Source of the DNA: a virus
Virus record (IMG/VR): IMGVR_UViG_3300045538_000090
Location: 1 to 35,214 of that record
Reading direction: 5' to 3' (one strand)
DNA: 35,214 bases
The translations under genes and the position numbers were made by a program. Positions 1 through 35,214 of the stretch are shown piece after piece; the stretch's first letter is position 1, and every line of letters begins with the position of its first letter. The notes under the pieces are model-generated. The model had not been told where the DNA came from and ran no database searches. It worked only from the letters and a program-made list of their open reading frames with translations.

Positions 1-83
1 ACGTACTTTAAAAGGCTGTCAATCGTTCTTTCTAATGTGTGTTCCCGTCCTTTATGGGTTGCTATTCCTACGATAATACGCAT
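1..83 (-). CDS. Glycosyltransferase, 5' fragment cut by the window edge
   Basis: The minus strand from 83 encodes the first 27 residues of a protein starting MRIIVGIATHKGREHTLER, identical to the N-terminus of the complete glycosyltransferase at 33939-34580. Its ATG overlaps the 3' end of the FkbM gene at 68-619 by 16 bases, exactly as in the right-hand copy. The rest lies outside the window. It may be a second complete gene, or the same gene reached from a variant upstream cassette. Confidence 0.8.
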   Translation of the reverse strand, partial: MRIIVGIATHKGREHTLERTIDSLLKY

Positions 84-99
84 ATCATATCAAATTTAA
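1..99. repeat. 99-bp exact direct repeat, left copy
   Basis: Every base is identical to 34498-34596. It covers the start of a glycosyltransferase gene and the last codons of the FkbM methyltransferase gene. Immediately beyond it (position 100 against 34597) the copies begin to differ. The window starts exactly at the repeat edge, and 99 is also a common assembler k-mer length, so an assembly-graph branch point is a real alternative to a biological duplication. Confidence 0.95.
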
Positions 100-619
100 C
101 TTGTGAACACTTGTAACCTATTGCTTCTAATCGCTTAACCACCGCTTTAATATCTTCGGAGTTGCTTAATACGTTACTTTCAAACTGAATTATCTTTGGT
201 TTTATAGTACAAGTATCTAAAAAGTCATTTAAGATTACACAATCGTGACCTTCGGTATCTATCTTTAGTAGTTCAATGTCTGTTATGTTATGCTTATCGA
301 ATAGCGTTTTGATTCTTACAACTGGAACGCTGTCAATTTCTACATGACCAAGCCAACCCATCTCGACAATGGTTTTATGTGGCTCGTTAATTGAGTTGCA
401 ACCACGAAGCCAATCGGGAAGTCCTAACGACTTAATCTTTTCAGAAGGTATGTAGTAAATATCTACACTACCCTCATTATTACTTACCGCTACATTCTCT
501 TTAAGGCACTTCGGTAATCTATCGTAATACTCTTTTATAGGCTCAACAAATAAACCGCTCTTCTTTCCCGCCTCCGTTCTAAAGTCGGACGTTCCTATCT
601 CTACTATTTCTACTTTCAT
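68..619 (-). CDS. FkbM-family methyltransferase, left copy (a)
   Basis: A 183-residue SAM-dependent methyltransferase of the FkbM type. Such enzymes usually O-methylate sugars in polysaccharides or glycosylated products. An ELLKIDTEGHD motif near residues 117-127 is the FkbM-family signature, and a conserved pocket-like segment VEIGTSDFRTEAG lies at residues 6-18. The length is short for the family, whose members commonly exceed 200 residues, so it may be a reduced phage version. It sits between two glycosyltransferase genes, which suggests modification of a sugar on the host surface, virion or phage DNA; which one cannot be told. It is closely related to 34565-35116: both ends and residues around 117-140 are almost identical while residues 47-107 and 148-172 differ strongly, so the gene looks mosaic. 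Family confidence is good; the substrate is unknown. Confidence 0.8.
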   Translation of the reverse strand: MKVEIVEIGTSDFRTEAGKKSGLFVEPIKEYYDRLPKCLKENVAVSNNEGSVDIYYIPSEKIKSLGLPDWLRGCNSINEPHKTIVEMGWLGHVEIDSVPVVRIKTLFDKHNITDIELLKIDTEGHDCVILNDFLDTCTIKPKIIQFESNVLSNSEDIKAVVKRLEAIGYKCSQVKFDMICVLS

Positions 620-626
620 TTGCTTA

Positions 627-1103
627 TTAAAGTTTATTTAATGCATCTGTATATGCTTTGTACGCAGACAATTCACAATTAAACCTACCTAAGAATATTC
701 TTTTGTTTCCAATCCTTATGCTGCTCTTCCATTTACATCTTCTACTATCCCAACTAACTCCAACATATTTAGATTTGCCACCAACAGCCCTTGAAACATT
801 AAATCTGTTAGTGGTTAATCTTAAGTTGTCTGGGGCATTGTTAAATGTGTCGCCATCAATATGATCAACTACGATATTAAATCCATCTATTTTGTGACCT
901 AAAAAAGCCATAGCTACTAATTGATGTACCTTATATCTGGTTACAATTCCATTAACACAAAACCTAACCTCCTTATATTTATTTCTAACACCAGTTAAAG
1001 ATGGCGACATGAGTCTATTGTTTTTAATAGTAAATACATTGCCTAAGTTGCTCACCATATAATGTCCTTTATATCCAGGCACATCTTCCCAAATCTCGTT
1101 CAT
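627..1103 (-). CDS. NUMOD4-HNH-AP2 homing endonuclease
   Basis: A 158-residue free-standing homing endonuclease. The N-terminus (EIWEDVPGYKGHYMVSNLG, residues 3-21) is a NUMOD4 domain. The HNH core lies around residues 79-97 (VDHIDGDTFNNAPDNLRL). The C-terminus from about 112 (KYVGVSWDSRRCKWKSSI, then FLGRF) is an AP2-like DNA-binding domain. Such enzymes cut one DNA site and spread their own gene by repair from the cut. The gene sits between a glycosyltransferase (1108-1749) and an FkbM methyltransferase (68-619). In the other copy of that cassette these two genes overlap directly and the endonuclease is absent, so it is a recent insertion. A TATTAA hexamer occurs at each side (625-630 and 1120-1125) but only once in the empty copy (35122-35127). 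Confidence 0.92.
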   Translation of the reverse strand: MNEIWEDVPGYKGHYMVSNLGNVFTIKNNRLMSPSLTGVRNKYKEVRFCVNGIVTRYKVHQLVAMAFLGHKIDGFNIVVDHIDGDTFNNAPDNLRLTTNRFNVSRAVGGKSKYVGVSWDSRRCKWKSSIRIGNKRIFLGRFNCELSAYKAYTDALNKL

Positions 1104-1125
1104 TTATTTAATGTTTTGATATTAA
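631..1125. mobile_element. HNH homing-endonuclease insertion, inferred by comparison with the empty right-hand cassette
   Basis: Up to 630 the sequence matches the right-hand copy (TTTGCTTATTAA, there ending at 35127). From 631 it diverges into the HNH gene, and homology to the glycosyltransferase gene resumes at TATTAATGG (1120-1128). The extra segment is about 490 bases and carries one TATTAA copy. The insertion changed the 3' end of the glycosyltransferase from ...LISK to ...LISKH. The exact edges are inferred from two copies only. Confidence 0.7.
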
Positions 1126-1749
1126 TGGATTACTCAATCTTTCATTATGGTGCATAACACTTGGATGGTCTCCGTGTATAGCGAGAGACTTGTGGGGCAT
1201 ATACATTTTAACTCCTGCCCTATTAAATTTTCTACTCAACTGCTGACCAACCCCCGAACTAATATCGTTACGAACCTTGAAACGTTTAGGGTCGATAGGG
1301 TCAATGGTGAATTGAATCCTTTCTAATGCTGCTCTGTTACAAAAGAACCCGCAGTCTGTGAAATACACTTTCTTGACGTGTTGGTCTACTGGTTCGGCAG
1401 GTTTCTGAATCCAACACCACTCCCTACCATCGTTTACAATGTTACAGACGTACGGATCGTGTTTATACTTCTTGTGCATCAACTGAATCTTTTCAATATC
1501 TAAATCCATATGGTCGTTAGGCATGAAGATAAATAAATCATTCGGAGTTGCTTTCGCTAATTCAAACGCTACAAACCATTTCTTCCAAAATTCTTGCTTA
1601 CCTCCGTTCTTGAACTTGATTACGTTCGGGTGCTTTATGTTGTAGGTTGAGCCATCGTCTAGAATTGTTATGTCCTGACCTTTCAAATGCTTTAGTATGC
1701 TCTTTAGCATATCCTCACGTTCGTAGTTAAATATAAAAATCTTACTCAT
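1108..1749 (-). CDS. Glycosyltransferase (GT-A-like), left copy
   Basis: A 213-residue protein with a short GT-A nucleotide-sugar fold. There is an N-terminal beta strand MSKIFIFNYERED, an LDDGST segment at about residues 30-35, and a candidate metal/nucleotide site FIFMPNDHMDLD near residues 73-84. An MPHKSLAIHGDH segment near the C-terminus is conserved in the right-hand fragment at 35113-35214. It probably transfers a sugar together with the neighbouring FkbM methyltransferase; acceptor and sugar are unknown. The ATG at 1749 overlaps the end of the upstream membrane-protein gene by 8 bases. The reading frame ends ...LISKH before the inserted HNH gene, whereas the other copy ends ...LISK with its stop overlapping the methyltransferase start. 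I am fairly confident of the family and less so of the role. Confidence 0.7.
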   Translation of the reverse strand: MSKIFIFNYEREDMLKSILKHLKGQDITILDDGSTYNIKHPNVIKFKNGGKQEFWKKWFVAFELAKATPNDLFIFMPNDHMDLDIEKIQLMHKKYKHDPYVCNIVNDGREWCWIQKPAEPVDQHVKKVYFTDCGFFCNRAALERIQFTIDPIDPKRFKVRNDISSGVGQQLSRKFNRAGVKMYMPHKSLAIHGDHPSVMHHNERLSNPLISKH

Positions 1750-2092
1750 ATCCTAAATAAAAACCGATTCCATAAGCCAACCTTAACAAAGCCACAATTA
1801 AAACAGCCTTTAAGAATGTGAATCCAAGTGTTAATAATATACAACCGATTGCAAACATAATAAATAAATTCCGAATAAACTTCATCAAATGCCACCCGTC
1901 TGTTAGGAATACTAAAGCCCGTGACGATTGCCAAAAGCGTTCACCTTTTTCGGGTACTCCGTCTTTCCATTTGTTACGCCAAGAATAGTCGGGATTGAAG
2001 TAGTCGTTTAATCCATTATAATGAAACTGAAGATAGTCCATAATCCCCTCGCTTATTCCTGCGACTAAACTAAATACGATTGCGAGTAACAT
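1742..2092 (-). CDS. Small membrane protein with an NPDYSWRNKWK motif
   Basis: Starting at the ATG at 2092 gives 116 residues. The longer frame to 2143 would need TTG and overlap the upstream gene by 74 bases, so the ATG is preferred (23-base overlap). The N-terminus MLLAIVFSLVAGISEG is a membrane segment. It is followed by MDYLQFHYNGLNDYFNP and SWRNKWKDG, a pattern I associate with small membrane proteins common in Bacteroidota genomes and phages. Two more hydrophobic stretches lie towards the C-terminus (IRNLFIMFAIGCILLTLGF and LKAVLIVALLRLAYGIG). I cannot assign a function. It is co-transcribed with membrane and glycosyltransferase genes, so a role at the envelope is possible. Confidence 0.7.
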   Translation of the reverse strand: MLLAIVFSLVAGISEGIMDYLQFHYNGLNDYFNPDYSWRNKWKDGVPEKGERFWQSSRALVFLTDGWHLMKFIRNLFIMFAIGCILLTLGFTFLKAVLIVALLRLAYGIGFYLGYE

Positions 2093-2267
2093 AGTGAATG
2101 ATATTAGCGGCAATAATACACCAAGGCAAAAAGTAAACAACAAAGATTAAATACAACTCTCCGTTGATATAGTTGTCGTAGAATCCTTTCTCTAAGTAAG
2201 ACCAAAGGATAAGCGTTAAGGGAATAAGAATCCCAAAAGCGTAGGTAATGTAATCTATCGGTTTCAT
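2070..2267 (-). CDS. Small two-helix membrane protein, unknown function
   Basis: A 65-residue protein with two hydrophobic segments (ITYAFGILIPLTLILWSYL and LYLIFVVYFLPWCIIAANI), probably an inner-membrane hairpin. Its ATG overlaps the stop of the upstream 59-residue gene (ATGA arrangement), and its own end overlaps the next gene by 23 bases, as expected for a tightly packed phage operon. No family recognised. Confidence 0.6.
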   Translation of the reverse strand: MKPIDYITYAFGILIPLTLILWSYLEKGFYDNYINGELYLIFVVYFLPWCIIAANIIHYVTRNRI

Positions 2268-2443
2268 TCGTTTATTTCGTTTATAGCGTTATTCAATTCA
2301 ATGTAGTGATCCAAACACATCTTAAATCCTTTCAAAAATTCATCGGGTGCGTTTTGCATTTTCAATACATCATGTAAAAGTGATAACTCCACCTCAATAT
2401 TCGGGATGTAGTTTTCTATTGGTTTCAATGGTTCACAAGGCAT
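2264..2443 (-). CDS. Small 59-residue protein, unknown function
   Basis: A short frame starting MPCEPLKPIENYIPNIEVEL and ending ...LNNAINEINE. Its TGA overlaps the ATG of the gene at 2070-2267, and its ATG lies 2 bases after the stop of the 38-residue gene upstream, so the spacing supports a real gene. It is mostly charged and helical (VELSLLHDVLKMQNAPDEF), with no membrane segment. No family recognised. Confidence 0.6.
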   Translation of the reverse strand: MPCEPLKPIENYIPNIEVELSLLHDVLKMQNAPDEFLKGFKMCLDHYIELNNAINEINE

Positions 2444-2445
2444 AG

Positions 2446-2562
2446 CTATTCGTTCGGGTTTAAATATACAAATTTATCGTCATACATCCATAGGTAAGTA
2501 AACCAATCTTTCTTTCGTCTGTTTATTCTGTAGGCTCTGTGCATCGGGTCGGGTCGTTTCAT
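2446..2562 (-). CDS. Very small 38-residue basic protein, unknown function
   Basis: The frame starts MKRPDPMHRAYRINRRKKDW and ends ...YLNPNE. Its ATG overlaps the TGA stop of the NinG gene (TTATGA), and the next gene follows after 2 bases. The tight coupling on both sides is the main support. The N-terminal half is strongly basic. Without a protein-level match this remains tentative. Confidence 0.45.
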   Translation of the reverse strand: MKRPDPMHRAYRINRRKKDWFTYLWMYDDKFVYLNPNE

Positions 2563-3080
2563 AACTCTTTTATCTTTTGTTTATAGGTTTCAATTATTTC
2601 TTTTAGTTCGTGCTTTTCGTATTTTCTTGCAGCTTCAGCGTAACATTCAAGTGATTTGTACTGCTCAAATCCTATCCTATCAATCAATCCTTTTCTATAT
2701 TCCAACAAATTACCGTGCTTATGTTGATTACACAATACACATTGACCATGAACGTTGTCAGGATGGAATCTAATATACCAATGATTGTTTGCATTATAGA
2801 AATGTCCAGCATCAAACTTACCCACCAATGGTTTTCCACAACTTATACAACCTTTATCCTTATCTCGCAATCGAATGTACTTGTTGAATACTTGCTGTGC
2901 GATCTTAACGTAATCTTGAACCGTCATCAACTCCTCTTTCTTTACCGCTTTAGTTTTCTTCCAAGCCTTTTCTTTAGCTTCAGATATGAATACTTGCATA
3001 CATTCCGACTTGCTACAATATTTTTCTAAGGTAGTTCGGATTGGTGTAAATGGTTCTTTACAATTCTTGCAGCGTTTCAT
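2559..3080 (-). CDS. ninG: NinG-like recombination protein (HNH-type zinc protein)
   Basis: A 173-residue protein resembling lambda NinG (Rap), which binds branched DNA and aids Red-type recombination. The N-terminus has a zinc-finger-like CKNCKEPF ... YCSKSEC (residues 4-28). The central block CISCGKPL (about 78-85), then DAGHFYNANN, and CVLCNQHKHGN (about 114-124) is the NinG/HNH zinc and nuclease region. Its ATG overlaps the stop of the upstream methyltransferase (ATGA). The genome also carries ERF, exonuclease and SSB-like genes, so a recombination role fits. The length is close to that of lambda NinG (about 200 residues). Confidence 0.88.
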   Translation of the reverse strand: MKRCKNCKEPFTPIRTTLEKYCSKSECMQVFISEAKEKAWKKTKAVKKEELMTVQDYVKIAQQVFNKYIRLRDKDKGCISCGKPLVGKFDAGHFYNANNHWYIRFHPDNVHGQCVLCNQHKHGNLLEYRKGLIDRIGFEQYKSLECYAEAARKYEKHELKEIIETYKQKIKEL

Positions 3081-3754
3081 TCTTCTAATTCGTCAAATAT
3101 TGATACTTGGTTTACATTCTTCTTTTTAATTATCCCTAAAGCTGTTTCAAAGATAGTTCTTCCCGCTTCATAGTCTACCAGGTTACGCGCCATTTTATCT
3201 AATCTCTGTTCGCCTTTGTATTTAGTAAAATCATAATCGTGAAATTTAGATAATTCAGAAACTTTTGAATGTATAAAATTACTTGCGTTCCTTTCTCCTA
3301 AATCATTTGGTAAATTAAAGTTAGTCCAATATAAATGCCTACCTCTTTTTTGGGCTTGTATTAATGGTTCATAATATGGTATTACATTCTCAACACAATA
3401 TTTACCATTGAAAAAATGTTCTAATAGTATTATTTCTTCATAAAGCATCATGTTTGGATAGGTTGCTTTCGACTTTCTTTCACCTTCACCAGTATTTGAT
3501 ATTCTCATTCTTGAATGTGTCGGACAAGGTGGTGAACTCCATATAAAATCAAATTCTTTGTAGTGGTCAAGTAAGTATTGATGTGCATCAGCGACTACCA
3601 CTATGTCATTCGTAAATCTTTCCTGGTATAATCTCGCAGCTTCAGGATCTAATTCAATAGCAGTAACTTCTATTTCTATTCCTGCTTCTTTTGCTACTTC
3701 GTCCCACTTGTATCTGTTGCCGCCTAGACAAGCGTATAAATTTAGTATCTTCAT
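3077..3754 (-). CDS. DNA (cytosine-5) methyltransferase, compact
   Basis: A 225-residue C5-cytosine methyltransferase. The start MKILNLYACLGGNRYKW is the SAM-binding motif I region (atypical, with LYACLGG). IELDPEAARLYQERF is motif II-like. SPPCPTHS at about residues 74-81 holds the catalytic cysteine, and VENVIPYY at about 121-128 is the ENV motif. It is short for the family (often above 300 residues), with little room for a target-recognition domain; RGRHLYWTNF matches motif VIII-like sequence. It probably methylates phage DNA to evade host restriction. No partner endonuclease lies next to it, so it is likely an orphan enzyme. It overlaps the genes on both sides by 4 bases. Confidence 0.88.
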   Translation of the reverse strand: MKILNLYACLGGNRYKWDEVAKEAGIEIEVTAIELDPEAARLYQERFTNDIVVVADAHQYLLDHYKEFDFIWSSPPCPTHSRMRISNTGEGERKSKATYPNMMLYEEIILLEHFFNGKYCVENVIPYYEPLIQAQKRGRHLYWTNFNLPNDLGERNASNFIHSKVSELSKFHDYDFTKYKGEQRLDKMARNLVDYEAGRTIFETALGIIKKKNVNQVSIFDELEE

Positions 3755-4017
3755 ATCTCTACCTCCTTTTGTTGTAAATCTAATAACATTTTCCTTAATT
3801 CCATGTTAGTCAAGTTCAATCTTGAATTAATCTTGTATTCTAACTCGATTTCCTCTTGAAGCTCATTTATCAAACGTAACGCATTATTTATAGCTTCGGC
3901 ATCCGTAAGTATTACTCTCTTCTTTTCATCGCTTACGTCGCTTAATTTAGCCCTAAAAAGCAAATGGTTGAGTGCAATGTTTAAGTCAAGACGGCAATTT
4001 ATTATTTTTAGGTTCAT
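3751..4017 (-). CDS. Small coiled-coil protein, unknown function
   Basis: Starting at the ATG at 4017 gives 88 residues. A longer frame from TTG at 4050 would run into the folded site at 4035-4086, so it is rejected. The sequence MNLKIINCRLDLNIALNHLL is followed by a charged helical part (LINELQEEIELEYKINSRLN ... MLLDLQQKEVEI), likely a coiled coil. It lies upstream of, and overlaps by 4 bases, the cytosine methyltransferase. No family recognised. Confidence 0.65.
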   Translation of the reverse strand: MNLKIINCRLDLNIALNHLLFRAKLSDVSDEKKRVILTDAEAINNALRLINELQEEIELEYKINSRLNLTNMELRKMLLDLQQKEVEI

Positions 4018-4034
4018 GTTATAGTGTTTTAAAT

Positions 4035-4086
4035 TTCTAACAAAGTGCAAGTGGCATTGAAACGACCACCTGCACGACAGTTAGCG
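4035..4086 (-). other. attC-like folded site A after the gene at 4088-4324
   Basis: On the minus strand the site reads CGCTAAC, a 4-base spacer, the stem arm GTGCAGGTGG, an 11-base loop TCGTTTCAATG, the arm CCACTTGCAC, TTT, then GTTAGAA. The outer CTAAC and GTTAG boxes pair and resemble the R'' and R' boxes of integron attC sites. The long inner stem has one mismatch in DNA (a G-U pair in RNA). It begins 1 base after a stop codon, the usual position of attC. An ordinary transcription terminator with a weak T-run is the main alternative. Confidence 0.45.
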
Positions 4087-4087
4087 G

Positions 4088-4324
4088 TCAGTTTGTTGAA
4101 TTGCAAAAACAAGTATCGCAATAGCCATCAAATTCAGCTTTATCTTTACACCATTCTGATTTACAAACCGAACCGCTAACAGTAGGTTGGTGCAATTTAC
4201 TACGTTCCTCCCACTCATCTAAGTATATTTTTAAACTTTCTGTTGCTATTGCAAAATCTCCAACTATCTCATGCAGTTGTATTTTTCTTCTAATACACTT
4301 TAATAAATCATCATATATTTCCAT
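4088..4324 (-). CDS. Small Cys-rich (zinc-ribbon-like) protein
   Basis: A 78-residue protein with a helical N-terminal part (MEIYDDLLKCIRRKIQLHEI) and a C-terminal cysteine cluster, VCKSEWCKDKAEFDGYCDTC then FC, that could bind one zinc ion. No family recognised. It is flanked by the 43-base gap at 4325-4367 and by folded site A, whose outer box begins 1 base after the TGA stop. Function unknown; a small DNA- or protein-binding factor is possible. Confidence 0.65.
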   Translation of the reverse strand: MEIYDDLLKCIRRKIQLHEIVGDFAIATESLKIYLDEWEERSKLHQPTVSGSVCKSEWCKDKAEFDGYCDTCFCNSTN

Positions 4325-4367
4325 AATCTTTCTTTTTAATCCGTAAACTTCACCAACCTACCTGACG

Positions 4368-4649
4368 TTATGCTCTATTAATTTTCCAACGCTCAAATTT
4401 TCTAATAGCGTTCTTATCATTAATGGCAATACATTTAAAAACCGTTTCATCCTTTCTCATTCTTTCAGTAGAAAATTCCCCTTGCTCATTAAAGAAATAT
4501 TCTTTCGAGCCTGTTGGAACGTAAGGTCGTTTTTCTTTTTCAATATAAACTCTTTTTTCTCTTGGGTCTGCAAATAAATCATTACCAATACCACTCATTG
4601 ATGCCGCAATAGCATACATTCCTAATAATCCGTTTAAGTTCTTTCTCAT
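4368..4649 (-). CDS. Small protein of unknown function between folded sites
   Basis: A 93-residue protein starting MRKNLNGLLGMYAIAASMSG, a slightly hydrophobic, small-residue N-terminus, followed by a charged region (REKRVYIEKEKRPYVPTGS) and a basic C-terminus FERWKINRA. No family recognised. Upstream is folded site B, which begins at the stop of the helicase gene. Downstream, its TAA lies within a GCATAAC box like those at sites B and D, but no long stem follows. With 4088-4324 it forms a two-gene unit bounded by sites A and B. Confidence 0.6.
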   Translation of the reverse strand: MRKNLNGLLGMYAIAASMSGIGNDLFADPREKRVYIEKEKRPYVPTGSKEYFFNEQGEFSTERMRKDETVFKCIAINDKNAIRKFERWKINRA

Positions 4650-4675
4650 AACATTTCTTTAATTAAATTAACAAA

Positions 4676-4731
4676 GCATAACAGCAACTCAACCGCCATT
4701 AAAACGTGCGGTTAGTTGCCGACCGTTAAAA
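4676..4731 (-). other. attC-like folded site B at the 3' end of the helicase gene
   Basis: On the minus strand the site reads TTTTAAC (its TAA is the helicase stop), GGTC, the arm GCAACTAACCGC, an 11-base loop ACGTTTTAATG, the arm GCGGTTGAGTTGC, T, then GTTATGC. The arms pair over 12 bases with one unpaired G, like the extrahelical bases of attC sites. The TAAC and GTTA outer boxes also pair. There is no T-run directly after the stem, which argues against a simple terminator. Confidence 0.5.
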
Positions 4732-5628
4732 GTCTTTATTAGGTGCTAAGTTATTAAATATTTCGGATTGTTTACTATCATGTAATGGATTTTTACCGTT
4801 GCAACTGAATCCACTGCCTCCCTCAAGTTTAAATAGTATTGGTTCACCCATTAGCGTAGGGCTTCCTCCCGTTTCAGTTTCCTTTACCTTCTTAACGTGT
4901 ATATGAGTGTACATCCAATTAAACTTATCCGCAACGTAACGATGTATTACAATGAAATCATCGGCTCTATTTCCCCATTTACCGCCTCCTTCTGCGTCTG
5001 CCATGCTTGGAGGCATAGGGTGTCCTTCAAACTCACCATCTCTATGTGTTTTCCTTAGTGCTTCCGTTGCTGCATGAATACAAAGGTAGATACTTGTTTT
5101 CGTTTGTTTACAGAATAACCGTAGTTTGGTAGCCATTTCGTAATCGTAATCATGAGCGTTACTTCCTTTAGGTCTTAGAAACGAGTTGTGAGGATCAATC
5201 ATTAACGTATCGTATCTTCCTGCTTTCTGTACTTCCTGCATAAACAACTCAATAGTCCACGCTTTTTGGGTATCTATGAAATCAAAGTGATTCTCAATAA
5301 ACAACTTTGCATCTTCCAACTCTTGAGTGGTGAATTGATTTACTTTCTTACCTACATACAACTCCAATAGATTACGTTTGATTCCGTTAACGGTATTCTC
5401 TGCTGAGTAGATTAGGTGTTTATGGTCGTGCTTCGCACTTAAACAAAGAAGATAAAACAATAGCCAGTAAGTCTTACCAACGTTAGCGTGTCCAAGAATG
5501 ATATTAAACGAACCCTTTTTAAATCTTAGGTGGTTATCTAAGTCGCAACCGATAGCCAAACCCAAAGGAACACGGTTGGTTCTTAGTAGTTCAAGGAACT
5601 CATCTTGATCTCTATGGTTAACTATCAT
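4726..5628 (-). CDS. RecA-fold replicative helicase (DnaB/RepA-like)
   Basis: A 300-residue ATPase that probably unwinds DNA at the phage replication fork. Walker A is GHANVGKT at about residues 46-53. Walker B is DTLMIDPHN at about residues 139-147. A sensor-type histidine segment IYLCIHAATEALRKT follows near 179-193, and a GGGKWGNRADDFIVI block near 214-228 resembles the DnaB/KaiC-type C-terminal motif. There is no DnaB N-terminal primase-interaction domain, so it is a single-domain form. Its ATG overlaps the stop of the replication-organizer gene by 4 bases; that pairing of initiator and helicase is usual for phage replication modules. The stop lies inside folded site B. Confidence 0.85.
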   Translation of the reverse strand: MIVNHRDQDEFLELLRTNRVPLGLAIGCDLDNHLRFKKGSFNIILGHANVGKTYWLLFYLLCLSAKHDHKHLIYSAENTVNGIKRNLLELYVGKKVNQFTTQELEDAKLFIENHFDFIDTQKAWTIELFMQEVQKAGRYDTLMIDPHNSFLRPKGSNAHDYDYEMATKLRLFCKQTKTSIYLCIHAATEALRKTHRDGEFEGHPMPPSMADAEGGGKWGNRADDFIVIHRYVADKFNWMYTHIHVKKVKETETGGSPTLMGEPILFKLEGGSGFSCNGKNPLHDSKQSEIFNNLAPNKDF

Positions 5629-6014
5629 ATAGGAAAGCCATTTAAATCTAACTTAGGTCGAGCGGAATGATTTTCTGTATTTATTACATTATCATTTACA
5701 TTAACATTAACAGCTTCGTTTGCTTCGTTTTGCTTCATTTTGCTTCGCCTTGCTTCACCTGACTTAATACCACCCATCTTTCCTGCTACTGAACGGGCTG
5801 TTTTTACTTGCTCAAACTTAACTAAATCCCGCTTTAACTGCTGTTTAATAGGTGTAAAAGCAAGGTTAAGTATCAAATCTTCTGTTACTGGGTCTTCATC
5901 GTTCACATAAGCAAAGATAAACTTAATCAACTCCCCTGCTTTTGCATCGGAGAGCTGATCAAATAATACCTTTTGGTCTGCGTATAGGATAAACCCTTTT
6001 TTATCTGCTGCCAT
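5625..6014 (-). CDS. Replication organizer-like protein (DUF6291 type)
   Basis: A 129-residue protein. The N-terminal segment FILYADQKVLFDQLSDAKAG, then ELIKFIFAYVNDEDP and PIKQQLKRDLVKFEQ, matches the DUF6291 pattern found in phage and prophage replication regions. The C-terminal third is low-complexity (KSGEARRSKMKQNEANEAVN then VNVND) and is encoded by the repeated DNA at 5687-5760. The position directly before the helicase, with overlaps on both sides, suggests an initiator or helicase loader that binds DNA repeats within its own gene, as lambda O does. The domain name is from memory of the family pattern; the initiator role is inferred. Confidence 0.7.
   Translation of the reverse strand: MAADKKGFILYADQKVLFDQLSDAKAGELIKFIFAYVNDEDPVTEDLILNLAFTPIKQQLKRDLVKFEQVKTARSVAGKMGGIKSGEARRSKMKQNEANEAVNVNVNDNVINTENHSARPKLDLNGFPI
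5687..5760. repeat. Candidate replication origin: 10-bp direct repeats next to AT-rich hexamers
   Basis: On the plus strand four decamers lie head to tail at 5721-5760: TGCTTCGTTT, TGCTTCATTT, TGCTTCGCCT, TGCTTCACCT, with a partial fifth (GCTTCGTT) at 5713-5720. Directly adjacent are four AT-rich hexamers at 5687-5710: CATTAT, CATTTA, CATTAA, CATTAA. This resembles iterons beside a DNA-unwinding element. They lie in the low-complexity 3' part of the replication-organizer gene, just upstream of the helicase. Coding low complexity alone could also produce such repeats. Confidence 0.5.
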
Positions 6015-6664
6015 TAGTCTATGTTTTCATATTCATCTTGCACTGATTCTATTTCCCACGCCTTAGAAAACTCCTCATTCTGAAACATCTCACACAATCC
6101 ACTAATCTGAGTTAATCTAAGCACCTCGTCTTGATCCATACCAAGTTCAGTTGCTATCTTTAAATCCGACCAATTACGTCTTTTTAATTCGATAACAATA
6201 TCACTCATTGATTCCACCTTATGCTTACCTCTTGCTCTGTTATGACGTATTGTAGCAGCCATTCTGTCAGCTTTATCTTCCCTATCATTGTTAATAGTAA
6301 CGACTGGTAAATAACCATGCACCCTTGATTGAATTTTAGGACTTTCTTTTCCTACTCTGTTTCTATGGAATCCATCAATAACCTCCCTTGTTTCACCGCT
6401 ATCCATTGTTACAATAGGTTGCGTATATCCGTCCGCTGAAATACTTTGTTCAAGTAGTTTCATTTCGGGTGGTGCTACTGAGTTTGGGTTGTAATCATTT
6501 GCATGTACATCTGTATTTTTAACCCATAAAACACAATCAACTGGTTCTGTTTTGAACGGGCTAATATCGTGTAATGATAATTTTATTTCGTTTATAGCGG
6601 CAACCTTTTCATCTAAAGTTAGGTTGTTTAAATATTCTAATATTGATTTCAACTCCTTTTTCAT
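6014..6664 (-). CDS. ibrB: IbrB-like protein with ParB-type domain
   Basis: A 216-residue protein with a ParB/Srx-fold nucleotide-binding domain. KLLEQSISADGYTQPIVTMD (about 69-88) is the domain start, IDGFHRNRVGKESPK (about 96-110) is the ParB box equivalent, and AATIRHNRARGKHKVESM (about 135-152) is the signature of IbrB-type proteins. A helix-turn-helix segment follows (WSDLKIATELGMDQDEVLRL). Its ATG overlaps the stop of the PAPS-reductase-like gene (ATGA). In E. coli the IbrA/IbrB pair activates immunoglobulin-binding surface genes. In phages the biochemical role is unknown. The assignment rests on the domain pattern plus its partner gene. Confidence 0.8.
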   Translation of the reverse strand: MKKELKSILEYLNNLTLDEKVAAINEIKLSLHDISPFKTEPVDCVLWVKNTDVHANDYNPNSVAPPEMKLLEQSISADGYTQPIVTMDSGETREVIDGFHRNRVGKESPKIQSRVHGYLPVVTINNDREDKADRMAATIRHNRARGKHKVESMSDIVIELKRRNWSDLKIATELGMDQDEVLRLTQISGLCEMFQNEEFSKAWEIESVQDEYENID

Positions 6665-7896
6665 ATCTTCATTTTTAATTGGTTAACATTCCATTCTTGT
6701 TTTCTTCTTTTCATTAACTCAAGGTATTTGATATACCCCTCTGATTTATGCTGACTAAATCCAAGTCCTTTACACCAGTAATCGTTTCTTAATAACGACT
6801 TACATACTCTTCTCCAACTTGGAACCAATCTTTGAGCCTCCATTGTAGAATCAGCCTCATCAGGTATTCCCTCAGGATAACCTCTTTCAATCCACCACCT
6901 TTGAAATAATATAATTTTATTCTCGAAGTGTTCTTTAGTTTTAGGTGGCATTGAGTTTATAAGCATCTTTGCGAATGATTCCCAAGTGTGATGGTCAGGC
7001 TTTGATATTTTATTGTAACCGTTAATGTTACCGCTTTCAGTCACATATAAAGCACCTGAGTTTGCTCCGTTAACTCTTGCTACAACCTTTGCCCATGTTG
7101 ACGGCTCAATCAAATGAAACAACCATAGCCCACGCCTTTGATCATCTCCGTACGGTTGGCATATGCGCATTTGATGAATAGATAAACCTGCCTTATGCAT
7201 AACTTCGTAAAGTTCATTTATCCTTTTATCTGTGTTTTTAGCGTGGTAAATCCAAATATCTCTTGTTCTCCAATCATATATTGGGTAAACATTGAATACA
7301 TTGTCAGTTACTTTGGTGGTCCACTTGTAGTTTTTGAACTTAGTTTTCTTATCACTTGCAATAGTTCTGAATCGGTTCAATGATTCATCTGTTCTAATAC
7401 CAACTAAACAAGCACACGTTTTTCCTTTAGCATACCATTCACCGAACAAAGGTACAAATTCCTCAAACTCCATTCCGTGCTGAAAGAAGTCAAAGTAATT
7501 AACATCTGATATTGCACAGTTAGGGATTTCACGAATCCAATCTTCTTTCTTTTCCTCATCCCAACAAACCCATTTAGGTTCGTAAACAGAAACTGCATTT
7601 CTTAAACTTATCGGTAGGCAAATCCAATATAAATCTATTACATCATTATATTCTTCTACCATTTTAGAAACGTGTTCCATTGTCAACTGATATTGACCTT
7701 CAAGATCGACTATCAATAGCCCAAATCTTTTATTCATTTTACGGGCAACATCCGCTGTAACATGAAACATAGTTGTTGAATCCTTACCTCCTGAGAAAGA
7801 TAAATACACTGATTCAAATTCGTTAAATACTTTTGTGATTCTGCTTACACTTTCTTCGTAAACATTAGAATTCAATTCTTGTTTGAGTATGCTCAT
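6661..7896 (-). CDS. ibrA: IbrA-like PAPS reductase-family protein
   Basis: A 411-residue protein of the ATP-pyrophosphatase/PAPS reductase superfamily. The PP-loop motif SFSGGKDSTTMFHV lies near residues 33-46. YPIYDWRTRDIWIYH (about 204-218) is the second typical block. The C-terminal part (KSLLRNDYWCKGLGFSQ ... KYLELMKRRKQEWN) is of the DUF3440 type seen in IbrA. Related enzymes adenylate or transfer sulfur (for example DndC in DNA phosphorothioation). The pair with the ParB-type gene and its place between recombination and replication genes suggest an action on nucleic acid, but this is inference. It overlaps the upstream gene by 32 bases. Confidence 0.85.
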   Translation of the reverse strand: MSILKQELNSNVYEESVSRITKVFNEFESVYLSFSGGKDSTTMFHVTADVARKMNKRFGLLIVDLEGQYQLTMEHVSKMVEEYNDVIDLYWICLPISLRNAVSVYEPKWVCWDEEKKEDWIREIPNCAISDVNYFDFFQHGMEFEEFVPLFGEWYAKGKTCACLVGIRTDESLNRFRTIASDKKTKFKNYKWTTKVTDNVFNVYPIYDWRTRDIWIYHAKNTDKRINELYEVMHKAGLSIHQMRICQPYGDDQRRGLWLFHLIEPSTWAKVVARVNGANSGALYVTESGNINGYNKISKPDHHTWESFAKMLINSMPPKTKEHFENKIILFQRWWIERGYPEGIPDEADSTMEAQRLVPSWRRVCKSLLRNDYWCKGLGFSQHKSEGYIKYLELMKRRKQEWNVNQLKMKI

Positions 7897-8272
7897 TTGC
7901 GTAAAGTTTAATTATAAATTCATCAATGTTCTTTTTTGCTATTCGGTTAGCTATCCTTTGCGTTTTCTCATCAAGTAAAAACCAAGCCATTCGGGTAATG
8001 TAGTTCGGAGCTAAGTGATTATAACAGCAAACAGCTTGACCAAGCCATGCTTTATGATTCGTTTCAGGATTTGTAAGGTTTACCTTTGCGGAATTTATCC
8101 ACCGTTGTAAAACAATCTTACATTTATCATTGAATTTTTCTTTGTCGCTTAAAAGATTTACGCTTCTTTCAATCAACTCACTTTCTGATAAGTAGCTCGG
8201 AATGGTAGTGTTATAAAATCCGTGGTTATAATCTTCCCATTCTGTGTACTTAATAAAATACTGTTTTTTCAT
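7865..8272 (-). CDS. Protein of unknown function before ibrA
   Basis: A 135-residue protein starting MKKQYFIKYTEWEDYNHGFY. It is mixed alpha/beta, with a helical C-terminal half (NRIAKKNIDEFIIKLYANEH). The central part CKIVLQRWINSAKVN ... AVCCYNHLAPNYITRMAWFL has several aromatic residues and cysteines but no metal motif I can define. Its end overlaps the start of ibrA by 32 bases, which implies translational coupling. No family recognised. Confidence 0.65.
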   Translation of the reverse strand: MKKQYFIKYTEWEDYNHGFYNTTIPSYLSESELIERSVNLLSDKEKFNDKCKIVLQRWINSAKVNLTNPETNHKAWLGQAVCCYNHLAPNYITRMAWFLLDEKTQRIANRIAKKNIDEFIIKLYANEHTQTRIEF

Positions 8273-8283
8273 GTTTCTTGTTT

Positions 8284-8478
8284 TTAATTTTCTTTAATCT
8301 TATCCGAGTAAATCCCTTTCCTTGTTTCGCAGAACTCCATCCAATCATCCAACAGCCATACATCGTACACTAAACTTGGAGATACATCTGCTCGTTTGAT
8401 AGCATCTTCTTTTGAGTTAGCTTTACCGATCCAGTAGGCGGGTTCGTTTTGTCTGAAGTAGAATACTTTGTAATACAT
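8284..8478 (-). CDS. Small protein of unknown function
   Basis: A 64-residue protein starting MYYKVFYFRQNEPAYWIGKA with a compact alpha/beta pattern (SKEDAIKRADVSPSLVYDVW) and an acidic, aromatic C-terminal part (LLDDWMEFCETRKG). It lies 11 bases before the 135-residue gene and just after a GC-rich hairpin (8492-8508). No family recognised. Confidence 0.6.
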   Translation of the reverse strand: MYYKVFYFRQNEPAYWIGKANSKEDAIKRADVSPSLVYDVWLLDDWMEFCETRKGIYSDKIKEN

Positions 8479-8483
8479 AGCGT

Positions 8484-8508
8484 TTAAATTAGGGGGCTAT
8501 TAACCCCC
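8484..8508 (-). terminator. Possible weak terminator or attenuator after the SSB-like gene
   Basis: On the minus strand GGGGG, a 7-base loop TTAATAG and CCCCC form a 5-bp GC stem followed by TAATTT. It lies 6 bases after the stop of the gene at 8515-8784 and before the start of 8284-8478. The T-run is poor, so partial termination is more likely than full. Confidence 0.4.
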
Positions 8509-8514
8509 GTTATT

Positions 8515-8784
8515 TTAAAAGGGTAAATCAGAACTAATCTTAGCACTTGTACTTTGTGGCTCACGTTCAACGAACTCAGCTTTTGTAATATTGCCGTCTG
8601 TCCATTGTACTTTACCATTACCTACATACTTTTTAGGTGCTTTGGATTCTCTCTCTTCTTTGGTTTGTTGCACCCAAATAGAAGCGTTGTTACCATAGTC
8701 ATCTTGTTTGTCGTTAATGCTCATTGTGTACTTATCGTACCCACCTTGTGCATTCTTAAGGCTGAAGTTTACTAAACTACTCAT
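8515..8784 (-). CDS. Single-stranded DNA-binding-like protein
   Basis: An 89-residue protein. The C-terminus ISSDLPF resembles the acidic, phenylalanine-ended tail (DDIPF) with which SSB proteins recruit partner enzymes. The body has alternating polar and aromatic residues (LKNAQGGYDKYTMSINDKQ, then ASIWVQQTKEERES) and could form a small OB-like beta barrel. It is immediately downstream of the exonuclease and ERF annealing-protein genes, where phages often keep an SSB. Its length is below that of canonical SSBs (110-180 residues). The role is inferred from tail and context. Confidence 0.55.
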   Translation of the reverse strand: MSSLVNFSLKNAQGGYDKYTMSINDKQDDYGNNASIWVQQTKEERESKAPKKYVGNGKVQWTDGNITKAEFVEREPQSTSAKISSDLPF

Positions 8785-8789
8785 AGTTA

Positions 8790-9464
8790 TTAATTAAAAA
8801 TTTCCCGCAAAGTTTCGTAATAGGTATTTGCGTGTTTGACCTTTTCTTTTATTTTCTCTATTGCTTTTTCATCTCGCTGAACTATAAAGCGTTTAACTCT
8901 TAGTTCTAAAGGTAGGTGATCGAAGTTATGCATCTTTTGAATAGCATCCCTTAAATCTAAATTCTCTTCGATTAGATTTGCTTTCCAGTGTTCACGCCTT
9001 ACTTCGTCCTCAACTATTTCGTGGGGCGTGTTAGTCAGAACGTACACAAGTTCGCTTGTTTCGTGACCCGTTAACCACATGTAAGACTGAAGCTGCCAAA
9101 AATACATTTTATTCTTTAATTCAGATTCGAACATAGGGAAAGTTTTAGCGTTCCAACTACATTTAACGTCTGCTAAAAGCGTATCCGTTAAGATGTCAGG
9201 CTCACCAGTTACGAAATCATTTGTAAAACGTTCGGTGTTCTTAGTTACGAAATCCCAATCGTATGCCTCTGCTGCCATTTGAATAGCTATATCTTCGTTC
9301 TCGATTCCCTTAGTTAAATACTTGGAGTTTATCTCTTCGTAGATACCTAATTCTTTCTCCTTAAAGATTTTCTGTATGTAGGTTTTTGCTGTCTCAGATA
9401 GAACCTCAGATTTACTCCGAGATTCTACCATAAGATTACCTATTGAACTTGATCTAAATATCAT
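8790..9464 (-). CDS. YqaJ/lambda-exonuclease-like PD-(D/E)XK exonuclease
   Basis: A 224-residue nuclease. The start MIFRSSSIGNLMVESRS is typical of YqaJ-type phage exonucleases. The active site is GEPDILTDTLLADVKCSW (about residues 90-107), with aspartates and the DVK triad of PD-(D/E)XK enzymes. YFWQLQSYMWLTG at about 123-135 is the conserved Q-containing helix. It would resect double-strand DNA ends so that the ERF annealing protein can load on single strands. Its ATG overlaps the ERF stop (ATGA), a close pairing typical of phage recombination systems. Confidence 0.88.
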   Translation of the reverse strand: MIFRSSSIGNLMVESRSKSEVLSETAKTYIQKIFKEKELGIYEEINSKYLTKGIENEDIAIQMAAEAYDWDFVTKNTERFTNDFVTGEPDILTDTLLADVKCSWNAKTFPMFESELKNKMYFWQLQSYMWLTGHETSELVYVLTNTPHEIVEDEVRREHWKANLIEENLDLRDAIQKMHNFDHLPLELRVKRFIVQRDEKAIEKIKEKVKHANTYYETLREIFN

Positions 9465-10042
9465 AACAATTTCAATGCTGCGGTTTGTAACTCTGTTAAC
9501 TCAAACGCTGAACACTTAGTCTTAAAATCCTCAACGCTTAGTTTACCCTCTTCGATTTGTGTAAGTCCTTTTTCAAAGTTCGCTTGTGGTAACTTAGGCT
9601 TTTGCTGTTTAACGTGAGTAGAAGCACTCTGAGCATCGTCATCCTCCGTTTGTAAGCAAAGTAAACTCTGTAAAGTGTAACGTCTGTAATAAGTAATTGC
9701 GCTACCTATCTTTTGCGGATCGTTAATCTCAGGAAGTCGCATCGAACTGGAAACGCTTTCTCCACTTTCAGCATCCATAACTACCGTTGAAACGTAACCG
9801 TCTACAATAGGTTGCATCATTAGAAGTCCGAACTCCAAAAGTATAGGCTCAACTTCAGCGGTCAATGCGTTAATGTCTGCATAGTTGTTTTTAAAGTGAG
9901 GGTTCTTAGCGTTCTTAGATACCTTACCAATCTGCTGCTTTGCTTTCCATAGCTTAAAGTAAATGTTACTCGGCTTTGGGATTGCATCTTCAAATGTAGT
10001 TTCTAATACATTCGGACTTGTGAATTCTGTTTTTGGTTTCAT
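9461..10042 (-). CDS. erf: ERF-superfamily single-strand annealing protein
   Basis: A 193-residue recombinase of the ERF superfamily (P22 Erf relatives). The signature runs KNAKNPHFKNNYADINALT (about 41-59), then VEPILLEFGLLMMQPI, then SAITYYRRYTLQSLLCL (about 113-129) followed by QTEDDDAQSA. The C-terminal 50 residues form a separate domain (LPQANFEKGLTQIEEGKLS). It anneals complementary single strands in phage replication and repair, with the exonuclease encoded directly downstream. The length is slightly below that of P22 Erf (204). Confidence 0.92.
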   Translation of the reverse strand: MKPKTEFTSPNVLETTFEDAIPKPSNIYFKLWKAKQQIGKVSKNAKNPHFKNNYADINALTAEVEPILLEFGLLMMQPIVDGYVSTVVMDAESGESVSSSMRLPEINDPQKIGSAITYYRRYTLQSLLCLQTEDDDAQSASTHVKQQKPKLPQANFEKGLTQIEEGKLSVEDFKTKCSAFELTELQTAALKLL

Positions 10043-10055
10043 ATTGTTTTAAGTT

Positions 10056-10286
10056 TTAAATTATTGAATTTAAATATTTTTTGAATGATTTAATTTTATC
10101 TATACAATCTTTACAAGTTATGAAGTCAGTTAAAGTAGGTTCGCAGTCGTATTCATCAAATACTAATCCTGAACAATTAAGGTATTCGCTTGTAGATTGG
10201 CTTGATGATTCAAAAGAAGCTAAATGAATAATACCATTGGAGTCTTTAAATGCTGGCGTAATTGTTTTTAACTTATACTTTTTCAT
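10056..10286 (-). CDS. Small protein of unknown function, first gene of the recombination unit
   Basis: A 76-residue protein starting MKKYKLKTITPAFKDSNGII, with CSGLVFDEYDCEP in the middle and a cysteine pair FITCKDCIDKIKSFKKY near the C-terminus. No family recognised. It is preceded by a probable promoter at 10308-10315 and two 17-bp repeats at 10346-10382, so it likely leads an independently regulated unit with ERF, exonuclease and SSB-like genes. Confidence 0.6.
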   Translation of the reverse strand: MKKYKLKTITPAFKDSNGIIHLASFESSSQSTSEYLNCSGLVFDEYDCEPTLTDFITCKDCIDKIKSFKKYLNSII

Positions 10287-10307
10287 TGTTTTAAGTTTTA
10301 ATTTATG

Positions 10308-10315
10308 TAAAGATA
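10308..10315 (-). promoter_or_regulatory. Candidate -7 promoter element for the recombination unit
   Basis: On the minus strand the octamer TATCTTTA differs by one base from the Bacteroidota -7 consensus TAnnTTTG and lies 22 bases before the ATG at 10286. No clear -33 TTG is seen, but direct repeats lie just upstream (10346-10382), so an activator-dependent promoter is possible. Confidence 0.45.
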
Positions 10316-10345
10316 CGAATTAAAATCGTTGTTTTAAAATATTGT

Positions 10346-10382
10346 GTTAAGCGGTTTACTCGCTTGTTAAGTGGTTTACTCG
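10346..10382. promoter_or_regulatory. Tandem 17-bp direct repeats, operator-like
   Basis: GTTAAGCGGTTTACTCG (10346-10362) and GTTAAGTGGTTTACTCG (10366-10382) are 20 bases apart, about two helical turns, so a protein could bind both on one face. A weaker third copy (GATGAGTGGTTATAACT, 10387-10403) overlaps the end of the helix-turn-helix gene. They sit 31-67 bases upstream of the candidate -7 element for the gene at 10056-10286. The neighbouring HTH protein is an obvious candidate binder. Confidence 0.6.
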
Positions 10383-10394
10383 TCGGATGAGTGG

Positions 10395-10769
10395 TTATAA
10401 CTGCCATGGTTTAACAAGGTCAAATGTAGTGTAACAATTCTGATGATAGTCTTTAGATGTGATTATAGATTTCGACTTAGGGTACAATCCCTCTTTTATC
10501 CAAGCATCTTTGTTTTCTTTGATTAGTTCCACCGACTTGTCATCTAAGGGTAGCGTTCGGTTTTTATGGATGCTGATCATTGAAGTTGACAGCTTTAATA
10601 ATTGGCAGATTTCCCGTTGCCTTAAACCTTGCTTTACTAACATCTCAACAAGTTGTCGTTTCATCTCTATAAAGTAAATCCCTCGGTATTGTTTTGCCCC
10701 GTTGAAATAGGCTTTAATATCTTCGTTCGTTACTTCCATTCTTTCTTCAATCCAATTCTCGAAACTCAT
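10395..10769 (-). CDS. Helix-turn-helix DNA-binding protein, early regulator candidate
   Basis: A 124-residue protein with a helix-turn-helix at about residues 41-66 (MKRQLVEMLVKQGLRQREIC then QLLKLSTSMISIHKNRTL). The C-terminal half is not recognised and ends ...FDLVKPWQL. It is the sixth gene of the early operon, followed directly by direct repeats and the promoter of the recombination unit. It may therefore control that unit or its own operon. It is not a CI-type repressor: no dimerisation or protease domain is visible. Confidence 0.65.
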   Translation of the reverse strand: MSFENWIEERMEVTNEDIKAYFNGAKQYRGIYFIEMKRQLVEMLVKQGLRQREICQLLKLSTSMISIHKNRTLPLDDKSVELIKENKDAWIKEGLYPKSKSIITSKDYHQNCYTTFDLVKPWQL

Positions 10770-10966
10770 ATCTGTTCAATTTTATATTCAAAACTCTGCA
10801 ATAACCCCTTTTCATCGTCTATGTAATCCTTTCCCTCTAACGTGTATTGATTAACTTCTCCTTTGTGGAATCTAACGTGAACTGGGTATTCGGTGTTTTT
10901 CTTAATCTCTACTACTATGCCTCTTCCATATCTAATATCGAAGCAGGCTTGACCTACTAAATACAT
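10766..10966 (-). CDS. Small SH3-like beta protein, unknown function
   Basis: A 66-residue protein starting MYLVGQACFDIRYGRGIVVE, with IKKNTEYPVHVRFHKGEVNQ and YTLEGKDYIDDEKG after it. The pattern of short beta strands and a conserved G-x-G-I-V-V resembles small phage proteins with an SH3-like barrel. Overlaps of 4 bases and 1 base with its neighbours support translation in the early operon. No function is assigned. Confidence 0.6.
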   Translation of the reverse strand: MYLVGQACFDIRYGRGIVVEIKKNTEYPVHVRFHKGEVNQYTLEGKDYIDDEKGLLQSFEYKIEQI

Positions 10967-11325
10967 TATTCTTTAGTTTTAAATTCTTGTTTTAAACGCT
11001 CCAAGTAAAGGCAGAAGTCCATTGCTTCAGCTTGTGCTTCTTCTATCCATTGTAGTGTACTTAAATCGTTTCTCTCTAACGTTGTTCCGTACTTCTTAAT
11101 TCCGACCTCTGAGCGTGTTTTAAATTGGTTTATTACTGATTCTACTATTGGGTCTTCAGTTTCTACTAATTCGACTTGATGCTCATAGAAAAAATCTACA
11201 TGATTCTCAATAGTATATGCAACTCTACCATCATTCATTCTTCCTCCTATAACGTTAAAAGTCTCTCCATTTTCATATCCTTTACCTTCATCAATTTTGT
11301 CAGCTTTAATTAATCTTACTTTCAT
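10966..11325 (-). CDS. Early protein with a MazG-like/NTP-pyrophosphohydrolase-type C-terminal half
   Basis: A 119-residue protein in two parts. The first (MKVRLIKADKIDEGKGYENG to about residue 55) is a small beta domain. The second has VINQFKTRSEVGIKKYGTTL then RNDLSTLQWIEEAQAEAMDF and CLYLERLKQ. That helical pattern with E-x-x-(E/A)-x-x-D is common in phage proteins related to all-alpha NTP pyrophosphohydrolases, which hydrolyse dNTPs. The EE..E..D metal-binding set is incomplete, so the activity is uncertain. It overlaps the genes on both sides. Confidence 0.55.
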   Translation of the reverse strand: MKVRLIKADKIDEGKGYENGETFNVIGGRMNDGRVAYTIENHVDFFYEHQVELVETEDPIVESVINQFKTRSEVGIKKYGTTLERNDLSTLQWIEEAQAEAMDFCLYLERLKQEFKTKE

Positions 11326-11510
11326 TTCTTTTCGTTTTTAAGTTCAACCAATCCGTAAAATTCACCCGTACCATTCGGTGAAAATACAGGTTTATCATTT
11401 GGATACACCGTAGTGCGAACACATACGATGTTCTTCGCTCTTGGTGTGTAAGTGTTATCCGACCAGTCAGCTTTCTTTGTTTGCTTGTTAAGCCATTTAT
11501 TTAGTATCAT
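11322..11510 (-). CDS. Small early protein, unknown function
   Basis: A 62-residue protein starting MILNKWLNKQTKKADWSDNT, with YTPRAKNIVCVRTTVYPNDK and an aromatic GTGEFYGLVELKNEKK end. It overlaps both neighbours by 4 bases (ATGA). No family recognised. Confidence 0.55.
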   Translation of the reverse strand: MILNKWLNKQTKKADWSDNTYTPRAKNIVCVRTTVYPNDKPVFSPNGTGEFYGLVELKNEKK

Positions 11511-11761
11511 GAGTTCAATGCTTTAATAAGGTTTTTAACTTGGTTATCTGTTGGGTTGATTAGGATAGGAATATATTGATCACCGTCCGAGCACATGATT
11601 GTTACATCGTTTCCCTCATCTTCTATGTCAATGTACAAAGTGCAATTTTCACATTCGCGGATAAACTCTGTTATTGATATTCTGTGTTTTGTTTTCATTC
11701 GTGTGAAATCATTTTTAACAATGATCTCGCAACATCTGTTAATTGTTTCTTGGCTTCTCAT
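11507..11761 (-). CDS. Small early protein, unknown function
   Basis: An 84-residue protein starting MRSQETINRCCEIIVKNDFT, with a central ECENCTLYIDIEDEGNDVTI and an isoleucine-rich IPILINPTDNQVKNLIKALN end. The cysteines do not form an obvious zinc site. It is coupled to the neighbouring genes by 4-base overlaps. No family recognised. Confidence 0.55.
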   Translation of the reverse strand: MRSQETINRCCEIIVKNDFTRMKTKHRISITEFIRECENCTLYIDIEDEGNDVTIMCSDGDQYIPILINPTDNQVKNLIKALNS

Positions 11762-11988
11762 AGGTCAATTATTATTTGTTGAATTACTCTTTTGTAACTT
11801 TCGGTTAATCTTGAAATCGTTCTGTCCATAATGTCGGTGCGATGTTCAAACTTTTCTAAATCCTCCTTAGTTTGGTAAGGCAACCAATCGCGGTAACGCT
11901 TCCAGATTAGTTCTTTCTTTGCTTCAGCTTCCTTGATTAAGTCTAACAAGTCGATTGCTGCTGCGTGTAGTTCTTGTTTTGTTTTCAT
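11758..11988 (-). CDS. Small helical early protein, unknown function
   Basis: The ATG at 11988 overlaps the upstream stop as ATGA, the arrangement used throughout this operon, so it is preferred to the ATG at 11997. This gives 76 residues starting MKTKQELHAAAIDLLDLIKE. The protein is charged and helical throughout, likely a coiled coil (LTESYKRVIQQIIIDL end). No family recognised. Confidence 0.6.
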   Translation of the reverse strand: MKTKQELHAAAIDLLDLIKEAEAKKELIWKRYRDWLPYQTKEDLEKFEHRTDIMDRTISRLTESYKRVIQQIIIDL

Positions 11989-12191
11989 TGTTTCCATTTT
12001 TTATTTATTTTATGAAGTCCTAACTTTCTATTTAGATTCCTATTTTCTTTTGTATAAACATAGTTTCCAAATGCTACCCACACGTCACAATATACTTTAT
12101 TATCTATTGAGTAGTAGGTGTATTTTTCCTCATTCAATTCGGATATATATTCTGATATATCTTTCATTGCTATTAATCCTGCAGAGTTCAT
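11985..12191 (-). CDS. First gene of the early operon, unknown function
   Basis: A 68-residue protein starting MNSAGLIAMKDISEYISELN, with a tyrosine-rich centre (KYTYYSIDNKVYCDVWVAFG) and a basic C-terminus RKLGLHKINKKWKQ. An internal ATG (MKDISEYIS, residue 9) could also be the start. It follows the 265-base regulatory stretch at 12192-12456. No family recognised. Confidence 0.55.
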   Translation of the reverse strand: MNSAGLIAMKDISEYISELNEEKYTYYSIDNKVYCDVWVAFGNYVYTKENRNLNRKLGLHKINKKWKQ

Positions 12192-12382
12192 AATTTTCAG
12201 TTTTTAATTATACAGCTAAAGTATAGCGTATTGAGTTAGGTGATATTAAAAATGTGATGAAAGGCGATTATCGAGGATAAGTGGTAAATCTATAGTATTA
12301 TGTGTTTTATGCATAATGCAATGTTACATTAAACAACCAAATCAACACGTTTCTACCTTGTATGATACAATAGTGTAACAAT
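12192..12382. promoter_or_regulatory. Early-operon upstream region with palindromes
   Basis: No gene of useful length is present. There is a perfect palindrome TTATGCATAA (12307-12316), a perfect 6-1-6 inverted repeat TTGTATGATACAA (12358-12370), and the pair TGTTACA (12322-12328) and TGTAACA (12374-12380), which are inverted to each other 45 bases apart. These look like binding sites of a dimeric regulator controlling the early operon that starts at 12191. I see no full TAnnTTTG match facing that operon; TATACTTTAG near 12223-12232 is the closest. Confidence 0.5.
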
Positions 12383-12408
12383 AAAAAAGGGTAGCCGTTA
12401 AGCCACCC
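12383..12408 (-). terminator. Rho-independent terminator
   Basis: On the minus strand GGGTGGC, a 6-base loop and GCTACCC form a 7-bp stem (one G-U pair) followed by six T residues. It ends transcripts of the exonuclease gene at 12457-13236, or a short RNA starting near 12440, before the early operon. Confidence 0.85.
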
Positions 12409-12445
12409 CTCCTCAAAACCTAAACATGAAAAAAACAAGTTGAGG
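12383..12445 (-). ncRNA. Candidate small RNA or leader of about 60 nt
   Basis: A -7-like element TATATTTG (12453-12446, minus strand) precedes this stretch, and the terminator at 12383-12408 ends it. The RNA would start with CCTCAA, which pairs with TTGAGG some 24 bases on, giving two stem-loops. No protein longer than four codons is encoded. It may instead be read-through from the exonuclease gene. Confidence 0.35.
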
Positions 12446-12453
12446 CAAATATA
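12446..12453 (-). promoter_or_regulatory. TAnnTTTG promoter element facing a terminator
   Basis: The minus strand reads TATATTTG, a full match to the Bacteroidota -7 consensus, just after the exonuclease stop codon. A TTG lies 15 bases upstream (12469-12471), slightly closer than usual. The next feature downstream is the terminator at 12383-12408. Confidence 0.45.
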
Positions 12454-12456
12454 CAA

Positions 12457-13236
12457 TTAATTTGGTTTCAATCTACTTTTGAATTTAAAATATTCTTCGT
12501 AAGTTTTATTATTAATAGTCCAAGATTTTCTACAACCTTTACGGTCTGAACATTGCATAACGTGTTTCTTCGTCCCGTGTAGTGTAGTTCTTAGTTGTTT
12601 ATAGTTACCAAGTTTACCACATTCAGGACATTCGTACTTTTCGCCACCTCGTAAAACAGCGTAGTTAACTTTTGCTTTAGTATAAGGGTTTAACTTTTGA
12701 TGTACCTTTTCCAATACTTCAACATCCATCTTACAATACTCGACCATCTTTTTTAGTGATTCACCGCACTTGTTTAAGCATACGTTTTTCCAAAGGTCAA
12801 GCCCTCCAGTTTGTAACTTAGCACCAACACCTAAGAACTTAGCGATATAATCCAACTTATTAGAGTTAAAATAGAAGCCACTTTTAGCAAGTTTAAGCGT
12901 GTCTATTGTATCGTAGGTATGATTCATATCAATACCATGCTTTAACGCCCGTGTGCGAAGCCATTTAATATCGAACCTATCCCCGTTGTGGGCTATCGCC
13001 TCCGAACTTTTCTCTAATTCTTTAACAAACTTCTTTATCAGCTTTTTATCGCAATGGTTTTTATCCCACGTTAGCGAGTGGATTTCTTCTTCACCCTCCC
13101 ACTTCCAACACACGCAAATTATCGCACGTTCTTGAATAATAGAGTCGGGTGTTACCGTCATATTGAATCCCGAACGCCAAAATATCCCAACGTTAGGCGA
13201 AGTTTCCAAATCGAAGTACATTCTTTTTCTTGTCAT
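12457..13236 (-). CDS. DnaQ-like 3'-5' exonuclease with C-terminal zinc ribbon
   Basis: A 259-residue protein. YFDLETSP (about residues 7-14) is Exo I with the catalytic D-x-E. AIAHNGDRFDIKWLR (about 80-94) is Exo II. YCKMDVEVLEKVH (about 168-180) is Exo III with catalytic aspartate. The C-terminal part has CPECG and, about 25 residues later, CSDRKGC, a likely zinc ribbon. This is a stand-alone proofreading or RNase-H-fold exonuclease; no DNA polymerase gene is visible in the window. It is set apart from the lysis genes by the folded region at 13301-13371 and from the early genes by a terminator, so it is probably transcribed alone. Confidence 0.82.
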   Translation of the reverse strand: MTRKRMYFDLETSPNVGIFWRSGFNMTVTPDSIIQERAIICVCWKWEGEEEIHSLTWDKNHCDKKLIKKFVKELEKSSEAIAHNGDRFDIKWLRTRALKHGIDMNHTYDTIDTLKLAKSGFYFNSNKLDYIAKFLGVGAKLQTGGLDLWKNVCLNKCGESLKKMVEYCKMDVEVLEKVHQKLNPYTKAKVNYAVLRGGEKYECPECGKLGNYKQLRTTLHGTKKHVMQCSDRKGCRKSWTINNKTYEEYFKFKSRLKPN

Positions 13237-13300
13237 AGGCTTTAAATTTTTCGCCTAAGATATAAAAAATATTTTGATATAAAGAAATTTGTATATATTT

Positions 13301-13352
13301 GTCTAACGCAGAGGTTAGCGATGGCTTCAGTCTCGCTAATCGAACGTTATGC
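13301..13352. other. attC-like folded site D between the exonuclease and spanin genes
   Basis: On the plus strand the site reads GTCTAAC, a 7-base spacer, TTAGCGA, an 11-base loop TGGCTTCAGTC, TCGCTAA, a spacer, then GTTATGC. The TAACG and CGTTA outer boxes pair, and the inner 7-bp arms are a perfect inverted repeat. Read on the minus strand, the right box is GTTAGAC, which fits the integron core GTTRRRY exactly. This is the best attC-like match of the window, though the inner stem is short. Confidence 0.45.
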
Positions 13353-13371
13353 GCTCGTTTTAATGGCGCAT
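13349..13371. other. Conserved-loop hairpin next to site D
   Basis: ATGCGC, the loop TCGTTTTAATG and GCGCAT form a 6-bp perfect stem. The 11-base loop matches those of sites A (TCGTTTCAATG) and B (ACGTTTTAATG), but here it is on the plus strand. The stem sequences differ from each other, so the loop rather than the arms is conserved. It ends exactly at the spanin stop codon. Confidence 0.6.
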
Positions 13372-13824
13372 CTATCTTTTACTTATCCAATTAAATACAA
13401 ATAAACCTACTACAATAAGCACACCCCACAGAATAAACGATTTAATCTGACGTATAGGATTCGTTTTAACATCGTTTTTAGCCTCTCTGACGCGATATTT
13501 ATACTCCACCTTAGTCTTATATCGGATAAGCTCTAAAGTGTCGCGTAACGTCTTGTATTTGTAGCGTATTTCGTAACGTGTTAAAGGTGCTTTAGGTTCA
13601 GGGCAATCTACTTGTATAGTTTTTTCTATAATTGAATCCTTCCCGTTGATTCGTAAAGTGTCATGTATAGTTATTTCGGTTTTCTTTACTTCAAGTTTGC
13701 CGCCTTTATCGTAGAATTTACGCAAGTGATATGCTGAAGAGCAAGAAGCCATACCCATTAAAAGCATAACCGCTAATATAGAGGATAGCAAAAGGAATAC
13801 TAAAGGTCTGTAATCTATTTTCAT
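13372..13824 (-). CDS. Unimolecular spanin (u-spanin)-like lysis protein
   Basis: A 150-residue protein with a lipoprotein signal peptide (hydrophobic FLLLSSILAVMLLMGMASC, lipobox MASC, cysteine at residue 28) and a C-terminal membrane helix (SFILWGVLIVVGLFVFNW). The middle is periplasmic, charged and strand- and helix-forming. An outer-membrane lipid anchor plus an inner-membrane helix in one chain is the layout of u-spanins such as T1 gp11, which fuse the two membranes in the last step of lysis. It overlaps the endolysin gene by 4 bases. Length and topology agree; no sequence family was recognised. Confidence 0.7.
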   Translation of the reverse strand: MKIDYRPLVFLLLSSILAVMLLMGMASCSSAYHLRKFYDKGGKLEVKKTEITIHDTLRINGKDSIIEKTIQVDCPEPKAPLTRYEIRYKYKTLRDTLELIRYKTKVEYKYRVREAKNDVKTNPIRQIKSFILWGVLIVVGLFVFNWISKR

Positions 13825-14378
13825 GGTCTGAAAGTTTTCTTATAATCCTCTAATCTGTTTAACCAACCCTTTAGAAACTTAGCGTTCTTACCTACTCCGA
13901 TAACCCTAAAGAATCTTTCACGTTCAGCGGTTAATGCATCGAATAATACGCGAGGCTCAATAGAATTTGCAGCGTTGATCGTTTGGCTTCCTAACATTCC
14001 GTCTTTATCCACCTTTATACCGCAATTAATTATCGCTTGTTGCAGAGATTTTACCGCTTGTTTCTTACCGCTACCCCATGCCATGCCAGTAACGAAGATT
14101 GATATAGAAATATTATCGAACTCATCCGCACGAACTCCATCCCAATATCCTTTTTTGAATATCTTAAACCAATCTTCAGCGTTCATCTCAAGGAATCGCA
14201 TATCTTTATCAGTACCGAAGAACGTTACCCACGTTGAATAACATATTCCGATATTTGTATGGTAACCGCTTTTGCCTTTGTAAGGTGTAGGGCAAGGATA
14301 ATTAGAACATGAATCGGCAGTATCTCTACTTAATCCACCCTCCCACTTGTGTACGAATTTTAAATATTTATCTATCAT
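13821..14378 (-). CDS. Endolysin, glycoside hydrolase family 108
   Basis: A 185-residue muramidase-type endolysin. The start KFVHKWEGGLSRDTAD contains the catalytic glutamate in the E-G-G motif of GH108, and GYHTNIGICYSTW (about 38-50) matches the T-x-x-G-I conserved region. The C-terminal half (VDKDGMLGSQTINAANS at about residues 128-144) is the putative peptidoglycan-binding 3 domain that accompanies GH108. There is no signal peptide, so it needs a holin for access to the wall. It lies between holin candidates and the spanin, each overlapping by 4 bases. Confidence 0.9.
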   Translation of the reverse strand: MIDKYLKFVHKWEGGLSRDTADSCSNYPCPTPYKGKSGYHTNIGICYSTWVTFFGTDKDMRFLEMNAEDWFKIFKKGYWDGVRADEFDNISISIFVTGMAWGSGKKQAVKSLQQAIINCGIKVDKDGMLGSQTINAANSIEPRVLFDALTAERERFFRVIGVGKNAKFLKGWLNRLEDYKKTFRP

Positions 14379-14596
14379 TTATTAATCTTTTTAGAATAAG
14401 CATCCGTTATTTTAATACCTGAAGCCATACCTACCCAAGCAAAAAACACCTCAGAGTTAAAGCCGTGCATGAATAAATCAAACCACCCGTAAAAAAACAC
14501 GGATAGCGAAAAAGTAAACATCGTCAATAAGGTAGCCGAATACTTACCCTCACGCTTTAACGTATCGTTGAATATGCTTTTTAGTATAAATATCAT
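14375..14596 (-). CDS. Holin candidate, two-helix membrane protein
   Basis: A 73-residue protein with hydrophobic segments TLLTMFTFSLSVFFYGWFDL and VFFAWVGMASGIKI, an amphipathic N-terminus (MIFILKSIFNDTLKREGKYS), and a positively charged C-terminus (DAYSKKINK). Size, topology and position directly upstream of the endolysin fit a holin. It overlaps the upstream gene by 47 bases. No holin family could be named from sequence alone. Confidence 0.6.
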   Translation of the reverse strand: MIFILKSIFNDTLKREGKYSATLLTMFTFSLSVFFYGWFDLFMHGFNSEVFFAWVGMASGIKITDAYSKKINK

Positions 14597-14795
14597 GAGG
14601 CACTACTGCGATTAGTTTAACTCGGTTGTTTATTTTATCTTCTTTAGATAGGTTTCTTTGATAGATTGCTTTCGCCTCCCAGCATGAATAGAGTTTATTC
14701 TCCACGCTTTCAAGACGTGAGTTCATCCACCATAATGCCATAAAGCATAAAGCGTTTACTCCGTGTTTCCTTATAAGTTCAAAAGCCTCTATCAT
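14550..14795 (-). CDS. Small membrane-anchored lysis-module protein
   Basis: An 81-residue protein with one N-terminal hydrophobic segment (VNALCFMALWWM, about residues 13-24) and a soluble charged part (SRLESVENKLYSCWEAKAIY). It could be a second holin, an antiholin or an unrelated membrane protein of the lysis module. It overlaps the gene at 14375-14596 by 47 bases and the upstream tail gene by 4. Confidence 0.5.
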   Translation of the reverse strand: MIEAFELIRKHGVNALCFMALWWMNSRLESVENKLYSCWEAKAIYQRNLSKEDKINNRVKLIAVVPHDIYTKKHIQRYVKA

Positions 14796-15238
14796 GAGAT
14801 TGTTTTTAAAGGGATTTCACAAACGGTAGAACTCTCAACTTCAAAGACGAATGAACCTACCCACCCCGCTACATAGTCAAGGTCGAAGTTGTTTAAAGGT
14901 GTGTAAGACGGATCGGTTATAACGTCAACGCTTGTATCTGTTCCATCGTGAAACTCTAAATACAAATCACGAAGTATTAAACGCGTATCTGAAAGAATAG
15001 TATTTAAATTGGCTCTGTCTTTTTGGATAATGTCAACGCAATAGATGTTTAAAGTGTACTGAGATAACTCAAGCCCATCGAATGAATCTACTGGTTCAAC
15101 AAAAATGATAGGGTACTTCTCGTCCATCGTTGCGAAGTTTGGCATTTGCTCTTTAAACTCACCCGCAAACTTTTCTATTTGGATATGGTTATCACAAAAG
15201 TTTTCTATCTTATTTAGTAGTGCTATATAACTCGTCAT
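14792..15238 (-). CDS. Tail completion/tail terminator-like protein
   Basis: A 148-residue protein starting MTSYIALLNKIENFCDNHIQ, with a mixed alpha/beta body (QYTLNIYCVDIIQKDRANLN, then DTRLILRDLYLEFHD) similar in plan to small tail-end proteins of siphoviruses. The position right after the tape measure gene, with a 4-base overlap, supports a tail role. I infer the tail-terminator role mainly from context. Confidence 0.5.
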   Translation of the reverse strand: MTSYIALLNKIENFCDNHIQIEKFAGEFKEQMPNFATMDEKYPIIFVEPVDSFDGLELSQYTLNIYCVDIIQKDRANLNTILSDTRLILRDLYLEFHDGTDTSVDVITDPSYTPLNNFDLDYVAGWVGSFVFEVESSTVCEIPLKTIS

Positions 15239-17295
15239 AGACTTGCGTTTTCTTTCATTTTCTTAACCTTGTTCTGCGTTGCCGTTATTTCGCTTTCAAC
15301 AACCACCGCTTGGACAACCATGTTAGTAGTTGCCTCTTGGTCTTTAGGTGCGCCAACATTATTCTGATTATTACCTTGACCGAATAGACTAACGTTAGGT
15401 GTTGCTTGTTGTGTTGAATTACCCCCACCCATTGAGCCACCACCAGAACTACCACCACTTGCTGATGGTGTGCCACCCCCAAATTGTGTTGATGCTATCT
15501 TTTTTACGTTAGCAATACCCGCGACTATTGCAAGTCCAGCTTGTATGAAAGGTTGCGCGGGGAATAATATTGAAGTGGGATTTAATGCAGCGCTAGCAAA
15601 AATACTGTTCGCCGCTTTATATGTGTCCATTATTGCTTGTGCAATACTTAACTTCTTTTGTATTTCAAACGCTTTCCTTTGGGCAGATTCTGATTTACCT
15701 GCAAACGCAGATACCAATTGTTGTGTCGCTTCAAGACCACCTGACATTAAATCAAGTTTCGCTTGTTTTAACGCTTGTTCTTTAGCAAGGTCTTTCTTCC
15801 TTGCATCCTCATTTATCTTTTCAAGTTCTTCCTTTTGACGTTTTTCTAATTCAACAATATCATATCCATATTGTTTCGCTTGTTCAATTAGTTGGAAGTA
15901 TTTATCGTTTACAGCATCAATCTCAATTTGCTGTTTTGACATTGTATTCTCACGATACAACTGATCAAAATCTTCTTGCTCTTGATCTCTTAATAGTTGA
16001 GCATCTTTTATTGTTTTATTAATCTTATCTTGCTTTTCTTTTTCAGATTTGATATGAGCAGCGTTAATCTCATCACGATATTTCGATTCAAGCATTTGAT
16101 ACTCCTTAATTATTTTCATCTTTTCAGATGCCTTAAGTTTCTCATTGCTATTAGTATCTTCTATAAGTCTAGCGTACTTTATTTTATTTGCTTTTAAATC
16201 CTTATCTACACCATCTTTAAGAAGCTCTAACTCTAAATCTTGAGCAGTTCTAATTGCCGCTAATCTATCAGCCTCAAATTGCTTTCTAGTATCTGCTCTT
16301 TCTTTCTGTATCTTTTTAGTATTTTCTGAAACTTTCTTTTCATTCTCCTCTACCTTCTTAGCGTTTTCAATACGCATAACTTGAAGAGCTTGATTAGCAT
16401 CAAGTAGTGCTTTCTTTTCCTCATCTAAAGAATCTTTTAACTTCTTCAAATCAGCAGCTTCTAAATCTTTTATTTTCTTATGCAGCTTGTATTGAGTCTC
16501 TAAAGCTTCAACACGTTGCTTTGTTGTCATTATTATATACTGCTGCTTTTTAGCCTCAGCTATAGCTACATCTTTACCTGCCGCTTTAGACATGGCAATC
16601 TCATGATCCATAGCATCTATTCTCTTTGCGCTATTTCTTTCAAGAGCAGCCATCATATTCTCACTTGCGGCAATTTGTCTCTTTGCACTATCCTCAGCGG
16701 CATTAGCTGTAAGACCTAACCAATCGGTAAGCATCTTGAACCCTGCGATAACCGCGTCTACTATCTTCATTATAAACCCAAACACCTTACCAATCGCATC
16801 AAGGATAGGTTTAAGTATTCCGAGTTTGTTCATTAATAGGATAATGATAGCAACAAGGGCAACGATAGCAGCAGCAATAAGAAAAATAGGGTTTGTAAGT
16901 AAGGATAAACCTACCGACATAAACGCTTTACCAACGTTGAAGATTACGCTTGTAAGTGATTTAAGAGACTTTGCAATCATGTCGCCATTGATTCCCTTTG
17001 CAGCAGAAGCAAACAGCTTAGAACTTTCCGCAGCCCCTTCAAAATCCAACGACATTAACTGACTACCCATCAACCCAAGAGCGTTGTTAGTCTGTTCAAA
17101 TGGTGAACCCGAAGCAAAGACCGCCACTCTTTCGTTAGCATCCTTTAATCTATCAGATAATTCACCCGCTTTCTTGGCGAGTTCAGCCATCTGTTCTGGA
17201 TCGGTAGCATCATCAAGCTGAGATTTAAGTTCTCTTAATTCTTTCTTGATTAAAGCTATACCATTCAGCTTTATATCTATATTTGCCTCTGCCAT
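15235..17295 (-). CDS. Tail tape measure protein
   Basis: A 686-residue protein. It has an N-terminal helical part (LKNGIALIKKELRELKSQLD-like), a membrane-inserting hydrophobic region near residues 134-160 (FLIAAAIVALVAIIILLMNK), and a long charged coiled coil from about 215 to 520 rich in K, E, Q and D. The C-terminal part is glycine-, serine- and glutamine-rich (GGGTPSASGGSSGGGSMGGG). This is the layout of siphovirus tape measure proteins, which set tail length and cross the inner membrane with the DNA. At about 0.15 nm per residue the tail would be near 100 nm. The usual pair of chaperone genes before it is missing; see 21956-23204. Confidence 0.88.
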   Translation of the reverse strand: MAEANIDIKLNGIALIKKELRELKSQLDDATDPEQMAELAKKAGELSDRLKDANERVAVFASGSPFEQTNNALGLMGSQLMSLDFEGAAESSKLFASAAKGINGDMIAKSLKSLTSVIFNVGKAFMSVGLSLLTNPIFLIAAAIVALVAIIILLMNKLGILKPILDAIGKVFGFIMKIVDAVIAGFKMLTDWLGLTANAAEDSAKRQIAASENMMAALERNSAKRIDAMDHEIAMSKAAGKDVAIAEAKKQQYIIMTTKQRVEALETQYKLHKKIKDLEAADLKKLKDSLDEEKKALLDANQALQVMRIENAKKVEENEKKVSENTKKIQKERADTRKQFEADRLAAIRTAQDLELELLKDGVDKDLKANKIKYARLIEDTNSNEKLKASEKMKIIKEYQMLESKYRDEINAAHIKSEKEKQDKINKTIKDAQLLRDQEQEDFDQLYRENTMSKQQIEIDAVNDKYFQLIEQAKQYGYDIVELEKRQKEELEKINEDARKKDLAKEQALKQAKLDLMSGGLEATQQLVSAFAGKSESAQRKAFEIQKKLSIAQAIMDTYKAANSIFASAALNPTSILFPAQPFIQAGLAIVAGIANVKKIASTQFGGGTPSASGGSSGGGSMGGGNSTQQATPNVSLFGQGNNQNNVGAPKDQEATTNMVVQAVVVESEITATQNKVKKMKENASL

Positions 17296-17807
17296 TAGAT
17301 AACCATCATAGTATTATCATAGTCATTATCTGTGCAATCGTCAACGGGTTTGATATCCGAATCCGTATTCAATGCCGATGTAAACTGAGGATATAAGTCT
17401 TTATTCTCTAAAATGAAATTTATAAGTCGCTTTTCAAAGAACGCCGCCATCTGTCCGTAGTGGTCCATCACGAAAGCAACCTCCGATTGAGATACATTCT
17501 GCGAGTAGTCACCGAACTGAGATTGAATACCTTTGTTTTTAAGTTGGTAAGATAAACCGAACGCTGCATTTTCCGCTGCCCTCCAAGCTACAACGGGTTG
17601 AATCTTTTCTACTAAAGCCTCTTCAGGTGACGATAAAGATTGTGCATTATAAGCCGTTAACAAATACTCATAAAAGTAAGTTCCGAGAATAGACTGAACA
17701 CGCATATCAGAAGCAGGACGGATATAAGGAGTAACATCCTTAACATCTACGTTCTTCGTGATAGGTGTATTATTCTTTAGATATGTTTCGGTAATAAAGT
17801 AAATCAT
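17295..17807 (-). CDS. Head-tail connector/adaptor (DUF6712-like)
   Basis: A 170-residue protein. The segments YIRPASDMRVQSILGTYFYE (about 28-47) and PVVAWRAAENAAFGLSYQLK (about 72-91) match the pattern of Bacteroidota phage connector proteins annotated DUF6712. It lies between the portal and the tape measure and overlaps both (4 bases and 1 base). It probably links the portal to the tail. Confidence 0.65.
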   Translation of the reverse strand: MIYFITETYLKNNTPITKNVDVKDVTPYIRPASDMRVQSILGTYFYEYLLTAYNAQSLSSPEEALVEKIQPVVAWRAAENAAFGLSYQLKNKGIQSQFGDYSQNVSQSEVAFVMDHYGQMAAFFEKRLINFILENKDLYPQFTSALNTDSDIKPVDDCTDNDYDNTMMVI

Positions 17808-18979
17808 TCTTCAGTCTTTTGAGTTTGTGTAGTTTCAACGATGCTTTCTCCTACAACTCGATACTCAACGCAAACAAATTCTGCATTGATATTACCGATT
17901 TTCAAAAGGTCGTTAAATATTTCTTCAAGTTCTTCCCTCAATGGAATGACCGTGTTTTTCTCAAATGTTAGATAAGATTGTTCAAGTTCCATTCCCGAAC
18001 CTAATTTACCACTAACACGGATACCCATAATTAACGGGTCGATTTGGTGTGCCTGACAAATCTTTTCATCTATACGCCCGTCTGTTTGAATAAATAGATT
18101 ATCGTTTGAGTTTGTAGGAACAGCTGTAAGTTCGGGCATTGATTCTTTGTTGTTAGCAAAAAATGCAACCGCCTTACCCGCGTTACTTGCTCCTTTCATC
18201 TTCTCAATGGTCGATTTAATCATTTCCATCTCCTCTTTATTTTGAGGTTTTTTAGGAAACATTAAAGCGAAAGACGGGAATACAGCATTTTGAATATTAG
18301 ACTTGTGCAGGTAAGACATTTCGCCATCTAAGAAAATCCAATTTGCAGCACTTGTATAGCTTGGTATAGGGTAGTAATCTTGCCCCAAAGAAGTGTTTTC
18401 GTAAACATAGATGTATTCCCCGTTTTTACATTCTTTATTATAGGGTTTGTATTGTTTTACATTTTTAGAATACTGCCAGTCATCGCAAACTGAATAGATA
18501 CTTTTATCAACGTTTACACGAACTTTCTCAGCACCTATCTTTTTAATGTTTGTTACAATACCATTTTTAATCGTTAAAGCAAAGTAAACGCGACCATGAA
18601 TAATAAGGTCTAACAAAGTAGGCTTTAAATGTTTTCTGAATCCAACTTTACGTTCAAAAGCAAATAAATCTACTTTCTCCTTTGCTGTCATGTTCTCATC
18701 TAACAACTCATAACCACCACCACAAACAGCGTTAACTTTAAAGTTCGTAATACTACTATGTAGCGGACTTGAAAAGTATAATTGATTTAAGTGCTGGCTA
18801 TATAAATTATCCGATCCAAAAGGAATGTAATCCCTACTTTGATAACGTGCATCAACAAAAGGTAAACTTAAATCACCTTGTGGCATTTTAAGAAACGGAG
18901 TTGAAAAGGACTGGTAATTATTACCAACCTCCACTACTTGCGGTGCTTCTTCTTTTTTAAACTTTCCAAATAAACCCAT
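17804..18979 (-). CDS. Portal protein
   Basis: A 391-residue protein. The C-terminal signature IDEKICQAHQIDPLIMGIRV then SGKLGSGMELEQSYLTFEKN (about residues 309-350) and the stem TVIPLREELEEIFNDLL match phage portal proteins of Bacteroidota. The N-terminus is basic and glycine-rich (MGLFGKFKKEE), and SPLHSSITNFKVNAVCGGGY (about 75-94) is the typical wing start. It forms the ring through which DNA enters the capsid. Unusually it lies downstream of the capsid and tail tube genes rather than next to terminase. Confidence 0.85.
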   Translation of the reverse strand: MGLFGKFKKEEAPQVVEVGNNYQSFSTPFLKMPQGDLSLPFVDARYQSRDYIPFGSDNLYSQHLNQLYFSSPLHSSITNFKVNAVCGGGYELLDENMTAKEKVDLFAFERKVGFRKHLKPTLLDLIIHGRVYFALTIKNGIVTNIKKIGAEKVRVNVDKSIYSVCDDWQYSKNVKQYKPYNKECKNGEYIYVYENTSLGQDYYPIPSYTSAANWIFLDGEMSYLHKSNIQNAVFPSFALMFPKKPQNKEEMEMIKSTIEKMKGASNAGKAVAFFANNKESMPELTAVPTNSNDNLFIQTDGRIDEKICQAHQIDPLIMGIRVSGKLGSGMELEQSYLTFEKNTVIPLREELEEIFNDLLKIGNINAEFVCVEYRVVGESIVETTQTQKTEE

Positions 18980-19314
18980 TAATCATAAATTGTATTTCCA
19001 TCACCATAGACTACCATTCTACCCTCTTCGATTTTATCCAAACCCGTTTCCTCTACTTCGCTTCCCGTTGCACTCTCGTAAACTTCGTACTTGTATTGTC
19101 CTTGTTTAAAGGTAGCATCAACTCCCTCTTCTAAGTAGAACAAGTTGTATCTGTCGGGATAAGATGAATAGTCAGTACCTACCCAGTAAATCGGGTCTAT
19201 GGTTTCATCATATTCCCAAGTAAACTTAAACAAGAAATAAGGGTCTGTTATTGACGTGCTTTCTGTAAGCGTCAACGCAAACTCATTATTGGTATCTTTG
19301 TTAATGTAAATCAT
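18979..19314 (-). CDS. Small virion protein, unknown function
   Basis: A 111-residue, mostly beta protein (INKDTNNEFALTLTESTSIT, then YLFKFTWEYDE-like, YKYEVYESATG and a C-terminal MVVYGDGNTIYD). It sits between the tail tube gene and the portal gene and shares 1 base with the portal gene. The beta-rich acidic composition is that of a virion component, such as a head or tail decoration. I cannot give its place. A terminator lies just upstream, so it is probably expressed through read-through. Confidence 0.55.
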   Translation of the reverse strand: MIYINKDTNNEFALTLTESTSITDPYFLFKFTWEYDETIDPIYWVGTDYSSYPDRYNLFYLEEGVDATFKQGQYKYEVYESATGSEVEETGLDKIEEGRMVVYGDGNTIYD

Positions 19315-19351
19315 TTCTTTAACTTGGTAGAAAAGTTAAAAATAGTTGAAT

Positions 19352-19378
19352 AAAAAAAGGGTAACCAATCGGCTACCC
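19352..19378 (-). terminator. Rho-independent terminator after the tail tube gene
   Basis: On the minus strand GGGTAGCC, a 4-base loop GATT, and GGTTACCC form an 8-bp stem (one G-U pair in RNA) followed by seven T residues. It ends transcripts of the tail tube gene and so limits expression of the portal and tape measure genes. Confidence 0.9.
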
Positions 19379-19400
19379 TCTTAAAGATAAACAAGGTTGT

Positions 19401-19922
19401 TTACGAAATAGGAGTTGTCAACGCTGCGATGATTGAACTGTCCACCTCATAAGACAAATGCTCCGATTCAGACACCAAAGTAATGCTGTACTTACTACCG
19501 TCAGCTTTCGCCGTTCCCGATCCTTCAGCAACTGCGCTCAATTGTGCGTTTTCAAAGTACCAATACTTTCCGTTTGCGTCACCTACTACAACCGCTAAAT
19601 CTCTTTGACCTTCGCCAAGGATTTTAATAGCTTTAGACTTACTCGCCTCACGTCTGTGGAACATTAGAGTAATAGTCTGTGTGTAGAATTGTGAACCGTT
19701 AACGAAATCGTTAGCAAGTTCTTCCGTAAAGTTCCCCGTATTTCTTCTAAACTCAAATTCTACGAACTCGTCAACAAGCGAACCGAAAGAAGTAACTTCC
19801 CAGTTTGCCGTGTCAACTGTAACAGTACCAAGGTTATCCATATCATTGATAAGGATAGACGTGATACCGCCCATATTGTTGTCGCATGATTTAAGGATTG
19901 TAGTTAATGTAGTACAAGCCAT
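19401..19922 (-). CDS. Major tail (tube) protein
   Basis: A 173-residue protein starting MACTTLTTILKSCDNNMGGI, a form I recall from tail tube proteins of Bacteroidota phages. The body is beta-rich (LVDEFVEFEFRRNTGNF, then FYTQTITLMFHRREASKSK) with a C-terminal beta segment LSYEVDSSII. It lies directly after the capsid gene and is bounded by two strong terminators, so it is highly expressed, as expected for a major structural protein. A candidate promoter (19935-19942) precedes it. Confidence 0.75.
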   Translation of the reverse strand: MACTTLTTILKSCDNNMGGITSILINDMDNLGTVTVDTANWEVTSFGSLVDEFVEFEFRRNTGNFTEELANDFVNGSQFYTQTITLMFHRREASKSKAIKILGEGQRDLAVVVGDANGKYWYFENAQLSAVAEGSGTAKADGSKYSITLVSESEHLSYEVDSSIIAALTTPIS

Positions 19923-19934
19923 AAGAAAAATTTA

Positions 19935-19942
19935 CAAGGTTA
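19935..19942 (-). promoter_or_regulatory. Possible promoter of the tail tube gene
   Basis: On the minus strand the octamer TAACCTTG matches TAnnTTTG with one mismatch and lies 12 bases before the ATG. It is directly after the capsid terminator, so a separate promoter would be needed for full expression. The -33 box is not clear. Confidence 0.35.
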
Positions 19943-19968
19943 AAAAATAAGGGGCTTTTACACCCCTT
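19942..19968 (-). terminator. Rho-independent terminator after the capsid gene
   Basis: On the minus strand AAGGGG, an 8-base loop and CCCCTT form a 6-bp stem followed by TTATTTTTT-like T-runs. It ends or attenuates transcription between the capsid and tail tube genes. Confidence 0.8.
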
Positions 19969-19982
19969 TAAAAAGTGTTTAA

Positions 19983-20909
19983 TTAAGATGCAACACAATC
20001 CATCCAAGCCACGATTTGTGTTGGATTTACCGCATAAAAACCTATTTTATAATCTGCTCTTGCTCCGATAGTACGGTCAAGTGTAGTCTTACTAAAGTCA
20101 ACTACTTGCAATGAGTCGATATCTCCCTCAGCATCCAACGCGTAGATGAAGTTATTCGGGTCAGACAATAGAACTGTGTCAGACGGCAACCCATACTCAA
20201 CGTCGATTGGAATATCCAAGTAAGTCAAGTTCAATGCAGCAGTAGTGTAGTTGATAGTGTTAGCAGAAGCAGTAGCAATGCGGTATGCAGTAGCTACGTT
20301 CTGAGAAACTTTGAAACGTACAGAAGTAGTTGGAACTTCAGCAGGTAACAAACCTAACATTTCACCAAGGTCATCAACAACAGTAGAAGCAGTAATTGCA
20401 CCACCTGATGCACGAACAACACCATTAAGACCACATAGTCTTTTCAACCATCCGTCACACTTATCCAACAAAGTATCTCCAGAATCCGTGTCACCTTGCC
20501 ACATAAGTTTAGCAAGTTCTTCGTGAGCTTTGTTAGCCATTTGCTCCCAAAAGTAAGACATGAAAGAAGCAACTGTGAAATCAGAGTTACTACCTTTAGC
20601 CATTTGGTCAGCCAACCAAGTTTGCTCCAATTGGTATTGACAAACAGAAGTCTGAATAGACAAAGGACATACGTCGATTTCGATAGCTGAAACAGTAGAA
20701 TCTGTCGGTGCAAAAGCACAGTCAGCAGCTTGAGTTAATTGTGCGAAAAGAACGTTAGCAATTTTCGTTTTGTTTTTTACACCTGCAAGAACTCGGTACG
20801 ATCCCGCAGCGTTTTCCATCCCGTAAAGACGAGCATAGAACTCGGTCGGGTTTGCTTGAAGTAGAGCAGTTGAGTCTACCGTCAAATCAAATTTGTACTT
20901 TTTAGCCAT
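19983..20909 (-). CDS. Major capsid protein
   Basis: A 308-residue protein of HK97-fold size, starting MAKKYKFDLTVDSTALLQAN. The position right after the protease/scaffold gene and before a strong terminator fits the main shell protein. The middle segment FTVASFMSYFWEQMANKAHE (about 111-130) is an E-loop/spine-type helix. VDDLGEMLGLLPAEVPTTSV and DIPIDVEYGLPSDTVLLSDP are P- and A-domain-like, and the C-terminus GARADYKIGFYAVNPTQIVA is typical of Bacteroidota phage capsids. The start overlaps the upstream stop by 1 base. Confidence 0.85.
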   Translation of the reverse strand: MAKKYKFDLTVDSTALLQANPTEFYARLYGMENAAGSYRVLAGVKNKTKIANVLFAQLTQAADCAFAPTDSTVSAIEIDVCPLSIQTSVCQYQLEQTWLADQMAKGSNSDFTVASFMSYFWEQMANKAHEELAKLMWQGDTDSGDTLLDKCDGWLKRLCGLNGVVRASGGAITASTVVDDLGEMLGLLPAEVPTTSVRFKVSQNVATAYRIATASANTINYTTAALNLTYLDIPIDVEYGLPSDTVLLSDPNNFIYALDAEGDIDSLQVVDFSKTTLDRTIGARADYKIGFYAVNPTQIVAWMDCVAS

Positions 20910-21874
20910 TACTTTAAAAAATTAATTACGTTAGCAAATTTTTGTTGAGCAGACATTTTCATTTCTACTTCCTCCGCAGGCTCAACCTCTGCGTTATCAG
21001 CCATTTCGTTTTTGAGTTCAGCGATTACTTGCAAAACTTCAGCGATTTTCTCATCAATCAAAGGCGCTACAATAGCAAGGATTGCCTCACTATCAGCAGC
21101 AGGGTCAACAGCCATTTCAGTCTCAGGAGTCTCTTCAGCCATTGCGACCTCTTCTTCTTTAACTTCTTCTGCCATCTCTTCTTCTTTAACTTCAGTCTCT
21201 TCTACTTCAGTCTCTTCAGCCATCGCAACCTCCTCAGCATCTTTAACCTCGATAACTTCTCCGTCTTTTACAACGTAGATTTTACCCTCGATCAAATGCT
21301 CTCCATCAGGTAATTGCATATATTTGTGTTTATGGTTGCTTAGTTTCAAACCTAAAAATCCTTCAATGGAAAATCCAACAGCGTCAGATTCTACTAAAGA
21401 ATTATAATAGGCTTGGTCAGTTACTTGTGCTGTAACCATTAATGTTCCTTTAGGAACGTCAATACCGAAAGTCGTTTTCGCTTTGTCGTTAGATGGTGAA
21501 TCTACAATCCACGCTTCAAGTAAATACGCAGGAACTATCTTCTCCCCCTCGTGTTCTAAGTTGAATATATCCTTGTTATTCAAACCCGACATGAAATCTT
21601 TAAAGATTGTATCAATTTCTTGTTCTGAGAATTGTACATAATACTCACCCATCTCTTCATCCCTACGGTAAATCTCCATCGGAATCATAGCGGGTGCAGT
21701 AATACGATACTTTTTATCGTCTGCGAAAGATAGTTTCTTGTGTGAATTGAACGCTACACCCTTAACAAGTACGGCAGGGTTTGCAGTAAACGCGATTGCA
21801 TCGATACCCAAAGGTTCAACGCCGTCGTTATATTCTTCGTCAATGGTAATTTTGTAGGTTGGTAGTTCCTCCAT
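20909..21874 (-). CDS. Prohead protease (XkdF-like) fused to a scaffold domain
   Basis: A 321-residue protein in two parts. The N-terminal 205 residues are the XkdF-type serine protease: YNDGVEPLGIDAIAFTANPA at about 15-34, FNLEHEG (about 103-109, likely catalytic histidine), and ESDAVGFSIEGFLG (about 162-175, likely catalytic serine). Residues 215-263 are an acidic low-complexity stretch of E, V, T, A and M repeats. The rest is a helical coiled coil (AILAIVAPLIDEKIAEVLQV, ending AQQKFANVINFLK) typical of scaffolds. It guides capsid assembly and then cuts itself. The acidic repeats vary easily in length, so they may differ between relatives. Confidence 0.8.
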   Translation of the reverse strand: MEELPTYKITIDEEYNDGVEPLGIDAIAFTANPAVLVKGVAFNSHKKLSFADDKKYRITAPAMIPMEIYRRDEEMGEYYVQFSEQEIDTIFKDFMSGLNNKDIFNLEHEGEKIVPAYLLEAWIVDSPSNDKAKTTFGIDVPKGTLMVTAQVTDQAYYNSLVESDAVGFSIEGFLGLKLSNHKHKYMQLPDGEHLIEGKIYVVKDGEVIEVKDAEEVAMAEETEVEETEVKEEEMAEEVKEEEVAMAEETPETEMAVDPAADSEAILAIVAPLIDEKIAEVLQVIAELKNEMADNAEVEPAEEVEMKMSAQQKFANVINFLK

Positions 21875-21929
21875 TAAAAGAAACTTGGTATTTTTTTATC
21901 AATTAGTTAAAAACTTAACAAATTATTTT

Positions 21930-21937
21930 TATCTTTG
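21930..21937 (+). promoter_or_regulatory. Promoter of the plus-strand gene pair
   Basis: TATCTTTG is a full match to the Bacteroidota -7 consensus TAnnTTTG and lies 18 bases before the ATG at 21956. It sits in an 81-base intergenic region between divergent genes. No clear -33 TTG is seen. The leader would be only about 12-15 bases. Confidence 0.6.
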
Positions 21938-21955
21938 GTAAAAATTTAAACGTAT

Positions 21956-22513
21956 ATGGTAGAGATTGCAGGGTGTAATATCCCAAACCAACCCGACGAA
22001 TTGACGATTGAGCAGTTCGACAAGATTAATTTCATTACTTCAAATGAAGAGTTTGACGATATTGAAAAGTGGGTAAACAAATTTGTTTATTTAGGAGTGA
22101 GTGAAGATGCTTTTGATGACATGGAAATGGAAGAGTTCTACGATTCAATTGCAAGATGGAACGATCAACCGCCACACCCTAAAGACAAAGTGTTATCTAT
22201 TGAGATTGACGGGTACACTTATGAAGCGAAAGAAAGCATCGGAGTGAAAGACCTTGGAATGATTGAAAAGGTTTGGAAGTCGGGAGGAGCAAACTTCGCT
22301 GCTGAAACTTTATCGATTATCTACAAGCGTTCCGACCTTAGTAAAGTAGAACACTACGCACCCGCCCACATTAAGCACAAGATAAGTTTGTTTAAGAAGC
22401 AACCGAGTTCGATTGTGATTCCTTATATCATTGAGATACTTGAGAAGTTAACCAAAACTACACAACAAATAAAAAATGCAGTTACCGAAGAACTGGAGTC
22501 AACTAACGACTGA
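21956..22513 (+). CDS. Plus-strand acidic protein, possible tail assembly chaperone 1
   Basis: A 185-residue acidic protein starting MVEIAGCNIPNQPDELTIEQ. A segment at residues 14-64 (ELTIEQFDKINF ... DMEMEEFYDSIARW) aligns with residues 7-61 of the next gene (QLTTEQFIELKE ... LEPEAIVDYIYKL), so the two are diverged tandem relatives. The C-terminal helix is PYIIEILEKLTKTTQQIKNA. Pairs of small genes of this kind just before the tape measure are usually tail assembly chaperones. Here the pair is on the opposite strand from every other gene. It overlaps the next gene by 38 bases in a different frame. Confidence 0.55.
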   Translation: MVEIAGCNIPNQPDELTIEQFDKINFITSNEEFDDIEKWVNKFVYLGVSEDAFDDMEMEEFYDSIARWNDQPPHPKDKVLSIEIDGYTYEAKESIGVKDLGMIEKVWKSGGANFAAETLSIIYKRSDLSKVEHYAPAHIKHKISLFKKQPSSIVIPYIIEILEKLTKTTQQIKNAVTEELESTND

Positions 22514-23204
22514 GCAATTTATCGAACTGAAGGAATTAAATGAAGAGAGTTTCGGCTCTCTTTTTTTATACAACCTTGAGTTGCTTTCGATTGCTACCGA
22601 TACCGATATTGAAGAACTTGAAGAACTTGAACCCGAAGCAATAGTTGATTATATCTATAAGCTGAATTTTCTACGCCATGAGCCTTCTAAACAAGCCACG
22701 CAAAAGATTAACAACCTACACTTCAAACCATTCATTGAATTAAAACTTGGTGAGTTTATAGATTTAGAATATTATTTTTCTAACAACTTTGTTAAGAATC
22801 TAACAACTATCTGTGCAATCTGTTACAGAAAGAAAAGTACAAACGAATGGAACGATGAGATGTACGAGCCGTATAGATTTAATCCTGCGGATCGTGGTGG
22901 GTTGTTTAGTGATTTGCCTATAAGCCAAACCTACGGAGTGATTCCCGAATACTTAGCTTTTAGAAGTCAGTTAATGGAGTCCTATGAGAATCTATTCATG
23001 CCTGAGATAGAAGAAACAGACGAGGAGTTAGACGCTGAAGATTTGAAAGAAGAGGAAGAGGAAAAGAAAGTTAAGAAGTGGGGATGGGAAAAGGTTATCT
23101 ATGATTTGGCGGGTGAAGATATAACAAAGGCAGACCAAATTACTGACCTGCCCTTGATAATGGTTTTAAACTTTATGAGTATGAAACACGAGTTAAGTGT
23201 CTGA
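22476..23204 (+). CDS. Plus-strand acidic protein, possible tail assembly chaperone 2
   Basis: A 242-residue protein starting MQLPKNWSQLTTEQFIELKE. It has acidic runs (EELEELEPEAIVDY, and EEIDEELDAEDLKEEEEEKK-like near 188-208), a helical middle (LGEFIDLEYYFSNNFVKNLT), and a C-terminal part (LADQITDLPLIMVLNFMSMK-like). Its own ATG lies inside the end of the previous gene. A run A-AAA-AAT at 22471-22477, within the overlap, is a possible slippery site, although a -1 shift would not reach this frame. It ends facing the minus-strand gene at 23193-23654 with a 12-base tail-to-tail overlap. Chaperone function is inferred from pairing and size. Confidence 0.55.
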   Translation: MQLPKNWSQLTTEQFIELKELNEESFGSLFLYNLELLSIATDTDIEELEELEPEAIVDYIYKLNFLRHEPSKQATQKINNLHFKPFIELKLGEFIDLEYYFSNNFVKNLTTICAICYRKKSTNEWNDEMYEPYRFNPADRGGLFSDLPISQTYGVIPEYLAFRSQLMESYENLFMPEIEETDEELDAEDLKEEEEEKKVKKWGWEKVIYDLAGEDITKADQITDLPLIMVLNFMSMKHELSV

Positions 23205-23654
23205 ATCATTAAACCAACCCGAAGATGGATAGAATCCAGTGTATCCCCACTCCTCACCCCCGATAACGTTGTAACGATATTTAACATTCAGCTTTTCAAC
23301 AAGGATATTACCAACGTCAAGGATTGGATAGTTTGCTAACATCCACTCAGTGTATTGGTCGACACATTCCTTTTTGAACTGCATACCAAGCGAAGAGTTA
23401 AATGCATCGTATGTAATAAACTGAGGGTCTATAACACCGCCATTCGTTAAGTTTGCTCCTCGGTCTTGAAACACATAATAATACATTGCGTTGATAGTAA
23501 CGTAAAGCGTGTTTAAGTCTCCCGTTGCTGAAGATATACGAATACTATCATACATTGAACCATCTTGAACTAAGCCCTTTGCCCGAATCTCTTGCTGAAT
23601 AGCCTTTTGTAGCTTTGCCCTTGTTGCGTATTTTATTTTAAACTCTTTTGCCAT
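23193..23654 (-). CDS. Neck/tail-completion-like protein
   Basis: A 153-residue protein starting MAKEFKIKYATRAKLQKAIQ. After a helical start, VTINAMYYYVFQDRGANLTN (about 52-71) resembles the F-x-x-x-G-A region of HK97 gp10-like neck proteins. The C-terminal part is aromatic (GEEWGYTGFYPSSGWFNDSD). It lies between the tail-fibre gene and the convergent plus-strand pair. The assignment to the neck is tentative. Confidence 0.45.
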   Translation of the reverse strand: MAKEFKIKYATRAKLQKAIQQEIRAKGLVQDGSMYDSIRISSATGDLNTLYVTINAMYYYVFQDRGANLTNGGVIDPQFITYDAFNSSLGMQFKKECVDQYTEWMLANYPILDVGNILVEKLNVKYRYNVIGGEEWGYTGFYPSSGWFNDSDT

Positions 23655-23656
23655 GC

Positions 23657-24913
23657 TTATCGAATTTCTGTTACTACAAAGTTAAGCTGATCTGCTGTAA
23701 TATTATTAGACGCACTCGTATTTCTTGCATGAATTTCTAAATAATCTCCCGCTTTCATTGTAACAACACAGCTAAACACTACATTCTCGGCACGTCCTGC
23801 GGTGTTTGCAGTTGATTTTGTACGGCTTGGAGTTCTTATTGCTGCTAGTTGACTATCGTAAAAACCAAACTCACATACGTTTGAATTGCCCGATGAGAAA
23901 GATAGTGTACATTGGATAAGATACTTTCTTGATATTGTAGCATCACAAGTTAATCGGTTGTTAGAGTGGCTGAATTTAGAATTATCAGCACTTGCCGTTG
24001 TTGTTCCTGCAACCTTTACAAATGTAACTGTGTCGGATATAGTAGTCGCTGTTGCATTCCCTTGCATATACAACTGACCATTTACCGCTGTGTTGGTAAT
24101 GTTCGTACAAGATGTAAACAACGAATCGTTTGAAGTGTGTGTAACTCCCGTAACGTATGTACCGCCACCACTGAAATTAACCGTATCTAAAATGTAGCTT
24201 TCAGTTGGTATAGTCGCAGATACACTCGCATTGATTCCCGTCTCACCTGATAGTATTACAAAAGACGAGTAGATAAGTCTGAAACGTCTTGTAATAGTTA
24301 AAGTTGCGGGAAGTATTATGGCGGTGTTTGCAGCGTTACAATTAAACAAACATTGTCCGAAACCTATCGTCCCGATACTTCCGTCAAACGTTAGCCCTCC
24401 CGAATTAAGAAAGGCACTATCTTGCATTATGAAGTTTGAATAATCTTTGATCGTTCCAACCACAGCACAATCAGTAAAGTTTACACCGAACCAGTCTAAC
24501 GCAGTTGTTACCCCGTCACCGTCCAAGTCTAAAGCTAAATCAGCTTCAATGGTAATGTTACGCATCGGTAAAGAATAATTCGAAGTAATCAAAGCGGCAG
24601 CAAGACCCGTTGATTTAATACGGCAGTTTTCGGATGAACCTCCTATTATAGTTGTGTTCTCGCTACATACTAACCTATCACCTAAAAGGTCAACGGTAGT
24701 CGTAAAGAAATAAGTAACGTTTGCTGCTAAAGTAATAACGCCACCCGATGCAGTAGGCAAGCCATCCTTTGAACCTACAAAGATTACATCTCCCGTTGTT
24801 AACCCATCACCCGAAGCGTTAACCGCTGTTATAAGGTTTTCAATATCTCTTGCAACCTCGTCCATTCCTATGGCGTTGTATTGCTTATTTCGTAAAGATT
24901 GTTGTACTATCAT
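23657..24913 (-). CDS. Tail fibre/receptor-binding protein with beta-helix-like repeats
   Basis: The ATG at 24913 overlaps the stop of the upstream gene (ATGA) and is preferred to the TTG at 24925, giving 418 residues. After a helical attachment part (MIVQQSLRNKQYNAIGMDEV), the middle is made of short beta-strand repeats rich in G, T, N and S (LVCSENTTIIGGSSENCRIK, and later TSCTNITNTAVNGQLY) like a right-handed beta-helix. The C-terminal 130 residues look like a jelly-roll tip (VTFVKVAGTTTASADNSKF, CEFGFYDSQ, MKAGDYLEIHARNTSA). It would bind the host surface and is likely a trimer. Confidence 0.7.
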   Translation of the reverse strand: MIVQQSLRNKQYNAIGMDEVARDIENLITAVNASGDGLTTGDVIFVGSKDGLPTASGGVITLAANVTYFFTTTVDLLGDRLVCSENTTIIGGSSENCRIKSTGLAAALITSNYSLPMRNITIEADLALDLDGDGVTTALDWFGVNFTDCAVVGTIKDYSNFIMQDSAFLNSGGLTFDGSIGTIGFGQCLFNCNAANTAIILPATLTITRRFRLIYSSFVILSGETGINASVSATIPTESYILDTVNFSGGGTYVTGVTHTSNDSLFTSCTNITNTAVNGQLYMQGNATATTISDTVTFVKVAGTTTASADNSKFSHSNNRLTCDATISRKYLIQCTLSFSSGNSNVCEFGFYDSQLAAIRTPSRTKSTANTAGRAENVVFSCVVTMKAGDYLEIHARNTSASNNITADQLNFVVTEIR

Positions 24914-27831
24914 ACTATTATCCAATTTGCCCCGTCCGATACAACCGTATAAGAATCGTATTGGTTAAGGGTTAAGTTTAAATTCCCGTCTATTGTTTCC
25001 GTTCCGTCACCTTCTAAAGTGATAACCCCCGTACCGCTATTTTTGACAACGTATTCTTGACCCTGATTACCAACGGCTGTCGGTAGGTATAGCGTAAACG
25101 TGTTAGCTGTACAATTTATAATATGTTCACTAAGAATAAGTGTTTGAGTTGATGATATATTACCTAAATCTTTTTTCCGACCTTGCTCTGTGACAAAGAT
25201 TAAATCATCTGTAACTCTTGCTACAGGTGAAGTATTAGCGAATAAAATAATTTCGCCATTTACAGCCTGGATGTACTCAGTATCAAAACCAAGATATACT
25301 TCTGTAGGTCTCACGGATAACCAACCCTCAGCATAACCCCCCGCATCTGTGGTAACGTTTAAGTTATAACCGTTTGTATCATGGTTTCTTGTTCCGTCGA
25401 AAGTTAAATCCGTGTTTGCGAAGTTCTCTACCGTTGGCATATTACTTGCATAGAACCCGCTTTCGTTTATTACTTGGTCATCACCCTCAACAAATCCTTT
25501 AAGCCCCTCACCAATTACGTTACCATATCCACGAACGATTACAGACCCTTGTGAGTAGTTAACGTTCTCATTCTTGAATCTTCTATCAACTATGTTTACA
25601 CCTGCGTTATTTGCAGGGGTGGGCGTTGTAGGTTTCGGAGTTTTAGAAATAAACTTCGCGAAGTCTATCTCAGTGTCCACACTTAACAACTCAACCTTAG
25701 TCAACGAGTTTGAATTACAATCGTAATCGATTACCTTGTTGATATTCCACCAACTATTAAATAACCATATCTTATCATTAAGCTTCATTGTTTGGATATC
25801 TACTTCTTTGAGATTGAAGTAACCCGTTAACATCTTGCCCGTGTTGATTTGGTTTATAGTTCTACGCCAGTACATATTGTACAGCGTATTGTTCGTTATT
25901 TGGTAGTTATCGTAGAAGTAAAAATCATTCGTTGCAAACTCAATACTGAAAGTAGGGTTGTACGGATCGTTCCAATGGTGGCACACGGGGTATGTAGTCA
26001 ATCCCCCTTGACCCGTAGTACCATAATCGTAAATCGCATATCCGTAACATGAAGCCGTTCCGTTGTGTATAAGTACCCTTAATCCCGTTTTTGGTGCGAA
26101 TCCGTAAACCATAGGTGTAACAGCACCGAATATAATGTTCTTCTCCATAGGTGATGGAGTGAATATTAACTCTTTCTTTTCCGTACCCCTTACATATTCA
26201 TTATCGAAAGTATACTCAACTTGTGAGTAAACCTCTTGTGTTGTATCGTAGTAGATTTTATTCGGTTCGTCGGTATCTTGTTTGTAGGATAGTACAAGTT
26301 TCTTCGCTGCCAACTCAGGTAAGAACTGAACTTGATGACCTCTGTCTTTCGCTAACTTTTTACTCCAATCCTTTTCAGTACCGCTATCGTAATAATCGTC
26401 TCGGTGTGTATAGATTAGTTTGTTAGGGTTGTCTTGGTCAGGCTCAACCATTAGGTTGTACATCTGACAAATAGACTTGATAAAATCCTTTTGCTTTATT
26501 TGTTTAGGGATGAATGAGTTCATTGTAGCCGTTGCACCGCTCGCTAACGTTGTACTATTAATCCCTACGTTAATCTCAATTGAATTAAAATCAATAGCGT
26601 AATCAATTTGAACATCAGCCCCTGCGCCCGCCGTTGCGTTATTTCTCCAACGTGGAGCAACTGCCGTACCGTTAAATGTTACATTAACCCCCGCCCTTAA
26701 AGTTAGAATGTCAGTAGGTAGTAAGTTTGTTGCGGGGATGTTAACAATGTTTTGAATACTAACCAAGGTAGTTGTTCCATTAGCTAAAGACCCCTCGTTC
26801 TTTACTGCTCCACCCGTGTACTGTCTAAATGTCTCAACCCCATTTTTATATAAAGCGATATATGGCGCGTAAGTGTACTTTTTGGTTACTATGGTTGCAG
26901 ATGGGTATTCAACAAGGTAAGCGGTTGCACCCGTTCCGTTGATTAGGTTAAAGTCATAATCCAATGTTACTCGGAAATTAATGCTCTCTCCCGATGTTAC
27001 ATAAATAGGTACGGCATACCCACCACTTGCAGGGGTAAATAAGTTTTGTGTGTCTAACCCTTCAGTCCATCCACTAATTAAACTAACGTCACTCGTGCTT
27101 GTTCCTGCCGTTTGTGTAAATGTCGCAGTATATGATTTCCTTGCTTCAACATCGTAATCTTCGTAATTGAATTGCAACGCATCCCCGTTAAAAGGAATGA
27201 TTAACTTATCGAAGTAGGCATCACTTAACGTTGACCATGTGTAACTGAATCCCGCGTTTGAGTGAATACGATCCCAATACTGCTTTGCATATATCGCAGG
27301 TCGCATCTCTTTAAGTGGATACCAGTTATTATCAGTTGAGCAAATAGGATAAACATACCCATCCGTCCATGTGTTGCTAAACGAGTTAACGACATTCAAC
27401 GAGTTAAAAGTATGGTTAAAGTCCGTGAAGTCTATTTCCTCCAAAAGCCCATTGTCAATCTTAGTAAAGAAGTCAGCTTGTGCATCCTTAACTAAAACCT
27501 CGTATTCAATCTCTTCTTCAACAGACGAAACGTATTGAATCTTTTCAACCGATAGTAATTGTAGGTAGGCATCCTCAACTACGGGAATACCATTCTGTAT
27601 GATTGTACACGGGGTGAGTGCGTTAATATCAAACGTTCCCGCTTGAATGTTAACATCGTAGTAATGGTTTAGTAAGTCGTGGTTATTCTTGCTACCTATT
27701 AAAGTGATTGTCTTAGAGAACGTACTTGAACGCTTGGATAAATCCCGAACGTCTCCAATCCCAAAGTTTAAAGGAAAGGCAGCACCCTCCTTAACATCAA
27801 GGTAACCCGTTTCTAATTGAATCCTAACCAT
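24910..27831 (-). CDS. Large tail-tip/hub protein with fibre-like C-terminus
   Basis: A 973-residue protein. The N-terminus MVRIQLETGYLDVKEGAAFP then FGIGDVRDLSKRSSTFSKTI is a form I recall from tail-tip proteins of Bacteroidota phages. A large central part has many beta strands and includes KDFIKSICQMYNLMVEPDQD (about 439-458), which resembles phage hub proteins. The C-terminal 120 residues have a repeated-strand tip (TLILSEHIINCTANTFTLYL, ending NQYDSYTVVSDGANWIIV) as found on receptor-binding proteins. It probably forms the distal tail hub with the smaller genes at 27831-30077. Overlaps with its neighbours are 1 and 4 bases. Confidence 0.65.
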   Translation of the reverse strand: MVRIQLETGYLDVKEGAAFPLNFGIGDVRDLSKRSSTFSKTITLIGSKNNHDLLNHYYDVNIQAGTFDINALTPCTIIQNGIPVVEDAYLQLLSVEKIQYVSSVEEEIEYEVLVKDAQADFFTKIDNGLLEEIDFTDFNHTFNSLNVVNSFSNTWTDGYVYPICSTDNNWYPLKEMRPAIYAKQYWDRIHSNAGFSYTWSTLSDAYFDKLIIPFNGDALQFNYEDYDVEARKSYTATFTQTAGTSTSDVSLISGWTEGLDTQNLFTPASGGYAVPIYVTSGESINFRVTLDYDFNLINGTGATAYLVEYPSATIVTKKYTYAPYIALYKNGVETFRQYTGGAVKNEGSLANGTTTLVSIQNIVNIPATNLLPTDILTLRAGVNVTFNGTAVAPRWRNNATAGAGADVQIDYAIDFNSIEINVGINSTTLASGATATMNSFIPKQIKQKDFIKSICQMYNLMVEPDQDNPNKLIYTHRDDYYDSGTEKDWSKKLAKDRGHQVQFLPELAAKKLVLSYKQDTDEPNKIYYDTTQEVYSQVEYTFDNEYVRGTEKKELIFTPSPMEKNIIFGAVTPMVYGFAPKTGLRVLIHNGTASCYGYAIYDYGTTGQGGLTTYPVCHHWNDPYNPTFSIEFATNDFYFYDNYQITNNTLYNMYWRRTINQINTGKMLTGYFNLKEVDIQTMKLNDKIWLFNSWWNINKVIDYDCNSNSLTKVELLSVDTEIDFAKFISKTPKPTTPTPANNAGVNIVDRRFKNENVNYSQGSVIVRGYGNVIGEGLKGFVEGDDQVINESGFYASNMPTVENFANTDLTFDGTRNHDTNGYNLNVTTDAGGYAEGWLSVRPTEVYLGFDTEYIQAVNGEIILFANTSPVARVTDDLIFVTEQGRKKDLGNISSTQTLILSEHIINCTANTFTLYLPTAVGNQGQEYVVKNSGTGVITLEGDGTETIDGNLNLTLNQYDSYTVVSDGANWIIV

Positions 27832-29249
27832 TAAATGTTAATATTATTTTGGTTTGCGTATTTAATCGTTATCGTCTTTCTAATCAGGTTCTTGTTTCTT
27901 TGTCTTTCAACTTCAAAGGATGAATCTGTAACGATACAAGCTACATAATCACTCCCGTCTTTTAAGAACGTAGCGGGTGAAGTTATCAACTCTTCGAAGT
28001 ATGTAGCCATTTCCTCAGTCATCCAGTTAGTATTCAACTCTAAAGTCTTTTCGACGTTGCTTGAGAATGTAGATAACCCATAATCTTCAGCGTCATAAGT
28101 CCATATCCCGCTTTGAACTTTCCCCGTTAGGTGTCTGTTAAAGTTTTGTTTAGTAGATGTACCTCTTTCGTATGCTCTCAACTGAAATGCAAATGAACTA
28201 AACGAACCCATCCTATCCAAGAACGCGATTTCGTAATCTTCAATCTTGCATCTTGTGTCGATGTTTACTCTATACTTCCTTGACCATTGCGTGCCACCTG
28301 AATTGGTGAACCAAAAGTCGTAATATGTAGTCGTTGATTCTACAAGTGTACCACTTCCCGACACGGTTGTTAATGTTCCGTAATTACCCGCACCTACCGA
28401 TACTTGAGTTATTATAGAATTTGTAGCGATTGCTTTTTTAAATACTGAGCCGTCTGAGTTTTGAAAGTAAATAAACCCAGTTATATTTGAGTTATTAGCT
28501 ATGTTTATCCAAAGGTCTTGAGTAGCGGTTGAATAGAACCCCGTTAACGGCATTGAGGTTAGTAGATAATCACTTGAACTACTTAACAGATAATTGTTCT
28601 GATCGTATGCTTTAAAGTCTATCCAAGGCAAAGCCCCATTAAACACATGGTTGTTAGTATCGGTAGTAATGTTACGCGTTACCGTCTTACGATTGTCTGC
28701 GTATCTTACCGTCCCATTCTCTGTGGCATCCGTAATCTCACTCCATAGAGAGTTAACAGTAAAGTCAACCGTTGTGTTAATGGCTGTAACCGTGAATAAC
28801 CCCTCTAAGGATGGATTAAACGTACCACCGTTTGCTTGTGATATACTCACTTGGTCGCCTACTTGGAAAGCGTGTGTAGCGGTAATTTTAACATACGAAC
28901 CATTTTGAGTTAATGAAGCGGTATAAGCAACCTCCGTTACATACTCCTCACCTACCTTAACATCGTACTTGTAATAAGAAGCGGTCGGGTTTGATTGTGC
29001 GTCACTTGTAGGATTAAAGTTAAAAGTTAGCTTTGAAGATAACAACTTCGATAGGTCAATATCACCATAGCCGTCCGAGTAGCGAGGGAATACCCTATAC
29101 TCACCTATCTTCGTAGATGTTCCGCTTTCGTAAATATCAAAGATGTATTTATACCCCGTGTTATTCTTATTCGTTCCAGTGTAAATGTAGCGAATAGGAT
29201 TATAAGCAGGGCTTAAATCGTCAGGCTTGGCTATGTTACTGATTGACAT
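27831..29249 (-). CDS. Tail protein upstream of the tail-tip hub
   Basis: A 472-residue beta-rich protein starting MSISNIAKPDDLSPAYNPIR. It contains TYIFDIYESGTSTKIGEYRV-like strands, a segment VGDQVSISQANGGTFNPSLE that looks like a short beta-sandwich repeat, and a C-terminal part (NWMTEEMATYFEELITSPAT then FEVERQRNKNLIRKTITIKY). I recognise the N-terminal pattern from tail modules of Bacteroidota phages but cannot name a family. It overlaps both neighbours by 1 base. Confidence 0.6.
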   Translation of the reverse strand: MSISNIAKPDDLSPAYNPIRYIYTGTNKNNTGYKYIFDIYESGTSTKIGEYRVFPRYSDGYGDIDLSKLLSSKLTFNFNPTSDAQSNPTASYYKYDVKVGEEYVTEVAYTASLTQNGSYVKITATHAFQVGDQVSISQANGGTFNPSLEGLFTVTAINTTVDFTVNSLWSEITDATENGTVRYADNRKTVTRNITTDTNNHVFNGALPWIDFKAYDQNNYLLSSSSDYLLTSMPLTGFYSTATQDLWINIANNSNITGFIYFQNSDGSVFKKAIATNSIITQVSVGAGNYGTLTTVSGSGTLVESTTTYYDFWFTNSGGTQWSRKYRVNIDTRCKIEDYEIAFLDRMGSFSSFAFQLRAYERGTSTKQNFNRHLTGKVQSGIWTYDAEDYGLSTFSSNVEKTLELNTNWMTEEMATYFEELITSPATFLKDGSDYVACIVTDSSFEVERQRNKNLIRKTITIKYANQNNINI

Positions 29250-29476
29250 TAAATAGCGTAATTATCCAACTCAGTATTAACCCATGAAGTAATATCAGCA
29301 TCCCCCCAAGTGTCAGCGTATGTGAATCCCGAAAGAGATAGCCCATAATCACCACCTTCGTTTGATAGCTTAACATCTACTGAGCAAGTTTTAGATTGAA
29401 TATTATCGTTAACCGCTACCACTTCAATGGTAGGGTTATTTATAGTTCCTGAGAATTGTGTAAATTGATAGTTCAT
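29249..29476 (-). CDS. Small tail-module protein, unknown function
   Basis: A 75-residue beta-rich protein starting MNYQFTQFSGTINNPTIEVV, with CSVDVKLSNEGGDYGLSLSG and an aromatic acidic end (WGDADITSWVNTELDNYAI). It lies in the tail-tip operon between two beta-rich genes. No family recognised; it may be a small tail-tip component. Confidence 0.6.
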   Translation of the reverse strand: MNYQFTQFSGTINNPTIEVVAVNDNIQSKTCSVDVKLSNEGGDYGLSLSGFTYADTWGDADITSWVNTELDNYAI

Positions 29477-29480
29477 ATTT

Positions 29481-30077
29481 TTAAGATAAAGTTGTTCCTG
29501 TTACTGTGAATGTTCGGCAGGGTATGTATTGAGCTGTACTAGTTTTAGCTTGAAATGAATAGCCTAAGTAATTACCCCAATAAGCAAAACCTGCATTAGC
29601 TTCTATTGTTGAAGAACTCCATAAGTTATCACTTCCAGCTAGATTTAAATTTATTGGTGAATAGTTCAACAAAGGAAATGAACCAGAATTATTTAAGTTT
29701 GTCAATTCATGAATATTAGGCAATCTCCAACCTGTTGTAAATGTACCGATACTTACAGCAGCTGCACCATCAATAGCATTATCCCAAGTCACAAGTGAGC
29801 CATTTCTTGTCCGTCTATATCCTAATACTGTACTACCATCGTATGTACTCCAATCAATCACGATGTTATTAGTGTACGTTGTACCCCCTAATTCGTCTGT
29901 GAATCTATTAGTATTACCGAAAGGATTGTTTGAACCAAGTACAAAGAATGAAGTTGCTCTTCCTTTTTCCAAGTCGCCATCATCTCCCGTTCTGTACGAT
30001 GTAGTCTGCCCCGTCTTTAATAGTGTAGCACCAACGGAAGCAGCAGACCCCCGTACTATATGTCGCATCGTGTACAT
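29481..30077 (-). CDS. DUF1566-type lectin-like tail protein
   Basis: A 198-residue protein with a DUF1566 (Lcl C-terminal) domain. GWRLPNIHELTNLNN (about 112-126), then LWSSSTIEANAGFAYWGNYL (about 147-166), is the family signature. The N-terminus MYTMRHIVRGSAASVGATLL is a short attachment part. Such domains adopt a C-type-lectin-like fold in other proteins, so this may be a binding module at the tail tip. The gene lies among other tail genes, 2 bases after 30080-30349. Confidence 0.75.
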   Translation of the reverse strand: MYTMRHIVRGSAASVGATLLKTGQTTSYRTGDDGDLEKGRATSFFVLGSNNPFGNTNRFTDELGGTTYTNNIVIDWSTYDGSTVLGYRRTRNGSLVTWDNAIDGAAAVSIGTFTTGWRLPNIHELTNLNNSGSFPLLNYSPINLNLAGSDNLWSSSTIEANAGFAYWGNYLGYSFQAKTSTAQYIPCRTFTVTGTTLS

Positions 30078-30079
30078 AC

Positions 30080-30349
30080 TTACAGAATTAAAGCAACCTC
30101 GCCGCTTGTTAAGTCAACGGTAGTAAATTGAGCATCACCTAAAGGTCTAATCAAACATCCCGCAGGAACAGCGTTCGCAGCCGTAGAGATATAATCGTCC
30201 TTGTCGTTAGCATCTGAATCAGTCAACGTATTGAATACCGTATCAGTCAAAGTATAAACACCATCACATTTTCCCGTCCATGCGTCCGTGTCGTTTATTA
30301 CATATGTCCCCTGCATTGCAGCAAGGATAGTTAAAGGTTGTGTTGCCAT
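30080..30349 (-). CDS. Small virion-type protein, unknown function
   Basis: An 89-residue protein starting MATQPLTILAAMQGTYVIND, with TDTVFNTLTDSDANDKDDYI and a C-terminal TVDLTSGEVALIL. The beta-rich, low-charge composition and the position directly after terminase suggest a virion or tail-tip component, for example a decoration or attachment domain for the DUF1566 protein that follows after 3 bases. No family recognised. Confidence 0.55.
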   Translation of the reverse strand: MATQPLTILAAMQGTYVINDTDAWTGKCDGVYTLTDTVFNTLTDSDANDKDDYISTAANAVPAGCLIRPLGDAQFTTVDLTSGEVALIL

Positions 30350-30389
30350 TATGTCTTTATTTTAAACTTGGTCAATGCCTCTTATTTAG

Positions 30390-31547
30390 TTAGAACGCGA
30401 TATACTGATCGTCGGTATAGTACATCTCTTTAATGTAGGTAGTCGCATATCGTATAGCATCCATTGCATCGTCGTATAGTTTGATAGGTTCATCTAAGAT
30501 TGAATCCCCTACCTTCTTCCATTTGTAATTTTCGTATTCACGTTTTAATCGCGGGTCATCCATGCAATAAACACCAAACGTTTTAACGTTATCAATACCT
30601 TTCTTAACTACCTTGTTGGCGTTCGTTACGTTGTACCCCGCGTTTTGCATCTCGGCTATTATCTCAGGACGTGAGTAGTCAGCAAGTATATCAGCGTTCT
30701 TATCTATATCCAACCCGTTCATCTTCTCGATTAACATGGTGGTGGTTAGATAGGATTCATAAATGACTGGTTCGATGTATATATCTTTCTCATGCCAATA
30801 CACCCTAACTAAAGCGGTGGGGTGGTTATAACCAAAGTCAAGCCCGTAGATGTAATTCTGAAAGCGTGGCTCTCTATCCTTAACGAACGTCCAATTATTG
30901 TATATGTTACTCTTGCTTATTGCCCTCTCACCTAAAGCATAGATTTGATATAACGCCTCGTCTGTACGTTTCAAGTCCTCAATCTGTCGTTTGATTGACT
31001 CGGGTAGAAAGGGATTGTCTTTATAGGTAGATTTGATTACTACCTTATCCTCTTGCGGTAATTCATATAACCAGGATGCACTATCCGATGGGTTGTAGTC
31101 AAAGATTAGTTTACCCTCCGTCCTCATGTTCAACTGCTGAAAGTCTTCGAAGTATAATTCATTCGCCTCGTTGCACCAACCTAAATCCCTTTTACGCCCT
31201 CGTATCTTTTGCTCGTCATCCACACTAAAGAACTCCACTATTGATCCGTTAGGGAACTTGTAGATATTCTCACTCATGTTGTGACTTGCCTTATCGTAGA
31301 TTTCCAACTCCTTCATGATTTCTAAGAAGTCACGCATCACCGTAGCCCTCAAAGCGGGGAACGTCTTTCTAACGATACTCACCACCTTGTTAGGGTTCTG
31401 AATACAATAGACGATAATCAACTGACAAAGGCTGTACGTCTTACTTGAACGTGAGCCTCCCTCGTTAACGATGAATCTTGTAGGTGAGTTTAATGCCGTC
31501 CAATTACGTTCAAAGATGTTTGTACTATTTATCTCCAGTACTGCCAA
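30390..31547 (-). CDS. terL: Terminase large subunit
   Basis: A 385-residue packaging motor. FIVNEGGSRSSKTYSLCQLI (about 25-44) holds Walker A (GGSRSSKT). LGWCNEANELYFEDFQ (about 127-142) is Walker B with the catalytic glutamate. YIYGLDFGYNHPTALVRVYW (about 212-231) begins the RNase-H-like nuclease domain, and DNVKTFGVYCMDDPRLKREY and LYDDAMDAIRYATTYIKE complete it. The length is somewhat below the usual 400-550 residues. It overlaps the small subunit gene by 23 bases. Confidence 0.93.
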   Translation of the reverse strand: MAVLEINSTNIFERNWTALNSPTRFIVNEGGSRSSKTYSLCQLIIVYCIQNPNKVVSIVRKTFPALRATVMRDFLEIMKELEIYDKASHNMSENIYKFPNGSIVEFFSVDDEQKIRGRKRDLGWCNEANELYFEDFQQLNMRTEGKLIFDYNPSDSASWLYELPQEDKVVIKSTYKDNPFLPESIKRQIEDLKRTDEALYQIYALGERAISKSNIYNNWTFVKDREPRFQNYIYGLDFGYNHPTALVRVYWHEKDIYIEPVIYESYLTTTMLIEKMNGLDIDKNADILADYSRPEIIAEMQNAGYNVTNANKVVKKGIDNVKTFGVYCMDDPRLKREYENYKWKKVGDSILDEPIKLYDDAMDAIRYATTYIKEMYYTDDQYIAF

Positions 31548-31941
31548 CGATGTTAATTTTGATTTCGTTTAAGTCCCTGCCGTTTGTAGTTACGTCTGTC
31601 TTTTCGGTTAAGCCATTAAGTCGCTGAGTGATTGACGGATTGTATTGCCCTACCATACCACCTTCGATTTGATCGTTACGGATTTCTTTCTTTATACATA
31701 AACAGATAGTACGATATTCGTCGTATGCTCCTTCAGGATTATCGAAATAATGATTGATGGTACTGTGATTCTTAAAGCAATAAACCTCAAACCCCTCCAT
31801 TGTAAGCGGTGGCATATGAAACTCTGACTTTACTCCTGCTGCGGTTGCCTTTTGTATCTCTCTTGGCTTTCTACTATTCTTGTACTCCTCGAATAGTTCA
31901 TATAGCTTTTCGGGTGTTTCTATGTATTTATGCTTTCCCAT
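31525..31941 (-). CDS. terS: Terminase small subunit (DNA-packaging protein)
   Basis: A 138-residue protein starting MGKHKYIETPEKLYELFEEY. KPREIQKATAAGVKSEFHMP, then PLTMEGFEVYCFKNHSTINH (about 53-72) and QYNPSITQRLNGLTEKTDVT (about 99-118), matches the small terminase type (P22 gp3-like) in Bacteroidota phages. It recognises phage DNA and passes it to the large subunit encoded directly downstream. It overlaps the nuclease gene upstream by 14 bases. Confidence 0.85.
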   Translation of the reverse strand: MGKHKYIETPEKLYELFEEYKNSRKPREIQKATAAGVKSEFHMPPLTMEGFEVYCFKNHSTINHYFDNPEGAYDEYRTICLCIKKEIRNDQIEGGMVGQYNPSITQRLNGLTEKTDVTTNGRDLNEIKINIVGSTGDK

Positions 31942-32410
31942 TTTCTTTCATTATTATCGAATCTGAAATATAGAACAAATCCAAAGTGCTTACTAATGTT
32001 ATAACATCTTTTCGTTCATTCCTATTGTATAGTTTGTTTATAGTTGGGTATTTCACCCATTCTTTTGTCGTATATTCTTTTATGTATTCTTGTAGCGTTT
32101 CTTTCTTAACGATTACCCAATACTTTATAGTTTCAAATGCAAAGTAGTCAGCGTTGCCATATAACCAACCAAGGTGACCAGTTATTCCTTTAATCTCAAT
32201 CCAATGTATATTCTCATTCACTGAATCGTCTGATCGTTTAACTTTCTTCAAGCCTTTAACATCTATTTTAACATTACCTATCTTGACATCCCAATGCTCA
32301 ATCATGTCTTGGCTCTTATTTGATAGCGTATACTTTCCAAATAAATCAGCGAACAAGGTTTCTTTTTCCTTACCCTCTTTCAGATATGATTCAAGGTCTT
32401 TAAATCCCAT
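31928..32410 (-). CDS. PD-(D/E)XK-type endonuclease, resolvase-like
   Basis: A 160-residue protein with a restriction-endonuclease-type core. EHWDVKIGNVKIDVKGLKKV (about 38-57) gives D-x(n)-D-V-K, and HWIEIKGITGHLGWLYGNAD (about 69-88) a second E-x-K. YFAFETIKYWVIVKKETLQE is the following beta-alpha element. Such small nucleases resolve branched DNA or cut at packaging sites. It lies directly before the terminase genes, so it may clear branched DNA before packaging. The active-site assignment is from motif spacing alone. Confidence 0.6.
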   Translation of the reverse strand: MGFKDLESYLKEGKEKETLFADLFGKYTLSNKSQDMIEHWDVKIGNVKIDVKGLKKVKRSDDSVNENIHWIEIKGITGHLGWLYGNADYFAFETIKYWVIVKKETLQEYIKEYTTKEWVKYPTINKLYNRNERKDVITLVSTLDLFYISDSIIMKENGKA

Positions 32411-32588
32411 TCCTCGATTGTTTTACTAAGTCTAAGAAATCGTCTTCATTCACTTCCTCTACTCCTAAGAAGGTGTCGTTATCAGTTAGAAACATTAAAT
32501 AGTGGTGTCCTTCTTCTTTGAGTTTACCCTCTACTTTAGAAGCTAACCAACTCATGTCTTTGCCAGTGTCTATAATGTAGTATCTCAT
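32400..32588 (-). CDS. Small acidic protein, unknown function
   Basis: A 62-residue protein starting MRYYIIDTGKDMSWLASKVE, with EGHHYLMFLTDNDTFLGVEE and an acidic end NEDDFLDLVKQSRNGI. It overlaps the nuclease gene by 11 bases and the small membrane gene upstream by 4 bases. No family recognised. Confidence 0.6.
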   Translation of the reverse strand: MRYYIIDTGKDMSWLASKVEGKLKEEGHHYLMFLTDNDTFLGVEEVNEDDFLDLVKQSRNGI

Positions 32589-32728
32589 TCCTTAGTGATT
32601 GTAAATATTAAAAACCCTATTAGGGAAATCCCCCCGAATGTCATAGTGTAGTCAATGTTTCTATTCATTAAAGCTATCGACGTTGCCAATGCTCCAAAGT
32701 AGTAAGTGAAAGCGGTTAGATTTCTCAT
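32585..32728 (-). CDS. Small 47-residue membrane protein
   Basis: The frame starts MRNLTAFTYYFGALATSIAL and ends GGISLIGFLIFTITKE, giving two hydrophobic segments with the short loop MNRNIDYTM. The ATG overlaps the upstream stop and the TGA overlaps the next ATG (both ATGA). Otherwise this would be a 136-base gap in a tightly packed operon. No family recognised. Confidence 0.7.
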   Translation of the reverse strand: MRNLTAFTYYFGALATSIALMNRNIDYTMTFGGISLIGFLIFTITKE

Positions 32729-32988
32729 TTCTTCTTTTTGCGTGGTTTCTTGATTACCTCTTGCATTACTGTTTCGATATCATGCTCTTCGGGGATGTAT
32801 TCCGTCTGAAGTTCGAAATATGGCTCAGGTACTTCGATATCCTCCTCTACATAATAACTTAAATCTGCGTGGTGTCTTACTCTTTCGATTAGTTCGTATG
32901 TGATGTCCTTTACTTTAACGGTCATCGTTCCGCTTCCTACTCTGAAAGATACCTCGCTATTCTCAAATCCGTTCTTCGGTGTTAACAT
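32725..32988 (-). CDS. Small acidic protein with basic tail, unknown function
   Basis: An 87-residue protein starting MLTPKNGFENSEVSFRVGSG, with TMTVKVKDITYELIERVRHH, an acidic middle (VEEDIEVPEPYFELQTEYIP) and a basic tail KKPRKKKK. The basic tail could bind DNA or RNA. It overlaps the sigma-like gene by 26 bases and the membrane gene by 4. No family recognised. Confidence 0.55.
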   Translation of the reverse strand: MLTPKNGFENSEVSFRVGSGTMTVKVKDITYELIERVRHHADLSYYVEEDIEVPEPYFELQTEYIPEEHDIETVMQEVIKKPRKKKK

Positions 32989-33481
32989 ATTCTTTAAATT
33001 TTGTTTTCAAATTCTTAATTAAAAAAAAAGCAGACGTTTCATCAATCTTGAAGTGTTCTGCCATCTCTCGCTTCTTGGTCAGTCCTTTTTTAGTGTAGAC
33101 ATCCCATATAATTTGGTCATAACGATCTAAAGTAGTTTTAAAGTCATCAATCATGTAGTTCACATCCACGCAATCTATTAAATCCTCATACGTTTGAACG
33201 AAGAAAGCCTCATTGATATCCATCTTGTCGATGTTATGCTTGTTCAGATAGTTGTTGGTAACTGATTTCGGCATCCTTAACTCTACATTGATATGCTGGT
33301 ACACCCATTTAGGAACATCCTCCTCTGTCATTTCATCCATTCGGCTTATAACATACAGATAAGAGTTTGCAATTATAGATTCAGCATCTAAGTTTCGACC
33401 ATAACGAACAATCCAAGCGGTTGTAACCTCTCGGAGTTGCTTATAGTTATCCGTGTACCATTGGTCAATCAACGCTTTCAT
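32963..33481 (-). CDS. Sigma-factor-like protein, possible late regulator
   Basis: The ATG at 33481 gives 172 residues; the longer frame to 33544 begins at TTG and overlaps the upstream gene by 80 bases, so it is rejected. AESIIANSYLYVISRMDE then DVPKWVYQHINVELRMPKSV (about 34-70) resembles sigma region 2, with its helix and core-binding pattern. The C-terminal KKGLTKKREMAEHFKIDETS then AFFLIKNLKTKFKEYVNTEE (about 126-165) is a helix-turn-helix like region 4. It is therefore a candidate late sigma factor that would direct RNA polymerase to phage promoters. The match is by pattern only. Confidence 0.55.
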   Translation of the reverse strand: MKALIDQWYTDNYKQLREVTTAWIVRYGRNLDAESIIANSYLYVISRMDEMTEEDVPKWVYQHINVELRMPKSVTNNYLNKHNIDKMDINEAFFVQTYEDLIDCVDVNYMIDDFKTTLDRYDQIIWDVYTKKGLTKKREMAEHFKIDETSAFFLIKNLKTKFKEYVNTEERI

Positions 33482-33668
33482 ACCATTCAATGAATTGCTT
33501 GACGTAGATGTGTCGACGTACTGCGGTACACATACAATATCCAACTGGTGTACTTGGGTTGTACTTGTTGTAAATGTTCTTTGCTTTGACTGCGGTTTTC
33601 TTAACTACCAACCCCTCGGAGAATTGGTCTCTAAGCCTGTCCATTATCTCCCTCTCTTCAGCATCCAT
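33465..33668 (-). CDS. Small protein, unknown function
   Basis: A 67-residue protein starting MDAEEREIMDRLRDQFSEGL, with a basic KKTAVKAKNIYNKYNPSTPV, a GYCMCTAVRRHIY segment and an aromatic end KQFIEWYESVD. The CMC pair is too little for a zinc site. It overlaps both neighbours (25 and 17 bases). No family recognised. Confidence 0.55.
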   Translation of the reverse strand: MDAEEREIMDRLRDQFSEGLVVKKTAVKAKNIYNKYNPSTPVGYCMCTAVRRHIYVKQFIEWYESVD

Positions 33669-33907
33669 AGTTCTTGGATTGTGTTTAGAACGTAAACGAT
33701 AAACGAAGCAATGATAGCGGCTTTAATATCCCATGTCCATATCAACGATGCCCAAAATGTCGAACATTGCCAACAATCAAACACCCCGAAGATATATTCA
33801 AGGTATGTTTTATTCCCCGACTTCATGTAAAGGTAGTTAGCTATCAGCTTAAACGGCTCAAATTCACTCACGAACCAACCTAAAGCAATTAAAAATAAGT
33901 ATTCCAT
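33644..33907 (-). CDS. Membrane protein with a CWQCSTFW motif
   Basis: The ATG at 33907 gives 87 residues; the frame to 33925 would start with TTG and lie inside the promoter. The start MEYLFLIALGWFVSEFEPFK is a membrane segment. FGVFDCWQCSTFWASLIWTW contains a C-x-x-C-x-x-F-W motif like that of small membrane proteins of the DUF1360 type. IKAAIIASFIVYVLNTIQEL is a further helix. Function is unknown; the cysteines may be redox-active or bind metal. Confidence 0.6.
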   Translation of the reverse strand: MEYLFLIALGWFVSEFEPFKLIANYLYMKSGNKTYLEYIFGVFDCWQCSTFWASLIWTWDIKAAIIASFIVYVLNTIQELWMLKRGR

Positions 33908-33922
33908 TTGTTTAATTTTTAA

Positions 33923-33930
33923 CAAATATA
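33923..33930 (-). promoter_or_regulatory. Promoter of the packaging and late operon
   Basis: The minus strand reads TATATTTG, a full TAnnTTTG match, 15 bases before the ATG at 33907, in the short gap after the glycosyltransferase stop at 33939. A TTTG lies upstream at 33948-33945, closer than the usual spacing. It would drive the sigma-like, nuclease and terminase genes. Confidence 0.5.
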
Positions 33931-33938
33931 ACTAAATT

Positions 33939-34580
33939 TTAATACAAACCACTTTTTATTTTAAAAATTTCATTAGCCAACTCAATTTGTCGATGCTCTT
34001 TCCTTACTTCACGCCCGTAAATCGTTTGCTCAAGTGGTATCGGTTGCTGAATTATCCAATCTCCCGCGTGTCCTAAGTGTGTTATATTAATCCCTTGCCT
34101 TGCGGCTTCAAGACTGAATACCAAATCACTCATTAACTTATCTTCTGCTTTCCAAATCTCTGTGGGGTTGAATTTCGATGTGTCCCAAGCTGAAACGCCC
34201 GTTCCTGCAACGTCAATCTGTAAAGTCTGCGGGTAGTTTCTCAAACAAGCGAAGGCTTTATGCCCCTTGTAGTAACTTCTATTCAATCCTTGCAGCTTTC
34301 TACCGTGGAATGTGCAGATAGTTCCGTGTTTTTCTATGCCGTTTAGTAGGGTATCTATGTAATCAGGAGGGTAAATCAAATCGTCATCGGCTGATACCGC
34401 GTATATCGGCTTTTGGTATTTATGTAAGAAGTGAAACTTACCGTTATCCGTTGCGTTATACGGCTCTTTCTCGTTGTCGTATACATGAATGTCATCAACG
34501 TACTTTAAAAGGCTGTCAATCGTTCTTTCTAATGTGTGTTCCCGTCCTTTATGGGTTGCTATTCCTACGATAATACGCAT
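33939..34580 (-). CDS. Glycosyltransferase (GT-A, DDD motif)
   Basis: A 213-residue protein starting MRIIVGIATHKGREHTLERT. AVSADDDLIYPPDYIDTL (about 61-78) holds the D-D-D metal-binding motif of GT-A enzymes. HGRKLQGLNRSYYKGHKAFA lies mid-protein. WKAEDKLMSDLVFSLEAARQ (about 143-162) is a conserved acceptor region with ED. It probably transfers a sugar and works with the FkbM methyltransferase whose end it overlaps by 16 bases. Targets (host surface polysaccharide, tail glycan or DNA) are unknown. Its first 83 bases are identical to window positions 1-83. Confidence 0.8.
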   Translation of the reverse strand: MRIIVGIATHKGREHTLERTIDSLLKYVDDIHVYDNEKEPYNATDNGKFHFLHKYQKPIYAVSADDDLIYPPDYIDTLLNGIEKHGTICTFHGRKLQGLNRSYYKGHKAFACLRNYPQTLQIDVAGTGVSAWDTSKFNPTEIWKAEDKLMSDLVFSLEAARQGINITHLGHAGDWIIQQPIPLEQTIYGREVRKEHRQIELANEIFKIKSGLY

Positions 34581-34596
34581 ATCATATCAAATTTAA
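34498..34596. repeat. 99-bp exact direct repeat, right copy
   Basis: Identical to 1-99. It spans the start of the glycosyltransferase gene at 33939-34580 and the last codons of the FkbM gene at 34565-35116. Upstream of it (34497 and lower) the sequence is unique in this window, because the left copy is cut at position 1. Confidence 0.95.
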
Positions 34597-35116
34597 TCTG
34601 TTGTGTTGTATATCCTACTTCGTGAAGTCGTTCACATAGCCTTATAACCTCTTCTTGGTCGCTTAATGAGTTGTTTTCAAACTGAATAGTCTTTGGTCTT
34701 ATAGTGCAAGTATCTAAAAAGTCATTTAAGATTACGCAGTCATGCCCCTCGGTGTCTATTTTAAGTAGTTCAATGTCTGTTATATCATGCTTGAGTAGTA
34801 AATCTTTTATCCTAACCACCTCAACAGTATTCTTTACAACGTGTTTACTGAATCCCATGCTTAGTATTGTAGGGTGAATGTGATTAACAGAGTTACAACC
34901 CCTCAACCAGTTAGGTAAACCAAGCCCCTCGATTCTTGAAGATGGAATGTAATAGATATCTATCTCGCCATTGTAATTACTCACCGCCACATTCTCTTTT
35001 AGGCACTTCGGTAATCTATCGTAATACTCTTTTATAGGCTCAACGAATAAACCTATCTTATTTCCCGCCTCAGTTCTAAAGTCGGACGTTCCTATCTCTA
35101 CTATTTCTACTTTCAT
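34565..35116 (-). CDS. FkbM-family methyltransferase, right copy (b)
   Basis: A 183-residue protein, the same length as the copy at 68-619. The first 46 residues are nearly identical, as are the segments ELLKIDTEGHD (residues 117-127) and VILNDFLDTCTI and the end FDMICVLS. In between, the residues at 47-107 and 148-172 differ strongly (for example NYNGEIDIYYIPSSRIEGLG against NNEGSVDIYYIPSEKIKSLG), so the gene is a mosaic of its partner. The FkbM fold and probable sugar methylation role are the same. It directly follows the glycosyltransferase fragment at 35113-35214 with a 4-base overlap and no HNH gene. Confidence 0.8.
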   Translation of the reverse strand: MKVEIVEIGTSDFRTEAGNKIGLFVEPIKEYYDRLPKCLKENVAVSNYNGEIDIYYIPSSRIEGLGLPNWLRGCNSVNHIHPTILSMGFSKHVVKNTVEVVRIKDLLLKHDITDIELLKIDTEGHDCVILNDFLDTCTIRPKTIQFENNSLSDQEEVIRLCERLHEVGYTTQQIKFDMICVLS

Positions 35117-35214
35117 TTGCTTATTAATGGGTTTGTCTTTCTTTCTTCTCCGTGCATAACGCTTTCATGGTCACCGTGAAACGCAAGAGACTTGTGGGGC
35201 ATATACATTTTAAC
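35113..35214 (-). CDS. Glycosyltransferase 3' fragment, right copy
   Basis: The last 33 residues of a gene whose 5' part lies outside the window: VKMYMPHKSLAFHGDHESVM then HGEERKTNPLISK. It matches the end of the complete gene at 1108-1749 (VKMYMPHKSLAIHGDHPSVM then HHNERLSNPLISKH). The TGA stop overlaps the ATG of the FkbM gene (ATGA). This shows the original, uninterrupted order of the two genes. Confidence 0.85.
   Translation of the reverse strand, partial: VKMYMPHKSLAFHGDHESVMHGEERKTNPLISK

Follow-up and report, generated by a model that had tools for sequence, protein, structure and literature searches.

Integron-type sites in a phage genome: a probable integrase-less cassette array behind the stop codon of a replicative helicase gene

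Features of the helicase locus

The window, by which we mean the whole stretch of viral DNA analysed (35,214 nucleotides), carries a replicative helicase gene on its minus strand, followed by a short segment that a near-identical relative, L002, does not have. The features of this segment and of its surroundings are listed below.

3751-4017, minus: next phage gene, 88 aa; directly after the helicase in empty relatives
4019-4725, plus: whole insertion, 707 bp, between G4018 and T4726; not in L002
4019-4080, minus: unit c-A, 62 bp, an attC without a gene; own ends mismatch beyond TAAC; parallels the gene-less attC of L033 and L228
4035-4086, minus: site A, attC-type, loop CGTTTCAATG; held-out model R2, 42.6 bits, E 2.3e-6
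4081-4367, minus: cassette c-D, 287 bp, site D with the 78-aa ORF; matching ends TTAGCGGT / ACCGCTAA
4088-4324, minus: 78-aa ORF; passes through site D; without family match
4174-4374 (about), minus: site D, third attC-like site, loop of 142 nt; inverted repeat I9; ends match both neighbouring sites
4368-4649, minus: 93-aa ORF; weak 17-residue match to phrog_37413 only; function not assigned
4368-4725, minus: cassette c-B, 358 bp, site B with the 93-aa ORF; matching ends TTATGC / GCATAA
4676-4731, minus: site B, attC-type; held-out model R2, 44.4 bits, E 9e-7 over 233 kb; fold z -3.4
4726-5628, minus: DnaB/RecA-like replicative helicase gene; PF13481 8e-8, phrog_18375 3e-31
13349-13371, plus (opposite to the genes): isolated mini-hairpin ATGCGC-T-CGTTTTAATG-GCGCAT; R2 21.1 bits, E 0.12, model positions 17-39 only

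Site B is listed on the strand that reads CGTTTTAATG, which is the attC bottom strand. The TAA stop of the helicase gene (4726-4728, minus strand) forms the TAAC insertion point and overlaps the TAAC box of site B. Protein searches with both small ORFs returned no viral relatives and no Pfam families, and a BLAST search of the region against phages had the neighbouring methyltransferase gene as its sole match. The original prediction had placed two small genes between sites A and B; the 78-aa ORF, which runs through site D, is less certain, and its status as a gene is doubtful. Two copies of an FkbM-like methyltransferase gene lie 34.5 kb apart in the window (1-630 and 34498-35127); their identity is 98% in the first 104 bases and falls to 75-82% beyond, and they represent either a duplicated gene or end redundancy.

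Folding of the sites

Folding recovered at 4676-4731 the structure that had been predicted there, a stem of 12 bp that leaves one base extrahelical and carries a loop of 11 bases, with TAAC and GTTA as the closing boxes. The minus-strand fold (-11.8 kcal/mol, z -3.4) was equalled in none of 200 shuffles, and the plus-strand fold was weaker (-10.7, z -2.85). Local DNA folding placed site B among the top three single-strand hairpins of the 35-kb window, together with the 13.35 kb fragment and one other, and ranked site A fourth. The two sites had been described as nearly alike in loop and different in stem, and their minus-strand loops are indeed CGTTTTAATG in B and CGTTTCAATG in A. The boxes of site B are TTTTAAC and GTTATGC, the latter being its R' box and the family majority; the AAC/GTT cores fit RYYYAAC ... 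GTTRRRY, but the full heptamers do so only partly. The absence of the T-run of an intrinsic terminator was also borne out, as the minus strand continues after site B with GTTATGCTTTGTTAATT, and an Rfam search matched no family.

The third site, D, has arms of 19 nt (4343-4361 and 4182-4200); the window has no second inverted pair of this kind within 250 nt. The boxes of D are GCATAAC and GTTAGCG. Its TAAC contains the TAA stop of the 93-aa gene, as the TAAC of B contains the helicase stop. GTTATGC of site B pairs with GCATAAC of D, and GTTAGCGGT of D pairs with ACCGCTAAC of A. A single clean unit running from A to B is ruled out by site D; because this third site is present, the interval resolves into two cassettes and a gene-less attC.

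The mini-hairpin at 13349-13371 matches the loop and stem of the family in part, and its loop is identical to that of B. A second mini-hairpin with the family loop was observed right after the right-hand box (GTTATGC; GTTGA in L039) in contigs L039, L046, L061, L085 and L137; one example, GCACCGTTTTAATGGTGC, resembles the isolated one of the window.

A family of sites conserved in structure

The family to which these sites belong has a common layout of an AAC box, a variable and covarying stem, the near-fixed loop CGTTTTAATG and a GTT box, and is present in dozens of phage contigs as well as in chromosomal cassette arrays of Bacteroidota. Scanning viral contigs for CGTTTYAATG-N6-16-GTTATGC gave 113 stretches, about half of which have a long stem, unrelated in sequence and preceded by AAC, the others being stemless; a stricter pattern gave 22 loci from genomes, nearly all of them Bacteroidota. 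A stem score of at least 6 was reached in 20 of 23 genome matches, which had been taken by pattern without any stem requirement, against a mean of 5.9 when arms were swapped between sites and 1.4 when they were shuffled. Across 44 dissimilar sites the spacing from loop to GTT is 13-14, while that from AAC to loop varies; 86% of cells are paired, and both sides have changed in 133 cells. The covariation score was 0.506 against 0.162 for shuffled data (0 of 500 shuffles), with slid structures reaching at most 0.162. Since these 44 sites had been chosen for having a stem, the unselected test on the 23 matches is the cleaner of the two. A fold without compensatory changes, together with relatives that always keep the genes, would have refuted the original prediction, and neither was seen.

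Our key statements rest on covariance model R2, which was built without sequences of the window or of L003; the site coordinates behind the counts came from an earlier model, R1 (effectively a sequence model), with the AAC/GTT boxes giving the positions. R2 matched the L003 site, the sites of Polaribacter phage P12002L and, in keeping with the proposal of an attC-like folded site, both B and A (bit scores above), and had no match in the empty relatives searched (L002, L006, L223, L224 and L226). What is expected of an attC, an imperfect hairpin with one or more extrahelical bases that is kept by structure rather than by sequence, is present here, and we conclude that site B is an attC-type integron site rather than a chance hairpin, although recombination data are lacking.

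In tandem arrays, comparison of the bases after GTT of one site with those before AAC of the next gave a mean of 6.1 matching bases over 36 neighbouring site pairs, against 4.2 in shuffled data (0 of 20,000 shuffles), and the complementarity was significant for phages and for bacteria separately. Matching segment ends are expected if each segment was once a circle closed at G^TT. The window array satisfies this expectation in that the ends of c-B and c-D match; those of c-A do not.

Empty and filled junctions in related phages

The relative L002, whose helicase is 97% identical, lacks exactly 4019-4725 and reads ...AAAGATTTTTAAC|ATGAACC...; when the two flanks of the insertion are put together at G4018^T4726, the product differs from this junction by about two substitutions in some 85 bp. 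On the plus strand the crossover lies at G^TTA, which in the sense direction is TAA^C at the helicase stop. The helicase runs directly into the next gene without an insertion in the more distant relatives L005-L008 and L243-L245, and L003 and L004 have one gene-less attC at the same helicase junction. The empty site nearest to the window is known from one metagenome contig only. Absence of the genes from close relatives had been proposed as a check, and L002 supplies it at the exact junction predicted, L003 and L004 keeping a lone site. The idea of a cassette-like unit between A and B holds insofar as the unit is absent in relatives, but has to be amended to three sites forming two cassettes and a gene-less attC; its proposed limits (4087-4675) were wrong, the crossover lying at the TAAC (helicase) side of B, with B and A also inside the insertion.

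A second locus, the NinG gene of L033, has relatives that are 94-98% identical. It is empty in seven contigs (L223-L227, L229 and L239), which end ...TATACCAAC|AAAAAAGCC. L033 and L222, which are one and the same contig, have an attC, a 109-aa gene and a gene-less attC. In L228 the first attC is a different one and the gene is for a 316-aa N6_N4 DNA methylase, while the gene-less attC is the same as in L033. Insertion or excision at G^TT is supported by comparison only, namely of L002 with the window and of L033 and L228 with L223-L229. The swap at the NinG locus is the strongest evidence, inferred from the comparison of contigs, that the units can move and that the gene-less attC may act as a docking site, and c-A of the window looks like the counterpart of that gene-less attC.

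Both junctions share TAAC, so slippage or end-joining could give the L002 product, and the window arrangement might be ancestral, L002 having arisen by deletion between TAAC repeats. However, several other relatives also lack the unit, and the L033 locus has seven empty contigs and two different fillings, so that we consider a deletion very unlikely.

We also observed one attC with a shared leader (GTTATGCGGAATGTAAAACC...AACAAGAAC-ATG) behind at least six different upstream sequences (contigs L027, L028, L036, L053, L054, L104 and L134), mostly before genes starting MKQTAVEW; L054 has a further attC inserted within a gene of this type.

Gene orientation and stop codons

An ORF on the attC top strand with the attC at its 3' end is the usual, not universal, arrangement of a cassette. 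The window and most phages depart from it by using the bottom strand: genes were on the CGTTTTAATG strand at 48 of 58 phage sites and on the other strand at 5, whereas at 41 bacterial sites they were on the CGTTTTAATG strand in 4 cases and opposite in 33. These counts include sites from related phages, which are not independent. The TAA of TAAC ends an ORF at 19 of 49 phage sites, as compared with 6.3% of other nearby TAACs (p 2e-10) and with 1 of 35 bacterial sites, from which we infer that insertions immediately after a stop codon have been favoured by selection.

The position of the hairpins between codirectional phage genes, and the overlap of the TAA stop with the box at those 19 sites, would also suit phage RNA elements (terminators or processing sites) that relatives had simply lost. 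This reading has to contend with the missing T-run after B, the lack of an Rfam match, the presence of different genes with different hairpins at one exact point, and bacterial arrays that carry the family on the strand antisense to the genes; we consider it scarcely tenable.

Bacterial arrays and the missing integrase

A tyrosine recombinase (PF00589) was absent from 19 of the 20 phage records searched, the window among them; integrases could have been missed, because most viral records are fragments. Since there is no PF00589 match in cis, the window array is a CALIN and not a complete integron, and since the phage encodes no integrase, mobilisation must, by inference, be in trans. The recombining enzyme must then come from the host or from a co-resident element; the host is probably a member of the Bacteroidota, which we infer only from relatives.

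On Bacteroidota chromosomes the sites lie in arrays with nearly all ORFs in the same direction and on the opposite strand, the usual integron arrangement. About 14 of 19 genomes with arrays have a tyrosine recombinase of 370-500 aa, which matches the two ends of the integron integrase model (TIGR02249) and leaves the stretch of about 183-237 unmatched. In Adhaeribacter and relatives a similar attI-like sequence, with TAG|TT or GAG|TT at its end, lies 3' of the recombinase gene, and attC cassettes come next; one single-contig chromosome with 11 weak same-strand matches over 12 kb shows this arrangement of recombinase and array. The recombinase was found in 12 of 13 genomes with R1 sites and in 4 of 10 without (sampled family; Fisher p 0.019). 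Canonical IntI was found in only 1 of 19 genomes (G012, L162), and no site was recognised beside it. The tyrosine recombinases of L163-L171, L184 and L201-L204, which lack an I2-like segment and have an additional domain at the N terminus, were seen beside attI-like sequences and attC arrays, many of them at contig ends with the array side outward.

IntegronFinder 2.0 reported just one complete integron within Bacteroidetes proper, in Salinibacter (PMC9024848), and the I2 helix is regarded as the step to single-strand recombination (PMC7790495). Open-access texts yielded no account of attC sites in Flavobacteriaceae, nor of I2-less integron integrases.

The IS200/IS605 and REP group also has hairpins with extrahelical bases and a fixed tetranucleotide junction, and makes no long target duplication. 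The insertion could accordingly be pictured as a transposon-like unit with hairpin ends, moved by a single-strand transposase of that group, and the similarity of hairpins and junctions speaks for it. Such elements should have identical end hairpins in each copy together with TnpA, an expectation that fails on the stems alone, which differ at every site while the boxes and the loop are kept; against it stands also that the sites are strung in tandem into long arrays, with matching ends and one ORF or a few for each site, and that these arrays lie next to a tyrosine recombinase. We regard a transposon of this kind as extremely improbable.

Interpretation

We are highly confident that B, D and A are attC sites and that 4019-4725 is a small integrase-less cassette array (CALIN) at the stop codon of a phage replication gene, recombination being inferred. 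On the plus strand (attC top) the order is target CATG, gene-less attC A, the D cassette, the B cassette and TTAAAA, with all joins at G|TT. Site A is probably a resident gene-less attC. A lone attC would have entered the phage first, at a TAA^C stop, and may then have served as a docking site that took up circular cassettes through attC x attC recombination, presumably catalysed in trans by a Bacteroidota host integron integrase acting on folded single-stranded attC DNA. Landing right behind a stop codon would do little damage, and codirectional small genes, including DNA methyltransferases, could ride in the phage operon. Several points weigh against the integron reading: no recombination has been seen for the window sites, the own ends of c-A are unmatched, the loop of D is unusually long (142 nt), and the genes are inverted with respect to attC relative to bacterial cassettes.

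Because relatives lack the units, and because one exact spot is either empty or holds different genes, we conclude that phages take part in integron gene exchange. These loci provide before-and-after pictures from nature of how integron cassettes enter, stack and are swapped in phage genomes, and a cassette with a DNA methyltransferase gene might enable a phage to evade host restriction. They also point to a Bacteroidota type of integron that I2-dependent tools would report only as orphan attC clusters. More tentatively, and with the balance somewhat against it, Bacteroidota and their phages may share an integron lineage whose recombinase recombines folded attC sites without I2, the near-fixed loop CGTTTTAATG assuming part of the recognition, and in which lone attC sites on successive TAA^C stops make cassettes of phage genes and a cassette source of phage operons. 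Since phage genes already sit between attC sites at stop codons, the question of cassette origin is now testable.

Comparison with known systems

CALINs in lytic phages have already been described by Qi et al. 2023 (PMC9892861), where IntI1 recombined attC sites from three phages. Polaribacter phage P12002L is one of the three; in E. coli, IntI1 recombined the attC2 of this phage into attI1 (PMC9892861). P12002L carries the family reported here at 30005-30059 and 30906-30958 (54 and 42 bits), and the phage attC is for this reason of a known kind. Its CALIN resembles the window in consisting of attC clusters without an integrase in a Bacteroidota phage, and resembles the phage loci studied here in its DNA methyltransferase cargo. 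Further probable attC sites were noticed in P12002L (L200) at 32220-32284, 38032-38093 and 38876-38939, beside methyltransferase and Mom-like genes. Two sites of the family, one clear (40 bits) and one weak (25 bits), were noticed in an early-gene region of Cellulophaga phage phi19:1 (L199) at 1875-1925 and 3983-4031.

The arrays of Qi et al. are reported as static, whereas among ours exactly defined junctions occur both empty and filled, a gene-less attC is resident, and one cargo is replaced by another; unlike that study (PMC9892861), we also show inverted gene orientation across many phages. The chromosomal integrons of Bacteroidota (sedentary arrays) share with the phage sites the hairpin family, the G^TT junctions and the matching cassette ends, but differ from them in having genes on the attC top strand. 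Their enzymes match both ends of the canonical IntI model (TIGR02249), from which they differ in the unmatched segment at about 183-237, around the IntI-specific I2 insertion, in an added N-terminal domain of about 90 aa and in the position of the array 3' of the gene. What is apparently new here is the natural series of occupancy states, the inverted orientation in phages and the Bacteroidota integrase without the I2 segment.
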